From Candidatus Woesearchaeota archaeon (GTDB lineage Archaea; Nanobdellota; Nanobdellia; Woesearchaeales; JABGUJ01), in NCBI GenBank assembly GCA_018646625.1, contig JABGUJ010000001.1, positions 255,534-319,533 on the forward strand: a stretch of DNA of 64,000 nucleotides, read 5' to 3'. The notes beneath the pieces were generated by a model. That model ran no database searches. It worked only from the letters and a program-made list of their open reading frames with translations, and was not told the DNA's origin. Below, one piece after another: positions 1-64,000 of the stretch. A program made the position numbers and the translations under genes. Within the stretch, counting starts at the first letter, position 1. Each line of letters opens with the position of its first letter.

Positions 1-420
1 ACCAGGATTAGCCCATTTAATTAAACAAACACAGGCCTGCCCTCCAATACAAGAAGTAGGTCGAGGCATATGGAGAAATCCTGTCGTATCATAAGCGGAG
101 CCAATTTCAATCTTGACAAAAGAAATAGAAATTTCATCATCGAAAGGATCAAAACCAACCAAAGCCATTCCTTTACCAACAAAAAAAGGAATCTCGGTGT
201 ATTCAAAGCCACCTTCATTTTTTGAATATAGGTTTTCAATAGTTCCTGTAAGACGCTGATAAGAATTAACAGTTCCTTGATCAACATCACTTGACGAGAA
301 CAAACTACCAAACAAGTTATAACCAACATAAATAGCCAAGCCTAGAATGAACCCGAAAATCATCAAGTAAGCTAATTCGGTCCAGAGCTTACTAACACCT
401 CTTTTTTTTGAAAAAAACAC
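1..420 (-). CDS. Pilin-like membrane-anchored protein, 3' end off the left edge
   Basis: About 140 residues are visible and the frame is still open at base 1, so the C-terminus lies outside the window. The first available start is a GTG at 420, after a stop in the same frame near 434. The N-terminus has a short basic stretch ending KKRG, then VSKLWTELAYLM and one hydrophobic helix (about residues 14-40), like a class III prepilin signal. The rest is extracytoplasmic, with no clear family, and contains one PTSCIGGQACVC Cys cluster near the edge. It is the last visible gene of the long minus-strand series, 12 bases after the preceding gene, so it is probably co-transcribed with the small pilin-like genes. 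No good ribosome-binding site precedes the GTG, so the start is uncertain. Function is unknown. Confidence 0.6.
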   Translation of the reverse strand, partial: MFFSKKRGVSKLWTELAYLMIFGFILGLAIYVGYNLFGSLFSSSDVDQGTVNSYQRLTGTIENLYSKNEGGFEYTEIPFFVGKGMALVGFDPFDDEISISFVKIEIGSAYDTTGFLHMPRPTSCIGGQACVCLIKWANPG

Positions 421-432
421 TTTGAAAATAAG

Positions 433-708
433 TTATGCACAAGGCGTATCTTGCACACCATCCTTTAATTTACCAACACAGCAATAAGCTGATCCGCCCT
501 CTATTTTATTACAACTACCCATACATTGACCCTTCGTATCACAAACAGACTTGGACACACAGTGACCCACACAAGTAAATTTGCTACCAAAACTTTTATC
601 CGCTCTTTCACTTGCATTAAAAAAGAAGAAAGCAATTATACCTAATGCTAGTAAACCTATTATAATCATCACCACGTAACTTGTTTCTACAGCACCTTTC
701 TTAAACAT
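433..708 (-). CDS. Small Cys-rich pilin-like protein (8-Cys family, copy 1)
   Basis: A 91-aa protein beginning MFKKGAVETSYVVM. The start at 708 is chosen because GAGGTG lies 7 nt upstream, the same geometry as its paralogues; a second ATG lies just before it at 711. The N-terminus looks like a class III prepilin signal: two lysines, Gly at the likely cleavage point, Glu three residues on, and a helix of about 22 hydrophobic residues. After the helix comes a compact domain with CVGHCVS, CMGSC and YCCVG elements and a final Cys, eight cysteines that could form four disulfides outside the cell. It is a tandem paralogue of the next two genes upstream. A structural or minor pilin role is inferred from the N-terminus and the neighbourhood. 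Confidence 0.8.
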   Translation of the reverse strand: MFKKGAVETSYVVMIIIGLLALGIIAFFFFNASERADKSFGSKFTCVGHCVSKSVCDTKGQCMGSCNKIEGGSAYCCVGKLKDGVQDTPCA

Positions 709-721
709 CATAAAACACCTC

Positions 722-1057
722 TTAACTACATGGGGATGGAATTCCAACCACTTTACCTGTACAACAATAAATTATCTTACCACTTGTCGTAGACGCCTTT
801 CCTACAAACAAAGATTTGAATGAACCCCAAAGTCCGGATGATTCTTCAGGAGAAGGAAGCTGAATAGCATTACAGGTCCCCATACAATTAGCACAGTCAG
901 AAATACACGAACCAGGACAATCTACTTTCGCACCTAGCTTGGCATTTGAGCCAGCACCCATATTAAATATAAAATAACCAACCAAAGCCAGCACCAACAA
1001 AGCAAGAATTACCATGACAACATAGTTCACTTCCATTGCTGCTTTCTTTGAATTCAT
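722..1057 (-). CDS. Small Cys-rich pilin-like protein (8-Cys family, copy 2)
   Basis: A 111-aa protein starting MNSKKAAMEVNYVVM, with GAGGTG 7 nt before the ATG. The KKA-AMEVNY start and the following hydrophobic helix (about residues 11-33) match a class III prepilin signal. The exposed domain has the same Cys framework as its neighbours (CPGSC, CISDC, CMGTC, YCCTG, final Cys), but a Ser/Gly/Trp-containing insert of roughly 25 residues before the YCC element makes it the longest of the three. Thirteen bases separate it from the next gene downstream. The order and similarity point to local tandem duplication followed by divergence. Function is inferred as a pilus-like subunit; no homologue of known function is recognised. 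Confidence 0.8.
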   Translation of the reverse strand: MNSKKAAMEVNYVVMVILALLVLALVGYFIFNMGAGSNAKLGAKVDCPGSCISDCANCMGTCNAIQLPSPEESSGLWGSFKSLFVGKASTTSGKIIYCCTGKVVGIPSPCS

Positions 1058-1077
1058 AATAAAACACCTCTTAACTA

Positions 1078-1368
1078 CTATGCCGACTTAGATTTACACT
1101 CTATTGGTTTCGCTTCACTGGCTGTTTTATCTATTATACCAACACAACAATATGTATTATCGGCCGCATTTTTTGGAGAAGTACATGCTCCTTGACACTG
1201 ATCACAATCAGAAACACAGAACCCCGTACAGGTCAATTTGTTACCTATCCTATCATTCGCATCTCCGCCCATTTTAAACACAAAATACAAAATAACTGCT
1301 AAAACTAATAAAGCAATAATTATCATAATAATATAATTGATCTCAAGCGCTCCTTTTTTAAATTTCAT
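1078..1368 (-). CDS. Small Cys-rich pilin-like protein (8-Cys family, copy 3)
   Basis: A 96-aa protein starting MKFKKGALEINYIIM, with GAGGT 8 nt upstream. It has the KKG-ALEINY class III-like signal, a hydrophobic helix at about residues 10-32 and the same eight-Cys domain (CTGFC, CVSDC, CQGAC, YCCVG, then a late Cys). Compared with copy 1, the helix and Cys spacing are kept but the surface residues have changed. The gene sits between copy 2 and an unrelated pilin-like gene with short gaps, so one transcript probably carries all of them. Export and processing by a prepilin peptidase are inferred from the N-terminus; the peptidase gene at 47076 is the obvious candidate. Confidence 0.8.
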   Translation of the reverse strand: MKFKKGALEINYIIMIIIALLVLAVILYFVFKMGGDANDRIGNKLTCTGFCVSDCDQCQGACTSPKNAADNTYCCVGIIDKTASEAKPIECKSKSA

Positions 1369-1380
1369 AAAATCATACCT

Positions 1381-1677
1381 CTACGACGCACTAGTCTCAA
1401 AAAACTGACACTGCATCGTTAACAACGTATTTGACTTATTCTCCTGGAAACAAAAACAACCCTCCCGCCTACATTGGGCTCTACAGTTAGCAAGATCATT
1501 ACCTTCATGCTCAATACAGCCTTGCCTAAGCGCACCATCCTCAAGTTTATCTATTTTATCGGGAGCCTTTTCAAATAAGTAAGAATAAATAAACCAAATC
1601 ATTAAACCTAAGAACAAAAGACCTATGAGCCAACGAATAACCTGATCTCTGGTAACTGTTCCCTTCTTGCCTCTCAT
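1381..1677 (-). CDS. Small divergent pilin-like membrane protein
   Basis: A 98-aa protein starting MRGKKGTVTRDQVIRW, with a hydrophobic helix at about residues 14-32. The KKG followed by a polar start and a helix is pilin-like, but the helix is shorter and richer in Trp and Leu than in the flanking families. The exposed part has five cysteines, including CRAQC and CFCF elements, with a spacing unlike either neighbouring family. No clear ribosome-binding site precedes the ATG, which lies 2 bases after the upstream stop, so translation is probably coupled. It could be a minor subunit or an adaptor; nothing in the sequence decides this. Confidence 0.7.
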   Translation of the reverse strand: MRGKKGTVTRDQVIRWLIGLLFLGLMIWFIYSYLFEKAPDKIDKLEDGALRQGCIEHEGNDLANCRAQCRREGCFCFQENKSNTLLTMQCQFFETSAS

Positions 1678-1679
1678 TT

Positions 1680-1958
1680 TTATTTATTACAACAAACAGT
1701 TGCAGTGCCTCCGCTTTTTGAACAAGTAAACTGTCCGGATTTAGGATTGCCGCCAATACATAAAGTCGATGCAGCAACACAAACATTATTTGTACCTGGC
1801 AACTCACATTCGTTAGTAAAAGATTTTTCAGTTGCGTCTGCACCTTCTCTCCAAGTAGTGAACTTACCAGCAAAGATTGCAACTATAACAACCAAAACAA
1901 TTAGTCCAATAACCGCAACTATAATCATGTTTAAACTTAATTCAGCATCTTTATTCAT
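1680..1958 (-). CDS. Small Cys-rich pilin-like protein (6-Cys family, copy 1)
   Basis: A 92-aa protein starting MNKDAELSLNMIIVAV, with AGGTGA 6 nt upstream. The hydrophobic helix (about residues 10-31) ends in IVAIFAGK, which the next gene upstream shares almost exactly. The exposed domain carries cysteines in the order C..C..C..C..CC and ends CCNK. It belongs with the genes at 1969 and 2303: they share the helix and a C-terminal CC pair but lack the CxGxC elements of the 8-Cys family. The prepilin-like start has an acidic residue close to the likely cleavage point (DAELSL). A pilus-like subunit is inferred. Confidence 0.75.
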   Translation of the reverse strand: MNKDAELSLNMIIVAVIGLIVLVVIVAIFAGKFTTWREGADATEKSFTNECELPGTNNVCVAASTLCIGGNPKSGQFTCSKSGGTATVCCNK

Positions 1959-1968
1959 TCTTAATCAC

Positions 1969-2274
1969 CTAGTCAGCGGAATCATCATCTGCATTATCGT
2001 CAACGGAGTCAGCTTTTTCGCCGCCACCAAAACCCATAGGCCTACAACAAATTTCACCTTCGGTAGGACAACTTGCGCCCCAGACAGCAATTGGCTTATC
2101 GACCGGACATGCTAAGCCTTCGTCACAGTCCCCGCCTTTATTCTCACAATTAGATACACTATCACCAAAAGTATTCGCCTTACCAGCAAAAATCGCCACT
2201 ATAACAACTAGAACAATCAAAGCAATTATTGCCATGATCATAAGATTAACACTGATATTGGCTTTCTTTAACAT
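1969..2274 (-). CDS. Small Cys-rich pilin-like protein (6-Cys family, copy 2)
   Basis: A 101-aa protein starting MLKKANISVNLMIMAI. The helix at about residues 9-31 shares LIVLVVIVAIFAGK with the downstream neighbour, so the two are recent paralogues at least over that part. The exposed domain has cysteines spaced C..C..C..C..CC and then an unusual acidic tail ending DDNADDDSAD, which could bind cations. No good ribosome-binding site is visible; the ATG follows a long T-tract directly. Its function is inferred only from the prepilin-like N-terminus and position. Confidence 0.75.
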   Translation of the reverse strand: MLKKANISVNLMIMAIIALIVLVVIVAIFAGKANTFGDSVSNCENKGGDCDEGLACPVDKPIAVWGASCPTEGEICCRPMGFGGGEKADSVDDNADDDSAD

Positions 2275-2278
2275 TTTT

Positions 2279-2293
2279 AAAAAAAGAAAAAAA
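2279..2293 (-). terminator. Oligo-T tract, possible partial archaeal terminator
   Basis: Read on the minus strand this is TTTTTTTCTTTTTTT, starting 10 nt after the stop of the gene ending at 2303. Archaeal RNA polymerase can terminate at oligo-T without a hairpin. Because the next gene begins only a few bases later and lacks a clear promoter, read-through must be substantial if this works at all. It could set the ratio of upstream to downstream pilin-like proteins. Confidence 0.35.
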
Positions 2294-2302
2294 CTAATTT
2301 TC

Positions 2303-2539
2303 TTATACGCTCACACAGCACTTAAGGCCTTCGTCATCACAAACATGAGTTGTTGTTTTCTGGTAATTTCCAGAACATGCTTCTTCAGGCAGACACTGTC
2401 CATTGTTTGCGTTACAACTATCTACGTTCTTTCTAGTAGCACTCATCTTTCCAACGAATATAACAGATATAATCACTAGAACTAGAAGAGCAATTGCAGC
2501 CACAACAATAAGATTAAGGCCCATTTCACCTTTTTTCAT
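2303..2539 (-). CDS. Small Cys-rich pilin-like protein (6-Cys family, copy 3)
   Basis: A 78-aa protein if the ATG at 2539 is used (MKKGEMGLNLIVV). GAGGTG lies 8 nt upstream, and an adjacent ATG at 2542 is also possible. The KKG-EMGLN start and the helix at about residues 8-29 fit a class III prepilin signal. The exposed domain is very small, with six cysteines in C..C..C..C..CC order, ending CCVSV. It is the first of the small pilin-like genes in transcription order, about 70 bases downstream of the 406-aa gene. That gap is larger than most here, so a separate promoter is possible, though I see no clear TATA box. Confidence 0.75.
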   Translation of the reverse strand: MKKGEMGLNLIVVAAIALLVLVIISVIFVGKMSATRKNVDSCNANNGQCLPEEACSGNYQKTTTHVCDDEGLKCCVSV

Positions 2540-2608
2540 CATCAAATCACCTCTAAACAAACTTTAGTTAAACTCATAAAACCCTATATTAGTATATAAA
2601 ACTTGTGA

Positions 2609-3829
2609 TTAATAATAGTTCGAAGAATCGCAACTAAGATAGCCTCTATCTCCCGGAAGAGAATTCTCTTGATAGGACATGCACTTACCGGTGCTCCATT
2701 TCCACTGACATCTCCAAGTACCATAACCAAATGCAGATCTGCCAGTTCTCCAATCACACAGTTGATGATTAACCTTCAATAACGCAGGATTTATGTGGTG
2801 ACATTGTACTTGGTTTAAAGCAGCACAGACTTCACCCTCGTGCTTCTTATCAGGATCATGAGTATTAACACCAATATCTTGATTATTGTGACACTCACCA
2901 GAGTTAAGAGAGAAAAAACAAGATTTGCTAATATATGCAGAAGATTTAGGTGCAGAAGGCGGAACTTGCGCACCTGGTTTTCTTTCAAAATGAACTTTAA
3001 GCTCATATCTAGAATAAAGAAAACAAGTATCAGGAACACACATTCTAAACTCATTGTCATCATCCATAGAAGCAACTTCATAGCCAGTAAAAAAGTCCAT
3101 AACTGATTCAAACCCAGATCTGCCCATTGATTCACTTATATCATAATCACTACACCCTTTGATGGTCCTACAATAATCAATGGTTTCAAAAGTTCTTCTG
3201 AGACTGGTGGGAGGCATCTCTCCTTTATTGTTAAGCAAAGATACGGCATCATCTTTCAACTTAGCCATCTCAGTCCAGCCCGCCACGCCTATAGGTTCTG
3301 TAAGATCATTACGATTTTTTAGAAAAATATCAACATGTCTAACAGCGGCAAAAGCAGCCAACCTCGGATGACACCCATCATTTGCCGCCTTTGATCTACA
3401 TTTAGCATAAAGACTTTTAAAGTTCTGGGCAGCTTTAGTAAGACTGGCCTTATCATCTTTACGCATTAATTCAATTGCAGGAATATATTCAGTCTTTAAC
3501 AACATAGCAGTCTCCTTAAACATCAGAGATTCCTTACGTTCTTCACCAGACAATAAATTAGAAGCTGAAAACTCACCCATCGTCTTAATATGGGCATCTA
3601 CTTTCTCCAGAGCCTTCGTACAATCAGTTGCATCACAAGGCATATATGCCAAATCAAAAGAGAATTCTAAACGCGCTTCATCAAATACACTAAACTCTTC
3701 TTCTTCAAAACTTCCAAAGATACCATCTGCAATTTTCGAAATTCCAAGAATATCTCCACCCAACCACCAAATTAAAGCAACTACGAACAGAATTATAATG
3801 ATTGCTTTTATGAGTGTCTTCGAAATCAT
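2609..3829 (-). CDS. N-terminally anchored extracytoplasmic protein, 406 aa, unknown family
   Basis: Starts MISKTLIKAIIIILFVV, with GAGGT 7 nt before the ATG. One N-terminal hydrophobic helix (about residues 6-26) anchors a long exterior domain. Residues about 50-200 look helical and Lys/Glu-rich, with CDATDC and CRSKAANDGC Cys pairs. The last third is rich in Cys, His and Trp (for example CHHIN, CQWKWSTGKC) and probably disulfide-bonded. The N-terminus lacks the Gly/Ala cleavage residue of its neighbours, so it may be an uncleaved anchor rather than a pilin. It follows the 43-aa gene by 10 bases, with the SD overlapping that gene's stop, which suggests translational coupling. I do not recognise the family. 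Confidence 0.75.
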   Translation of the reverse strand: MISKTLIKAIIIILFVVALIWWLGGDILGISKIADGIFGSFEEEEFSVFDEARLEFSFDLAYMPCDATDCTKALEKVDAHIKTMGEFSASNLLSGEERKESLMFKETAMLLKTEYIPAIELMRKDDKASLTKAAQNFKSLYAKCRSKAANDGCHPRLAAFAAVRHVDIFLKNRNDLTEPIGVAGWTEMAKLKDDAVSLLNNKGEMPPTSLRRTFETIDYCRTIKGCSDYDISESMGRSGFESVMDFFTGYEVASMDDDNEFRMCVPDTCFLYSRYELKVHFERKPGAQVPPSAPKSSAYISKSCFFSLNSGECHNNQDIGVNTHDPDKKHEGEVCAALNQVQCHHINPALLKVNHQLCDWRTGRSAFGYGTWRCQWKWSTGKCMSYQENSLPGDRGYLSCDSSNYY

Positions 3830-3839
3830 CTAATAAACC

Positions 3840-3971
3840 TCAAATAAATGAAGGAAGCGACCAACCTTTTGTAGCAAAATGATATATTAAAAACAAAACA
3901 ATCAGCAACATCACACAGTAAAATATTATTTGAACTGTAGTGCTAATTTGCGCGCCCTTACATTTAAACAT
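3840..3971 (-). CDS. 43-aa pilin-like micro-protein
   Basis: A short frame from ATG at 3971 to TGA at 3840 encodes MFKCKGAQISTTVQII, then a hydrophobic helix (about residues 14-32) and a short tail ending LPSFI. It fills the gap between two larger genes exactly: 32 bases after one, 10 before the next, whose ribosome-binding site overlaps its stop. The KG-AQIST start strongly resembles a class III prepilin cleavage site with Gln near position +1. There is essentially no exposed domain, so if processed it would be almost a bare pilin helix. The small size makes chance possible, but start motif, position and membrane helix all agree. Confidence 0.6.
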   Translation of the reverse strand: MFKCKGAQISTTVQIIFYCVMLLIVLFLIYHFATKGWSLPSFI

Positions 3972-4003
3972 AGAATAAAGTAAACAAACACAGTATATAA
4001 ACA

Positions 4004-4879
4004 TTACTCCTTAGATTGCTTTCCTCTAAGCTCATTACAATTTAATTTATACAGTTCATCATAAGGCAATAAAACAACCTTAGAACTCCAAGTACTATCT
4101 GATTCACTATCCGATGCAATTGAAGCGCCAGTAATCACACCAGCTGCAACTATAACTGAGCCTGCAAGCAATCCAATCGGCGCCCCAACTGTCACTAAAA
4201 TGCCAGCACCAATCAAACCCGCGGCACCGCCAGCAACCGAACCCAGACCAATCTTCTCAAACATGCTCCAATCTTGATTTTTCATAAAAGTAAAAACAAC
4301 AGCATACGGTTCATTAGTTGTAAGATCATCCTCAACCGTCCCTATGTTATCAATCACATCAGGACCAGCAACATGACCAGTTAAAAACTCAAAATATGAT
4401 TTTTTTCTATCACCTGGAGAAGGAGTCTTAGCTAAATAAGAAACAAAATCTGGAGCCACATGACCTGCTTCAGGAAATTCAAAAACAGAACAAACATAAC
4501 AAAATTTAGTTACACCAGATCTATCTGCAGAGAAAACATCCAACTCACCTTTCCAAAAGCTATCATAACAATAATACATACCATCAGCAAGAGTTTTTTT
4601 AATATAATTCCCATACTGCTCTTCATCCCGACCACTTGGACCAGGAACAGTAATATATTGCGTTTCACAGTTTAAATGATCTATAAATTCTTCATTCTGA
4701 ATATTAGTAGAGGCATGTATCAAAACACTTTGCTTGCATTGTTGAGACGGAACTACAACATCCCTTACATGCACCGCCGTAGAACGAAACAAAACAACAA
4801 ATAATAATGTAATAACCATCATAATAATGAGTGTCAAAATAAAGAACTTAAACACATTACCTGAACGATTACTAAACAT
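4004..4879 (-). CDS. Membrane protein with YC..CxxC motif, partner of the adjacent gene
   Basis: A 291-aa protein starting MFSNRSGNVFKFF. An N-terminal helix covers about residues 10-32, and the RSG-N junction could be a prepilin cleavage site. The exposed region has a motif also found in the 263-aa neighbour: Ala-Asp, then YC at about 104, a Gly-Glu a few residues on, and CYVC at about 127-130 followed by SVFEF. Residues about 220-265 form a Gly/Ala-rich hydrophobic stretch, probably two membrane passes, before a short charged end containing one more Cys. The two genes are separated by one base and the proteins probably form a complex. A metal- or disulfide-based role for the Cys residues is inference; the enzymatic or structural role is unknown. 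Confidence 0.75.
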   Translation of the reverse strand: MFSNRSGNVFKFFILTLIIMMVITLLFVVLFRSTAVHVRDVVVPSQQCKQSVLIHASTNIQNEEFIDHLNCETQYITVPGPSGRDEEQYGNYIKKTLADGMYYCYDSFWKGELDVFSADRSGVTKFCYVCSVFEFPEAGHVAPDFVSYLAKTPSPGDRKKSYFEFLTGHVAGPDVIDNIGTVEDDLTTNEPYAVVFTFMKNQDWSMFEKIGLGSVAGGAAGLIGAGILVTVGAPIGLLAGSVIVAAGVITGASIASDSESDSTWSSKVVLLPYDELYKLNCNELRGKQSKE

Positions 4880-4880
4880 T

Positions 4881-5672
4881 TTAATTCATAATCCTCTTAC
4901 AACCGGAGCTAACTAAATCATTTGATTGATAAATAAACATAGAAGGTCTTTTCTTCCCTTGAGTTTTACTAAACTCCGCATTAGACTCTAAACCCATTGC
5001 ACTATTTATCGCACTGGCCGCCTTCCATAAATTTGCAGGACTAATATATCTATAAACAATATAAAATGGTTTTGCTACATCAATGGTTGTAGTACTATAA
5101 AACAATTCTGCAACATTATGTCCACTTCTAGAAAAATATTGACCATAAGTATAATCCGTCTTTCCATATGGTTGAGAATTCAAGAAGTTAACCATCATAT
5201 CTAAAGTAATCACACTAGATCCAGTCTCTGCCTTATAATCCAAAATAACATCGTCATCATAAGTCACATGAGAACAGAACACACAACTGGTGGCCATGTC
5301 ACTAGCAATCTCTGACCAAATAGGACCCGAAAATGGATTAACACCTTCGCCCATCTTAAACCAACATCGCCTAAATTGATCGGCAACAGATCCCATCACA
5401 ATACGTGCGGTTATATCGCCATCAGAATTCTCAATCATTTTTTTATTGATCTCCATCTCCTCCATAGGACAATCAATATTAACATTCGCAATACCTAAAG
5501 AAACATCTTTAATCGCACTAACTGCAAGAACATTAACTCTACAACGTTGTAAATCAGTCAACCCCTGCAACCACATATAAACAGTATAACCCATTCCAAT
5601 AAGAACTAGCATCAAAGCCACAATAGCTATTAGCTTAAAGAGTATTTGTGCATCTGCTTTTTTATAATACAT
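4881..5672 (-). CDS. Pilin-like membrane protein with CW..CxxC motif
   Basis: A 263-aa protein starting MYYKKADAQILFKLIAI: class III-like signal KKA-DAQ and a helix at about residues 10-34. The exposed domain carries CP at about 68, RRCWFKMGEG with Cys at about 103, and CVFC at 130-133. The pattern of an Ala-Asp, a Cys-aromatic, Gly-Glu and CxxC is shared with the 291-aa protein encoded just downstream, so they look like ancient paralogues or partners. The start codon overlaps the stop of the 47-aa gene (TAATG), indicating coupled translation. I believe proteins of this general look recur in DPANN genomes, but cannot name a family. Probably a minor pilin or assembly component. Confidence 0.75.
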   Translation of the reverse strand: MYYKKADAQILFKLIAIVALMLVLIGMGYTVYMWLQGLTDLQRCRVNVLAVSAIKDVSLGIANVNIDCPMEEMEINKKMIENSDGDITARIVMGSVADQFRRCWFKMGEGVNPFSGPIWSEIASDMATSCVFCSHVTYDDDVILDYKAETGSSVITLDMMVNFLNSQPYGKTDYTYGQYFSRSGHNVAELFYSTTTIDVAKPFYIVYRYISPANLWKAASAINSAMGLESNAEFSKTQGKKRPSMFIYQSNDLVSSGCKRIMN

Positions 5673-5815
5673 TATCCTAAACCTTTATACAAAACTACGC
5701 CTATCACTATAGCCATAACAATAATCATAACCAAAATCGTTAAAATAGAATTGCTTAATATGGCGGGACCCCAGTCCATCGAGCCTTCTCCCTTTTTACC
5801 TAACTGCAAATCCAT
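5672..5815 (-). CDS. 47-aa pilin-like micro-protein
   Basis: A frame from ATG at 5815 to TAA at 5672 encodes MDLQLGKKGEGSMDW, then a hydrophobic helix (about residues 18-42) and a five-residue tail. It overlaps the end of the 170-aa gene by 16 bases and its stop overlaps the start of the 263-aa gene, so it is embedded in the operon and probably translated by coupling. KKG-EGSM is compatible with a prepilin cleavage site, with an acidic residue just after Gly. Like the 43-aa gene it has a helix but no exposed domain. Its precise fit between two real genes supports it; small size is the main doubt. Confidence 0.6.
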   Translation of the reverse strand: MDLQLGKKGEGSMDWGPAILSNSILTILVMIIVMAIVIGVVLYKGLG

Positions 5816-6312
5816 AGTTCTACCTTAACACTTCCCGGATTTAAAGGTATCGGAAAGATTTTTGAATCACGTTCTTTACATAAATGCATTTTGTTCGCGT
5901 GCTGTATTCCATGCAAAGGAACGTTAGGATCATGAACATACATATTCAACAAATATGCTCGAGAACCCCACTCTGCTCTTTTAATTGAATTATCTAGCAA
6001 AGCTTTAACAGTGCGATTAACAAAATCACAAGATGAAGATAAATCAGTACACCGTATCGGATTACCTTTTGGCTTCGCACAATTTGCAATCAAATCCGAC
6101 ATATCAACATTCTTAGTACATTCTTCTGCAGACATCTTCAACATTGAATTTACAAAATTAGAAGCAATATTAGATTGAGTAAATGTTTGTTTAATCGAAG
6201 TTGGTTGTTTCATCACAACAAACCTAACTATGAATATTAATCCAACCATCAGAAGTATAACTATCACCGCCAGACCAATCATTTCTGTTTGTCCTAATTT
6301 TCCTCTTCTCAT
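5800..6312 (-). CDS. Class III signal pilin-like protein, 170 aa
   Basis: Begins MRRGKLGQTEMIGLAV. Gly followed by Gln, then Glu at +3 and a helix of about 22 residues, is a near-textbook archaeal prepilin N-terminus; cleavage would be before GQ or Q. The exposed part (about residues 35-170) has several Cys (EECTK, NCAKPK, RCTD, SSCDF, HLC, final WICS) and no recognised fold. One base separates its ATG from the stop of the gene before it, consistent with a tightly packed operon. It is a likely minor pilin or core component of the surface structure; the processing enzyme may be the one encoded at 47076. Confidence 0.8.
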   Translation of the reverse strand: MRRGKLGQTEMIGLAVIVILLMVGLIFIVRFVVMKQPTSIKQTFTQSNIASNFVNSMLKMSAEECTKNVDMSDLIANCAKPKGNPIRCTDLSSSCDFVNRTVKALLDNSIKRAEWGSRAYLLNMYVHDPNVPLHGIQHANKMHLCKERDSKIFPIPLNPGSVKVELWICS

Positions 6313-6313
6313 T

Positions 6314-7405
6314 TTACACAGATTGTCTATATGTAGTTATGTGCAACTTTGCAAATTTGTAAGTATCAGTTACAGGATCTTTAATCGAAACCGGCACCGT
6401 TGTTGATGATGCACTATATGCTGCAGAACTTGTTTCATTTAATCCTGTTAAATTATATAATACTATTTTTGTTGGTTTATCGAAAGTAACTAAGTCATCA
6501 TCAGTTATCGGATCAACCAGATCATATCTTGAATCATCAGAATGACGACCATTAACATATAAATCCCAATATGTTAATCCATCTCCATCAGGATCATCGT
6601 AACCATATATTTGTTCGTAGCACTTATTTCCTACACATTCCCATTCGTCTAACATGCCATCATCATCCTGATCCGGCCATTCAGGTCTAATAAAATCTGG
6701 ATTACATAACCACTTAGAATTATTTAGAGGAAGCGCAATTTCACAATCGCCAGGCACACCGTTAGAATTATTATCAGAATATTTATCTTCCAACCCGACA
6801 GTCTCACCCATTAAATTTGATTGAGGACATAACTCACCATCGTCATTAAAATATGCCAAATCCAATTCAGATGGATTCGTTGAATTAAATACTCTTTCAG
6901 GGATTGAACCTCCTTGACAACTAGGATGAAAATCCTTGCTCGATACAGATATTGCTTCAAGTTTTTGACCATTTACATTCTCAAACTTAGTAGGTAAACC
7001 ATCATGATCCGCATCATCCCAAAAAAATGGATAAATAATCTCAACTTCTATCTTACTTAAACGCAACAATGGATAGTATTCCATCAATCGATCATATTGA
7101 TCCTCTAAAGTACCAGGAATTGAATAGTCGCTAGTATGTCCTTGCAAATATTTACTAAAAGCAATCATCTTCCTCTCATCAAAACAATTATCCTCAACTT
7201 CATTCAATCTACTACATTGAATCTCAGGCAAGTTAGAAACAATCTGTACAACTTCAACCGCCTGCAACTCTTGCAACTCAACTGTTTTCTGAGATATAGA
7301 AGAAGATTGTATCTTAAACCAAAATGAAACACCCAACGCAACTAAAACTATGAAAATAAACAATATCCCAATGGTCTCCGCCATTTGTACTTGTGCTTTT
7401 CTCAT
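6314..7405 (-). CDS. Class III signal pilin-like protein with Asp-rich calcium-type loops
   Basis: A 363-aa protein starting MRKAQVQMAETIGIL. The KA-QVQMAET junction and helix (about residues 10-30) match archaeal prepilin signals. Residues about 30-125 look helical and pilin-like. From about 130 there are several Asp-rich loops of the DxDxDG type used for calcium in EF-hand and thrombospondin type 3 repeats (DDADHDGLP, DQDDDGMLDEW, DDPDGDGLTYWD). Similar loops occur in the giant proteins of the same operon. Calcium-dependent rigidity or assembly is a reasonable inference. One base separates this gene from the next on each side. Confidence 0.8.
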   Translation of the reverse strand: MRKAQVQMAETIGILFIFIVLVALGVSFWFKIQSSSISQKTVELQELQAVEVVQIVSNLPEIQCSRLNEVEDNCFDERKMIAFSKYLQGHTSDYSIPGTLEDQYDRLMEYYPLLRLSKIEVEIIYPFFWDDADHDGLPTKFENVNGQKLEAISVSSKDFHPSCQGGSIPERVFNSTNPSELDLAYFNDDGELCPQSNLMGETVGLEDKYSDNNSNGVPGDCEIALPLNNSKWLCNPDFIRPEWPDQDDDGMLDEWECVGNKCYEQIYGYDDPDGDGLTYWDLYVNGRHSDDSRYDLVDPITDDDLVTFDKPTKIVLYNLTGLNETSSAAYSASSTTVPVSIKDPVTDTYKFAKLHITTYRQSV

Positions 7406-7406
7406 T

Positions 7407-8492
7407 TTAGTATATTGGCGCGCACGAATAACGCCGAGCCTCTTTATTATATTCGTCTAATAATCCCGCAGTTGTTTTAATCGTTGCAGGATTTGAAACG
7501 CCAGATAAAGACATTAAAGCATCGGCTGCTTTTTTATGCACTTGCCTACATTGATTATAATAACTATTAGATATGTTCTGAGAGCGCATCATCAGAATCG
7601 AAGACATCCTATTCAAATTAGAATACATCTTTTCTAAGGTACAATAAAACTTTTCAAGATCTCTTGAAATTATTGCACCATACAAAGAAACATCATCGAA
7701 AGAATTAACATAATCCACAATTTGTGGGCCGGCACCCTGATCTAACAACGCAGAATCTTGATGCCAATCTGTGCTATTAAGACTATGAAATTTAACCTTA
7801 GCGCCAGAATCCATGAAATTACCTACGGGCTCAATCTCAACCAACGACATATCAGAATTATCCATATTAAAGTACTCTTGAGAAATTTGATAAACTAGAT
7901 AGTTATGCATATGAGAATCCATATTGATAAATTGTATTTTTTCATTACCATAATCTGAAAGGAATGCAAAGTCAGAAACGTCGTTACCCATCACAGGATA
8001 AGCCTGATAATTTAACTCAGGAGGAAATGATCTATTAAAATCCTTAAAGAAGGCATTCTCATGGGAACCAAGCAAAGGATCATAAAAAACAATATATCTT
8101 ATTTGAGGAGAAGTAATGTACAATAAATTCATAACTCTAAACGGCACAGACCAATCCAAAGTCCAAGTGATCATTTTATGATCATCAATCTCATCAGGTG
8201 TAAACAACACCTTATTAGAAAACGCCCTCCGCGCTTTATCATTAACAACAAACTCATCACAAGTAAATTCCAAATGCATTCTAGGAACATCATAAACCGT
8301 AACAGTACCTATACTAACTCCAGCACCAGTAAAATAAGTCGACAACTGACTCAATAATTCAGCAGATACTGCCCCTTCAGAAGATTTCTTTTGCACGGAA
8401 ACCAATCCAATAAAAAAGAACAATATAATTCCACCGACAATTAACAAAAAGATCCAATTAAACTGAATTGTTATCTGGCCTTCTTTGCTCAT
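7407..8492 (-). CDS. Class III signal pilin-like protein, 361 aa
   Basis: Begins MSKEGQITIQFNWIFLL with a helix at about residues 13-32. The EG-QITIQF start fits prepilin processing with Gln at +1. The exposed part is about 325 residues, mixed alpha/beta, with few Cys (FTCDEF, FYCTLE, a C-terminal NQC and SC) and a helical region near residues 285-340. Unlike its giant neighbours it lacks repeats. It sits 4 bases after the 168-aa gene and 1 base before the 363-aa gene. The set of four adjacent prepilin-like genes (8497 to 5800) looks like the conserved core around which the larger proteins are arranged; that view is inference. Confidence 0.75.
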   Translation of the reverse strand: MSKEGQITIQFNWIFLLIVGGIILFFFIGLVSVQKKSSEGAVSAELLSQLSTYFTGAGVSIGTVTVYDVPRMHLEFTCDEFVVNDKARRAFSNKVLFTPDEIDDHKMITWTLDWSVPFRVMNLLYITSPQIRYIVFYDPLLGSHENAFFKDFNRSFPPELNYQAYPVMGNDVSDFAFLSDYGNEKIQFINMDSHMHNYLVYQISQEYFNMDNSDMSLVEIEPVGNFMDSGAKVKFHSLNSTDWHQDSALLDQGAGPQIVDYVNSFDDVSLYGAIISRDLEKFYCTLEKMYSNLNRMSSILMMRSQNISNSYYNQCRQVHKKAADALMSLSGVSNPATIKTTAGLLDEYNKEARRYSCAPIY

Positions 8493-8496
8493 TTTA

Positions 8497-9003
8497 TTAA
8501 GGAAGAACTACTGCAACTCTATTACCTAGCCCTTTAAGAGTAATTTCAACTTGACTACCCGTTCTATTAACACAACCAAATTTGGAGTTCGGACTGCTTA
8601 ATTTCTGAACACTCAGTGCCCCAACATTCAACTTGGCTTCAGTAACATCATTACTTCTCATAAAAACTCTTTCATCTATTCCGCCCTGTTGAGCTTGCTG
8701 AATTATTGGATAATTCGTCGAAGCACAAGCCGGACCAGCTTTACAGGCAGTATCTAAAAAACAGACCTCATCATACTTCTCAGGAATCACATAATTAAAA
8801 ACTCTCTGACTACCATAATCTGTTTTAATGGTATCAATATTAGACTTTAATTTTTGTTGAAACTCAAAGTAAACTACTTCCTCCCCTCGTTTCATAAAAC
8901 TATTAACAGATTTATATCCATAAAAGAGAATCAATATTATTACAAAAAGAGATATAGCATAAATAAAAACTCTACTTGCTTGTGCTTTTCTTATTTTTCT
9001 CAC
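8497..9003 (-). CDS. Class III signal pilin-like protein, 168 aa
   Basis: Starts with a GTG at 9003 (MRKIRKAQASRVFIYAI). The KA-QASRV junction followed by a helix (about residues 13-32) fits a prepilin-type signal. The exposed domain of about 130 residues includes CFLDTACKAGPAC and a late FGCVN Cys, and ends in a hydrophobic strand. The gene overlaps the 3' end of the 1362-aa gene by 32 bases in another frame, so the two are almost certainly co-transcribed. No strong ribosome-binding site is seen, and re-initiation after the overlapping gene is likely. Probably a minor pilin. Confidence 0.75.
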   Translation of the reverse strand: MRKIRKAQASRVFIYAISLFVIILILFYGYKSVNSFMKRGEEVVYFEFQQKLKSNIDTIKTDYGSQRVFNYVIPEKYDEVCFLDTACKAGPACASTNYPIIQQAQQGGIDERVFMRSNDVTEAKLNVGALSVQKLSSPNSKFGCVNRTGSQVEITLKGLGNRVAVVLP

Positions 9004-12000
9004 CTTTTTTACCAGACGATTTATTCTTTAATAAATCTTTCTTAGATCCAGATATTAAATCATCTAAATCATCAAGAGAACTCTTCTTTTTCTCAACCTT
9101 CATAACTTTCTTTTTACTATCAAATTCATCCAAAGCAGCAAAAATATCTTTTTCCACTGCCTTCTTAACTACTTTCTTCGTAACTTTTGGCAACACATTT
9201 TTACTTTCTTTTTTCCCTGTAGTTTTAACAGGTTTAGATGGAACTTTCTTTACCGGCTTAATTATTTTTTTCTTAACAGGCGCCTTAGCAGAAAATTTCT
9301 TCTTAATCGCTTCATTTTTCTTAATTCGCGCAACCCTTACCTTTCTCTTCTGCACTCCTTTCTTCAAAACTGAAGACAACTTATCGAACTCATCCTCTTT
9401 CTTATCTTTAGAACTAGACAAAACATCTAAGAAACTACTAGATGTCTTTCCCTTACCCAAATCACTCAAGTTCAAGAAACCGTCATCTTCCTTCTTCTTC
9501 TCTTCTCTAAACGCAATATTCTTTTTCTTCGACGCACCTTCTTTCTTAAAAGGCAACTCAGGATTTTTAGGCAATTCATTCAAATTAATATAACTACCAT
9601 CATCAATATTATCTAAAGGAGTAATAACCCCTCTTCGATCATCTGGCTCCCCATCTTTATACTTAAACTTCTCTTTAGGCGGTAGAGTTGAAGGACCAAA
9701 TCTATCAAATACCTTAACTCGCCTCTTCATTCTTTCATCAGTTCTCTTCTTGAACAACTCTCTTTCTTTCTGAAGACGCTTACGCATCATCATCAATTGC
9801 TCCGGAGAGATTCTTGGTCTGTGATGCATAGAACGAGGTAAAGCTATTGCCTTCCGTCTAACAATTGGATTCGCGGCTCTTCTCGCCGCTTCCTGCTGAG
9901 CTCTTTCTCTCTCTCGTTCTCGTCTAAAGTATTCATCTCTTTGTTGAAAAATCAACTGATACTTGTAAACCAAATATCCACCAGAAGCTAATAACAAAAG
10001 TATAGCGAACAAGAAAACAAACCAAGGCCAAAGCGGTGAAGCATCCTCACCATCACAATCTTGATCTATATCGTCGCCCCTAATTTCAGAGGCGCCAGGA
10101 TGGATCGACGAATCATCGTCATTACAGTCGGGACCACCATATTTAGCGCCCTCAAATCCATCACCATCTTTATCTTTAACTTCTAACACAACTTTATCAT
10201 TAGCATTAGTACCACAATTATACTCTTGCGCATTTGTTTGTCCGTCTTCATCAGGATCTTCATAAGAATCATCGACAGACAAATCTAACTTATATTTTCT
10301 CTCAAAAGCATCATCTATTCCATCAGAATCAGTATCGGCAGGAGAATCAAATGCGTCGTTTGCCCTTGTATGTGAAAAATTAACTTCGCCACCATCAGTA
10401 AAACCATCACCATCAGTATCTGCATTCTGCGGATCCAAATTATAGTTATACTCATCAAAGTTACTTAAACAATCATTATCATAGTCTAAGTTAGCATCAT
10501 CTGGATCTGATGGATCCAACCCATGCTCTATTTCCCAATTGTCATCAATTAAGTCCCCGTCAACATCAGGAGGCATCGACTCAGCATCTAATGGATCAGT
10601 ACCGGAAGTTACCTCACCACCATCATAGAAACCATCGCCATCAGTATCAGGATTATTAGGATCTGTACCTAATCTACACTCATCAACATTCAATAAACCA
10701 TCTCTATCATTATCCAACATTGCATCAGAAGGATCGTAAGGATCAAGACCATTAGCCTCCTCACAAGTATCGGTCATTCCATCATCATCGCTGTCAGCTT
10801 CTTCGGACTCTTCACAAATACCATCTACACAATTATTAGAATCACAATCAGCATTCTCTCCACATGCCTGTCCAACATCACACTTCTTAGGACACACTCC
10901 ACCACAGTCAACATCGCTCTCATCGCCATTCAACAAACCATCAAAGCAAATATCACCAGACGCAGGCATACATCTAAAGCCAATACAATTTCCAGATTCG
11001 CAATCAGAGTTTACTTCGCAGGCAGCACCATCAGGACACGCAGGACACACCGACCCACCGCAATCAGGATAAAACTTCGGATCTGTCTCGCCAGGATCCC
11101 ATACGCCATTAGTACAAGTATCAACAGGAACAGTATAATTAAACTCAGGACCCGAAGATATTTTCTTTCTAGCAATAACACCATCACTGCTTCCAACACC
11201 ACTTTCCAAACCAGCATTGTTGATCGCCTTAACTGCAACAAAATATGTTTTGTTCTCTTCTAAATCAATTTTAGCACTCACATCAGTAGAAGTCGTTTTA
11301 GTCCAATCAAGTATATTAACAAAATCAGTACCATTCCCTTCAGTACCTATTCTATACATATAGTGACTTATTCCTGAATGTTCATCTTCAGATCCACTTA
11401 TTGTAAATTCAATTCTAGATAAAGTAGTTTCATTACCATCATCCACCGTAGGAGCGGAAGGTGGAGACATATCAACAACAAAAGTCATCGATTTCTCAAT
11501 CTTTGGTGGTGGTGTACTAAATTCGCACAACGCTTCCACCGTATGCTCACCCTCACTCAAACCAGAAAGAGGTGCTACATGATCAACATCACCTGTTTGA
11601 GTAAAACTCAACTTACCGCCATCATCCAACTCATAACTACAACTTGCAGCTTTATTAGATTTTAACTTCAACTCAGCAGTAGAAATGCCAATATAAGCAG
11701 CAGGCGATAAAAACTCAAAATCGTTCTCCTCACTTGAATCCACTGTTATCGCCAATGAAGAAACAGCAGAAAAATCTTCTGCCCTATTCTGACAAACCAC
11801 ATAATAAGTATGAGTTTGATCGTCAGGAAGCTCACTGAAATTAATTGTATTAACTACATTAAATTCTTCTTCTTGAAAACCATCAAACCAACCAGAATTA
11901 TGAGTGGTTCCAACCCTATCTTCCATAGTAATAAACAACAGCTCAGGATTAGCGGTCTCGGCAATATTATTAGTATAAACACATCGAGTTTTATCATCCG

Positions 12001-13060
12001 TCACAACCATCATAGTGGTTTCTCTTGTTATACTTACAACGGGATTAGGATCTGCAGTTAAAGATGCAATAGAAGGAGGAGTAGGATCATATTGAAACTC
12101 AACTTTAACACCAACAGGATTAATAAAACCCGTCAACTCTTGACATTTGACGTAAATATATTCAGAAACAGCTTCCACTAAAGGAAACAAATCAATCTCA
12201 TCCTCGTTTAAGAGGAATTGACGATAATTATCATCAAAACGTCTCCAGATAATATTAGTGGGAGAAGGTACGGGAATGCTGTCAAAATTAAAAAATTGAT
12301 TACTTGCATCATACTTACAAATCTCGCCGTCCTCACTGGTTTCTAAAACCAAATCAAATGGTTTATAGTTAGCCACACCCCAAGATGGTTCAATTACTTT
12401 TATAGTTAAAGGATTGGCATCTTGAACAAATTTTGAAGACCCAACTGCCAAGTTTCCTGCCAAATCTTTCGCAGTAACTTGCCAAGTAATTTCACCATCA
12501 GTCATAGCATAGAAAACGTCATGAGCTAAAGCATACTCATCAGCATAATAACCAGATAGGTCTTCGTCATTTGCAATTGAATTTTCAACTTTAACTGGTT
12601 CATCTGACTCAACTCTGAAATGAACATCTTCAACTGTATTAACAAAATTATCAACCGGACGCAAAGTCAATAATGGCGCAGTTCTATCAATATCAAAAAA
12701 TATCTGAGGATCATTTGTATTACCAAAAATATCTTTAACATTTAATTTAAGAATATAGCTACCTTCAGGAATTGCACTCACGCCTGCAGGTAACATAGGC
12801 TGAAAGCTCCACTCATGAGAATAAAGAACGGTACCCATAGTAATAATTTCATAAACTTCATCTTCATCAAACTCATCAACTAAAATTGCAGAAACAACTG
12901 TAGAATTCTCATCAAACGGAACAGTAATTATGGGATTTGCATAATTTGTAGGCCACAGCTGAACAATTTCCCCCTGCGCACCTGCAAACAGAACGTAGTT
13001 AAAACTAGAAACAACTAACAACAACAACAAAGCCAACAACAAAACACTTTTCCTTCTCAT
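8972..13060 (-). CDS. 1362-aa surface protein with Ig-like, Cys-rich, calcium and MopE-type motifs, TM and Lys-rich tail
   Basis: A Sec signal (MRRKSVLLLALLLLLVV...) precedes Ig/FN3-like domains to about residue 640, marked by linkers such as RTAPLLTL and SPPSAPTV. Next is a Cys-rich section of CTNGVWDPGE, GNCIGFRC and NADCDSNNC type (about 648-750), then at least six thrombospondin type 3-like Asp loops (about 755-960) and a MopE-type putative metal-binding motif (DKDGDGF...DCNDDD, then DDIDQDCDG; about 965-1003). One membrane helix (about 1009-1032) follows. The last ~330 residues lie in the cytoplasm: first a charged Arg/Glu stretch, then a Lys-rich region with repeated VKK and SSLDDLDDL-like pieces. 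The outside part suits adhesion; the tail could contact nucleic acid, cytoskeleton or membrane. It starts 16 bases after the upstream stop. Confidence 0.85.
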   Translation of the reverse strand: MRRKSVLLLALLLLLVVSSFNYVLFAGAQGEIVQLWPTNYANPIITVPFDENSTVVSAILVDEFDEDEVYEIITMGTVLYSHEWSFQPMLPAGVSAIPEGSYILKLNVKDIFGNTNDPQIFFDIDRTAPLLTLRPVDNFVNTVEDVHFRVESDEPVKVENSIANDEDLSGYYADEYALAHDVFYAMTDGEITWQVTAKDLAGNLAVGSSKFVQDANPLTIKVIEPSWGVANYKPFDLVLETSEDGEICKYDASNQFFNFDSIPVPSPTNIIWRRFDDNYRQFLLNEDEIDLFPLVEAVSEYIYVKCQELTGFINPVGVKVEFQYDPTPPSIASLTADPNPVVSITRETTMMVVTDDKTRCVYTNNIAETANPELLFITMEDRVGTTHNSGWFDGFQEEEFNVVNTINFSELPDDQTHTYYVVCQNRAEDFSAVSSLAITVDSSEENDFEFLSPAAYIGISTAELKLKSNKAASCSYELDDGGKLSFTQTGDVDHVAPLSGLSEGEHTVEALCEFSTPPPKIEKSMTFVVDMSPPSAPTVDDGNETTLSRIEFTISGSEDEHSGISHYMYRIGTEGNGTDFVNILDWTKTTSTDVSAKIDLEENKTYFVAVKAINNAGLESGVGSSDGVIARKKISSGPEFNYTVPVDTCTNGVWDPGETDPKFYPDCGGSVCPACPDGAACEVNSDCESGNCIGFRCMPASGDICFDGLLNGDESDVDCGGVCPKKCDVGQACGENADCDSNNCVDGICEESEEADSDDDGMTDTCEEANGLDPYDPSDAMLDNDRDGLLNVDECRLGTDPNNPDTDGDGFYDGGEVTSGTDPLDAESMPPDVDGDLIDDNWEIEHGLDPSDPDDANLDYDNDCLSNFDEYNYNLDPQNADTDGDGFTDGGEVNFSHTRANDAFDSPADTDSDGIDDAFERKYKLDLSVDDSYEDPDEDGQTNAQEYNCGTNANDKVVLEVKDKDGDGFEGAKYGGPDCNDDDSSIHPGASEIRGDDIDQDCDGEDASPLWPWFVFLFAILLLLASGGYLVYKYQLIFQQRDEYFRRERERERAQQEAARRAANPIVRRKAIALPRSMHHRPRISPEQLMMMRKRLQKERELFKKRTDERMKRRVKVFDRFGPSTLPPKEKFKYKDGEPDDRRGVITPLDNIDDGSYINLNELPKNPELPFKKEGASKKKNIAFREEKKKEDDGFLNLSDLGKGKTSSSFLDVLSSSKDKKEDEFDKLSSVLKKGVQKRKVRVARIKKNEAIKKKFSAKAPVKKKIIKPVKKVPSKPVKTTGKKESKNVLPKVTKKVVKKAVEKDIFAALDEFDSKKKVMKVEKKKSSLDDLDDLISGSKKDLLKNKSSGKKGEKNKKSTSK

Positions 13061-13075
13061 TGTTCATTTTATATT

Positions 13076-16000
13076 CTAATGTTTTGAACTATCTAGAGGA
13101 TACAAATCATCTCCATCACTAAACATATCACCATCAGTATCTGCCCTATCTGGCCGCGTACCCTTAACTAGCTCATCATAGTTATTTAATAAATCAAAAT
13201 CAGGATCGCCCGTACCGCTGGCATCACCAGAAGAATCTAAAGGATTAAGTACAGTCCAATACTTAACTTCAAAACCATCTGGTAAATCATCATTATCACT
13301 ATCGGGGTTAGTAGGGTCTGAATTCAATGCAGATTCATACCAATTAAACAAACCATCATTATCTTCATCAAAAAATCCATCGTTAATGTAAGGATTCAAA
13401 CCATATTGAATCTCAAACTCATATGCCATGCCATCATTGTCGTCACCATCGGGCATAGGTTTAGCCGCCATAGTACTAGGATACTTCTCAAGATATTTAT
13501 CAACAACCCAGATAAAAGTGTCAGCAGTACCATAAAAATGTACCAATATGTTATCACTCACCCAGATCATATTCGCCATGAGACTTATGTCAAGATATAC
13601 ATTGTGCCCTTTATAGTTCGTAGTGAAGGCATCAGTTTCCTCTTTAACTGCCAACTCAAGTCCATCTGTAGACTCATAGACACCCAAAGTCACACCATAC
13701 GAGAAAGTATCTCCATAGATTTCTTCTTCATAATCATACGCTGTTTCATAAGTTTCTGCAGCATTACCATCGACATCTAGAGGTCCATTTTCTGAATCAA
13801 AATTATTGTAGTCATTCGTCACACTAAAAAAGACGCTATTGGCGCTTGAGATTAAACAGTTTCCAAAATTATGTTGTCCATAAATACAATAAGGATTCAA
13901 ATCTAATTCCTGAAGTTCTTCAGGAGTCATTCCATCCTCCCCGCCACCAGAAGTAATCTTAACATACTCGGTAATTACTCTTGGACCTTTAACATCGTAA
14001 TACAAAGTTTCATCAGGTGTTGTAGCAGAATGATTAAACAACATAGTAGTCATCTTATACACATTCAAACCCTCTGTAACATCTTCATCCAATTCGAAAT
14101 AACCTTTTTCAATTTTATCATCAGGATCAAAGACTCTAATCAAAGGAACAGTAATAGTTCTAGTGCTATCCATTTGAGGAGAATATCCGAACTCTTCAAT
14201 TACTAAAACAGCACTTTGCGCCACGGGCTCAGTATAACCTGAAAACTTCACCGGCACCCCATCTTTACCAACTCGTTTATCTATCGGGGTTAACCATTCA
14301 ACGGCCGCTGCAAATGGATCTAATAAGAATACTGATTGTCCAGGAATTCCGTGTTCACCAGCATAATTAACAGGAATAACTTTTACAATATATGTACCAG
14401 CAATTCTATAAGGTACTTGATTTGGAACAAAAGTTATTTTAGAAGCTAAATCATCAAGCTTCTGCATAATCAACTGACCATCAGGAGTAGAATAAACTCT
14501 CTTAGTCTCAGTAGACTCTAACAATTCTAACTGCTCTGAAATATCAACATCATCCTCCATCCTTTCCACTCTAAACACAGAATCAAATAAACTAAACCTT
14601 TTAGTCTCATTAGTAGACACGGACAACTCATTAATCACCGCAGTGACATTATACAACTTATTCAACGTTCCACCTTTTGGATCAATGGTAATTGAAACAT
14701 TAGGACCTAATACATTATAGAACACCGTTCTTTGATCATAACCAACGTTTCCCGCATCATCACGAGCTTCAACATAAATAGTGTTGTTTCCACCTCGAAT
14801 TACAAGATCACTAGAATCATACTCGCCATTCTCGCAGGTCGTTAAATCTACAAAGTTAGCTTCGCTCGGATCATAAACATTCATAAAAATTCTAATACTG
14901 GCCCCATCTTCACAATGACCATAAACATAGATCTCTGAAATATTATATTCCTTACCATCATACTCGGGTATAATAATAGTTGGTGGATCCATAGAGGTAT
15001 CAATCACAAACGAAGTCTGTGCTTCACCATCATCCAATCTTCCTGAAGGATCGCTGCAAGTAATATCATAAGTATATTCCTTATTTTCTTCAAAAATGCC
15101 ATCTAACTCTAATTCATATTTGTAAACATTAGTCTTTTCTTTTAATGGATCAACTGATTGCGCAAAGTCAAACCAATCAAGTAACGCGCCAATTAATACC
15201 ATCTCACCATCATAGTTCCTATCAACCTTACATTGAGATTCCCTTCTAGTTTCCCAAGACAACTTCAACTCCGGAGGTAACTTGTTTGTAGCTCCTGATG
15301 GACGTAAATTAATGATGGTAATAGGTAGATCTAACTGCACCACCAACTTAACCGCGACCCAAGAATATGTTGAACTAAAGCTCGCAATATTTCCCGCAGC
15401 ATCTTGACAATTAATATAATAAGTGTAAGTAGTATTGTCCTCTAACTCAATCGCAGAAGTTAGCATCTCTTGCATATAACCTATACCTTCAAATTCAGTC
15501 TCCATATTCTCAAATTCGTCCTGAGTTAAACTATACCTACATCTTGAAGGCTCATTGGTAGTAACTCTAAGTTGAGTTAAGAAGTTATCAACAATCACAT
15601 AACCATGAATGTTAGGCATAGTAGTGTCCATAATTACGACACCATCTACCGACTCCCACGAAGTAATCAACGGAGGAACAAAGTCTAATATTATAAGTAA
15701 ATTATGTGTTTTAGAATTCCCCATAACATCTTTACAATTCAAAGTCAAAGCATTAGAACCATCTTTCAATTTATAGCTCAACTTTAAAGTATGTTCTAGC
15801 GAGTCCTCAGTCTCAAATTCTTCTTGCATCGGATCAATCAAACCTTTTGGCACATAAGTTAAAACACAAGTAGCCTGCTCGTTTGTTTGTATTCTAAAAA
15901 ATGGTTGCAAGTCCTCAGCATTAGAAGCCAAAGTAATCATTGGCTCTGTTGCCAAAACATTTGGTTCTAAGAACACCACTTCGGGTCCTTCGTTATCACT

Positions 16001-18748
16001 TCGCACCAAGACTGTAAGTTCGGCTTGATTTCCTGCAGCATCTGTTGCAACAATAACAATTTCATTATCTTCTGCATGTATACCAGAAATCAAAGTAATC
16101 TCATTCTCCTCTTCTCCAGGTTCATAACTAACGCCACCAGCAACTTGAACAGAGGCTAAAGGAGAATAACCATCACTAATGTATTCGATAACAATCTTAA
16201 CTGAAGAATCTCCAGTCATATAATATTCAGTTTCTTCATCATAAATAACTGCATATTCAACATTAACTGCTTTAACTTCTTTAACAGATATATCTGGCGC
16301 AGTTCTATCTAAACCATAACTAGTGTTAACCACTTGTTTATTACCTGCGGCATCTACAGAACAAAAATTAAATGTTTTTGCCCCTTCTTGAGAAAACTGC
16401 AAACCGTTTGATTCCTTAGGAAAAATCTCATTATCTTCATTACAAGCATCACAACCAGACACTAAACAATAAAGTGTTCTATCAACATACGAAGTAGAAT
16501 CCTCTTCAGTAATGTTAACCAAAGCACTGTTAGAATTGTACCAACCTTCCAGCAAACTAATCTCAGAGACAGGCGCACTATTATCAATATTTACAGAAAC
16601 ACTTTCCGGCAACGAAGGATTTCCTGCTTTATCATAAGCTCTATAAAAAATAACCTCATTAGTATCATCAACAAAAGTAAATGATTGAACATAAACAAAG
16701 CCTTCTTCATTTGGTTCACAACTCTCTTCACCTAAAGAAACATAACAATATCTTATTTCATCAATACCAGATGCAAATTCACTATCTCCGTCAGTTGCAT
16801 TTAGAATAAAAGTCTCAGCTTCAGAAGTAATCCATTCATTATCATAATTATAAGTATCCCATACAGTAGGCATAGATGAATCAGCAACAACAGAGACTTC
16901 AGAAGTCTCACAATTCATCGCCTTATCACAGATCGTAACGGTTAGATCAAAGCCTCTCTCTGTTTCGGTTGTAACGTCCATGTTATATGTAGCAGAAGAT
17001 ATTCGCCCATTTCCACCTGGTGTGCTCAATGTCGCATTCATATTGTGCTGAACACCTTCAAAATCATCATAATATTGAACATTTACAAACCAAACATAAT
17101 CTTCAACAAAATCGAATACCAACTCATTCTCACCAAAACCAATTATGTGCTTCAAACTCAACTCAGACATTTCCGGAGTTACAGTATCAACAATAAATTC
17201 AGGCCTAAATTCGCCTTCGGGACCATATACTCCCCCCTCATCCATAATCTTCTTCGCTTTAACAACAGATTTGTATGTAGAACCAAATGCAGTATTCAAC
17301 AAAGATTTAGCAATAACATCTTTGAAATGTAGCGTGAACTTATTTTCAAACTCATTATCGACATTTGCTTTTTTCAAATTATCCAAGACTTCATCAGTAA
17401 AAACATTATGTGAAGCGCCATCAACATCTTTTGCACTAAGAGTCATAAACGTAACTTGCACATCTCTATCTAAATCAAAATCCATTAACAAGTCTAAGTC
17501 AGAAACATTAGTATAATACAAATCTTCATCTTCAAAATATTGATAATTAGTTAACTTGTACAATAATCTTCTTGGCACATCACTTCTAATCTCAAAAGAA
17601 TATTCAGTTTCATCATAATTAATTTCATTGCCCATAGTATCTGCAGCATATATTCTAACCGTATAGAAACCATAAGCTAAATCGCCAAGATAATTAACTT
17701 GTATGCTACTCAAATCATCAGAAGGCACACATTCTATCTCAATGCTATCACAAGTATACGTTTCTTGCGAAGAAAACTCAGGAGCATCTATTTCAACTTC
17801 AAATTCAATCGATGCAAGATCTAATTGAGAGTTATCCGTTACAGTGAAAAATAAACTAGAATCTAAATCCCCAATAACTGTATCATTTTTTGGAACTCTC
17901 TCTGTAATCTCCGGAGCTGATGCATCCTTACACACAGTAAACTCGGACACCTCGCCATTATCAACTGCATCGTGCACTACCACTACGACTGTTTTACACT
18001 CACCATCAGGCAAAATAAAGAAACCAATCTCAGTCTCAACACTCTCAAATCCTTCATAAGTATACTGAGATTCATCACCTACAACTTCAGAAGTCTCAGC
18101 AAAAACTGTAGCCATAGATGATTCCGAATCATGATCCACTTCAGGAACATCTTCTCCAAGATAAGCATAGTAATGTAAATGAGAATAGGCCTCAACATTC
18201 AAAATTAACGAAAACTCCTCCGCAGTTGTGTAGCTATTGTCAATCACAACATCTCCGTCTGGAACAACAACTTCAACTAATTCGGCAAGTTGTGGAGGAG
18301 TAATATCAATAAGAAGAGGAATATTACTGGGAGTCATCGGAGTACCCCCGTGCTTTTGAGTAATTGTATAAACATAATATCCGCTTTCTGTAACTTTACT
18401 ATCTATCTGATAAGCACTCAAAGATTTAGCACCAGATCTATCTTCTTGACCTGAAGAATATCGGTTTATCTCTTTTTCTGGAGTTGAAAATGTCTTTACA
18501 ACATTTGAACTAGTAATACTAGGAGCAGGAACTTCTCCTTGAGCAAGATAGACCTCATCACTAATAGGAGAAACAGATTTAGAAGCACTCACTACTGCCT
18601 TGATGGTTGTATCACCAAAAACAACATCGCCATTTACACTTCTAACAGAATTTTTATCAAAAGTCGCAAACACAGAAGCAGTCATAGCCAAAGCTAAGCA
18701 AACAATCATAAAAATACTCAAAATCCGTTTAACACATCGTACAATCAT
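13076..18748 (-). CDS. ~1890-aa secreted Ig-like repeat protein with C-terminal calcium loops
   Basis: The ATG at 18748 gives a signal peptide (MIVRCVKRILSIFMIV...SVFA); an upstream ATG at 18790 is possible but has a longer charged lead. Either start lies inside the 3' end of the giant gene before it, so translation is probably coupled. The body is a chain of about eight to ten Ig-like domains, recognisable by linkers of the form D-x-TPPQL, SAPEI, NSAPVS, RTAPDIS and EGPEVVF, with one or two Cys pairs in many domains. The last ~125 residues are thrombospondin type 3-like Asp loops (DEDNDGLFNWYES, PDSDNDDLPDG and others). There is no C-terminal membrane helix, so it is secreted and held by partners. 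A fibrous adhesin or stalk protein is inferred. Confidence 0.85.
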   Translation of the reverse strand: MIVRCVKRILSIFMIVCLALAMTASVFATFDKNSVRSVNGDVVFGDTTIKAVVSASKSVSPISDEVYLAQGEVPAPSITSSNVVKTFSTPEKEINRYSSGQEDRSGAKSLSAYQIDSKVTESGYYVYTITQKHGGTPMTPSNIPLLIDITPPQLAELVEVVVPDGDVVIDNSYTTAEEFSLILNVEAYSHLHYYAYLGEDVPEVDHDSESSMATVFAETSEVVGDESQYTYEGFESVETEIGFFILPDGECKTVVVVVHDAVDNGEVSEFTVCKDASAPEITERVPKNDTVIGDLDSSLFFTVTDNSQLDLASIEFEVEIDAPEFSSQETYTCDSIEIECVPSDDLSSIQVNYLGDLAYGFYTVRIYAADTMGNEINYDETEYSFEIRSDVPRRLLYKLTNYQYFEDEDLYYTNVSDLDLLMDFDLDRDVQVTFMTLSAKDVDGASHNVFTDEVLDNLKKANVDNEFENKFTLHFKDVIAKSLLNTAFGSTYKSVVKAKKIMDEGGVYGPEGEFRPEFIVDTVTPEMSELSLKHIIGFGENELVFDFVEDYVWFVNVQYYDDFEGVQHNMNATLSTPGGNGRISSATYNMDVTTETERGFDLTVTICDKAMNCETSEVSVVADSSMPTVWDTYNYDNEWITSEAETFILNATDGDSEFASGIDEIRYCYVSLGEESCEPNEEGFVYVQSFTFVDDTNEVIFYRAYDKAGNPSLPESVSVNIDNSAPVSEISLLEGWYNSNSALVNITEEDSTSYVDRTLYCLVSGCDACNEDNEIFPKESNGLQFSQEGAKTFNFCSVDAAGNKQVVNTSYGLDRTAPDISVKEVKAVNVEYAVIYDEETEYYMTGDSSVKIVIEYISDGYSPLASVQVAGGVSYEPGEEENEITLISGIHAEDNEIVIVATDAAGNQAELTVLVRSDNEGPEVVFLEPNVLATEPMITLASNAEDLQPFFRIQTNEQATCVLTYVPKGLIDPMQEEFETEDSLEHTLKLSYKLKDGSNALTLNCKDVMGNSKTHNLLIILDFVPPLITSWESVDGVVIMDTTMPNIHGYVIVDNFLTQLRVTTNEPSRCRYSLTQDEFENMETEFEGIGYMQEMLTSAIELEDNTTYTYYINCQDAAGNIASFSSTYSWVAVKLVVQLDLPITIINLRPSGATNKLPPELKLSWETRRESQCKVDRNYDGEMVLIGALLDWFDFAQSVDPLKEKTNVYKYELELDGIFEENKEYTYDITCSDPSGRLDDGEAQTSFVIDTSMDPPTIIIPEYDGKEYNISEIYVYGHCEDGASIRIFMNVYDPSEANFVDLTTCENGEYDSSDLVIRGGNNTIYVEARDDAGNVGYDQRTVFYNVLGPNVSITIDPKGGTLNKLYNVTAVINELSVSTNETKRFSLFDSVFRVERMEDDVDISEQLELLESTETKRVYSTPDGQLIMQKLDDLASKITFVPNQVPYRIAGTYIVKVIPVNYAGEHGIPGQSVFLLDPFAAAVEWLTPIDKRVGKDGVPVKFSGYTEPVAQSAVLVIEEFGYSPQMDSTRTITVPLIRVFDPDDKIEKGYFELDEDVTEGLNVYKMTTMLFNHSATTPDETLYYDVKGPRVITEYVKITSGGGEDGMTPEELQELDLNPYCIYGQHNFGNCLISSANSVFFSVTNDYNNFDSENGPLDVDGNAAETYETAYDYEEEIYGDTFSYGVTLGVYESTDGLELAVKEETDAFTTNYKGHNVYLDISLMANMIWVSDNILVHFYGTADTFIWVVDKYLEKYPSTMAAKPMPDGDDNDGMAYEFEIQYGLNPYINDGFFDEDNDGLFNWYESALNSDPTNPDSDNDDLPDGFEVKYWTVLNPLDSSGDASGTGDPDFDLLNNYDELVKGTRPDRADTDGDMFSDGDDLYPLDSSKH

Positions 18749-21700
18749 CTGTTCCCGTTCCGCAATTAGTTTTTCCTTGTGAATTTGCATAAGATTCAGA
18801 GTACCCGCCGCAATTAACTAATGGTCCTGAATATTGTGCATTACTTGGAGTATCTGCCAAAGGCACGTGATCATCGTGCGCTATCAAGTATCCGGTAAAT
18901 CGGGTATTTGAATCATGACAACGACACTCAGTAGTTTCATAACCGCTACACTCAACACTATTTCCAGTGCCTGGACACATAGGCACATCATCACAAATCT
19001 TATTTCGTTTATTTTTTCCTGGAGGACCCTCAGTCCAATCATTTAGTTTATGATCATTATTGTAAGGATTGTCACTACAACTTCCACAATCATTAACATA
19101 ATACCTTGCTCCGCCACTCTCACAAAGCTCACACCTAGGATCTACGCCTTTCTGCCTCATGTAATAACCAAACGACCCTTGAGTTCCGTAATCATCGAAA
19201 CCAGGATATTCATCATCTCTTTGAACTGCACCTGCTTGAGCAGGATCATCATAAACATCAATTCTAAATCTTTTATCCACATTATATTCCGCTTCCGAAT
19301 AATAATCAACAGTTGGGAAATCAGTTGCACAAGCTAATGGTCCACCACAATCAACATTTCCGTTAGTTGGAGGAACATACAATCCACCAGAGGCAGAGAT
19401 TCTACAATTAGTTGGACATTTGCAACCGGCAGCAACATTATGCCCACCACAATCTGTATTACACGTGCCTACATTATCACAAATTTTGTTACCTTCATCG
19501 GCCTTGCCGCCAACAAAAATATTTGATGGTCTATTATCATACTTCAATTCAACTCCATTCACTTCACAATCTTCACACTGGCCGGCATTCCAATTAACAC
19601 AACTTCCACCTTCAATCATTCCTTTATAACCATCAACAACAGAACCTGGACACCACTTACATGCAGCGTCACCGATACAACCATCATAATCAAAGTAAGT
19701 TGTTGAACAATCTCTTTCACACTTAGTAATTATAGGCAAACCGCCAGGAGAATTAGCTTCACAAACATCTTCTAAACCAGTAAATGTATATGTCTGACTA
19801 ATAGAATCATACTGTGAAATTAAAGTATCAAATTTATAACAAACAGGACCGACAGCACTGCCCAACCAAGGATGAGTACACTCAATCAAGAAATTGTGGA
19901 AATTATTCTTCAAACTAAGCGTATCTTCTTTCTTAGTACCCATTTGATAGAAAGGACCTCCCGGACCACACATATCCGGAGTAATAGTATAAGAGTACTT
20001 GAACCAACCATTTTCTGCTTGCACAGGTTCAGTCTCAATTTCAATCTCAAATGCTTCCGCAGTCGTATCTGCAAGATGTATTAATGAACAATCAGATAGT
20101 AAAGGAACCTCAAACTCAATTGTCGTTTCAAAATTCCCAATTCCAGAAGTAAACGAGAAGGTTTCATCAAAATCAGGAACTATATTGTCTATTCTGTACT
20201 GACCAAATTCTCCCACTTGAAAAACTTCCAGATCTAAGAACTTATAACTATCCGTTCCAGTCTTCCAAATCCAAATAGAAACAATAGTAGTATCATAAGG
20301 CAAATCAACAGTTACATTAAACCAATTGTGAGGTTGTTTAGCGGTTCTGAAGAACACTCCCTGTTTTGTAAATATTTCTTCAGCCAAACTTTTAGCCAAA
20401 GTAATCGCAGAGAAATAATCAACAAAGAAATCCGTATCATCAAACAATTCATGATTATAATTAGGATGTTTAAAATAATTTATATCACCAACAGGATAGT
20501 TCAACCAGCCATTTTCCTCGTGTCCGTATTCCCCAAATCTCACAGTACAATCAGCAAATTCACTTTCACTTAAGTTCATAATAGACTCCACTCCAAATTT
20601 AGTAGAGCCCGCAGAATGAGACAAGATCATTCCACCAATATTTTTGCCAGAGACATTGTAATTACCCATAGATTGAGATCCACAAGCCAATGCTCCTTCA
20701 TTTAAAGAAATAATGTCTGTCACATTACTTGGAGCACCATCAGGTTTTGAAACCCAAATTTGATATGAATACTCAATCATATCTGTTGGTAAGAATCCAG
20801 TCAAAGTTACATTATCTTTTTGAACTACAATTAAAGGAAATTCAAAATCACCCGTATACTCATCATTCTCATCTCTTGGAACACCTTTAATCCAAGGTAA
20901 AGGTAAGGACGAATCATAACCCATAGTATCAATATTAATCATCAAACTTGCAGAACCAAATGCACCATTCACATCACTTGCTTCAAAAAACAATTCCAGT
21001 TCTCCGAATGTATTATGCGGAACTTGTGGAGGTATCGCAGCGAACCAGGCTTCACAAACATTGTTCTCACAAGATAACTCTCCAGAACTCAAACTAAAGT
21101 CAACTCCTTCACCTGATATTGAAAGCATAGCAGACTCTGGATCGACCAAAGCATTAGTTGAAGTTACAACAATCTTGTACGGTTTAAGCTTAAGTTCATC
21201 ACCCATCTCAAAGTCTAACTCTTTAGTTCCATCAAATACTTTAATTTCAAACTCAGGAGCAACAGTATCAACAATATTAAACTCTAAATATTCCGTAGTT
21301 GAAACGCCGAACACATCGGTTGCGATGATCTCAACAGCATAAGTACCAACTGGAAGACTATAATTAGTAAATGTATACTCACCATAAGAACCTAAAATAG
21401 ATGAAGTCACAGAAACTGTATTAGCAAATGCATATTCCGAATCAAAGCTCAGATCTGGATAATCATCAGATCCGCTAGAGATTGAAGAAATAGATTCAGT
21501 AATCTCCTCCTCGATAAAAACACTTCCATTTGGATAAAAAACGGTCATATTAACGGTTTGATCTGGAGTAATCAGAGACTTATAATCAGTATCATTAATT
21601 AAAACTACAACATCAAAAGAATGACCCCACTCAATTTGGGTTCCACAACCATATGCGGGAGAACAACTCAACTCGGTCGCTGTATCCACCAAGAAGAAAT

Positions 21701-24700
21701 CATCAATAACAGGAGGATTATTCTCAGGAATATTATTAACCTCAAGAATCATAAAATTAAACTGATCTCCATTCCATACTTTAACTACCCATCCATTATT
21801 ACCTTGCGTCCAAAGATCAACAAGCTTGCTAAATCTATTCTGAGGAGATTCGTTTCTATAGAACTCAACATAATCTTGCGTCTCAACAGGATGCATTAAA
21901 GATTCTACTAAATCCACAACATAATAATAACCAATCAGACCATCTTTAATCGCCGAAGTATGACTTAAATCATTTTTACCGCCAAATGAAAACTGATAAT
22001 GATTGAAATCATTTAAAGGATGATGGTCACCAAATTTAGCATACTTACAATCAGAATTAAGAGTGAGCGTCTGATCATCTATTCCTTCTAATGGAACCTC
22101 TCCACTTCCTGCACCAAGATCGAAAACAACCCCTGAAGCAATTACTGAATTAGCAATCTGATAGTCTTCTGCAGGACCACAAGACTCTGGCGCTGAACTA
22201 AGGTTAATCTCAAAAAGGGTATAAGGGGGATGCTGCATCTCTATAGTAAGTCTCAACCCATCATCAGAAGTTGGTAAAATACCCACTAAAGTGACATTAT
22301 CGCCAATCGCCTTCATAAAATAGTGTTGACCCATCACCAAGTCTTCAGAACGAGGCATCGGATCATCGTTTGTTTGGTCTCCTTTAAACCAAGGCAGAGG
22401 TATATCAGAATTTAACTCTGCGGTGTCAACTTGTAAATCAAAGCTATCAGTACCGCAAATTCTATTTAGATCACAAGCTTCAAAAGTAAATGTCAGTACA
22501 CCAGTTACCTCCTTACCAAGCGCAGTTAGTAAATCATTAAACACACAAAATGTATCATTACAAACAAGGTAGTCCGACAGATCATTTGGCTCAACAAAGG
22601 ACGACACGCCCTGGACAGTTAACGAAGGAGCATTTTCATCGTCAGAATCATTAATGATAAAATCATTAGCAAAGATTGCCAAGTTAAACTCATAACCACT
22701 CTCCGCAACAGCATCTTCGGCAGTATAGTCAAAATCTTCATCCGTACTATTTAACTCAAACATAAACTCAGGAGCAACAGTATCTTCTATCTCGAAACTC
22801 AACTCAGTCGTCATCTCATTGCCTAATGAGTCATTAGCAAAAACTTCAATTGTATACTCTCCAGGTGCCATTGGATATTTAGTTGCAAAAATATCAAACA
22901 TTGAAAGACTCTTAGACTCGTAAGGAACTAAGATATATTCGTCTCCTTCATCATTATGTGTCAGATATGATTCATTCAATCTCAAACGGAACATTGATTC
23001 CGGCTCAAAATAAGAAATTCCTAAATGATCTGAAAAGACTGAGTCTAATTCAGCATAATGGGTTTGATTACCCACAAAGTACTTACCAGCAAGAGACTTC
23101 AATTTAGCTAAAACTGTATTATCCTGCTCAAAGAAAAATGTATACTCACTATCATTAACAGATATCAAGATCTCAAACGCATGACCATATTCTAACTTCT
23201 CGCATATTCCTTCCTCACATGTCTCGGGGGGAGAACCTGACAGATCATACAAAACAGGATCCAAAACCTCTGGAGCATAAGTATCATCAACAACCTTAAC
23301 AACCAAATTCATAGAATTATACGAAGGAGTGCCATCCAACCAAACAATAATCGACATGTTATTAATATCATCAGCATAGGGTAACACCTCAGAGAAATTA
23401 AACCAATTCTCAGGATATTTACTTTGATAAAGATTAAATGTTTCTTCTGTTTGAATAGGTTGTTTCAAAGGATCATTCAAAGTCATCACGGAGAAACCAT
23501 TAGCATCATCAGCACCATCAAGACCATACTCAAGATGAGCATAATATTCGTCCTCTCCAAAATACAACAACGAATCTAAAACGCTATATCTCCAGAAGTT
23601 ATTCATAATATGCTCATCAGAGAATCTAACATAACAATCAGAAATTGCTAATTTATCATTCAATAAACCAGGAACATCTGCAGTATTCTCAATACCAAAG
23701 AAAATACTCTCAACATCATTACTTAAAATACCATCACCTGGATACACTCCCTGCAAAGACTCCGCCGCAACATTCAAAGTTGTCTCAGTACACAATTCAG
23801 GTTGGGGTGTTAAAGCAACAGAAGGCACATCGGCAAACATATGTAAAGGTCCGCCAGAATTATTTTGTATTCTAACTTCTAACTTTAATCCTTCATAATC
23901 TGCAATGTACCCAATTAATTCAATCTGTTCACTTAAAGAATAAATCTCATACTCAACACCATTAGCAGGATAAGGAGGTAATGCATTACCTGAAGAATCT
24001 TTAGCTCTAATCCATGGTAGTGGAATATCATCACTCCTGCCTCTAGTATCAACATTAAACGTTAAGCTAGATGAAATAAACGGTCTTTCATTAATATCAC
24101 AACCCTTAAACTCATACCCATATATTTCATTCACATTCGCACCAAACAATTTCTTAACATTATCAATTGTCAAAGTACATTTATTATCAAAACAATTTAG
24201 ATTTCTTTCATAAGTAGGGTCTGCAGGGGTAGGGGACAACTCATACCTTGGCACACAATCACCATTTGGATTCTCCATATCTGTCATAATATATTCATCA
24301 GCAATAAACGTAACATCATATGTATAGTCAGTAGTCAAAGAATCTTCAACAACTAATTGAGTTGCATGCTCTCTTATTCCCATAGCGATACTAGCTTCAA
24401 CACTATCAACAACAGTAAATCTCTGCACAGTATTCAACGCCTCACTATTTGGAGTAGTTGGATTACCTAAAATATCAACTGCTTTTACTTCAACAATATG
24501 CTCTCCCGCCTTCCAAGGGAAATCATAAATATATTTCTTAAACACTGGCTCATACATTGGAGCTTTAACATTATCAAGTGTATAAATTTCATCTTCTGAA
24601 GAAGATAATTCTAACAAAGTAGGTCTCAAAACAAATGCATACTCCTCCTCTTCATAAGATAAACCACCATCTAAATAAAGATCATTAGTTACATATTCAA

Positions 24701-27700
24701 TCTCAACCAAATCGCCCGTATATTCAACTACAGGCGTCCAAGAAGTAGTTTTATTATAACAAACCTCATAACGCGTGTCTTCATATCCTTCTAATTCTTC
24801 ACCATCAAAACAACCCAACTCATCACAAGCATTCTCACCTGTAGAATTCAACCAAACACAAGAAATAGTACAAATTTCTTCAACACAATCCTCAGAACAA
24901 TAATTATCTTCATAAACATCAGAACAAACACTTTCATTAACCTTATATCCGCCATACTGTAAAGACATCATGTCCTTAAAACCAGCATAAACTGTATTGT
25001 TTTCTAAGAAATAAGGCAAAGAAGTAAAATTAACATCATCTACAAATACAATAATCTCAAATGGATGACCATACTCAATCTTGTCTTGAGGACAAATTCT
25101 TCCAAAGCCATCTTCACCCATAGAACAAACAAAATCATCAGCATAATCCTCGTGCGTAATATCTCTAACAATCAAATCATCAATAACCGGCGCGTTTTGA
25201 TCATAGAAAATGTACAATTCACTCTCATTCACCCTACCAACATCATCCTCTAATCTTGCATAAACTAAATTCTCAAACTCCCCTTCTTTCAAAGGAAGAT
25301 CTATTTTCTCATACGCTAAATTCAAAGGATTACTTGGCAAGTCAATTTCATCAAACAACGGAACCACGCCAGAACCATCGGGGTGAGTTAGTGTCGCATT
25401 AAAAGTATAAGGATTTGGTTCATTGATCTCAAACTTAACTGAAAATTTAGACATATTAGTAATATCAATTAAATCATATCTCCAATCATCCATTGCAAAC
25501 GAATGTACAATAGTCATGGTAGGCAAATCTTCATCAAACATAACTTCTAAACAAGCAAACCTTTCTTCATTACCACCAAAATCTACAGATTTAAACAAGA
25601 ACACAGTAGTATCAGAAACAACATATTCTTCTAATTCGGTTTCACTATCAAACATGCCCCAAGTCAAATCTTTGCCAACAGAATAATAATCAGTACATCT
25701 ACTCGCAGGATATTGATCAGAATCAAACTTAAGAACCATTCCTTCCGTATCACAACCCATAACATTACCAATATCGTTATTCTCGGAATTCTCAGGCGCA
25801 CTTATAGAACCATCAATGTTTGTAATATTTCTATCTTCACAATTAAATATAATTTTATTATCAGCCAAATTGTCAACATAAATTTTACCGTTAAGAGTTA
25901 TCTCGGGAGCATTAGGATTAGAAACTGAGTAAGCATCTGGATCCACTGTTAGAGTTGAAATCGGTGCACTCTTATCATAAGTAAACACCAATCTAACAGA
26001 ATCGGTCTTACTTGTTTCTTGATCAACACAGAATATATCATCCAATCCTGATTCTCCCTGTGCAGGATAATATCTACTTTTTGCAACAAAACCATATCCC
26101 GCATTCAGATCATCTTGGTTTATCAATTTATTAAACATACTAGAGTGCATCATATGCACGTAACCACCATCTTCTATGTTAACATCATTTTCAAGATCAG
26201 CTACAGAAATTGGCGCACCCGTGACTGGATTATCAAAATCAATTGCCTTGTACTCTCCTGCACCAAGATAATGAGAAACATCACCATTTCCAAAACTACT
26301 TACGAAAGAAACTTTATCAGCATAATAATACAAACCTTCTGCTTCTAATTGTTGATCAGTATGCATTTCATGGAATGGAGTACCACGATAATTACATGTT
26401 GAATTTCCTTTTGTTGTCAATACAACCCAGAAATCAGTAACATCCTTACCACTAATTACATGAGATGGTTGAGGAAATGTAAGATTGATATTACTTACCG
26501 CATCAATATAAACCACATAATATGTTGTATTATGATTATCAGCATCATCCCAACAATGTAATGCAAGTTTATGATACCCTTCGTTTAGTCCGCTAAACGC
26601 ATTAACATACAAGCCTTCGCCATTAATCTTATCTTTGCCATCTTCATTATCAGGATCTAACCCAACTGCATAAGGAGGATTTCCAGGAGTCAAATCAGGA
26701 TTAGTAATATTCAAACTACAATAGAAAGTATCTCCAGGAACTTCCGAATAAATCATCAAAGAGATATTGCTGCTTTTAATTACCCTTTGATCTTCAGAGT
26801 TTAAGAAAGTTAACTTAGGTGTAGGAGGCACCATATCGATAAACATAGATGATGATCGTATTGGCATCATATTATAATATTGATCCATTGCAGCATATCT
26901 CAAATAGTATGGTCCAGAGTCTTCAAGACTAAATGAAGAACCTTCAATATATTCTTTATACGCAATGTAAGCTTCAATTAAATTCTTAGAATGGTCACCC
27001 ATTTTATACGAATAACCAAAAGAAGTAGAAAGACCTAAATCAATTGAATTATCACCAGGATCCTCATCCCCATTCAAATTATAATCCTTATACTCAAATG
27101 GATCACACGCATCCATTCTATCAATACAGAACCATAGTTTCTTAACAGGAATACCATCTGCCAATTCAGAATCTTCTTCAATTCCTTCAACAATTGTTCT
27201 TTTGTCTTTGGATTCTAAATGTACAGGATCTATAGAATAAAACGAAATATCAAGACCATTTCTACCAACCGTAGCATTAACTATATTATCAATAACAGTG
27301 GGCGGAGTATTATTTTTATTACAACTAGACCAACCAGAAAGACCTGGAGTTTTATCAAGATTAGATTCTAACACACCCTTAGCCTCATCAGGCACATAGC
27401 AATCAGGCAAATCATCATCATTACCATCTTTGAAACAGAATCCAAAATCCTCATTCCAATCACACGCACTTAGACCACACGCATCATCACTAGGGAATCT
27501 TAAACCTTGTCTAACCGAACTCCTAATTTTAACACTAGATAGTTTAACTTCTGGATTAGTAAGGTGAGTTAATTGTCTTTGAAAAAAGAGAGATAGGTTA
27601 ACATCTCCAGACTCGGCCGGATCATCAAATGCTGTCAAAATTGGATGGACTTCATAAAGTTGCAACTTGCTAGTATTTTGAATTGTAACTATTGATGCTA

Positions 27701-30700
27701 ATCTTCCATTAAGCGTTACATACATCGTAGTTAAATTAATACTTGACTTTGCTAAGAAAGAAATATTGTAAGTATGCATACCAGAAGCCTCAAACGAAGT
27801 TGTTATTTTTACAGTATCGTCCGGCTTAGGCACAAACACAAGAACCCCTCCCTGCGCATCATCTGAAAAAGATAATGTTGCTTCATAATTCTCGCACTTA
27901 GTTTTATTATTGTCATACGCAGTTATATAATTCTTAACAATATCATGAGGTTCAAGATCAGGAATATAATCATTCAAAATATAAGTTATATTATTATTCG
28001 CATCAGCTAACTTTGCAACTAAATCTGTCTTTAGATTAAACGCCTCAGTATGATTGCTTCGAACATTAGTAAGATTCAAATTTGCAGCAGAATATGTGTT
28101 AATATGATATTCCCACGCATCGATGAGATCATCATTAGCAGTTTGCGCTGCAAGCTCATGTTCGGCTAAGTCAGCCCAATACCCATCAGGATATGGCGCA
28201 CTATACATTGTAAGAAAGTTTTGAAGTTCTTGGTACTTGGTATTATTAGTGCTATTCTTTTGCTCTACAACCGAATAATTACCACCCCGATCCCAACAAG
28301 TCTTATTCCATAGTTCAGCAGATGTGAGTAAGCCAGCCTGTATTGTGAGATTTTCAGCAACATCAGGCAACAATACATTTATTGAATTTCTCAACGACTT
28401 GTTTGCGTCCAAGTAATACAACGCCTGAACAACATCGGCAACAACCTCTGGCGGAAACTCCGTTTCATCATTCAAATAATCGGAAGCCAACTGACAAGAC
28501 GTGTTCAGAAGTTCCAGCTGAACTTCAACATCGCCCTCATAATACGGTCCAGAGGTTCCTTCAAACTCATAAGAATAAACTGAAGGCGCGTCTTCTTCTA
28601 CCGGAAAAGGCAACGGAAGCGTATCAACATATGTCGCATTAGTATAATTCAAAGCAAGATGATCAACACCTTCACAAGATTTTTGAGTCATATAACTATC
28701 ACACATTCCGTGAGCATCTTTACAGCTAGTACAATACGATAACATGTATGGAGTACTATCAAAATCTGCACTAATTAGATTAATATCGTTAGTAATATTA
28801 GAATAAAAATCGTCATAATATTCTTCAGACGCAGAATTCCACTCAAAATCAGGAGCATAACCACAAGTACTAACCAAAGAATCTAAATAATTAAAATCTT
28901 CAAAAGGCTCAACAAAGAAACCGTCTTCAGCAAGAGTAGAACAAGCATCTAAATAATCGCCCAAGACAACTTTATTCAACTGACACTGAGCTCTCAAAAA
29001 GTAGTCGGTAGGAATGTGCGAGGTATAGGGTTCATCAGAAGAGTCAGCATCAATCCCCACGACCCAATAATAAGAATAATTTGAACAGTCAAACGCATTA
29101 TCTATCTGATCATCAATAAAACCAATAAACTCATGAAGATCATTATAGTTCGATTGCAGATTGTATTCACCACTTTCGTCTCGCCATCTGTCAAAAATTC
29201 TCTCAAACAAATGATAAACTGCCTCACATTTACAAGCATCTAACTTAACCTTTTGTTCATCACAATAAGCATAATCATTTTCAAGATCACAAGCAGTAAC
29301 ATACTTATCGCTATTACCGGATTGAGTCATTGGATCTATCTCAGAATAACAATCACCCAACTTATCACAAACATTTTGCGTACAATTAATATTGGCGAAC
29401 GGATTTAATCTACCATCACATAAATTACACGTACTTGGTCCTTTTTCATCATTGGTAGTACCAATCCCTCTGGATCTATAACCATACCAATCATCAAATT
29501 CGTCAGAATTTTTAGTATACGAATATTCAACATTGTCGGGATTTGCAGGATAACATACACCACTTCCAAATTCTTTAGAAGACGTGTTATACCATTTACA
29601 GCGCACATCTGCAGCACCATCATCAACATATGCCGCACCACACGTATCAAATTCACATCCTCTCTCAGATTTATAGTCATAACATGTTACAGTGTCAAGG
29701 GAGTCTATTCCAGCAGAATGATAATAATACTCATTATTTTCATCATCCATAATTTTTTTATTTTCTTGTTTTCTACAACTAAAACAATCATCTTTAGTTG
29801 AATGAGAATAATCAAAATAACAATATTTCTCAGCATTGGTGCCGTCAAATTCGCCTACTGGAACGCCTAAACAAGCATCCTCATAACTAAATAACCCGAA
29901 TACATTAGATCCTGGCGTAGCACATTCACCACGCAATCTACAATAAGCTTTCCCGGCAGAACTAATACAAATATAATCTCCCTCCAGCGTAAGACAATTA
30001 GGCGTGTATAAATCATCAAATAAATGCTCATCGGCCTCAAATTCCCCATCTCTATTGAGATCGACACTACCCTGCGGAGAATTAAGATAGTCTTGACCTG
30101 TAACGCCATCAGATGCTAAATGATTATTATCCAAACAAACCTCTCGTATTTGACCAACACAAAATTGTTGATTTTCTATATCGATTAATGTTTTACCTTC
30201 ACACTCTGCATTACCAGTAGTAAATTGAGTTGTAGCAGTACCAGACTCCGAACCTGGAACAGCGCCCAACTCACCGTTGGTTTGAATATACACCACAGTA
30301 AGAATATAATTATAAGTCGTATCCCACGCAGGCGCAGGCAAACCTAACACACCACCATCATCAATAAAGAAAAATTGATTTGGAGATATTTGAGAAACTT
30401 TGGAAATTGGAACATTAACATCTGCATCATCTACAAAAGTATCGCCATCCAATCTTTGCCTTACTAATTTGTAGTATGCAACAGGAAATCCATAACACGG
30501 AGGAGTCCAATTCAATTTAACCGCTTTAACGCCTTTAATATGACTTCCATTAAATCCGCCAGGCGCAGAATCATAATCACATTCAAACTGTTTAATAGTA
30601 ATATCTAAATCTAATTGCTCATCGTTCTGAGCAGAACCAGAAACTTGCCAAATACCTTCATCATAAGTCGCTAAATAATAATTTCCATTCTCAAATACTT

Positions 30701-33665
30701 CAACATAAACAACCTCATTATTGAAAGGCATATAGCCTGCCTTAAATGGAACTACTGAATACTTACCAACAGACAAACCGATTTCATATCTGCCATTATC
30801 GGCAAACGCCACAAATGATAAACCCGAATCAATATTTGTAAAAATCGCTTTAGACTCAAACAACAAAGTTTCAAAGACTCCAGACGCATCAACAAGTCTA
30901 ATATCGCCTTCAATTAGTATTGTTTCAACATACTGCGCACATTCATACTCCCCATCACCATTCTGCAAAAATACAGGATATGTAGATTCACGATTCTCGG
31001 AAGGACAACATGCACCAACGGTAGGAGAAGAAGTAGGGAAAAGTTGCTCACCACAATAACAAGCAGTATCTCCACCATTACTTGAAAAATCAACAGCATC
31101 AATATAACCATCAAAAGGAGAGACATCATCTCCAGTTTCCCAATACATATCTCCGTTTGCTTTAGTCATTTCTTTAGCATCAACATCGCATTCAGGATAA
31201 GATAAAATACACTCAGAAGTACAAGCATAAGACTCCGCACTACACCCTTCCTCGCCTTGATGCGCTGTCGCATAATCAGAATCTTGACACATTAATGGAT
31301 CAGAACAACACTGTGCTGCGGGCAAAGACGCTTTACATCCACCATCACAACAAACATCATTAGTTTCCTCGCCACAAGACGTTTCGGGAGGAATTAATGC
31401 ATATTCTTCAAAAAACAACTCCGAGATCAAAATAGAAGAATCATCACAACCGTTAGAACAACAAGCATATCCTTCCTGCAAGCAAGGACGATCGTCAATC
31501 TTGCTAAGACACTCAGCATAATCATCAGTAACAAAACCTTGCACACCATCTACAACAGCACCGGCTAAACAATAAGGCCCTTTGATATAAGACAAAGATG
31601 ACGTTCCCAAATAATTCAGTGGTCTATTTCCACACATACACGGTCCTTCTAAATTCCCATACACCTCTCCAGGATGTTCAGAATCTAACCTTGTACCGTC
31701 AACATCTCCTTCACAGTTTCTAAACTGACAATCTTGTTCACATTCACCTACATAGTTATCTTCAACCCACCTTCCAAAACATATGCCTGGAAAAAGACGC
31801 GACACTCCACCAACAGAAGTGTTGTATGTACAAGATTTACCTTGACAAGAAACTTCTTGACAATTTGCTAAACCATTATCGTCGTTATCAAGAGGAAAAT
31901 AGGCATTGCCATACCCTTCCATATCATCACAAATTTCAGTAGAAGGTGTATCGGCTTTAGCAATAAAAGAGCCTTCACACGCTTGAACATTATGAGATTC
32001 ATTAAATGAATGCAAACCAATTGTCTCCCCATCAAAATAATCCTTTAATTCTTCAGAAAAGAAATTACAAGTATCGCCAGTAAACTCGTTCTCCCAACCA
32101 TCACATGCTGCATGACAAGTATCATCCCCAATAAACGTACAATCTGCCTCACAAACTGCAGATTCAGATGCGGAGACACAAGTGTAAATATCTAAACCTT
32201 GAGAATCTGGACCTTGACTTTGACAAGTATAACCTGGAGAACAACAATCATCAACAGTGCCTTCCACGCCATCTAAAGACCTGCAATCTCTAACTAATTC
32301 TAAAGCATCATTACAATACCAACCAGTCATCGGCACCACGCAACTATTTTCAGGAGTTACACCACATGTCGGACCCGAAAACATTTGTATGGCTTCGGGC
32401 AACATATAAGATCCATCAGAAAGATCCGAAGAAACAATTTCAAACTCAGTATAATTAGAATCATAATTGGTCGCACTAACTGAAACTTTCAAAAGCAAAG
32501 GTTCATCATCGGAAACATAAACAGAATCAAAGTTAAAACCAGATATTCCTGGCGTTGTATCAAACGTATCCACAAAACCATCAAGTGGAGCACCAACTAA
32601 AACATATTCATAAGGATATTCCATAAACACATCAAAAGAATCAGGAAGTGCATTATTAAAATGGACATTACCGAGCACAGTTCCTTCCGTTTGTTCTTCA
32701 AGATATACTTCAACTATTGCAACATTACCGTCTTCTGAACTTATAGTTACTTCCTGAACCTCATAACCAAAACCCCATGCGCCAACAATAACATTTCTAG
32801 TAGGATCATCACCTACAGGAACCTCCATCCAACACTCTCCTGATGAATTAGTTACACACTGAGAAGATTCGCCTTCACCATAACTCCAAATAGCAGTTGC
32901 ATCTTCAAAAGGTTCAAGTAACTTATTTCTTACAATAACAAGAATTGCGCCTTCACTCGCAAGAGTCATAGGAATTATTTGATCATATTTATTTTCATCA
33001 TAAACATTAATTGACGGCAACCCTCCACTAAAAGATCCCGCACTTGCAGACAGAGAATACATTCCAGGAGAAACCCCTGCATTAAACAAAAATGAATAAC
33101 CCTCCGATTTAGAAGCTACGACTTGAAGCCCCAACTTATTTAAAGTAACAACAACTTGCTCAGGTCTCGCGACAATAGGAACAACGGTACCAAAAGAAAG
33201 AGAACCCGAAATTGTTCTTTCAACAATCTCATCACACACACAGTAATCATTTTCCTTGAAAGAATAAGTAAACAGGCCTAGCTCAGTAAACTTATTTTGA
33301 CACGCAAAATAACTCATATCGTTATCAGCAAAACCACAAACATCGTCTTCAGAAAAAATCTTACAACAATCACCATAGCAAGAACCATTAATTAAATCCA
33401 AATCAACATTCTCCGAGGCACCAGCCCTTATTTGCGTCTCTTGGTCTTGAAAAAACCAATCAACAACAAAAGTCGAATCATAATAATTAGAACAGATCTC
33501 CTCAGGGGTAGATCCCTCTGGAACATCAGAATTGAAAATCTGTAAACAAGAAGCCGAATCGTCGCTGGGTATAACACAAGTACCTTCAGCCGCAAAAACA
33601 AAAGAAGACATCAAAAACAAGAGTAGAAAGAACACTAAACCAACCCCTATCACCCTCTTTTTCAA
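18729..33665 (-). CDS. Giant ~4980-aa secreted multidomain surface protein
   Basis: An uninterrupted frame of nearly 15 kb. The TTG at 33665 is preferred: it has GTGGTG 8 nt upstream, gives a clean signal peptide (KKRVIGVGLVFFLLLFL...FVFA) and lies correctly downstream of a TATA box. The in-frame TTG at 33737 sits too close to the TATA elements. In order, with approximate residues counted from 33737: Cys-rich start; three carboxypeptidase-regulatory-like beta domains (175-450); a long Cys-rich part; another such domain (940-1025); one FN3-like domain (1060-1165); Cys-rich repeats; a helical part (1755-1945); a jelly-roll-like, possibly carbohydrate-binding domain (1960-2080); Ig-like domains; three giant tandem repeats (2850-4510); and a Cys-rich end finishing DDCTMC. 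No C-terminal anchor is seen. Probably a host- or surface-contact fibre; function unproven. Confidence 0.85.
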   Translation of the reverse strand: MKKRVIGVGLVFFLLLFLMSSFVFAAEGTCVIPSDDSASCLQIFNSDVPEGSTPEEICSNYYDSTFVVDWFFQDQETQIRAGASENVDLDLINGSCYGDCCKIFSEDDVCGFADNDMSYFACQNKFTELGLFTYSFKENDYCVCDEIVERTISGSLSFGTVVPIVARPEQVVVTLNKLGLQVVASKSEGYSFLFNAGVSPGMYSLSASAGSFSGGLPSINVYDENKYDQIIPMTLASEGAILVIVRNKLLEPFEDATAIWSYGEGESSQCVTNSSGECWMEVPVGDDPTRNVIVGAWGFGYEVQEVTISSEDGNVAIVEVYLEEQTEGTVLGNVHFNNALPDSFDVFMEYPYEYVLVGAPLDGFVDTFDTTPGISGFNFDSVYVSDDEPLLLKVSVSATNYDSNYTEFEIVSSDLSDGSYMLPEAIQMFSGPTCGVTPENSCVVPMTGWYCNDALELVRDCRSLDGVEGTVDDCCSPGYTCQSQGPDSQGLDIYTCVSASESAVCEADCTFIGDDTCHAACDGWENEFTGDTCNFFSEELKDYFDGETIGLHSFNESHNVQACEGSFIAKADTPSTEICDDMEGYGNAYFPLDNDDNGLANCQEVSCQGKSCTYNTSVGGVSRLFPGICFGRWVEDNYVGECEQDCQFRNCEGDVDGTRLDSEHPGEVYGNLEGPCMCGNRPLNYLGTSSLSYIKGPYCLAGAVVDGVQGFVTDDYAECLSKIDDRPCLQEGYACCSNGCDDSSILISELFFEEYALIPPETSCGEETNDVCCDGGCKASLPAAQCCSDPLMCQDSDYATAHQGEEGCSAESYACTSECILSYPECDVDAKEMTKANGDMYWETGDDVSPFDGYIDAVDFSSNGGDTACYCGEQLFPTSSPTVGACCPSENRESTYPVFLQNGDGEYECAQYVETILIEGDIRLVDASGVFETLLFESKAIFTNIDSGLSFVAFADNGRYEIGLSVGKYSVVPFKAGYMPFNNEVVYVEVFENGNYYLATYDEGIWQVSGSAQNDEQLDLDITIKQFECDYDSAPGGFNGSHIKGVKAVKLNWTPPCYGFPVAYYKLVRQRLDGDTFVDDADVNVPISKVSQISPNQFFFIDDGGVLGLPAPAWDTTYNYILTVVYIQTNGELGAVPGSESGTATTQFTTGNAECEGKTLIDIENQQFCVGQIREVCLDNNHLASDGVTGQDYLNSPQGSVDLNRDGEFEADEHLFDDLYTPNCLTLEGDYICISSAGKAYCRLRGECATPGSNVFGLFSYEDACLGVPVGEFDGTNAEKYCYFDYSHSTKDDCFSCRKQENKKIMDDENNEYYYHSAGIDSLDTVTCYDYKSERGCEFDTCGAAYVDDGAADVRCKWYNTSSKEFGSGVCYPANPDNVEYSYTKNSDEFDDWYGYRSRGIGTTNDEKGPSTCNLCDGRLNPFANINCTQNVCDKLGDCYSEIDPMTQSGNSDKYVTACDLENDYAYCDEQKVKLDACKCEAVYHLFERIFDRWRDESGEYNLQSNYNDLHEFIGFIDDQIDNAFDCSNYSYYWVVGIDADSSDEPYTSHIPTDYFLRAQCQLNKVVLGDYLDACSTLAEDGFFVEPFEDFNYLDSLVSTCGYAPDFEWNSASEEYYDDFYSNITNDINLISADFDSTPYMLSYCTSCKDAHGMCDSYMTQKSCEGVDHLALNYTNATYVDTLPLPFPVEEDAPSVYSYEFEGTSGPYYEGDVEVQLELLNTSCQLASDYLNDETEFPPEVVADVVQALYYLDANKSLRNSINVLLPDVAENLTIQAGLLTSAELWNKTCWDRGGNYSVVEQKNSTNNTKYQELQNFLTMYSAPYPDGYWADLAEHELAAQTANDDLIDAWEYHINTYSAANLNLTNVRSNHTEAFNLKTDLVAKLADANNNITYILNDYIPDLEPHDIVKNYITAYDNNKTKCENYEATLSFSDDAQGGVLVFVPKPDDTVKITTSFEASGMHTYNISFLAKSSINLTTMYVTLNGRLASIVTIQNTSKLQLYEVHPILTAFDDPAESGDVNLSLFFQRQLTHLTNPEVKLSSVKIRSSVRQGLRFPSDDACGLSACDWNEDFGFCFKDGNDDDLPDCYVPDEAKGVLESNLDKTPGLSGWSSCNKNNTPPTVIDNIVNATVGRNGLDISFYSIDPVHLESKDKRTIVEGIEEDSELADGIPVKKLWFCIDRMDACDPFEYKDYNLNGDEDPGDNSIDLGLSTSFGYSYKMGDHSKNLIEAYIAYKEYIEGSSFSLEDSGPYYLRYAAMDQYYNMMPIRSSSMFIDMVPPTPKLTFLNSEDQRVIKSSNISLMIYSEVPGDTFYCSLNITNPDLTPGNPPYAVGLDPDNEDGKDKINGEGLYVNAFSGLNEGYHKLALHCWDDADNHNTTYYVVYIDAVSNINLTFPQPSHVISGKDVTDFWVVLTTKGNSTCNYRGTPFHEMHTDQQLEAEGLYYYADKVSFVSSFGNGDVSHYLGAGEYKAIDFDNPVTGAPISVADLENDVNIEDGGYVHMMHSSMFNKLINQDDLNAGYGFVAKSRYYPAQGESGLDDIFCVDQETSKTDSVRLVFTYDKSAPISTLTVDPDAYSVSNPNAPEITLNGKIYVDNLADNKIIFNCEDRNITNIDGSISAPENSENNDIGNVMGCDTEGMVLKFDSDQYPASRCTDYYSVGKDLTWGMFDSETELEEYVVSDTTVFLFKSVDFGGNEERFACLEVMFDEDLPTMTIVHSFAMDDWRYDLIDITNMSKFSVKFEINEPNPYTFNATLTHPDGSGVVPLFDEIDLPSNPLNLAYEKIDLPLKEGEFENLVYARLEDDVGRVNESELYIFYDQNAPVIDDLIVRDITHEDYADDFVCSMGEDGFGRICPQDKIEYGHPFEIIVFVDDVNFTSLPYFLENNTVYAGFKDMMSLQYGGYKVNESVCSDVYEDNYCSEDCVEEICTISCVWLNSTGENACDELGCFDGEELEGYEDTRYEVCYNKTTSWTPVVEYTGDLVEIEYVTNDLYLDGGLSYEEEEYAFVLRPTLLELSSSEDEIYTLDNVKAPMYEPVFKKYIYDFPWKAGEHIVEVKAVDILGNPTTPNSEALNTVQRFTVVDSVEASIAMGIREHATQLVVEDSLTTDYTYDVTFIADEYIMTDMENPNGDCVPRYELSPTPADPTYERNLNCFDNKCTLTIDNVKKLFGANVNEIYGYEFKGCDINERPFISSSLTFNVDTRGRSDDIPLPWIRAKDSSGNALPPYPANGVEYEIYSLSEQIELIGYIADYEGLKLEVRIQNNSGGPLHMFADVPSVALTPQPELCTETTLNVAAESLQGVYPGDGILSNDVESIFFGIENTADVPGLLNDKLAISDCYVRFSDEHIMNNFWRYSVLDSLLYFGEDEYYAHLEYGLDGADDANGFSVMTLNDPLKQPIQTEETFNLYQSKYPENWFNFSEVLPYADDINNMSIIVWLDGTPSYNSMNLVVKVVDDTYAPEVLDPVLYDLSGSPPETCEEGICEKLEYGHAFEILISVNDSEYTFFFEQDNTVLAKLKSLAGKYFVGNQTHYAELDSVFSDHLGISYFEPESMFRLRLNESYLTHNDEGDEYILVPYESKSLSMFDIFATKYPMAPGEYTIEVFANDSLGNEMTTELSFEIEDTVAPEFMFELNSTDEDFDYTAEDAVAESGYEFNLAIFANDFIINDSDDENAPSLTVQGVSSFVEPNDLSDYLVCNDTFCVFNDLLTALGKEVTGVLTFTFEACDLNRICGTDSFDLQVDTAELNSDIPLPWFKGDQTNDDPMPRSEDLVMGQHYFMKAIGDNVTLVGILPTSDDGLRLTIEMQHPPYTLFEINLSSAPESCGPAEDYQIANSVIASGVVFDLGAGSGEVPLEGIDDQTLTLNSDCKYAKFGDHHPLNDFNHYQFSFGGKNDLSHTSAIKDGLIGYYYVVDLVESLMHPVETQDYVEFYRNESPQNRFSKLVDLWTQGNNGWVVKVWNGDQFNFMILEVNNIPENNPPVIDDFFLVDTATELSCSPAYGCGTQIEWGHSFDVVVLINDTDYKSLITPDQTVNMTVFYPNGSVFIEEEITESISSISSGSDDYPDLSFDSEYAFANTVSVTSSILGSYGEYTFTNYSLPVGTYAVEIIATDVFGVSTTEYLEFNIVDTVAPEFEIKVFDGTKELDFEMGDELKLKPYKIVVTSTNALVDPESAMLSISGEGVDFSLSSGELSCENNVCEAWFAAIPPQVPHNTFGELELFFEASDVNGAFGSASLMINIDTMGYDSSLPLPWIKGVPRDENDEYTGDFEFPLIVVQKDNVTLTGFLPTDMIEYSYQIWVSKPDGAPSNVTDIISLNEGALACGSQSMGNYNVSGKNIGGMILSHSAGSTKFGVESIMNLSESEFADCTVRFGEYGHEENGWLNYPVGDINYFKHPNYNHELFDDTDFFVDYFSAITLAKSLAEEIFTKQGVFFRTAKQPHNWFNVTVDLPYDTTIVSIWIWKTGTDSYKFLDLEVFQVGEFGQYRIDNIVPDFDETFSFTSGIGNFETTIEFEVPLLSDCSLIHLADTTAEAFEIEIETEPVQAENGWFKYSYTITPDMCGPGGPFYQMGTKKEDTLSLKNNFHNFLIECTHPWLGSAVGPVCYKFDTLISQYDSISQTYTFTGLEDVCEANSPGGLPIITKCERDCSTTYFDYDGCIGDAACKWCPGSVVDGYKGMIEGGSCVNWNAGQCEDCEVNGVELKYDNRPSNIFVGGKADEGNKICDNVGTCNTDCGGHNVAAGCKCPTNCRISASGGLYVPPTNGNVDCGGPLACATDFPTVDYYSEAEYNVDKRFRIDVYDDPAQAGAVQRDDEYPGFDDYGTQGSFGYYMRQKGVDPRCELCESGGARYYVNDCGSCSDNPYNNDHKLNDWTEGPPGKNKRNKICDDVPMCPGTGNSVECSGYETTECRCHDSNTRFTGYLIAHDDHVPLADTPSNAQYSGPLVNCGGYSESYANSQGKTNCGTGTDDCTMC
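20200..25196 (-). repeat. Three giant protein repeats of about 500-640 aa inside the giant gene
   Basis: Three consecutive units share landmarks in the same order. Approximate limits are 25196-23279, 23278-21720 and 21719-20200. Each opens with a VIDD or VLDP-type strand and an E[YW]GH[PAS]F element, then a VAPEF-type or related Ig linker, a PLPW[IF][KR] element near the middle, an N[WR]F[NS] element and a closing hydrophobic strand pair. The first unit is longest because of a Cys-rich insert. Divergence is large, so the duplications are old and no DNA-level repeat is obvious. Confidence 0.7.
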
Positions 33666-33718
33666 AATAGTTTCACCACTTTTATTCGTAGTAACGCTAA
33701 ACCACCAAGTACGCGTAT

Positions 33719-33752
33719 TATTTATAAACCTAAACAAGAGCCGTTTATAAAT
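33719..33752 (-). promoter_or_regulatory. Double TATA region for the giant surface gene
   Basis: Two TATA-like elements read on the minus strand, at 33744-33752 (ATTTATAAA) and 33719-33728 (TTTATAAATA). The nearer one would place the transcript start near 33698, leaving a short leader with the GTGGTG site before the TTG at 33665. Just upstream, CGATTAAA occurs twice (33757-33764 and 33771-33778), a possible operator. The rest of the gap to the divergent gene shows nothing else clear. Confidence 0.55.
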
Positions 33753-33927
33753 ATTTCGATTAAATAACGCCGATTAAAGGCCTCTAGCGCCCTTAAGAAT
33801 GATTTAAACACCATTTTGATCTTCAATTCCCCATCAAACAACTAAGCCAAACCAAAATGCACCCGATTAGGCTGTAAATATGTCGATTTCGGAAAAAGAG
33901 CAACTTAAGAGTGGTTACAAAACAAAC

Positions 33928-33938
33928 GTTTATATATT
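33928..33938 (+). promoter_or_regulatory. TATA box of the lipoprotein gene
   Basis: CGTTTATATAT-type element centred about 27 nt before the ATG at 33961, the spacing expected of a leaderless archaeal transcript. It lies inside an upstream in-frame extension that could start at 33880, so the longer start is unlikely. Confidence 0.65.
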
Positions 33939-33960
33939 TCGCACTTATTTCTGTCCTAAA

Positions 33961-35211
33961 ATGGCATGGTACACATCTATGGCTAGAACCATTCGACCTC
34001 TATATGAAAAACCCGTTAGAGGCCTTGCCGCACTAGCACTTCTTGGCGCATTAACAATCGGCACAGTTGGTTGTTGCGGAAGTAACACAACCGGACATTC
34101 TGATGGAGATATTGACTGTGAAGGAATTGAATGCACATACGATGGAGATGCCGATGTTATAGACAGTGGCGAAGGAGATGTTGATTGCACAGGATGCGGT
34201 GATGGAGATGGCGGCACAGATGGCGACGGCGGAGAAGATCCTTTACCTCCCGACCCAATAGATGATGCTGAACTTCAACCTGAATCAGATAGCCAAATAA
34301 TTCTTGGTACTGATTTAAACTATGGATTAATTGTTCCTCCAAGCACAGGAGATTTAGTATGTCGAGTAAATATAATGGGACCCGGTGTTGATAAACTTTT
34401 AAGAGAAGGCCCATGCAATCCTGGAGAATTCTTTGGCGGAACTGAACCTATTACACATCCCGAATATCAACCAGGAGATCACACTTTAGATATTATTGTA
34501 GAAAATGACAACGGCGCAGTCGACGCACAAAGATTGTTCGATGTTGTTGGAAATGTGGCACCGATTATCGATCACCTACACCATCAATTTGCACACGTAG
34601 GTGGAAGCTACTATGCGGAGTTTATAGTCAGCGGCATCACACCTGAAAGTACCTTTTCAATCTCCGCCATAAATCCACCAGACTTCAATACAAACAATGA
34701 AACACCAATTGTAGAAATTGATGAAGGATACTTAGGAACTGGCGACCTTTTAAGTCAATATGGATATGTCGCTTATACACTACACGCTTGCAATGGAGAA
34801 CTTTGCGGAAACAAAGACATAAGAATTTGGATAAACAACTCATTAGAAAACATAAATTTACTTTTGGAAGACTCTAGCTACTTATTCCAAGCACCAAACA
34901 ACATCACAGATTATTTGTTTCACGGTAATTCAGAATTAGGACTAGAAGACTGTGAAACAAACAGAGTCCCAAGTTATAATCCTGAAGGACTTCCTAATTT
35001 AATTCTCGAACCTGAAGAAACAGAAGAAACAGTAATAACAGATCCGGAAGAAATCGCTTGCATATACTTAAATCTCATACAGTTAGGGACAACACCACAA
35101 ATGCTGGAACTCGTTGAAAGAAGCAGTCCAGGATCATACTCAGGATGGGAATCGTCTCTCACACCTTCATCAATTCTTGAAATAAGAAACTCAAGATTAG
35201 GACCTAACTAA
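33961..35211 (+). CDS. Asp-rich lipoprotein with Ig-like domain
   Basis: A 416-aa protein from ATG 33961 (MAWYTSMARTIRPLY), chosen because of the well-placed TATA box. A hydrophobic segment ends in a lipobox-like TIGTVGC, so the Cys is probably lipid-modified and the protein anchored outside the membrane. A linker of about 60 residues is extremely rich in Asp and Gly (DGDADVID, DGDGGTDGDGG) with several Cys pairs, suited to binding cations. The remainder is beta-rich and Ig-like with a HxCNGELCG Cys pair and ends with an acidic stretch. It is the only plus-strand gene within the first 46.8 kb, and its end overlaps the 1761-aa gene's end by 8 bases. It may be a surface or regulatory partner of the giants; function unknown. 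Confidence 0.8.
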   Translation: MAWYTSMARTIRPLYEKPVRGLAALALLGALTIGTVGCCGSNTTGHSDGDIDCEGIECTYDGDADVIDSGEGDVDCTGCGDGDGGTDGDGGEDPLPPDPIDDAELQPESDSQIILGTDLNYGLIVPPSTGDLVCRVNIMGPGVDKLLREGPCNPGEFFGGTEPITHPEYQPGDHTLDIIVENDNGAVDAQRLFDVVGNVAPIIDHLHHQFAHVGGSYYAEFIVSGITPESTFSISAINPPDFNTNNETPIVEIDEGYLGTGDLLSQYGYVAYTLHACNGELCGNKDIRIWINNSLENINLLLEDSSYLFQAPNNITDYLFHGNSELGLEDCETNRVPSYNPEGLPNLILEPEETEETVITDPEEIACIYLNLIQLGTTPQMLELVERSSPGSYSGWESSLTPSSILEIRNSRLGPN

Positions 35212-38200
35212 CTTGCAGTACAACTTTGTACTTGAAATCTGAATTTGGATTATTATTTCTTATTTTAAATTGGGGATTGTGACAAGAACCTGAAAATGAT
35301 TTAGGATATGCTTCAGAATCCGAATCAGGATAAAGAGTATTACCAACCACCCCACTAAGGGAACAACCATTTACAACAACACGTATATCGGATTCTAGTA
35401 CTGAAACATCACCAGAATCTAAAAACTGAATCTCAATTTGAGAAAAAGAACCAAACGTATTCACAATCAACTCATTAGGAAGAACTTGTCCAACATCCTT
35501 ACCATCCAAACAAGGAGACTCCCAACCAGAGTTTAATGCATTTGCACTAACATAAATACTTCCTAAACCAGTCATTTCTGCATTACTATAACAACCAGAA
35601 CCATCATCATCATCAATTTCATCATCAACCTGATTCTCATTTACACATTTCCAACCATCCCCATCAGCAACAAGAACTTTATTACCAATTAAACCACAAC
35701 AACCGAGAGAATCATCCTCCGTAATATAAGAAATGCCCCTCTTATACTCAACTTCACCATCCAATATCCAACCACAAACCTTCAATTCATCATCAACATC
35801 TTGATCACAATTAGAATCTGTTGCAAGATTACACGAAGATTCATAACAAGCATACATCTCATCATCGGTCACACTATCAAACAAAGCAAAACCCAACTGT
35901 CTACAGCAATGATTATTGGACCCCTGAGAAAAGACAACGCCGGTCAAATCCAAACTATTAGCATAAGCGGCGTCATCCTCACAAACATCTCCAGGATCAC
36001 AATTTACTAAATACGTTAAACTGTCTCCACTAAGACAAAAATCCTTTGTGTGCTCCTCAGTATCACATGAATCATACTTATCATCACCTAAATCATCATT
36101 TACGCAAACGCCCACACCAGTTAAAACACCGTTGGATTGAAAACCATCTAATGAAGCCAAAGAAGTACTTACATCAGTATCACAAATCCTGACATCATCA
36201 GATACGTGAGTACATCTTCTACCGTCCTCAATAACACCCTCATCGATAATAGAATCACAATTATAATTAGATCCCAAATATTTAACACAAGTTCCATCAG
36301 GAGTACCATCAATATCAGAATCACACGCATATGACGGAACACCTGGTGGAGGTGCTGCACAGCCACAATTTTTATTAGTATCGGAGTACCATACAACCTC
36401 TTTAGAAGATGGACAAACTTTACAATCCGAACCACAGAACTTTGTTGAGACACCTGAAAAAACATATTGCTTAGGATCCTTTTCATCACAGGGTAAATGG
36501 GCATTACAATCATCATTAAGTGTCGCTCCAGTAATATCCCCACCAGACTCACATTTACCCACCCCTGAAGCACCTGTAACACCAGACGTCACGCCCTGAA
36601 TATTATTAGTACACTTAACACAATAAGTTTTGGAAGCTGTATTATCTCTCAGACCCGCAATATCAATATCATAACCAACAGCACAAAATTCTGAATTCCC
36701 GTCAACATTTGCATTAAGATCGGGATCAGACATCACCGGATCATAAACCGCATCCAAATCACTTTGAATAATACACCTGGAGTCGCCAGTATCGTAACCT
36801 AGGGGGATAGGTAACAAAGAAGAAAAATATTCTCCGATATAAGCAGAATTAACTTCAGATTTTGTCAAAAAAGAATATGGCTCACACTTAACAGAAGTAC
36901 AATCATCCTCGCATCCTCTTTTACGACCTTCATAGGCAGAACCTGGAGGAAAACCATGACATAGGTGATCGTTAGGATCATCAGGATGTAACGTACTTGG
37001 ACTTTCAGGAGTAGGGTTTGCATGACAACCAACGCCCCCTCCGTTATTCTTAACAGCTGCAGGTGGATTATTATACGTCGCACTAGCTACACTTTTAGTC
37101 CAACACAAATCTCCGCCTTCGGTAAAAGAACCAACACAGCAACCTATCTGACATTGTTGGCAAACTGTTCCTGTATCACCTAATCCGGCCCCTTCAATAC
37201 AATCAGCACACTCATTAGCAGAATTCAACAAACCACATAAAGCAGCAGGACTATTAAGATTAACCCCATCACAAGGCGCATCTTCACCTATAGCGCAAGC
37301 CGCAGTAATCAAACTAATACAACTAAAAGGATTATCTGGTGAATTACATTCGGCCTCGCAACCAACATCAAACTGAACAAAACTATCAACAATCTGTAAT
37401 GAGCCCGTATTTGTCTCTTTACATTTATCGGGGAACCAAGGAGGATCTAAACCACAACTAGGAATTATAGGATTTGAAACAGACACACCATGACACTTAT
37501 TATCAACATTATTATTACCACAATCACAATTAATAAAGCCGCCGCCAGTTCCATCAGGAAACTGCTCAGATTTACAAACAAACTTTGTTGGTTGATCATT
37601 CGCATTACAAGAACCATCACAATAATCCAAGAAATAAGGTTTATTACCATTACCACAACTCTGGCTCAATTTAGGTAAAAATCCTTTGTACATATTATCG
37701 CAAGCTAAATCCGCCTCACCACACCCGCAAGCTAAATCCGCCTCACCACACCCTCCAGAAATCGCATCATAAACTGACAACGCACCTGGAATATGTCCGT
37801 TCGCTTCACAAAACAAATTCACAGGACGATCATTACATTCTCCTTCATAACAAACAGATTGCGCACGATAAGGACCAACTTCATTATATTGACTTGAAGT
37901 AGAACATTTCCATTTCGGATTACAAAGAGGAATAGTATTATCATAACCAGGAGAAGTTATGTGATATTTAGTAAAATCAGATTCCCCTATTTTATCTGGC
38001 AACCCGCTCAATCTCTCAAAAGTATCATAACTGAATTTTTTACAATGTAAACCCTCAAAAGGATCATATTCAATTCTCGTTCCAAACACACCACAACCTT
38101 TACACCGTTGGACTTCATCATCTTCATAATCTAAACACGACATATTTCTAACATAATTATCGGCAGTACTTCCATTACAAATGTTCCCTCTCTCCCCATT

Positions 38201-40489
38201 ACAATCTACCGTAAAAACTCTGTGGAAAATATCATTCTCAAGAGCTAAAGTGGGGGTCATAGGTAATCCTAACTCACCCACTAATTGCGGAGTCACTTCA
38301 TTACCCAACAATATGCCGCCATTATCATCATTCAAATTAGGTAAAGTTGGAAACAACGCCCCAACTACACCATCACCATCTTCATTTCTAACAACAGGAC
38401 CACCACAAAAGAACTCATCAAACCTATAACACTCAGTCGAAGCAGGTAAAACTGTCCCCCAACCATTAGAATTAGACTCAGTACCATCACTACAACAAGT
38501 GTGATTACCTAAAAAATCACTGAACGCAGCAGTTGGATCAACGTCGGGATAAGAGTCACCATGATAGTCACTAAAAGGGTAAATTGGTATTGGATCAGGA
38601 TATGCGCTCATGAGTACACCAGTTCTATGAGGTAAACACTGAGTAACATTTACTGTCCAATCTGCAGTCGCTTTCGGAGTGACATTTACTTCTAAAGAGA
38701 TATGGTGCGGAACCATGTAATGATGTGGTGCAACAGGTATAAAAGTTGTTATAGTGCTAAGAAGATCAGAAACATCTTGACACCCGGTATCTGGATGGTC
38801 AAACACAGAAATATGACCAATATTCAAATGTTGATAATAAGAGCAAGGACTAAAGTGAGTGAACATCACATTCTTAACATCCGGAACATAATCCCCATCA
38901 TTTCCTGGAAGAATCAACTCAGGATATGTATCGGAATAGGATTCATGAAATACTTCTTCACCTTCAGGGTACTCCTCATAATCCATCCAAATATATTGTC
39001 TTTCATCACCAGCATTAAAAATATCGGGGCTTTCTTCGTTAATCATCACAACATATGGGTCTTCTATAGAAGCTATCCTCGGATCTATGTCATCAAAAGG
39101 AGAAAAACCATGCAACATTACTTTCAAAATATCATCAACCAGTATACGAATAATTTGATAATCAATCAAATCATGCGGGTCTTTTACCCTTAGAGTAATA
39201 TTGTGATAGCCAACATCTTCGTGCGTTGTGTTATACGCAGTAGCTCTTAAAGTATCATTAAACATTTGTGAACTTTGAAGTTCTTGTGTTGTTATTATTG
39301 AATTACCTGAATAATTATAGACTAAATCAGGATTATCGGCATCATCAGGATCATAAGCAAATGGATCAATAAACAAAGTTCCACCTTCCATAACATGCAT
39401 ATCTACTTCAGGAGATGGCGCATAAGCAGTATAATCTAAAACAGGATTTCTGTTCTTCATACCTAAAGTGACTGTATAATCATCAGAAAACAAAACCGAT
39501 TGAGAGTCAATGATTCTAATTGCATCAACCCCTGGCAGAACATTAACATCATATTTTACGTTAAAATTACCCCCGCAACCAGGAAGTAAGATTGGGCCTC
39601 CAATCAAATTAAAAAGTAATTTCCTATTTTCATAACGCACAACATCTCTCGCACATTTGTATATTTGTTTCCATCTGATGTTTTCCTGCGTTGCATAAGT
39701 GGATTCTCTCACAACCGGTTCATTACCTTTTTGTGTAAACTCAACAGGAAAAGTAACATTAACAATCAAATCATCATCTCCAAAATTAATGCTAGCAGAA
39801 ACATTACCTTTAGTAACATTAAAACCCGCAAACCCTCCTGCAGCAGGCAAGATTGATTCAATATCAACACAAGTTGCAAGATTGTGTTCAATATATCTTT
39901 GTAAATGATATTGTGTAGAGACACCATCGCTTCCGGGAGGAACCGAAAGCAAAACTTCATCACCACACGATTCTGCGTCTTGACAAAGAGGCATTAATTT
40001 ATCTACACCATAAAGATATTTCATAGTATTGAATGGGTGAATATCGTGAACATATCTACAGTAAGGCCAATCGTTCACGAAATCTGAATTTAAACAAGGA
40101 TAAATTGGTGCAACAGGAAACTTACCTGGAGGATCCAGAGGTAAAGGTTGTATTATGAACGTAAAGTTGAACCTTCTCTCAGATGTCATGTCAGGACCTT
40201 TCCATGAAATTGGTTTAATCAAAGAATCGTCTGCTTGATCTGGATAAATGTACCCTCCTTGATTTGCAACATGGTATAATCCTTCTTGAGTCACTTGCTT
40301 CAGACATTTATCAACATAATATCCTAGAGCAGTCACCCTAAGAAAATCAGAATGTACCTTATCAACTTCTTTCTCAATTTGTGCGACAGAAACAACCTTA
40401 ACGGCAAAGAACATGAATCCGAATATTATAAAAATAATCATACCTAAAAGGATAAACAACGAAACCTGAGATTTTCTTCTTCGCATCAT
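35204..40489 (-). CDS. 1761-aa prepilin-type protein with huge Cys-rich extension
   Basis: Starts MMRRRKSQVSLFILLG with a helix to about residue 29; RRKS-QVSLF looks like a class III prepilin cleavage site. Residues about 30-360 form a conserved-looking domain with a few Cys, of the type I associate with DPANN pilin-like proteins. An Ig/cadherin-like domain follows (about 361-452, with VMEGGTLFIDPFAYDPDD). The remaining ~1250 residues are dominated by short Cys-rich knots (CCSDGTES, GCGEADLAC, CQQCQIGCC, CCGLIGNK) and a few acidic loops, ending in a beta-rich piece. The design, a pilin helix carrying a very large exposed head, suits a pilus-tip adhesin. It is 11 bases after the 2110-aa gene and so shares its transcript. 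Confidence 0.85.
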   Translation of the reverse strand: MMRRRKSQVSLFILLGMIIFIIFGFMFFAVKVVSVAQIEKEVDKVHSDFLRVTALGYYVDKCLKQVTQEGLYHVANQGGYIYPDQADDSLIKPISWKGPDMTSERRFNFTFIIQPLPLDPPGKFPVAPIYPCLNSDFVNDWPYCRYVHDIHPFNTMKYLYGVDKLMPLCQDAESCGDEVLLSVPPGSDGVSTQYHLQRYIEHNLATCVDIESILPAAGGFAGFNVTKGNVSASINFGDDDLIVNVTFPVEFTQKGNEPVVRESTYATQENIRWKQIYKCARDVVRYENRKLLFNLIGGPILLPGCGGNFNVKYDVNVLPGVDAIRIIDSQSVLFSDDYTVTLGMKNRNPVLDYTAYAPSPEVDMHVMEGGTLFIDPFAYDPDDADNPDLVYNYSGNSIITTQELQSSQMFNDTLRATAYNTTHEDVGYHNITLRVKDPHDLIDYQIIRILVDDILKVMLHGFSPFDDIDPRIASIEDPYVVMINEESPDIFNAGDERQYIWMDYEEYPEGEEVFHESYSDTYPELILPGNDGDYVPDVKNVMFTHFSPCSYYQHLNIGHISVFDHPDTGCQDVSDLLSTITTFIPVAPHHYMVPHHISLEVNVTPKATADWTVNVTQCLPHRTGVLMSAYPDPIPIYPFSDYHGDSYPDVDPTAAFSDFLGNHTCCSDGTESNSNGWGTVLPASTECYRFDEFFCGGPVVRNEDGDGVVGALFPTLPNLNDDNGGILLGNEVTPQLVGELGLPMTPTLALENDIFHRVFTVDCNGERGNICNGSTADNYVRNMSCLDYEDDEVQRCKGCGVFGTRIEYDPFEGLHCKKFSYDTFERLSGLPDKIGESDFTKYHITSPGYDNTIPLCNPKWKCSTSSQYNEVGPYRAQSVCYEGECNDRPVNLFCEANGHIPGALSVYDAISGGCGEADLACGCGEADLACDNMYKGFLPKLSQSCGNGNKPYFLDYCDGSCNANDQPTKFVCKSEQFPDGTGGGFINCDCGNNNVDNKCHGVSVSNPIIPSCGLDPPWFPDKCKETNTGSLQIVDSFVQFDVGCEAECNSPDNPFSCISLITAACAIGEDAPCDGVNLNSPAALCGLLNSANECADCIEGAGLGDTGTVCQQCQIGCCVGSFTEGGDLCWTKSVASATYNNPPAAVKNNGGGVGCHANPTPESPSTLHPDDPNDHLCHGFPPGSAYEGRKRGCEDDCTSVKCEPYSFLTKSEVNSAYIGEYFSSLLPIPLGYDTGDSRCIIQSDLDAVYDPVMSDPDLNANVDGNSEFCAVGYDIDIAGLRDNTASKTYCVKCTNNIQGVTSGVTGASGVGKCESGGDITGATLNDDCNAHLPCDEKDPKQYVFSGVSTKFCGSDCKVCPSSKEVVWYSDTNKNCGCAAPPPGVPSYACDSDIDGTPDGTCVKYLGSNYNCDSIIDEGVIEDGRRCTHVSDDVRICDTDVSTSLASLDGFQSNGVLTGVGVCVNDDLGDDKYDSCDTEEHTKDFCLSGDSLTYLVNCDPGDVCEDDAAYANSLDLTGVVFSQGSNNHCCRQLGFALFDSVTDDEMYACYESSCNLATDSNCDQDVDDELKVCGWILDGEVEYKRGISYITEDDSLGCCGLIGNKVLVADGDGWKCVNENQVDDEIDDDDGSGCYSNAEMTGLGSIYVSANALNSGWESPCLDGKDVGQVLPNELIVNTFGSFSQIEIQFLDSGDVSVLESDIRVVVNGCSLSGVVGNTLYPDSDSEAYPKSFSGSCHNPQFKIRNNNPNSDFKYKVVLQVS
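37699..37752 (-). repeat. Perfect 27-bp tandem duplication
   Basis: Two identical 27-base units, 37699-37725 and 37726-37752, in frame within the 1761-aa gene. They encode GCGEADLAC twice in a row. The exact identity at DNA level contrasts with the diverged Cys-rich sequence around it and points to a recent slippage or unequal exchange event. Confidence 0.9.
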
Positions 40490-40500
40490 TTAACATTTGC

Positions 40501-43500
40501 TCATTCCATAAAATCCTTAACTCTAATGCGCGCAGTGATTTTTTTAGAAGCATCAAACAATCTATACCGATCTTTAGTCTCAGATTCTATATTGCCATGT
40601 TCCCAATACCCTTCGATCAACACCCCGTCCTCTTTTTGAGAACATACAAAATCATCAAAGGCCTCATCGGGTGCGGCATTATCCTGCATAACAACAGACA
40701 ATTTTCCTTGATCATTCATAAAAGAATTATAATCATACGTCATCAATGTATTACAAAGAACATCACCACTATCAAAATTTGTAAAATTAGCTCTAAAGTA
40801 ATAAGTTTCAAACAAAGTTTGTTCTGGATCAACGTGTTGTGTATATGCCATAACTTCTTTAGTCAAATCAGAATTGTCTTCTTCACCAACAGGATGATGT
40901 ACAAGCATGAAAATATCATCAAAATCTAAAACCCTTACAAAATATCTTAAATTCTCAGCAGTAGTGTAATCTAAAGAAGCCCCAAACACAGTATAGAACA
41001 AACTTCTCACCCAATCAACCACCTTATGAAATAAAGTCTTATAATCATCATTCATAAAATCAGAATTTATGGATGCATCACTAAAAATAATATTCATCAG
41101 TTCGCCATTCATGAACGCTAATTCATCAGACCCACAATCGAGATAATTACTATCACCAAACCCAACACCACAATCAGAATAATTCATATTGATTCTTCTA
41201 AATCCAAAATAAGTATCGTTCGCATATATATTCAAAGATGTGCCAACTAACGTTTCCTCTACACCCCCGGTTGATAAAATTCTAAGAACACAAACATTAT
41301 TAATGCAATCGCCTATCGGATCATCGGACGCATACCCACAAGACCTCCGTTCATCTTCCGTTTGAGCACCAAAAGTAGCACAGCTGTCATCATTTGTATT
41401 AATACAATAATCAGGAGAAATAATTTCTAAAATTTCCCCGGCACCCCCTGTAGAATATTTTAAATCATTAATTACCTCTGAATAATCGGCACAATAAAGA
41501 GAGGCCTCTCTCACATTTTCCCCCATCTCAGCCGCTTTACTTTTATAAAAATCTAGAAGATGATCCGCAATCATCTTTGTTCTAGTAGTCCAACTACCAT
41601 TATAACATAAGTGATCACCAATAAATTGCATGTCGTTTATACATTGAGGATTAAGATCTCTTATATCAAATGAATTTTCAATACCATAAACACTCTCCAA
41701 GTCAGTATTTGCATAGTTCCTATACCCATACTTCCAATCTTCTCCTTCGGGATCAACTAAACACTGAGTTTCATATGGACACCAGCCAACCTTGCTTCTA
41801 TCCCAAGAATATTTCTTATGAGTCAAAACCCAAGAAGCGTTCAAAGTTAAATTATTCGCAATGACTATTCTTTCTAATTCAATATCGTCAAGGTTACCAG
41901 CACTTCCAGGACCTAAACTAGCAATTGCTTTAGCCTCAGTTTTAGCATATGTAGAATGATACTCACTCTGATTTATTACACATCTATAGCCAACACTTCC
42001 ATCCCCACTAATGAATTTAGGATCTCTGGATGCATTACGTTCATACAATTCAGCGGCAACACAATACTGACCAGTCCAACAGAAATCACTGGGACAACAC
42101 GAACTTGATTGATGTCCGATTGCAGGAAGAGCCGCACCAAATTCTTGTTCCAACTCTCCGATTTCTTCTTCTTTAAGTGTATAATATATTTTGATATTAT
42201 CAACTTTAATTCCTGCAACATCAGATCCCATCAAAAACTTTAAGCTTACATATCCCACATCTAAATTCTCAGTATTAACATCAACTTTTGCAGATTCCCA
42301 CTCGCCCTTCGGCAAAAACAGACCAGAACCCACACCTAGATCATTGAAAGTACAATTAATCTTATTCAACTCACCAACACATTCAAATGAATAATCTGCA
42401 AGAATATTATGATCAAACTCCAATGTAATGCCTTGACCATCATAATGAAAAAAATTAGATGTAAGATAACCGTCCGCATAAAAAGTCACATAATAATTAA
42501 CAGAGTAATTAGAAACATCTTCCGAAACGGGTACCGCACCAGGATAGGGCCCATAATCCCAACCAGTATCTCCTAAATGAATTTCAACATCCTCAATATC
42601 ATTAAACTCATCATTACCAAATGGCTGATACAAACTATACGCTGCCAAGTAATTATCTCTAATGGTATCTCTGTTATATGGTCTGGCAACAAATATTTCA
42701 TTAGAACTAATAATAGGCTCATCTTCGCTATTTAGAACAATTTCTCCAATAAATGTAGCACCATTATTCTTCTCACCAGAAGCTTCACCATTCCATCCCT
42801 TTGAAACCTTAGGATAATCTTGATGCTTATTCACATCACAGAAATACCCTGCAGCAATGCCACATTGATTGGAAGGAACATATGTATCATCAGTCAAATA
42901 ATCTTTCAACGTTTCGTTGATAAACGCACTAACCTCGCAAGTACGAAATGCTTGATCAAAATACAACAAAGACATCGGCGCAGTCACAACCAACTGATCG
43001 GTCCTTTCCGCATCCATATACTCTTCATCCATATATTCTAAAGCAAGATCTGTATTGGGTTTGAATATTGACATTGCCACATTCTCATGATCCTTATTAA
43101 GAACAGTTACAACAGAAACGGCATTACGAACCATTTCTTTACTAAGATCTGTTGAATGGGGCATCATATGCTCAATTGGCAAAACACATCCAGATGAATT
43201 ATAACAGAATGTAAAAACAGGATCTATAGGAGCCTCGTCAAGTTGAGTTTCATAACCAACCACTGCAGCCCTAGCACCTGAAGCCAAAACAGAAGAAAAC
43301 AAACAACCATGCTGGGTGTCAGAAAATATTTCTCTGTCATCACTAGAACCGGAATCATAAATAAAACTACTTAACCGATCCCCAGATCTAAAACCGCAAC
43401 ACCTGGTACCTGTCCACTTATAACCAGGAATACTATCACAGATGTGTTTATACATATTATCTCTATCGGCCTGATACGGCAACAAAGTTTCCAAAGGTCT

Positions 43501-46500
43501 TTCATTACCTTCCCCATATTCTAAAGTAGAAACAGTAGTTGAATCAAGATCGCTAACCCACAAAGTATCATAACTATCGGCATTAGAACCAAGAGGCGCT
43601 AATGAAGTACAATAATAATCTTTTTGCGTAGGATCAGCACCATCCCGCAACCCGGGAGACTTGGAAAAATATATCTTATCGATTGCAAAAATATTATCGT
43701 ATCCCCCATTTAGTCCTGAAGCCGGTGCGTGTGTTTTTTTGTCAGGATCTAAACCATGAAGATAACCATTTTTTTGTGACAACACAAGCAAATCTACCCT
43801 CTCCCCTGAAAATCCAGAAGCCAAAGCACTAATTGGGATCTTAACATGTAGCCACTTATTTAATCCCGGACCATTCACTATATACCTCGCCAAAGGAATA
43901 GATAAAACTGACTCTTCAACTTTCAACAAACTACAACTATCTATCAACTCGTTCAGATTAAGAGAATCCTTATCAAAATAATCAACCCAATCACCACAAT
44001 CAGCAAAATTCAAATCAAAAGAATAACTATTGCTTGTTTTAATTATAATATTTAGAAATTCAAACTGTTCTTCGCCAACAAAGTCGAAGAATCTATCGTT
44101 GATATCTAAATCCGCCATCTCCATATCAAAAAATAAAGAAACAGGGTAATAGATAGATTCTTGACCTGGTACCTTATTCACACCAACAACATACGCACAG
44201 TTAGCAGACTGCTTGTCGCCCGGACAAGGAAATTCAAACAAAGTATTCAAAGGGGAACCAGACCGTCTCAATCGTCTTTCAGAAACATAAGGTAAAGCAG
44301 ACAGGTCATGAGAGACTTTCTGTCTAGTTGAATATTGTTTATTCACACAATGAACTTTATTATGCCCACAACACTCAACAAATAATCCCTTTTCTTCATC
44401 TCCATTACACATAAACCTATATGGTTTTACTCTATTAGTAAATTCATAATCAATATTCTCGGGAGTCTCTTGTACACACTGGCCTTCATCAGGCTTATCA
44501 CAAAAATCATCCTCATCTTTACCATCACAATCACAATCACAATTCCCATTTACTGAACCAGGATAAACAAAGGAATTTTCATCATCGCAATCTAAATTAT
44601 GTGCACCTAGAATTTCCAAATAATGCGAACAATCTGCCTTGTTACTTATGTCACGAACATCTTGATAATAAAAAAATCCATCTCCATCATTATCACATGG
44701 AACTTTATTAAAAGAGGATTGAAAATCCGTATTATTTACTTCAACAGTATTAGACCCGATAGCATCTCCTGAAGTTGTAGAAGAGCCAGAACCAGTCCCG
44801 CCTTCGTTATTGCCAGGATCTAAATCATCATACGCGGAAGAAAAAGACGCAACATCTACATAAGGAGGGCGCATATATTTCTTAAGCGAGTTACCCGAGA
44901 GATGTTTACCTCGATTGGCTAAATCTGTCTCATACTCTAAAAGAGCATAATTTCTCAATCCTGTAAACCCCTCTACAGAACTATTATCGTCATTATTAAA
45001 AGAATCATCATCCCAAATCTCTAAAGGTGAATAATCTGAAAAACAACCGTACCAAGTTGCCTTATCTGGTTCTTGCGAAGTTCCAGGAAAACCACCAACA
45101 GTTCCCGCCAAAAGATCGTATTTGAATGAATCGTCAGGCGATTCTTTTGCACCAATATCAACAAAAGGCACATCCAGATCTAATATAACATTGTAATTAC
45201 TTTCAAATCCTGCATCCATTATCCTCAAATCATCATCAGAAGAATTAGAGGGAGCACAAACAAAAGTATATTCCATTCCAGTAATACTAGTCTCATGTCC
45301 TCCAGGCACAGTTTTAACACGATACGCTGGAATAATTACCCCTAAATCTAAAAGAGGATTATCCCCACAACAAGAATTAGACTTAAAGGATGTTTTTACT
45401 TGATATGTTTCATTACTAGTAAGATCGGGAAAATCATCTACATAATCATCTCCGCCCAGTCCTCTATAAGGATCAAACCATGTTTGAAGATTACCATAAA
45501 CAAAATTTCGAGCCAAGTCTCTTTCTTTAGATTCATCGGGAGACCAAAACGCAAAGTTACAAGAAGGACAATATTTACCTAAAGACATATCCACGTTAAA
45601 ACCTAAACAAGGACCAGAATTATAAGTTCCTAATTTATCACATACATTCTTAGTCCATCCACCTATATCAAGATTATCGCCCTCACTATCAACTCCATCG
45701 AATCGAGATCCCAAAACAATTCCGCCTTTGGCCGCACAAATCTCTGGAAAAGAGCCCCACCTATAAACGCTTATATCGTCACCATCAGTATTAGGATCTA
45801 AACTATAATCATAACATCCAAACATATCCCACGGATTCACATCTTGATCGCCAGAACCAATAACTTCCGTATCTCCTTTTTTTTCCAATTCCCTATCATA
45901 CAAAAGAGCTGTAGGCTTAGTAATAAACAACCTTGAAGGAAATTTTGGCGAAGCAGCATATGGATTAATAGTATCCTCGTCCACACCTCTATCGCTACAA
46001 CAGCTCCCAATTGCAGATTTTCTGAAGGGTTCACAACCGGCAAAATCTAATCCATCAGCCGTATCACAGTCAAACCCACCGTCAACAATGGACCTAAATG
46101 GTTGATCACCTACGTCATACTTAAAGAAATCACCAATCTTTTCCTCACAGTATCCACTCAGAGGCAAAATAATACGACGCATATCGCCTTCTACTTTAAG
46201 ATCATCACTGTTCAACAACGCCCCAAGACTTTGTTGTTCCGTGGCCATCATATCGGGACCCACAGTAGGATTAAATATTTGAAAATAACCTCTATCGGCC
46301 TCATTCTGATTAATCGCAGAAAAATAACCATCAACGGCGGGAACAATCTCGGGAAAGTCTGTAGTCTTATTAAAAATTTGATAAACAAGAACTAAATCCT
46401 TAATATCGCACCCATCATTTTTATTAAACAATTCATAATTAGAGGGAGAGATATACAAGTCATGAAAATTTCTGAAGAAGATGGTGGTAGACGTAGGACC

Positions 46501-46833
46501 GACCGGAAAAGTTTCATAAACAAAACTTTGAAAACTATTAAAAGAGTTCTTAAATTGATGATCCAGATCAGCATTAAGAAAAACCGTTCCCTCAGGTATT
46601 GTACAAGCACTAGTTGAAGGAACTGCAAAATACATAGCCGCGCCATATAAGTTGTTGTCATTACTCACACCTTCATCAGCATCATAATTAACAGGAATAG
46701 TTTCAGGAATCGGAATACATCCATCTCCACTACAATCTGCATAATCGATAGAACTAGCTATAGGAATAACTAACACTAAAAAAACAAAGAGCAGCACAGA
46801 AAAAGACCGCACACGCCTCAATGCCAAATTCAC
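40501..46833 (-). CDS. 2110-aa secreted Cys-rich surface protein
   Basis: Starts with GTG at 46833, preceded at 7 nt by a strong GAGGTGG site. A Sec signal peptide (LALRRVRSFSVLLFVFL...PIASS) is followed by a long exterior protein without further membrane helices. Many short disulfide-type clusters recur (GSCCSDRG, NSCCGDNP, TRCCGFRSGD, SSCCPSDFCW), separated by beta-rich stretches, several of which resemble jelly-roll or Ig folds. One Asp-rich MopE-like segment occurs at about residues 714-762 (DNDGDGFFYYQD, DCDDENSF). Tyr, Asp and Asn are abundant, with many N-x-S/T sites that could be glycosylated. It is the first gene of a two-gene unit with the 1761-aa pilin-like protein and probably binds to it. 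Function is inferred as adhesion or surface coat. Confidence 0.85.
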   Translation of the reverse strand: MNLALRRVRSFSVLLFVFLVLVIPIASSIDYADCSGDGCIPIPETIPVNYDADEGVSNDNNLYGAAMYFAVPSTSACTIPEGTVFLNADLDHQFKNSFNSFQSFVYETFPVGPTSTTIFFRNFHDLYISPSNYELFNKNDGCDIKDLVLVYQIFNKTTDFPEIVPAVDGYFSAINQNEADRGYFQIFNPTVGPDMMATEQQSLGALLNSDDLKVEGDMRRIILPLSGYCEEKIGDFFKYDVGDQPFRSIVDGGFDCDTADGLDFAGCEPFRKSAIGSCCSDRGVDEDTINPYAASPKFPSRLFITKPTALLYDRELEKKGDTEVIGSGDQDVNPWDMFGCYDYSLDPNTDGDDISVYRWGSFPEICAAKGGIVLGSRFDGVDSEGDNLDIGGWTKNVCDKLGTYNSGPCLGFNVDMSLGKYCPSCNFAFWSPDESKERDLARNFVYGNLQTWFDPYRGLGGDDYVDDFPDLTSNETYQVKTSFKSNSCCGDNPLLDLGVIIPAYRVKTVPGGHETSITGMEYTFVCAPSNSSDDDLRIMDAGFESNYNVILDLDVPFVDIGAKESPDDSFKYDLLAGTVGGFPGTSQEPDKATWYGCFSDYSPLEIWDDDSFNNDDNSSVEGFTGLRNYALLEYETDLANRGKHLSGNSLKKYMRPPYVDVASFSSAYDDLDPGNNEGGTGSGSSTTSGDAIGSNTVEVNNTDFQSSFNKVPCDNDGDGFFYYQDVRDISNKADCSHYLEILGAHNLDCDDENSFVYPGSVNGNCDCDCDGKDEDDFCDKPDEGQCVQETPENIDYEFTNRVKPYRFMCNGDEEKGLFVECCGHNKVHCVNKQYSTRQKVSHDLSALPYVSERRLRRSGSPLNTLFEFPCPGDKQSANCAYVVGVNKVPGQESIYYPVSLFFDMEMADLDINDRFFDFVGEEQFEFLNIIIKTSNSYSFDLNFADCGDWVDYFDKDSLNLNELIDSCSLLKVEESVLSIPLARYIVNGPGLNKWLHVKIPISALASGFSGERVDLLVLSQKNGYLHGLDPDKKTHAPASGLNGGYDNIFAIDKIYFSKSPGLRDGADPTQKDYYCTSLAPLGSNADSYDTLWVSDLDSTTVSTLEYGEGNERPLETLLPYQADRDNMYKHICDSIPGYKWTGTRCCGFRSGDRLSSFIYDSGSSDDREIFSDTQHGCLFSSVLASGARAAVVGYETQLDEAPIDPVFTFCYNSSGCVLPIEHMMPHSTDLSKEMVRNAVSVVTVLNKDHENVAMSIFKPNTDLALEYMDEEYMDAERTDQLVVTAPMSLLYFDQAFRTCEVSAFINETLKDYLTDDTYVPSNQCGIAAGYFCDVNKHQDYPKVSKGWNGEASGEKNNGATFIGEIVLNSEDEPIISSNEIFVARPYNRDTIRDNYLAAYSLYQPFGNDEFNDIEDVEIHLGDTGWDYGPYPGAVPVSEDVSNYSVNYYVTFYADGYLTSNFFHYDGQGITLEFDHNILADYSFECVGELNKINCTFNDLGVGSGLFLPKGEWESAKVDVNTENLDVGYVSLKFLMGSDVAGIKVDNIKIYYTLKEEEIGELEQEFGAALPAIGHQSSSCCPSDFCWTGQYCVAAELYERNASRDPKFISGDGSVGYRCVINQSEYHSTYAKTEAKAIASLGPGSAGNLDDIELERIVIANNLTLNASWVLTHKKYSWDRSKVGWCPYETQCLVDPEGEDWKYGYRNYANTDLESVYGIENSFDIRDLNPQCINDMQFIGDHLCYNGSWTTRTKMIADHLLDFYKSKAAEMGENVREASLYCADYSEVINDLKYSTGGAGEILEIISPDYCINTNDDSCATFGAQTEDERRSCGYASDDPIGDCINNVCVLRILSTGGVEETLVGTSLNIYANDTYFGFRRINMNYSDCGVGFGDSNYLDCGSDELAFMNGELMNIIFSDASINSDFMNDDYKTLFHKVVDWVRSLFYTVFGASLDYTTAENLRYFVRVLDFDDIFMLVHHPVGEEDNSDLTKEVMAYTQHVDPEQTLFETYYFRANFTNFDSGDVLCNTLMTYDYNSFMNDQGKLSVVMQDNAAPDEAFDDFVCSQKEDGVLIEGYWEHGNIESETKDRYRLFDASKKITARIRVKDFME

Positions 46834-46931
46834 TAAAAAACCACCTCTGATACCCCACTAAACACGGATGAAGAAAAACGCCTAAGGCCAAGAATAAACC
46901 CAATCACCGCTTTTTTCACCAAAGTATAGTA

Positions 46932-46939
46932 TTTATAAA
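46932..46939 (-). promoter_or_regulatory. TATA box of the 2110-aa gene
   Basis: TTTATAAA on the minus strand, predicting a transcript start near 46909 and a leader of about 75 nt that carries the GAGGTGG site at 46841-46847. A leadered message here contrasts with the leaderless genes on the other side of the same 242-base gap. Nothing else recognisable is in the gap. Confidence 0.55.
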
Positions 46940-47043
46940 GAAGTCCGTTTATTAGTATTTAAAAGTTTTGATAAAACTGAGAAATATACATAATAGAGAC
47001 TTAAAGAATAACAACTAAGAAGTAGCCAAATTAAAAAGTAAAC

Positions 47044-47053
47044 ATCTTTAAAC
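47044..47053 (+). promoter_or_regulatory. TATA box of the prepilin peptidase gene
   Basis: TCTTTAAAC-type element centred about 27 nt before the ATG at 47076, consistent with a leaderless transcript. Confidence 0.5.
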
Positions 47054-47075
47054 AAAAACTCCTCACACAGATACC

Positions 47076-48122
47076 ATGAAAGAAGTTCTACTCATTCCAA
47101 TTCTGATATTAGCAATAAAGTCGAGTTATGATCAACTAAAGAACAAAAAAACCACAAATAAAACAATAATCATGTGCGCCATACTCGCCATTGCAATATA
47201 CGTAATTCTACTAACAACTAATACAATTTCAGGTAAAGAATTAATAGAAACCGTCTTGCTTGCATCAATTTCTCTAATTATAGGATATGCGCTATGGCAT
47301 TACAAAATATGGAGCTCGAGTGATGCTAAAATTTTTGCAGCATACACTCTAATGATCCCCCAGATACTGCCAGGATTAACAACATTCCAGAGCGCAAGTG
47401 TCATAAGAATATTAGTAAATGCGGCCATACCGCTAGCTATAATATATTCAATAAAAATCATAGCTCAATCAGAAAACAAATCAAAAATAGATGCCATAAA
47501 AATGTTTTTCAACATAAAAATAATATCAGAATACCTTCTTTCAATATTTGGTATTGGGTGGGTAGTAAACATAATAATTGGACAAACCAACTTACAATCG
47601 AACATACTAACCTATGCCATCTTAATAACCGTCATATACAAGATACTTGACAAACTATGGAAAGAAGAAAAAAAGTACATCATAATTCTCTTAAGTATCT
47701 TAAGAGTCTTTTTTGAAACAAATTACATCCTATCTCTTAATTTTCTCACTACATACATACTATCCTCGTTAATTTTCCTTTTATTAATAATTGCAGTATC
47801 TCAACTAGGTAACAACCTAACAAAAAAGAAAAAGGTTTTTAGAATAAAAGAAGGAGACGTTGTGGTACAAGCCATAACTAAAAGTGGAGAACTCACTAGC
47901 AGAATAACATCTAAAAATAAAGAAGACTATGTGTTTATTCCAAAAAAAGAAGGCATAACCGAACATGATAGAAAACTCATACAAAGTGCCATAAATAAGA
48001 AGAATAACAAAATAACCATACTAGAAAAGATTGATTTTCGAATATATTTAGCAATAGGTGCACTATTAACTACGCAGATAGCTCAGAACATCATAACGAT
48101 GTTATCGTATATATTTATATAA
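47076..48122 (+). CDS. Archaeal prepilin/preflagellin peptidase-like aspartyl protease
   Basis: A 348-aa multi-pass membrane protein resembling the A24 family that cleaves class III signal peptides on the cytoplasmic side. The first catalytic Asp is in SSYDQLKNKKTTNK (D19), after the first helix. The second is in IWSSSDAKIFAAY (D83), where the usual GxGD-type motif has become SSSD. Further helices follow to about residue 260. A cytoplasmic piece (KEGDVVVQAIT..., then GITEHDRKL) resembles the C-terminal part of DPANN-type prepilin peptidases, and a last helix closes the protein. It stands divergent to the giant pilus-like cluster and next to the hxs genes. Its natural substrates are probably the many KKG/KA-Q type proteins in this window. 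Loss of the motif glycines needs checking but both Asp residues are present. Confidence 0.8.
   Translation: MKEVLLIPILILAIKSSYDQLKNKKTTNKTIIMCAILAIAIYVILLTTNTISGKELIETVLLASISLIIGYALWHYKIWSSSDAKIFAAYTLMIPQILPGLTTFQSASVIRILVNAAIPLAIIYSIKIIAQSENKSKIDAIKMFFNIKIISEYLLSIFGIGWVVNIIIGQTNLQSNILTYAILITVIYKILDKLWKEEKKYIIILLSILRVFFETNYILSLNFLTTYILSSLIFLLLIIAVSQLGNNLTKKKKVFRIKEGDVVVQAITKSGELTSRITSKNKEDYVFIPKKEGITEHDRKLIQSAINKKNNKITILEKIDFRIYLAIGALLTTQIAQNIITMLSYIFI
48108..48121 (+). promoter_or_regulatory. Internal TATA-like element before hxsD
   Basis: A TATATATTTATATAA-like run spans the end of the peptidase gene and is centred about 27 nt before the hxsD ATG at 48141. This would give a leaderless hxsD-hxsB transcript independent of the peptidase gene. 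The low-complexity AT sequence makes chance possible. Confidence 0.45.
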
Positions 48123-48140
48123 TTGATCCCAAAATAAAAG

Positions 48141-48482
48141 ATGATGACTGATGAAAATATTATAATAAAAATAAACCCTAAAATCTATTCATTAGATGTA
48201 ATAAAGGCCGCCGCACACATATTAACCACTGAGGCTGAGATACACCTAAACGGAGATCCTGAATCGGAAATAGAAGTTACTATTTCTCCAAAAAACAAAG
48301 AAGATAATAAAGAACTCAGAGAAAAATTTAATGAACAATTACTAAACTATTCAGTTTATAAAAGTCATTCTGAGAAAACAAAAGACATCAGAAACGCAAT
48401 CATTCAAAGGGTTCTTTTAACAAACGATTCAGAATTCATTGATGCTGTGATTGAAGAACTTAGAGCCCAAGATAAAAAATGA
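48141..48482 (+). CDS. hxsD: His-Xaa-Ser system protein HxsD
   Basis: A 113-aa cytoplasmic protein. The INPKIYSLDVIKAAAHIL start and the later FNEQLLNYSVYK, then EKTKDIRNAIIQRVLL, match what I know of HxsD, whose family has a YS.eaIkkAAy start and an LLNdY.lRe-type motif followed by IRd.Ii..al. HxsD is a small partner always found with radical SAM maturases in His-Xaa-Ser peptide systems; its exact job is not known but a peptide-recognition role is plausible. ATG at 48141 is followed directly by a second ATG at 48144. The stop overlaps the next gene's ATG (ATGA), so the two are translationally coupled. Homologues are mainly known from bacteria, so an archaeal copy is notable. Confidence 0.75.
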   Translation: MMTDENIIIKINPKIYSLDVIKAAAHILTTEAEIHLNGDPESEIEVTISPKNKEDNKELREKFNEQLLNYSVYKSHSEKTKDIRNAIIQRVLLTNDSEFIDAVIEELRAQDKK

Positions 48483-49876
48483 ACAAAGAAGGGCAAGAAA
48501 GAGAATATGCGGAGAATTTCTACAGAATAAATCGAATAGGGGATAAATTTCTGGCTTCTACAGACTCAGGAGACTGGACCATTCTAACAAAAACACAACT
48601 AGCTGAACTGCGCTCAGGCAATTTATCGGACAATACCTACAAAATTGCAAAAGAGACTGGCCTAATCATCACTGAAGAAAACTTACCTAACATTTTGGCC
48701 AACACCAGAAAAAGATTACAACCTTTGTACAGAAGCACAGGATTACATATAATTGTAACGACACTAAGGTGTAATCACAAATGTTTGTATTGCCACAGTC
48801 ATCCAAAAACAACACAAGATGAAGATTACGATTTAAAACATGAAACCGCAGAGAGAATAATAGACTTTATTTTTCAATGTCCCTCGAATAATCTTACAAT
48901 AGAATTTCAGGGGGGAGAATCATTACTAAATGTTGCGTCATTCAAAGATGTTGTTAATATGTGTAAAGAAAAGAATAAAGAGAAAAAAAGAAACTTAACG
49001 TTCGTTCTTGTAACTAATTTATCATTAATGAATGAAGAGACCGCACAATGGTTAAAAGACGAAAAGATAGTTATATGTACAAGTGTCGACGGTCCCGAGA
49101 TATTACACAATAAAAACAGACCAACAGAATCTAGTATAAACTCTCACCAAAAAACCATAGAATGGATGAAAAAACTAAAAATAGATTACGGAATAGATGT
49201 TGGTGCTCTAATGGTCACTACAAAATCCTCCCTGCCACATTGGAAAGAGATTATAGATGAATACAGAAACATAGGATTAAACACAATACAGTTGAAACCG
49301 TTAAACAAATTGGGATTTGCAGAAAACAAATGGAAAGAAGTAGGATATGAATTTGAAGAATTTGAAGAGTTTTGGAAAAAATCTATGGATTACATACTAG
49401 AATTAAACAAAAAAAACATAATCTTCAAAGAAAGGTATGTGGAAATAATATTAAAAAAATTATTTATGGACTCAGATCCTGGATTTACGGACTTTGCCAG
49501 TCCTTGCGGATTAATAACTGGACAATTAACATATGATTACAATGGAGATATTTTTTCTTGCGATGAAGGAAGAAATTTTGATTTGTTTAAATTAGGAAAC
49601 GTTAATAACACAAAATACATTGATGTTATTAGGTCAAAAGAATCCCAACAACTAGTAAATGCAAGCACAATTGAAAATTACATCTGCGACATGTGCGCAT
49701 ACAAGCCATTTTGTGGAACTTGCGTAGTTAATAATTATGCAAGAGAAGGAAACATAATCCCAAACATTCCATCGAACTTTCACCATAAACTGTTCAAAAT
49801 GATGTTTGATTGGGTATTTAATGTTCTAATAAACAGGCCAGAAGACGCCAAACTACTGTCTAGATGGTGTAATTAA
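48479..49876 (+). CDS. hxsB: Radical SAM/SPASM peptide maturase, HxsB-like
   Basis: A 465-aa enzyme. Residues 1-85 resemble the HxsB N-terminal domain (FYRINRIGDKFLASTDSGDW). The radical SAM domain begins with LHIIVTTLRCNHKCLYC, giving the CX3CX2C cluster at C98, C102 and C105, followed by the EFQGGESLL and VLVTNLSLM elements typical of peptide-modifying radical SAM enzymes. The C-terminal third has SPASM-type cysteines (SPCG, FSCDEG, ICDMCAYKPFCGTC) for auxiliary iron-sulfur clusters. Such enzymes use S-adenosylmethionine to cross-link or alter side chains in a ribosomal peptide. Coupled to hxsD upstream, with the secreted candidate substrate 41 bases downstream. The assignment to HxsB rather than another SPASM peptide maturase rests mainly on the HxsD neighbour and the N-terminus. 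Confidence 0.78.
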   Translation: MNKEGQEREYAENFYRINRIGDKFLASTDSGDWTILTKTQLAELRSGNLSDNTYKIAKETGLIITEENLPNILANTRKRLQPLYRSTGLHIIVTTLRCNHKCLYCHSHPKTTQDEDYDLKHETAERIIDFIFQCPSNNLTIEFQGGESLLNVASFKDVVNMCKEKNKEKKRNLTFVLVTNLSLMNEETAQWLKDEKIVICTSVDGPEILHNKNRPTESSINSHQKTIEWMKKLKIDYGIDVGALMVTTKSSLPHWKEIIDEYRNIGLNTIQLKPLNKLGFAENKWKEVGYEFEEFEEFWKKSMDYILELNKKNIIFKERYVEIILKKLFMDSDPGFTDFASPCGLITGQLTYDYNGDIFSCDEGRNFDLFKLGNVNNTKYIDVIRSKESQQLVNASTIENYICDMCAYKPFCGTCVVNNYAREGNIIPNIPSNFHHKLFKMMFDWVFNVLINRPEDAKLLSRWCN

Positions 49877-49883
49877 AAAGAAA

Positions 49884-49893
49884 GGTTTTAATA
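49884..49893 (+). promoter_or_regulatory. Promoter of the candidate Hxs substrate gene
   Basis: GGTTTTAATA, preceded by a purine-rich AAAGAAA stretch, is centred about 28 nt before the ATG at 49918, matching a leaderless archaeal promoter. A separate promoter would let the substrate be made in excess over its maturase, as is common for modified-peptide loci. Confidence 0.55.
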
Positions 49894-49917
49894 GTAGATA
49901 AAACCAACTTATAGACT

Positions 49918-50514
49918 ATGAAAAAGAGGATCTCAGATTTTCTACTTGATAAAGATGAGCAACCTAGAGCTCCAGTTGGAAAAGTTCTAATATATTCTTT
50001 AATGGGTGTTGCATCAGGAATTGTAGCAAGCCAAGTTGTAAATGCGGATTCAGGTCATCATAGCGCAAATATTCATTGTAGCGGCCCAGACATAGTTCCA
50101 GAACAGTACGAACTTGAACCAGGATCAACTTTTCTTAAGTTCTTATCTCCAGAAGATGGAAAAATGGACGTAGGTGGAAATTGTGGACAAGATTGTTGGG
50201 CGGCTAATTGTTGTTCAACAAAGGTTGAATGGGGAGATCCCGCCGGGAGCAAAAGTACAGATTGGATAGGTGGCTGGAGCGGATGGAAGAATAACTGTTT
50301 TAGATGGGGTAACCAAGACATTCAAGTACTCTCCCACAACAACAATATTCTTCTAAGAGGAGCAAGTCTAAAAATAATTGGAGAACACGCACACTCAATA
50401 AACGTGCTTCAAACACAAGTAAAAGCAACCGATAATACTGAATGCATGAGTGACGGAAGCTGCGCAACAGCCAGAAATGGGGCATGCTTAGATAGTGGCT
50501 ACCACAGTTGTTAA
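49918..50514 (+). CDS. Secreted candidate substrate of the Hxs system (HxsA-like)
   Basis: A 198-aa protein starting MKKRISDFLLDKDEQP. A charged leader of about 20 residues precedes a hydrophobic segment (about 22-42) ending in VVNA, so it has both a possible recognition leader and an export signal. Right after the predicted cleavage come GHHS and HCSG, two His-Xaa-Ser triplets at residues 47-49 and 53-55. Later there are HAHS, Cys-rich CGQDCWAANCC, a Trp/Gly-rich GGWSGWKNNCFRW segment and a C-terminal GYHSC. This is not the long perfect HXS repeat of classical HxsA. The case for it as substrate is position, own promoter, leader shape and His/Ser/Cys clusters. It could instead be an unrelated secreted protein. 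Confidence 0.6.
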   Translation: MKKRISDFLLDKDEQPRAPVGKVLIYSLMGVASGIVASQVVNADSGHHSANIHCSGPDIVPEQYELEPGSTFLKFLSPEDGKMDVGGNCGQDCWAANCCSTKVEWGDPAGSKSTDWIGGWSGWKNNCFRWGNQDIQVLSHNNNILLRGASLKIIGEHAHSINVLQTQVKATDNTECMSDGSCATARNGACLDSGYHSC

Positions 50515-51557
50515 TTTGAGTAAGAAAATTTTTCTAAATAATAAACATACAAATTTTTTCGAATTTTCTCATTAGACATCATAATCTTTAATGCATAAGG
50601 GGGAAATACAGAAGAGATCTTACCAAGAAATGAAGAATCATCGGAACAAAAAGGATCCTCGGTACTAAAATCCACCACATCCTCGCAAGGAAACTTATCC
50701 TGTTCAGAGGTGAAAAACATACACAAAGATTTTTCAAATCCTAAATAATCAGAGCAAGGATTTTCATATCCGAACGAAGAATAACCCGCTACTTTGCAAC
50801 CCATTTCAAAAGCACTATCAAAATAAAACTCATAAGAAGATGGCACAAAATCACATTGACGATTCAAAGATTTCGAATATAAAATACAAGGCAAAGTATT
50901 GGAATTTGTCCCACAGTAATCCCCTTGCTCAGACAAATCATAAAACAAACATTCATCAGGATCGCAAGATTCTCTCTCACCTAAAGACCACATATACGAA
51001 TTACATAACATAAGAGTCATTGAATCAGTAAACTCACCACAATCAGTTAAATCATTTGATACAATATCATAACTCAGCTCACACTTTTGGGAATCCCCGC
51101 AAGCTGAAAGATCATCAGAATCTATAACACGCTTAAACATAAAATCCTCACATTCGTGAACATCGTCTTCATCTCGACAATCATGGTAATTTGAAGGAAC
51201 TGCCGGAACAAATGTACAGGCATCCAGAGAGTCTCCAACTAATGCAGCATAAACACAACCATCTGATTCCCATATTTTCTCAGCACAAGCATAATAGTAA
51301 TTATGTCCCTTAATACGTTTGCAAAAAGACGCATCTCCTGATTGTTTAGCTAGTTTAAGAAAACATACGTCAGAATCAGGCAACCCTTCGCAAGATTCTA
51401 CAGTTAATTCATCTGAAACAATCTTATCGGAAATATAATCTAAAGGTGAAGAAACAAACTCACCAGAATCTGAAGTTGGCCAAAAATAAACAGCTGCAAG
51501 AACAACAAGTACTAAAACCGATACAAGAGATAAAATCAACTTCAGAGCATTCTTCAT
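50511..51557 (-). CDS. Membrane-anchored Cys-rich extracytoplasmic protein, 348 aa
   Basis: Starts MKNALKLILSLVSVLVLVV; one N-terminal helix (about residues 5-27) and then an exterior domain of about 320 residues. Short motifs recur about every 25-35 residues, typically a Cys-containing DxCxFL or LxxCxFV-like element, such as DSDVCFLKLAKQSGDASFC, GCVYAAL, ECLFYDL, LPCILYSKS and SLCMFF. They suggest helical hairpins pinned by disulfides, similar to Sel1- or TPR-like solenoids. The gene's 3' end overlaps that of the candidate Hxs substrate by 4 bases and its leaderless promoter faces the B12-radical SAM genes. Whether it belongs to the Hxs locus or to the surface apparatus is open. Family not recognised. 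Confidence 0.75.
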   Translation of the reverse strand: MKNALKLILSLVSVLVLVVLAAVYFWPTSDSGEFVSSPLDYISDKIVSDELTVESCEGLPDSDVCFLKLAKQSGDASFCKRIKGHNYYYACAEKIWESDGCVYAALVGDSLDACTFVPAVPSNYHDCRDEDDVHECEDFMFKRVIDSDDLSACGDSQKCELSYDIVSNDLTDCGEFTDSMTLMLCNSYMWSLGERESCDPDECLFYDLSEQGDYCGTNSNTLPCILYSKSLNRQCDFVPSSYEFYFDSAFEMGCKVAGYSSFGYENPCSDYLGFEKSLCMFFTSEQDKFPCEDVVDFSTEDPFCSDDSSFLGKISSVFPPYALKIMMSNEKIRKNLYVYYLEKFSYSN

Positions 51558-51580
51558 TTAAAAAGACAGGTTAAATAACA

Positions 51581-51588
51581 TTTATAAA
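51581..51588 (-). promoter_or_regulatory. TATA box of the 348-aa Cys-rich gene
   Basis: TTTATAAA-type box on the minus strand, centred 27 nt before the ATG at 51557; predicts a leaderless transcript. The plus-strand gene at 51694 has no equally clear box, only an AAGTATTT-like run near 51660-51668. Confidence 0.65.
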
Positions 51589-51693
51589 CATTTATCACCC
51601 CTGTTAAAGAGATACTAAGAAACCAGGATAACAGAGTTAATAGTACCACAATACCAAAAAGTATTTCAAAAGAGAAACGCCACAAAAACTAAT

Positions 51694-53010
51694 ATGAAGA
51701 TATATTATATTGAAGAAGACATTCTAAAATACCTTCTTAGCTACGTAGAAACATATTGTAAAACAGAGATTGAAGCAATATCTCTAAACAATTGCAAAAC
51801 GGATGAAATAGAAAACTCAGAGAAAAACTTGATCTTAATATCTAGCACATCTTTATATGACATGAACAGGACGCACGAAGTTCTTAAGAAAATAAAAATT
51901 CAATTTCCAGAAACAAAAATAAGAATAATTCTGGGCGGATCTATGCACTATATCTTGAACAATGAAGATTTTTTAAACCACTACACGCAAGCCAGCCATA
52001 TTTGTGTTGGAAAAGGTGAAGAATTTCTTAGAACTTTAATTGATAAGAAAGTTCCAAAAGGCGTACATTTCGCAGAAGACTTCGGGAACATCAAACCATA
52101 CAGAATAAACAAAAAGTACAGAATAGAAAAAGAAGTAAAAATAACATTTAATGACAACAGGTGTGACTGGCAGAAATGCCTATTCTGTCATCACCAAACA
52201 AGACATGTTTGTCCAATAAATACTGCAGAGAAAATTGCAGAAGATGTAGAATATTACATAAAAGAGTGCAACTACAAACACTTTTACTTTTATGATAATA
52301 ACATGAATCCTCATGTGCTGAACAAATTCCTCAAGATTCTTCTAGAAAAAGGACTAAACAAATACTCCCCCACATTTTATTTATTTGGACTTAGAGTGGA
52401 TTCTCAATTTGAGGTACTTACTGAAATTTTAGAACAATGGAAACCGTCTCCAATCGTTGGAGGATCGTGGGGCTTAGAATTCTATGATCAAGAAATATTA
52501 GATTTATATAATAAGAATACTAAACTAAAGCAAATAGATAACGCACTTGCTTTTTTTCATAAATACGGCATAGCTAACGACGCTTATCTTCTGTTGGGTT
52601 TACCTGGAGTAAACAACAAACACATAGAACATTTCAAAGAATTTATAGACCATAAAAGTTACTTGGTTCGCGATTATAGAGTTTCATTTTTTCTATTAAA
52701 TCCCTTCATAAGAATGTACGAAGATAAAGAAAAATTCAAAATGCATGAAAAAAACTATTTAACATTACAAGACTTCTTCCTAGATAAAATAAACGCCCCA
52801 AAAATAAGAACCATATTCAAAAATTTCGATTCATGGGATGAAGATTTAGGACGTTATGTTGATAGAGGAGAAACTCTCAGAAAATATTTCCCCATATTAA
52901 AACATAAAAAAATGAAATTTCACCCCAATATGTTTTTATTAGATGATCACTCTTGCAATCTACTAACATCCTTAAGATTATTGGGAGAAAAAAGTGAGGA
53001 AAAGTCATGA
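51694..53010 (+). CDS. Radical SAM enzyme with degenerate B12-binding-like N-terminus
   Basis: A 438-aa protein. Residues 1-130 have the alternating strand/helix pattern of a cobalamin-binding domain (LILISSTS, IRIILGGSMHYI, HICVGKGEEFL) but lack the DxHxxG motif that ligates cobalamin from below. The radical SAM cluster motif is CDWQKCLFC at about residues 157-165, a CX4CX2C spacing seen in some B12-type radical SAM families instead of CX3CX2C. Later WGLEFYDQEIL and LLGLPGVN match the second half of the barrel in this superfamily. The end overlaps the next gene by 4 bases (ATGA), so they are coupled. The substrate is unknown; proximity to the Hxs genes makes a peptide or surface-glycan/lipid substrate possible, without proof. 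Confidence 0.75.
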   Translation: MKIYYIEEDILKYLLSYVETYCKTEIEAISLNNCKTDEIENSEKNLILISSTSLYDMNRTHEVLKKIKIQFPETKIRIILGGSMHYILNNEDFLNHYTQASHICVGKGEEFLRTLIDKKVPKGVHFAEDFGNIKPYRINKKYRIEKEVKITFNDNRCDWQKCLFCHHQTRHVCPINTAEKIAEDVEYYIKECNYKHFYFYDNNMNPHVLNKFLKILLEKGLNKYSPTFYLFGLRVDSQFEVLTEILEQWKPSPIVGGSWGLEFYDQEILDLYNKNTKLKQIDNALAFFHKYGIANDAYLLLGLPGVNNKHIEHFKEFIDHKSYLVRDYRVSFFLLNPFIRMYEDKEKFKMHEKNYLTLQDFFLDKINAPKIRTIFKNFDSWDEDLGRYVDRGETLRKYFPILKHKKMKFHPNMFLLDDHSCNLLTSLRLLGEKSEEKS

Positions 53011-54530
53011 GAGTTACATTCATACATGAATCAAAAAGCGCAGATGGCCCTGACATCACACTAATACCTATTGGATTAGTTGGTTTAGCGGATTATATTG
53101 CAAAACAAGAGAATAAAGTTGAAATTCTACATCACAAAAGTGAACAAGTTATAAACCCAGAATTTAATCTTTCAGAATATCTCAAACAACAACAAACTGA
53201 TGCTGTTTGCTTAGATTTACACTGGCACTTACAAGCAGCAGACGTCATAAACACTATCAAAGAACTAAAAGCAAACAACCCAACACTCATCACAATATTA
53301 GGTGGATTAACAGCGAGTTTCTTTGCAGAAGAGATCATTACAAATCATAAAGAAGTAGATTACGTAATAAAAGGAGATGGAGAAGAACCATTAGCTAAAC
53401 TTCTCAAAGCCATACAAGAAAAAAGTCCCTTAGAACAGGTCCCAAATCTAACGTGGAGAATAAACAAAAAAACTATAACAAATCCTCAAACATTCACAAT
53501 AAAAGAAGAAATGATTAACAAACTAAATTTTACAAACTTCGACTTAATAAAAAATAAAGAATTCTATCTCAGACTACAACCAAGCGAAGAAAAATGCCTT
53601 AATTGCAAAAAAGAATGCGATAAAAAAAGTTTCTACTTCACAGTTGGAAGAGGATGTCCGGTAGACTGCTCATTCTGCGGCGGATCAAAAACATCTCAAA
53701 AATTAATAAACAACAGAGATACTCCAATAAACTTAGATCCAAAAAAAGCAGTAGAAGAATTAAAAAAAGCAAAAGAAAATCATGGATTAGATATTTGGTA
53801 TGCTTGCTATGATCCATTTCCAAGATCAAAGTCATACTTAGAAATATTCAAAGAAATAAGAAAACAAAAAATAGACCTGGGATTAAGATTTGAATCTTGG
53901 GCCTTGCCAACAACGGAGTTCATAGACGAATTCAAGAAAACCTTCGATCCAACCAAATCTGAAATAATATTAAGTCCAGAAAGCGGATCAGAAAAAGTAC
54001 GACAAAAAAACAAAGGATACAATTACTCAAATACAGAACTTCTAGAAACATTAGAATACATAGAATCAAAGGGATTAAGAAGCTGTGTATACTTCACTAC
54101 TGGCTTGCCTTTTGAGAAAAAAGAAGACGCACTAAAAAGTTTAGCACTAATAAATTTCATAAGAACTAATTTCAACAAAACTAAAATACTGACTGCAGCA
54201 ATAATAATGGAACCTGGATCTCCTTGGTTTTTAGATCCCGAGAAATATGGAATAAAAACCAAATTAAAAACATTTTCAGATTATCTTAATTTTCACGCAG
54301 GAGGATTCAGCGTAGGTTATGAAACAGAGCACATGAAAGAGCTAGAAATTAGAGATTTTATAGGATTAATGGATGCTGAAGAGAAATGCGTTTATCCAGA
54401 ATCTAACTTTCTGAAAACGCTTCTTAAAACTTGTTTTTCAATAGAACATCATAAAACAGATCAACTACACGCCTTATGCAGTACGTGCAAAAACTATAGA
54501 GAGTGTTTCCCTTCCTTATTCATAAAGTAA
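53007..54530 (+). CDS. B12-binding-domain radical SAM enzyme
   Basis: A 507-aa protein. Residues 1-140 form a cobalamin-binding-like domain (GLVGLADYIAKQ, LITILGGLTASFF, DYVIKGDGEEPL), again without a clear DxHxxG. An inserted CLNCKKEC pair may form a small metal site. The radical SAM motif is GRGCPVDCSFCGG, a canonical CX3CX2C (about residues 217-224), followed by ILSPESGSEKVR and YFTTGLPFEKKED, typical of this superfamily. C-terminal CSTCKNYREC could hold an auxiliary cluster. It is translationally coupled to the previous radical SAM gene, suggesting consecutive steps on one substrate. Functions in this family include methyl transfer and ring or chain rearrangement; the specific reaction cannot be read from sequence. 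Confidence 0.8.
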   Translation: MRVTFIHESKSADGPDITLIPIGLVGLADYIAKQENKVEILHHKSEQVINPEFNLSEYLKQQQTDAVCLDLHWHLQAADVINTIKELKANNPTLITILGGLTASFFAEEIITNHKEVDYVIKGDGEEPLAKLLKAIQEKSPLEQVPNLTWRINKKTITNPQTFTIKEEMINKLNFTNFDLIKNKEFYLRLQPSEEKCLNCKKECDKKSFYFTVGRGCPVDCSFCGGSKTSQKLINNRDTPINLDPKKAVEELKKAKENHGLDIWYACYDPFPRSKSYLEIFKEIRKQKIDLGLRFESWALPTTEFIDEFKKTFDPTKSEIILSPESGSEKVRQKNKGYNYSNTELLETLEYIESKGLRSCVYFTTGLPFEKKEDALKSLALINFIRTNFNKTKILTAAIIMEPGSPWFLDPEKYGIKTKLKTFSDYLNFHAGGFSVGYETEHMKELEIRDFIGLMDAEEKCVYPESNFLKTLLKTCFSIEHHKTDQLHALCSTCKNYRECFPSLFIK

Positions 54531-54881
54531 AGTACAAACGGGAGTGATCTCAAATCTAGATTCACCAGCAAGATTCTCAAATTCAAAAGAAAAAGATGAT
54601 TTCTCAAACACATCAAGAGTTCCCAAATCAATAATATCCTCCGCCCTTTCCGTTTCATTTTCAAGAAGAAGATCAACAAAACAATTCTGAAGTTCAAAGC
54701 TATTACTAAAAAGATCAATTTGAATAGACATCAAACCAGAACTCATATTATGACTAGTTTCATTGAACCCTACAATCTCATAATTAGGAGAATCAGAAAA
54801 ACCAAGAAATATTGACAGAAGAACAACAAAGAACACTAGACAGCACATAAAATGATAGCCAATCATACATCTACATTTCAT
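54516..54881 (-). CDS. Small Cys-containing membrane-anchored protein
   Basis: A 121-aa protein from ATG 54881 (MKCRCMIGYHFMCCLVFFVV), with a TATA box about 27 nt upstream pointing to a leaderless transcript. An earlier in-frame GTG at 54896 would precede the predicted transcript start. The N-terminus has five Cys before or within one hydrophobic helix (about residues 10-27). The remaining ~90 residues are beta-rich and exterior, with two Cys (LQNCF, TPVCTLL) and three N-x-S/T sites, resembling a single small Ig-like domain. It converges with the B12-radical SAM gene, overlapping by 15 bases. No family recognised. Confidence 0.65.
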   Translation of the reverse strand: MKCRCMIGYHFMCCLVFFVVLLSIFLGFSDSPNYEIVGFNETSHNMSSGLMSIQIDLFSNSFELQNCFVDLLLENETERAEDIIDLGTLDVFEKSSFSFEFENLAGESRFEITPVCTLLYE

Positions 54882-54904
54882 AAAAATAAACAACACAAAA
54901 GAAA

Positions 54905-54912
54905 CTTATAAA
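54905..54912 (-). promoter_or_regulatory. TATA box of the small membrane protein gene
   Basis: TTTATAAG on the minus strand, centred 27 nt before the ATG at 54881 and overlapping the stop codon of the RNase P gene. Confidence 0.6.
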
Positions 54913-55400
54913 CTTTCCTCTAAATTTATCATCTCAAACCACTCATCAGCAAGACTAACCCAACAACACTCAACCTTATACTTTTTACAAAGCCTAATAT
55001 TCTGCTCAATTCTGCCCAACAACTGAGCTCTACGAACACCTTTAGCATGTAGAACAGCACCAAAATCAAAACCAATCATAGTATTTGCATCTCGAGCCAC
55101 TTTACACATGATTTGATTAAGCCCTGAATAACGATGATGCACCCCATCTTTACGAGCAACACCCTCTAATCCATAAACTAAATCAACATCTCTGTTTTGC
55201 AACCATTTTCGATCATTAACACCATCTGCTTTTTTAATTATAAACGAAGCTTTGCGCTCGCCAGCTTTAATCATCTTAATCTTATCGGACTTCAACTCAA
55301 AATCACCAACAATATACAAAGTATCAATACCTAAACGCAAAGCTATCTCTTCAAACTTAACAAGAGCCTTAGCATCCTTTGGACATATTACATCAAACAT
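54906..55400 (-). CDS. rnp3: Ribonuclease P protein component 3 (p30/Rpp30)
   Basis: A 164-aa protein of the RNase P p30 family, a PHP-like TIM barrel that binds the RNase P RNA with Pop5 and helps trim the 5' end of pre-tRNA in the cytoplasm. Recognisable elements are MFDVICPK at the start, LVYGLEGVARKDGVHHRYSG in the middle, then LNQIMCKVARDANTMIGFDF and LLGRIEQNIRLCKKYKV. The usual archaeal protein is somewhat longer (roughly 200-230 aa), so this is a reduced version, as expected in small-genome archaea. The start at 55400 is supported by a TATA-like element 26 nt upstream inside the end of iscU. Confidence 0.85.
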   Translation of the reverse strand: MFDVICPKDAKALVKFEEIALRLGIDTLYIVGDFELKSDKIKMIKAGERKASFIIKKADGVNDRKWLQNRDVDLVYGLEGVARKDGVHHRYSGLNQIMCKVARDANTMIGFDFGAVLHAKGVRRAQLLGRIEQNIRLCKKYKVECCWVSLADEWFEMINLEESL

Positions 55401-55420
55401 AACAAATTAAGAAAAAACAG

Positions 55421-55430
55421 GAAATTTAAG
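55421..55430 (-). promoter_or_regulatory. TATA box of rnp3
   Basis: ACTTAAATTT-type box on the minus strand, centred 26 nt before the rnp3 ATG and overlapping the last codons of iscU. It indicates that rnp3 can be transcribed leaderless and separately from the iron-sulfur genes. Confidence 0.5.
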
Positions 55431-55809
55431 TCTTTCCTTTACTTCTATAATCCTTGATGGCCTCTCTCAAAGCTTCTTCTCCAAGAATAGAACAATGAAC
55501 CTTAATAGCAGGCATTCCTCCTAAATAATCCACAATATCTTGCTTAGAGATTTTCTCAGCATCTTCAAGAGTCATTCCTTTAGCCAATTCACATAAAGCA
55601 TCTGTAGATGCAATAGCAGTAGCACATCCAAAGGTTTGAAACTTAATCTCAGAAATCTTATTATCTTCAACTTTGATAAAAAGCTCCATCACATCCCCGC
55701 ACTTAGGATTACCTACTTTTCCCATACCATCAGCATCCTCTAACTTACCGTTATGCTTAGGATGAAAAAAGTGATCTTTGACCTTATCCGAATATTCATC
55801 TATATACAT
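55426..55809 (-). CDS. iscU: Iron-sulfur cluster scaffold IscU/NifU-type
   Basis: A 127-aa protein that assembles [2Fe-2S] clusters from sulfur delivered by the cysteine desulfurase. The three cluster cysteines are C37 (GNPKCGDV, with D39), C62 (FGCATAIAS) and C106 (IKVHCSI, with H105), all in the usual context. Length is normal for the family. GGTGA lies 6 nt before the ATG, and the gap to iscS is 13 bases, so both are on one transcript with the regulator. Confidence is high from the complete ligand set. Confidence 0.95.
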   Translation of the reverse strand: MYIDEYSDKVKDHFFHPKHNGKLEDADGMGKVGNPKCGDVMELFIKVEDNKISEIKFQTFGCATAIASTDALCELAKGMTLEDAEKISKQDIVDYLGGMPAIKVHCSILGEEALREAIKDYRSKGKT

Positions 55810-55822
55810 TTCAACTCACCTA

Positions 55823-57025
55823 CTAATGATGATCATCAAACTTCATCTTTTCTGCTTCTGCCAAATCTTCATTGTTTTTTATTGGACTTAATCCTCTAAG
55901 TTCATTCACAATGTTTGGCATAACTTTCAACACATAATCAACTTCTTCTTCTTTAGTTTCGCGTGACAAAGTAAATCTTATCGCACCATGTGCTTTCGAA
56001 TGGGGAATATTTATTGCCAACAACACATGGCTAGGATCTAAAGATTGAGAACTACATGCGCTGCCTGTTGAAGCACATATCCCATTTTTATCTAGGTGTA
56101 ACAAAATTCCTTCCCCTTCAATAAAATTGAATGAAATATTAACATTATTACACAATCTACTCTCTCGAGAACCATTCAACTCAGTATCATTAATTTCTAA
56201 CAAGCCAGTCATCAACTTATCACGAAGTGATGTGATTCGTTCAACATCATCGTCTGTCCACAAACTCACCGCAGTTGCAAACCCGACTATGCCTGGAATG
56301 TTTTCAGTCCCCGCTCTTAATCCAAGCTCATGACTTCCACCATAAATTTGTCTATACAATTTAGTCCCTCGTTTAACAAACAAAGCACCAACACCTTTTG
56401 GCCCGTGTAGTTTATGCGAAGCAAACGCAGCCAACGACAAATTCATTTGTTTTACATTAATTGGAACTTTACACAAACTTTGCACACAATCTGAATGAAA
56501 TACAATATTTTTCTCAGCACAGATCTCTCCAATCTTTTCTAAATCTTGTACAACGCCAACTTCATTGTTGGCATGCATTATAGAAACTAAAACAGTATTA
56601 TCCTTTATTGCACTTCGCAACTTATCCAAATCTAACATACCATCATTATCAACATTAAGTACAGTAACTTCAAAACCTTCTTTGCCTAATTGTTTATACG
56701 TTTCTAAAACCGCAGGATGTTCAATGGTTGTTGTAATGATGTGATTACCTTTATCCTTCAAAGCATGTGAAGTTCCTCTAATCGCAAGATTATCACTCTC
56801 GGATCCGCCGCTTGTAAATACAATCTCATCATTATCTGCATTAATCCTATCAGCAATTACCTGCCTAGCATCATTTAATGCATTCCTCGCTTCTGCCCCT
56901 TTATGATGTAAACTGCTCGCATTACCATAATACTTCAGAAAATAAGGGATCATAGCCTCAACTACTCTAACATCAACTTTAGTTGTTGCACCGTTATCCA
57001 AATAAATTTCAGGTTTCTCATCCAT
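55823..57025 (-). CDS. iscS: Cysteine desulfurase IscS/NifS-type
   Basis: A 400-aa PLP enzyme that takes sulfur from L-cysteine to give alanine and an enzyme-bound persulfide. The N-terminal IYLDNGATTKVD, the FTSGGSESDNLAI element, the PLP lysine K205 in SHKLHGPKGVGAL and the catalytic C324 in GSACSSQSLDPSHVL are all present, as are RAGTENIPGIVGFA and AIRFTLSRET. Length is typical. It lies 6 bases downstream of the HTH regulator and 13 bases upstream of iscU, forming an iscS-iscU operon for iron-sulfur cluster building, likely in demand because of the radical SAM enzymes nearby. Confidence 0.95.
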   Translation of the reverse strand: MDEKPEIYLDNGATTKVDVRVVEAMIPYFLKYYGNASSLHHKGAEARNALNDARQVIADRINADNDEIVFTSGGSESDNLAIRGTSHALKDKGNHIITTTIEHPAVLETYKQLGKEGFEVTVLNVDNDGMLDLDKLRSAIKDNTVLVSIMHANNEVGVVQDLEKIGEICAEKNIVFHSDCVQSLCKVPINVKQMNLSLAAFASHKLHGPKGVGALFVKRGTKLYRQIYGGSHELGLRAGTENIPGIVGFATAVSLWTDDDVERITSLRDKLMTGLLEINDTELNGSRESRLCNNVNISFNFIEGEGILLHLDKNGICASTGSACSSQSLDPSHVLLAINIPHSKAHGAIRFTLSRETKEEEVDYVLKVMPNIVNELRGLSPIKNNEDLAEAEKMKFDDHH

Positions 57026-57031
57026 ATTTCA

Positions 57032-57400
57032 TCACTCTTCGTCTTTTTTACGGCAAACATTACACTCATGTTTAACTGTATCGAATTTCTGATGAATCTT
57101 GCATAAAAAATCACTGTTTCTTAGCTCTTTCGCCACTCGCTGTAATTCTTCATTGAATTTAGAAGGAGATTCCAACAGCATTTTGACTGATTCAGCAATC
57201 TCAGCAACAGTATGCGCCTCAAATTGCACTTCCTTGCCTCTTTTAGCCTTAAGATACTGTGAAACAGCAGGCTCAGTTATTTCCATGATTCTGGCTATAT
57301 CCTTCTGTTTCATGCCAGTTGCCAAAAAAGCCTTAGAAAATTCTCTTCTCAAAGCAGGCAATATGTACCATACCTCGATCTCTTGTGGTGTGTGTCTCAT
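57032..57400 (-). CDS. HTH transcriptional regulator with three-Cys tail, likely iron-sulfur operon regulator
   Basis: A 122-aa protein from ATG 57400 (MRHTPQEIEVWYIL), with GGGGA upstream. The helix-turn-helix is in about residues 20-55 (MKQKDIARIMEITEPAVSQYL, then KAKRG), of the XRE-like archaeal type I associate with COG2522. The C-terminal tail has three cysteines (FLCKIHQKF, then HECNVC), probably a metal or iron-sulfur site that makes binding depend on cluster supply. It is the first gene of the iscS-iscU operon, so autoregulation of cluster assembly, like bacterial IscR in logic though not in sequence, is the natural inference. Confidence 0.85.
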   Translation of the reverse strand: MRHTPQEIEVWYILPALRREFSKAFLATGMKQKDIARIMEITEPAVSQYLKAKRGKEVQFEAHTVAEIAESVKMLLESPSKFNEELQRVAKELRNSDFLCKIHQKFDTVKHECNVCRKKDEE

Positions 57401-57452
57401 AAATATCATCCCCGCATATGGATCTTAACAATGCTTTATTTAACAATAGTTA

Positions 57453-57520
57453 ACAAATATATAAATCTTACTACAAAACGCCATTTTATTTATAAACAAA
57501 GCAAAAGAAAACCTTTAAAT
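57453..57520. promoter_or_regulatory. Divergent promoters of the isc operon and the Ig-domain gene
   Basis: On the minus strand ATTTATATATTT (57453-57466) is placed to start the isc operon near 57435, leaving a leader with GGGGA. On the plus strand CTTTAAAT (57513-57520) predicts a start near 57544, just before the GAGGG site of the Ig-domain gene. AACAATAGTTAAC at 57441-57455 contains an inverted GTTAAC-type pair and could be an operator for the 3-Cys regulator. Confidence 0.45.
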
Positions 57521-57562
57521 AGAAAAGTGTTATTTCAGAGTAGCAACAGAGGGATATCCATA

Positions 57563-60500
57563 ATGAGTAGCAAAAAATATACAATATCTTTGACTCTAGT
57601 TATAATCTGCCTTGTGGCTATTAGCGCCATATCAGCATTCGCTTTTGAAGAAAATCTTCTAGTTACAACCACCTCTGATAAAATCAGCGGTTGTTCCTGC
57701 GGTTTAACTACTAATGTAGTTACAATTCTAAATACGGGTTCCATAACTAGTAGTTACCTTGTTACGCTATCCGGATCTGGAAAAAAGTTTGCTACACTAA
57801 GTGAAGACGTCTTTATCCTAAAACCAGGAGAAAGAAAAGACGTTTTAGAATACATAAAAATTGGATGCGACACTGTTGGAGAGTTTGATTTAACAACCAC
57901 TGTTGAAACTGTTCTAGGTAACGAACATGAAACATCACAATCACTATCAATCAACAATTGTCCTAACGTACAAATTCTTGCAAAAGATTCTGAGCAACAA
58001 ACATGCCCGGGTTCAACACCAAGATTTGAATTTGAAATACAAAACACAGGAAGCTTTGATGAAGAATACGAAATCAAAATGTCTCCGTTCTCTGAGTACA
58101 TCACATTAAGTGAGAACTTAGTACCTGTAAAAGCAGGACAAAGCAAATCTATCTATGCATTCATTAACATGGATAACAGCTTTTCAGGAGAAATAGAATT
58201 CCTATTTAGCGCATATGCAAAAAACAGTGAGATCATGGGAGAAGTGCCTGTTAAACTTAAGGTAAACCCTTGCTTTGACTACGCTGTCGGGTTTGACAAT
58301 AAATACACAGTATGTAGAAATATTGGCTACGAATTTCCACTTAAAATAAAAAACGATGCAGATGTTGCAAACGTATATTCTACAAAAGTTGAAAGTAAAG
58401 AAGATTGGATCACACCTAAAGATGGGAGCTTCTTAGTATATAGTGAAGATGTTACTGAAACTCAAGTTCTAATAAATCCAAAAAACACAGAACCTGGCCA
58501 ATACGAATTCACATTAAAAGTATCAAGTGAACGTGGTCAAATTGAACATTATGCAGAATCTACTGTAAATGTACAAGACTGTTACAAAATACAAGTAAAG
58601 ACCAACTTACCAGAATTGGTTAGCGGAGAGCTAAACACTGGTTACATCACATTAACTAATGCAGGAACAAGAAACGACACATTCTACCTATATCAAGAAG
58701 GTGCTGAATGGATCGAGTTCGCTTCAGAAGAAATATACATCCCAGCAGGAGAAGCAAGAGATGTTGAAGTTAAACTAAACATTCCATTAGATGTTCCAAA
58801 GAAACTTGACGTAAGATTCTTAGCAATATCATACAACTATAACTTTTCAAATGATTACGAAGATTCAACATTAAAAATCATACCGCAAGAAGAAGCATAC
58901 GAACTAGACATCCTTGCAGAAGATGTCAGAGTTTCATATGAAGCAACCATCGTTCCAATCAGAATGAAGCACAGTGGTTTAATTGATGCAAGCTACACAT
59001 TCAGTGTTGACGGCCCAGCATGGGTAAGTATAAACGAAACAAACCTATTCTTAGAATCAGAGATTGATTCAGAATTAAACTTAATCTTAACTCCTACTAA
59101 TCTAACTGAACAAGGATCTTATCCTATCACTATATACGCAGCAGTTGACAGAGTCTCTGATTTAACATATGCAAGAAACCTAGATGTTGTTGTAAGTGAA
59201 AAAGGGCTATTCATGAGAGTTCTACCGTTCATACTAATCGGTTTAGGAATCCTGGTATTGCTTTTTGTTATTATCTCAATAGTAAAAAGAGCTAAGAATA
59301 GACCTAGAACGCTTAGCGCTCCAATTAGATCTAGAAGAAAACCATTGGATTTGATAGAAATATACAATCCTACAACTACGTCATACAAAAGAACTAGCGG
59401 TAAGAAGATATTCAAATGGATTATTGCAATTCTTCTATTACTAGTACTATTATTCGCAATTGGTTTTGGCGGATACAAAACATACAATCACTTTACTTCC
59501 AATTCAACTGATAATGAAACTATTCAACAATCTATGCCATTAACTACTGGCGCAGTTGTAGATACACAAGAAGAAGTAACCAGTGAAGATCCGATATTTT
59601 CTGTAGATACCACATATCTGGCATCCCTTGGTAGAACAATATACCTTGACAGAAATGTTGTTACAGACATTCCAATTACATTCAACAATCCATCTACAGA
59701 AACTACAAAGTACACATTAAAATTAATCACAGAGAATGCAACTAGCTGGACTAGCATAGACATCACATCAGCAGATGTACTAGCAAATTCATCACTAACT
59801 GCATACTTAACTACAACTCCGGATGATTTTGTAATCTCAGGACAATATCCTATAACTCTTGAAACAAACTACATTCTTAATGGAGAAAGTATTACTGAAG
59901 CAATTGACTTAAACTTAGATGTCGGACACTATACATTATTCTACATAATCAAAATCTTAATCTATGCATTGATTGGTTTGGTTGCCCTTGCAATCCTTAT
60001 ACTAATCATAACTCTTCTTAGACGGGGAAGATCTCCCAGAACTCCTAAGATTAGAACAGAGAAAGCACCAGGAGACAGTTTCTGGGTAAGATGGAAAGAA
60101 AACCGAAAAGCCGCAAAAGAGCGAAGAAGACTTAGAAGAATAAAATCAAAAGAATTCTACGCAGAACATAACATCAAGAGCACAAACATCGGTGAAATCG
60201 AGCCTATCTTTGTTAAAAGATATAGAAGACCAAAGAAAGGATTAAAATCATTCTTCAAATGGTTAGCAGCAATCGTAATCATACTATTAGTACTAGGCCT
60301 TGCATTTTATGCAGGAAACAGTATTTACAAAAACGCAACAAACAGTACAAACAGCACAGGAATCACTGGATGGAACATATTTTCCCCATCAGCAGACAAT
60401 GAAACAACTACTGAAGATCCAATCGTAGAAGACGTACCTGAAGAGCCAGTAAGCACTTTAGAACAACCACTATTCTACATAAACAGATCAGAACTAGATG

Positions 60501-61003
60501 GTTCAGGAAACATAATTGAAGTAGAAAAATTCAGTGTTGTAGACATTCCAGTTACTGTAACTAATCCTAATAACGAGTCAATCCAATACAAAATCAACGT
60601 AAACAAAGAGACTGGTTGGATTGAAGTTAGCGAGACAGAACTAGACATGAAAGCTCTAGAAAGTAAGCAAATTAACATCACAATTTATCCTGACGAAAAC
60701 ATAGAGATTGGAGATTATGCATTATCCATCGAGACTCAAGTTACAGGTGCTAATGAAGTCTTCAAAGAAAAATTAGAATTGAGAATCACAGAAGACGAAT
60801 TTAGATATCTGTGGCAAGTAATCGCAGGAGTATTACTCTTAATCATTCTGGCTCTTTTGATAGATTTCGTCAGATTTTTATTCAGAAGAAATTCAAGAAA
60901 AAAGTATTTTGAAGAAATAAAAGACGAAAAACCTAAGAAAGAAAAGAAACCTTCAAAAACAACAAAAACTAACCTTAAACTTACTTCAAGAAAAAAGAAA
61001 TAA
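57563..61003 (+). CDS. 1146-aa multi-pass surface protein with Ig-like (NEW3/CARDB-type) domains
   Basis: ATG 57563 is chosen: GAGGG lies 9 nt upstream, a TATA box is in place, and the signal peptide (MSSKKYTISLTLVIICLVA...AFA) starts there. About five Ig-like domains of the NEW3/CARDB type fill residues 30-550 (repeated WITP, EWIEFAS and PGE/AGE elements). Five membrane helices follow, near residues 553-577, 607-630, 790-815, 895-918 and 1085-1110, with one more Ig-like domain outside in each of two loops and Lys/Arg-rich loops inside. The tail is Lys-rich (KKEKKPSKTTKTN). The layout suits a surface-to-envelope organiser or sensor. It is followed 32 bases later by a 52-aa membrane protein that may be its partner. 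Substrate or ligand unknown. Confidence 0.8.
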   Translation: MSSKKYTISLTLVIICLVAISAISAFAFEENLLVTTTSDKISGCSCGLTTNVVTILNTGSITSSYLVTLSGSGKKFATLSEDVFILKPGERKDVLEYIKIGCDTVGEFDLTTTVETVLGNEHETSQSLSINNCPNVQILAKDSEQQTCPGSTPRFEFEIQNTGSFDEEYEIKMSPFSEYITLSENLVPVKAGQSKSIYAFINMDNSFSGEIEFLFSAYAKNSEIMGEVPVKLKVNPCFDYAVGFDNKYTVCRNIGYEFPLKIKNDADVANVYSTKVESKEDWITPKDGSFLVYSEDVTETQVLINPKNTEPGQYEFTLKVSSERGQIEHYAESTVNVQDCYKIQVKTNLPELVSGELNTGYITLTNAGTRNDTFYLYQEGAEWIEFASEEIYIPAGEARDVEVKLNIPLDVPKKLDVRFLAISYNYNFSNDYEDSTLKIIPQEEAYELDILAEDVRVSYEATIVPIRMKHSGLIDASYTFSVDGPAWVSINETNLFLESEIDSELNLILTPTNLTEQGSYPITIYAAVDRVSDLTYARNLDVVVSEKGLFMRVLPFILIGLGILVLLFVIISIVKRAKNRPRTLSAPIRSRRKPLDLIEIYNPTTTSYKRTSGKKIFKWIIAILLLLVLLFAIGFGGYKTYNHFTSNSTDNETIQQSMPLTTGAVVDTQEEVTSEDPIFSVDTTYLASLGRTIYLDRNVVTDIPITFNNPSTETTKYTLKLITENATSWTSIDITSADVLANSSLTAYLTTTPDDFVISGQYPITLETNYILNGESITEAIDLNLDVGHYTLFYIIKILIYALIGLVALAILILIITLLRRGRSPRTPKIRTEKAPGDSFWVRWKENRKAAKERRRLRRIKSKEFYAEHNIKSTNIGEIEPIFVKRYRRPKKGLKSFFKWLAAIVIILLVLGLAFYAGNSIYKNATNSTNSTGITGWNIFSPSADNETTTEDPIVEDVPEEPVSTLEQPLFYINRSELDGSGNIIEVEKFSVVDIPVTVTNPNNESIQYKINVNKETGWIEVSETELDMKALESKQINITIYPDENIEIGDYALSIETQVTGANEVFKEKLELRITEDEFRYLWQVIAGVLLLIILALLIDFVRFLFRRNSRKKYFEEIKDEKPKKEKKPSKTTKTNLKLTSRKKK

Positions 61004-61035
61004 ATCTTCATCCGAGGTGATTGGTGGAGATTAAA

Positions 61036-61194
61036 ATGGACATATTAGCATACACAAATTACGTGGTTGCAGGAATAATCGTTTTGGCAGCATTCGTTGT
61101 TGGCGCAGAAGTATACTACAGAGTTACTAGAAGCAAAACACACGACAAGATTGATGTAATCAGAGAAAAGCTCGCAGTATTAAAGAGCGTTTAA
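61036..61194 (+). CDS. 52-aa single-pass membrane protein
   Basis: A short frame from ATG 61036 (MDILAYTNYVVAGIIVL) to TAA 61194. One hydrophobic helix (about residues 8-27) is followed by a charged cytoplasmic helix (RSKTHDKIDVIREKLAVLKSV). GGTGGAG precedes the ATG; a GTG at 61024 in the same frame, behind GAGGTG, is an alternative that adds four residues. The gene sits 32 bases after the Ig-domain gene and its stop abuts the next start, supporting a real operon member. It may be a small accessory subunit of the large membrane protein. Confidence 0.65.
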   Translation: MDILAYTNYVVAGIIVLAAFVVGAEVYYRVTRSKTHDKIDVIREKLAVLKSV

Positions 61195-61596
61195 GTGATA
61201 ACTGTGGACAAAGTATTAATTCATGACACGGACAGATGCACATACGATCTTCTAGATATACTAAAAGCAAAATATACCCAAGAATACGAACTAGCATATG
61301 CGGCCAGGCCTGAAGAGGCTTCAGAGATAATGGAAGCAGGAGGGATTGCTGTTTTAGTTGCAGAGCCTATGCAAGGAACAGGACATAGCGAATGTAACCC
61401 CACATCAGATCTGATGGTTAAAGCAAAACAAGATGGCGTCACAGTAGTACTATATTCGGATATTCCACCCGAAATATTAGAAAGGAGTTTTGGACTCGCA
61501 CCCGATTGCTACGATCATTATCTATCTAAAAACGAACCAGGATTGGATCCACTTGCAAAATTAATAGACCAATGCTTAGCAGAAAGAAATCAATAA
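61195..61596 (+). CDS. Small receiver-like alpha/beta protein
   Basis: A 133-aa soluble protein starting at GTG 61195 immediately after the upstream stop; a second GTG at 61204 is also possible. Strand and helix order (VDKVLIHDTD, IAVLVAEPM, VTVVLYSDI) resembles a response-regulator receiver fold: an acidic pair follows the first strand, but I see no clear phospho-acceptor Asp at the end of the middle strand. It may be a degenerate receiver or an unrelated flavodoxin-like protein. Co-transcription with the Ig-domain gene is likely from the spacing. Its end overlaps the convergent gene by 7 bases. Confidence 0.6.
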   Translation: MITVDKVLIHDTDRCTYDLLDILKAKYTQEYELAYAARPEEASEIMEAGGIAVLVAEPMQGTGHSECNPTSDLMVKAKQDGVTVVLYSDIPPEILERSFGLAPDCYDHYLSKNEPGLDPLAKLIDQCLAERNQ

Positions 61597-61994
61597 CTCT
61601 TAAACCAATCATCCAACTGTTTCTTCAAATCATCTAAATCAGAATAGTAAATAATGCTCTTCAAAACAGGACACCCTTTAATCAACCCCGACACTTTACT
61701 TCCTTCTTTAGCCACAACAACTAAAGGTCGCTTCAACACTGCAGCTTCACGAATTTCCATACCTTGCCCAGTTGAAGGAAAAGACATTTCTGCAATTACT
61801 AAATCAGAATCTAACACTGTTCGAAAAGCTCTATCATATCTTTCCCCGGTCGTGCCTTGGAAAGCAGCAGTCTCAATCGGAGTATGTACCTCAGAACCAT
61901 AGGAGGAACTAACAGAACTAATCGATTCATACAATTGCTTACCAGAATCATCCTTTGGCAAAGCACCAATAACTAATATATTCTTGAACTTCAT
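61590..61994 (-). CDS. Nucleoside 2-deoxyribosyltransferase-like protein (DNPH1 type)
   Basis: A 134-aa protein. The opening KNILVIGALPKDD strand, the GERYDRAFRTVLDSDLVIAE segment, and SFPSTGQGMEIREAAVLKRP with its Glu at residue 80 match the nucleoside 2-deoxyribosyltransferase fold, in which that Glu is the nucleophile; DNPH1-type members cleave deoxynucleoside monophosphates. Length fits the short members of the family. It overlaps the M24 peptidase gene by 4 bases (ATGA), so the two are co-expressed. A role in cleaning up modified nucleotides or salvage is likely but the exact substrate is not readable. Confidence 0.75.
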   Translation of the reverse strand: MKFKNILVIGALPKDDSGKQLYESISSVSSSYGSEVHTPIETAAFQGTTGERYDRAFRTVLDSDLVIAEMSFPSTGQGMEIREAAVLKRPLVVVAKEGSKVSGLIKGCPVLKSIIYYSDLDDLKKQLDDWFKSY

Positions 61995-63049
61995 TTTTCA
62001 ACAACCAACAAATGCTTCGGCATCTTAGTCAAAAGTTCTTTCCCTTTTGCCGTAACCAAAACATCATCCTCAATTCTAATACCATACTTCCCTTTCAAAT
62101 AAACACCAGGTTCAATTGTAATAACATTACCTGGAACTAGTTTATGTTTAGATTTTGGAGAAACAGAAGGACCTTCATGCACTCCAACACCAACACCATG
62201 ACCTAAACCATGACAAAAGTCAGAACCAAGTATCTTTCTAGCATGCAAATCAATATCCATACACCTAACACCTGGCTTAACCATATCGAGACACTCAAGC
62301 TGAACCTTTAACACCTTCTCATACAACAACAAATCTGCTTTCTTCGGCTTACCAATGAACACAGTCCTAGTCATATCAGAACAATAATTATGATACCTAA
62401 TTCCAAAATCTATAACACAAAATCCTTTTTTCAATTTACAATCAGAAACTTCAAAATGAGCTTCACTAGAATGCACTCCAGAAGCCACTATCGGTTTAAA
62501 CGAAAGCTGCAAACCTTGAGAATTGGCTAACGCAGTCATAAAAGCGGCAACATCTGATTCTCTCTCAAATTCATCAAAGTGAGAAAACGTTTCATAATAA
62601 ATTTCTTCAGTAATCTTACATGCTTTTTTCATTATAGCAATTTCTTCGGCACTCTTCACTTCACGAAGTGAGGACAAGTAATCGGAAATATCGACAAATG
62701 ACAACTTTGCCTTAATCTTTTTCTTAAGCAAAGAAGATCCCTTCAACGTAACAGAAGAATAATCCAACGCTACCCTCATACCTGAACGTAACTTACCAGA
62801 AACAAAAGCAAATATATCATCTCTAGCAACAACTTTGCTAAACGCCTTTTCAGCACTCTGCTGCTCCATCCTGGGCACCACCAAAATAGCAGCACCAGAT
62901 TTAGGAACTACTAAAACACCAACTCCATGAAATTTTGACAAGTAAATAAAATTCTCATTAATGTTCTGGGCATGGAAATTATAAAGAATACTATAATCAA
63001 TCTTCTTTTCACGCATATGCTTCTGTAATCTTTTTACTACATCTACCAT
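61991..63049 (-). CDS. M24 metallopeptidase, Xaa-Pro aminopeptidase/dipeptidase type
   Basis: A 352-aa cytoplasmic enzyme that removes residues in front of proline. The N-terminal creatinase-like domain (1-130) is followed by the pita-bread catalytic domain. All five dinuclear metal ligands are in place: D214 and D225 (CVIDFGIRYH, YCSDMTRT), H284 (HGLGHGVG), E313 (ITIEPGVY) and E327 (GIRIEDDV), plus the second His in GVHEGP. Length is normal. Its ATG shares a compact bidirectional promoter with the M16 peptidase gene, and it overlaps the following nucleosidase-like gene by 4 bases. Whether it is PepP- or PepQ-like cannot be decided. Confidence 0.9.
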   Translation of the reverse strand: MVDVVKRLQKHMREKKIDYSILYNFHAQNINENFIYLSKFHGVGVLVVPKSGAAILVVPRMEQQSAEKAFSKVVARDDIFAFVSGKLRSGMRVALDYSSVTLKGSSLLKKKIKAKLSFVDISDYLSSLREVKSAEEIAIMKKACKITEEIYYETFSHFDEFERESDVAAFMTALANSQGLQLSFKPIVASGVHSSEAHFEVSDCKLKKGFCVIDFGIRYHNYCSDMTRTVFIGKPKKADLLLYEKVLKVQLECLDMVKPGVRCMDIDLHARKILGSDFCHGLGHGVGVGVHEGPSVSPKSKHKLVPGNVITIEPGVYLKGKYGIRIEDDVLVTAKGKELLTKMPKHLLVVEK

Positions 63050-63064
63050 AACCCACCAAAAGCG

Positions 63065-63080
63065 TTAAATATTACTTAAA
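63065..63080. promoter_or_regulatory. Compact shared TATA region between two peptidase genes
   Basis: TTAAATATTACTTAAA is nearly palindromic and lies with its centre about 22-23 nt from both the minus-strand ATG at 63049 and the plus-strand ATG at 63094. One element could therefore serve leaderless transcription of both genes, which would make them compete for the same binding protein. Confidence 0.5.
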
Positions 63081-63093
63081 CCTTTCTCAAAGC

Positions 63094-64000
63094 ATGAGGA
63101 AAAAGAGGTTGAAGAACGGATTAACCCTAATCCAAGTTCCACAGAATTCTAAATCTATAACTATAATGGTTTGTGTAAAGGTAGGGTCAAATAATGAAAC
63201 CACCAAACAAGCAGGTCTTAGTCATTTTCTTGAACACATGATATTTGAAGGAACAAAAAAGAGATCTGCAAGAGAGATTGCTGAAAGTATAGAGAAAGTA
63301 GGAGGAGAATTTAATGCAATGACCTCTAATGAAAGAACATGCTTCTATGTGAAGTTGCCCCATGAACATGCGGAACTTGGCGCAGAAATATTACATGACA
63401 TAATTACTAACTCAACATTCGAACTCAAAGCATTCGATAAAGAGAAAAAAGTTGTCTTAGAAGAGATAAACATGGTTAACGACCAACCACTACATTATCA
63501 ATGGATTCTATTTGAGAAAAGTTTGTTTACAAAAATACCTACAAAAGATCCAATCTATGGTAACAGCAAAGCAGTAAAAGCATCTACTAAACAGATGATG
63601 AAGTTGTATCACGATAAATACTACGTACCAAATAACATGATTGTTACAACTGTAGGCAATCACAAAAAACTCAAGACTATAGAAAAAAGATTCTCACAGT
63701 TAAAGAGAAAACCTGTAAAGGCGCTTAAGATCATAAAAGAACCAACACAAAAGAAAGAAAAGACAGTAACAGAGAATAGAAAAAACGTTCAAAGTTATGC
63801 AATCATCGGATACAAAACAGTGCCAAGAGCACACAAAGACAGTTATGCTTTAGACGTCATAAAAGCAATTTTATACAAAGGATTGTCTGGTAAGGTCACT
63901 GAAGAAATCAGGTTAAAAAGAGGATTAGCATACTCCGCAGGAGCACATCATGAATCCATGAAAGATTATGGTTTTTTCTCAATATTCTTCAACACAAACA
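63094..64000 (+). CDS. M16 zinc metallopeptidase, 3' end off the right edge
   Basis: About 302 residues are visible and the frame is open at 64000. The ATG at 63094 begins MRKKRLKNGLTLIQVP, the typical start of the pitrilysin/processing-peptidase family. The inverted zinc motif HFLEH is at residues 44-48 (H44, E47, H48) and the third ligand E124 is 76 residues later in VVLEEI, exactly the family spacing, so this half is catalytic. GLAYSAGAHHE near the visible end matches the conserved RG.aY region. These enzymes degrade small unfolded peptides or process precursors. The gene diverges from the M24 peptidase across a 44-base promoter. Whether a second inactive half follows cannot be seen. Confidence 0.9.
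   Translation, partial: MRKKRLKNGLTLIQVPQNSKSITIMVCVKVGSNNETTKQAGLSHFLEHMIFEGTKKRSAREIAESIEKVGGEFNAMTSNERTCFYVKLPHEHAELGAEILHDIITNSTFELKAFDKEKKVVLEEINMVNDQPLHYQWILFEKSLFTKIPTKDPIYGNSKAVKASTKQMMKLYHDKYYVPNNMIVTTVGNHKKLKTIEKRFSQLKRKPVKALKIIKEPTQKKEKTVTENRKNVQSYAIIGYKTVPRAHKDSYALDVIKAILYKGLSGKVTEEIRLKRGLAYSAGAHHESMKDYGFFSIFFNTN

Follow-up and report, generated by a model that had tools for sequence, protein, structure and literature searches.

An archaeal Hxs-type operon with a repeat-poor candidate substrate and a linked homologue of A24 prepilin peptidases

A stretch of 64,000 nucleotides from a Candidatus Woesearchaeota archaeon (the window) carries what is, with good confidence, an archaeal operon of the known His-Xaa-Ser (Hxs) type for peptide modification, in which the gene for a homologue of A24 proteases is followed by hxsD, hxsB and the gene for a 198-aa protein that is very probably an HxsA-type substrate (Table 1). 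The genome that holds the locus measures 1.57 Mb, and the closest named relative found is an Aenigmatarchaeota contig, at 41% identity. A preliminary description of the same DNA had recognised three open reading frames of 113, 465 and 198 aa, all of which lie on the forward strand where it placed them, and the coupling of hxsD to hxsB by an ATGA, in which the ATG of hxsB overlaps the upstream TGA, is likewise present; the start of the operon, however, had been set too late, and the 348-aa gene that ends 18 nt ahead of hxsD had been overlooked. A TATA-like AAAGGTTTTAATAG, located by eye approximately 27 nt ahead of the substrate ATG, is a plausible candidate for a promoter belonging to the substrate gene itself.

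Table 1. Features of the hxs locus, in window coordinates
Feature	Coordinates	Strand	Remarks
A24 (GxGD) prepilin-peptidase homologue, hxs-linked, 348-aa membrane protein	47076..48122	+	first operon gene
hxsD, 113 aa	48141..48482	+	TIGR03976, 55.3 bits (cut-off 50)
hxsB, 465-aa radical SAM/SPASM maturase	48479..49876	+	TIGR03978, 442.7 bits (cut-off 370)
Intergenic gap, 41 nt	49877..49917	.	TATA-like AAAGGTTTTAATAG, candidate promoter of the substrate gene, by eye
Very probable HxsA-type substrate, 198 aa, repeat-poor, 10 Cys	49918..50514	+	adjoins hxsB; leader, core motif, clade of relatives
Leader recognition segment MKKRISDFLLDKD, residues 1-13	49918..49956	+	similarity to L079 leader; NF038309 match
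GK...VVNA hydrophobic stretch	49978..50046	+	candidate A24 site G21|K22; candidate signal-peptidase site after VNA (residue 43)
Core motif HNNNILLRGASLKIIGEHAH, residues 140-159	50335..50394	+	pattern common to 11/26 substrates
Cys-rich single-TM protein, convergent with the substrate gene	50511..51557	-	possible clade-specific partner

In HMM searches the 113-aa and 465-aa proteins scored above the curated cut-offs of the HxsD and HxsB models, the latter over residues 14-463, so both families named in the preliminary description are confirmed, and the lack of model hits that would have spoken against it did not occur. HxsB possesses a CX3CX2C motif (CNHKCLYC) and radical SAM (PF04055) and SPASM (PF13186) domains above Pfam gathering scores, and the runner-up model for the protein is PapB, at 131.9 bits. 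HxsC (TIGR03977) was found above its cut-off in none of the 32 genomes with hxsB, and its best match in the window's genome is HxsB itself. A second, smaller HxsD-like gene (NF038315, HxsD_rel) is present at 33 of the 35 hxs loci, including that of the sister genome G154, and is missing from one other locus and from the window, where it was found neither between hxsD and hxsB nor in the rest of the genome.

An HxsD-like domain is fused to an HxsA-type leader in two related genomes (G173 and G103), suggesting that HxsD handles the leader and supporting a role for HxsD that acts on it. Fusions of this kind were seen at L156:1-1944 (-) and L160:1333-1914 (-), and a Hint/intein-like domain follows the leader-bearing part in L156 and in L154 (L154:937-1620 (-)); these three belong to genomes of family f33 that lack HxsB above the cut-off, yet possess leader-bearing proteins. 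The idea that HxsD is a PqqD-like leader-binding domain (a RiPP recognition element) found no support, as the best Foldseek matches of its predicted fold are mostly RPB11-like (at a weak E of 0.03-0.1) and no PqqD appears among the matches listed for the HxsD model, although this comparison is a weak test.

The family to which the 348-aa protein belongs is homologous, by sequence, to the A24 prepilin peptidases. Its members occur at 26 of the 35 hxs loci (profile >50 bits; window counted), at 20 of which, judged by locus coordinates, the gene lies no more than 100 nt upstream of hxsD; in genome G014 it sits beside the substrate gene on a contig away from hxsB. Peptidase_A24 (PF01478) matches 24 of 31 members, several of them above the gathering score (L084, L080 and L104, for example), and Arc_PepC (PF06819), the archaeal A24 C-terminal domain, matches 20 of 31. 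An alignment of the 31 sequences exhibits invariant D83 and K85 and a nearly invariant D20, and the window's protein keeps Asp20, Asp83 and Lys85. The spacing of the Asp pair resembles that of the archaeal prepilin peptidases. Two such residues are the rule for these enzymes, and the charged residue and Gly that precede the hydrophobic stretch of the hxs leaders agree with the processing rule for archaeal prepilins (PMC4371748).

The window's own copy is best regarded as a putative, divergent protease. A search of the 348-aa protein against Pfam gave no match at E 0.1, and the whole-genome search gave 14.7 bits to PF01478 against a gathering score of 26.5. At the GxGD position SSSD replaces the AGD of its relatives, so that the Gly is lost, and both putative catalytic Asp residues are present. 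The AlphaFold model has a pLDDT of 87.3, and a Foldseek comparison of this model with the PDB returned nothing of any kind better than E 0.6, and no solved A24 peptidase. Among bacteria, A24-family genes lie near hxsB at 16 of 37 hxs loci, and no A24 homologue was found in a plasmid search with the window's protein. Taken across loci, gene linkage makes a strong case that the A24 homologue is part of the Hxs pathway and, together with the leader Gly, a moderate one that it cuts the substrate leader. Nothing joining a prepilin peptidase, radical SAM and a RiPP was found in the open-licence literature, subscription papers lying outside the search, and the absence of an earlier description of an A24-like partner of the Hxs system is stated with this reserve.

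The case for the 198-aa protein as the substrate begins with its position directly after hxsB and with its N-terminus. The leader recognition segment MKKRISDFLLDKD is identical at 8 of 13 positions to LKKRINDFLIDEE, the leader of the L079 substrate, and residues 1-55 match the HxsA3 model NF038309 weakly, at 14.0 bits (E 0.033 corrected for 18,950 models), although the family matched is the one to be expected; the curated cut-off of this model is 65 bits, which clear relatives also fail to reach. In related genomes the gene adjoining hxsB often encodes a short leader-bearing protein, with HxS arrays in about half; its leader has the pattern PKIKKKIxxFLxxEEGKISK and leads into a hydrophobic stretch. 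A leader profile at E<1e-6 finds such leaders in about 30 of 371 genomes, most of them HxsB-bearing. The preliminary description had suggested looking in related genomes for a downstream protein with a shared leader, and such proteins are often encoded beside hxsB. The window's own leader is divergent and the profile misses it: the A2 leader profile did not recover the 198-aa protein from the window's genome at E 0.1, and a seed leader HMM gave it E 1.4.

Compared with its relatives, the window's leader has a 7-residue insertion between DKD and the GK that corresponds to their conserved G|K. A Gly ahead of the hydrophobic stretch, usually after a charged residue, is invariant among the leaders, and most of them, the window's included (its stretch ends in VVNA), close past this stretch with an A-x-A-like, plausible signal-peptidase-I site; the A24 and signal-peptidase cut sites in this region are both candidates read from sequence. 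A full-length search with the 198-aa protein found no homologue in 353 genomes of the order, and a match at E 4.6e-5 from this search was discarded as a frame interrupted by stops in unrelated DNA.

The 198-aa protein contains exactly two HxS triplets (HHS and HCS), a C-terminal HSC, 10 Cys and 7 His; its longest HxS run is 1, and tandem His-Xaa-Ser repeats are not present. The preliminary description saw in it a new kind of substrate and stressed these triplets. It is indeed repeat-poor, but it is not unique: no run of two HxS occurs in 14 of 26 substrates, the window's among them, the substrates of L101 and L104 contain no HxS and several others contain one, and a core motif is shared. The triplets are probably not the key feature, the conserved element being HxNx[LIVM]x[LIVM]-x8-GxHxH. 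In its general form, HxNx[LIVM]x[LIVM]-x8-[GASTLM]xHx[HN], this motif is present in 11 of the 26 substrates, both repeat-bearing and repeat-free, and the window's version, HNNNILLRGASLKIIGEHAH, has the exact x8 spacing.

When the sequence of the 198-aa protein was shuffled 200,000 times, 4 of the products fitted the core pattern, a frequency that is nominal because the pattern was widened and fixed after the sequences had been viewed. Nine further matches occur in 6,840 ORFs, and the eight that were printed are copies of the same genes in overlapping loci. An independent check is provided by the G014 substrate, which was first seen after the motif had been fixed and which matches it, as HANDIKLEVDEGVVVGTHYH, with the same spacing. 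Some strong-leader relatives have no tight match. A core HMM built without the window did not detect the 198-aa protein, and the motif was therefore judged as a pattern, against shuffles and background. Since the motif is common to repeat-bearing and repeat-free substrates, the tail of HxS repeats appears to be optional. Two adjacent substrates of genome G079 (L159:566-1632 (-)) carry very long arrays that mix HxS with HxT (HATHGTH), showing that the third position of the array varies, and the substrate at L104:5615-5947 (-), which is without any HxS, possesses a tail, THEHSTTSSSSSTSSTSTSY, that resembles an array with its His substituted.

On a phylogenetic tree of HxsB the window pairs with G154 (support 99/94) within a clade of five genomes (support 100/100) that also includes G014, G191 and G198. 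The substrates of this clade measure 198, 258, 124 (G014), 192 and 161 aa, and all five lack tandem HxS and possess 5 to 11 cysteines; the loss of repeats extends past the clade to the wider substrate set. In G154 the protein encoded beside hxsB has a strong leader (E 3.9e-14) and a similar HNNN...H.H core. Homologues of the Cys-rich single-TM protein encoded convergently with the window's substrate immediately adjoin the substrate genes at L080, L084 and L090 (genomes G191, G198 and G154), which makes it, with moderate confidence, a possible clade-specific partner. As an Hxs-specific component it was rejected, its wider family having matches in 253 of 371 genomes and being too widespread.

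These observations can be joined into a proposed pathway. HxsD would hold the leader (KKRISDFLLD...) of the 198-aa precursor, to which most relatives would add the second, smaller HxsD-like protein; the radical SAM/SPASM enzyme HxsB would modify the core, most likely around HxNxLxL-x8-GxHxH and perhaps at cysteines; export would follow, with the hydrophobic segment of the precursor as its route; and, in the manner of prepilin peptidases, the A24 homologue would cut off the cytoplasmic leader that precedes this segment. Leader capture and core modification draw on family knowledge, linkage and the fusions, and leader cutting on gene linkage and on the invariant Gly that fits the archaeal prepilin rule. 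Taken in full, the pathway would yield radical-SAM-modified, pilin-like surface proteins, altered by HxsB in a conserved core of His, Asn and Leu and freed of their leader at an EEG|K-type site, ahead of the hydrophobic helix, by a prepilin-peptidase paralogue reserved for this task, a reading that is tentative and rather doubtful as a whole.

For its last step there is a real alternative, for which the chances are nearly even: that the operon is an Hxs operon whose A24 homologue is degenerate or acts separately, and that signal peptidase I cuts the substrate after VNA. With the A-x-A-like site past the hydrophobic stretch in most leaders, that of the window among them, no cutting by an A24 enzyme would be needed; the GxGD Gly is lost from the window's homologue, which scores poorly against PF01478, a canonical A24 peptidase is encoded separately on C1 of the same genome, and the three plasmid hxs loci read lack an A24 gene. 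Against this, both putative catalytic Asp residues are kept in a family where D83/K85 are invariant over 31 sequences, the leader Gly, usually after a charged residue, matches the archaeal prepilin processing rule (PMC4371748), and the A24 gene is retained beside hxsD or beside the substrate.

The identity of the substrate and the site of modification can each be read otherwise. It is quite improbable that hxsB has the 198-aa protein, as an unrelated secreted product, for a neighbour by chance and that the true substrate is encoded at another place in the genome, as might be thought from its lack of a full-length relative in the order, from the failure of the leader profile on it and from the substrate gene being apart from hxsB in some relatives, because the protein combines an HxsA3 match, a leader segment and an exact-spacing motif with adjacency to hxsB, a protein of this kind is also encoded beside hxsB in the sister genome G154, and the leader profile found no other leader-bearing protein in G000. 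It is also unlikely that the substrate is a degenerate one on which classical Hxs chemistry acts, with modification restricted to the HHS and HCS that follow the signal peptide: both triplets are present and HxsB is a bona fide member of its family, but the L101 and L104 substrates do without HxS, several have one, and HxNxLxL-x8-GxHxH is the conserved element, which argues that HxS is unlikely to be the sole acceptor in the family.

Several features of the surroundings were recorded alongside the operon. A homologue of RNase P p30 is encoded at 54906-55400 (-) of the window (PF01876 E 2.3e-5, below gathering), and its homologues at 10 of the related loci, in many cases adjoining the A24 gene, suggest that hxs operons may favour this spot. 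Two more radical SAM genes lie downstream at 51694-53010 and 53007-54530 (+), the product of the latter being B12-binding and nearest to TIGR04190 (216.9 bits against a cut-off of 500), and the hxs loci of relatives often have additional radical SAM genes beside them. On the other side, 8972-46833 (-) encodes a series of very large proteins predicted to be secreted (1362, 1904, 5002, 1761 and 2110 aa), which have almost no relatives at other hxs loci.

Hxs systems are present in 32 of 371 sampled genomes of the archaeal phylum, about a tenth, and no report on the chemistry of Hxs maturation was found in the open-licence literature, which holds little on Hxs. Where an HxS array offers dozens of identical triplets as likely sites of modification, the repeat-free substrates leave a single short conserved segment, in which the reaction should be easier to place. 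A route of precursor processing and export is suggested by the A24 link, as is a role for HxsD by the HxsD-leader fusions; if the proposal is true, a RiPP-type modification would be joined to processing of the type IV pilin type.

Among known systems, PapB and the SCIFF maturase are SPASM radical SAM RiPP maturases of the same superfamily as the 465-aa protein, which falls far below their cut-offs. PibD, FlaK and EppA, archaeal prepilin/preflagellin peptidases of the A24 family, exhibit the same Asp pair approximately 60 residues apart and the D-x-K, and most members of the hxs-linked family possess the archaeal A24 C-terminal domain; unlike them, the hxs family is linked to radical SAM genes and not to pilus genes, and the window's member lies below the Pfam cut-off and has no structural match found. 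With bacterial Hxs (HxsA2/HxsA3/HxsA4, HxsB, HxsC and HxsD; NCBIfam) the window shares the D-B order, HxsB and HxsD above their cut-offs and an HxsA3-like leader. The loci of Elusimicrobia and Schekmanbacteria (HxsA4/HxsA3-like) share the SEEGK leader, and an HxNx[FL] element is present in many of their substrates, which, unlike the window's, carry long HGSHGS arrays; the bacterial loci that show an A24 gene have no HxS-array gene within the fetched stretch. On three bacterial plasmid hxs loci hxsC is present and the A24 gene absent, whereas the window has no HxsC, no tandem HxS array and an A24 homologue in the operon. The real departures from the described bacterial layout are the missing HxsC, the linked A24 homologue and a clade with repeat-poor, Cys-containing substrates.
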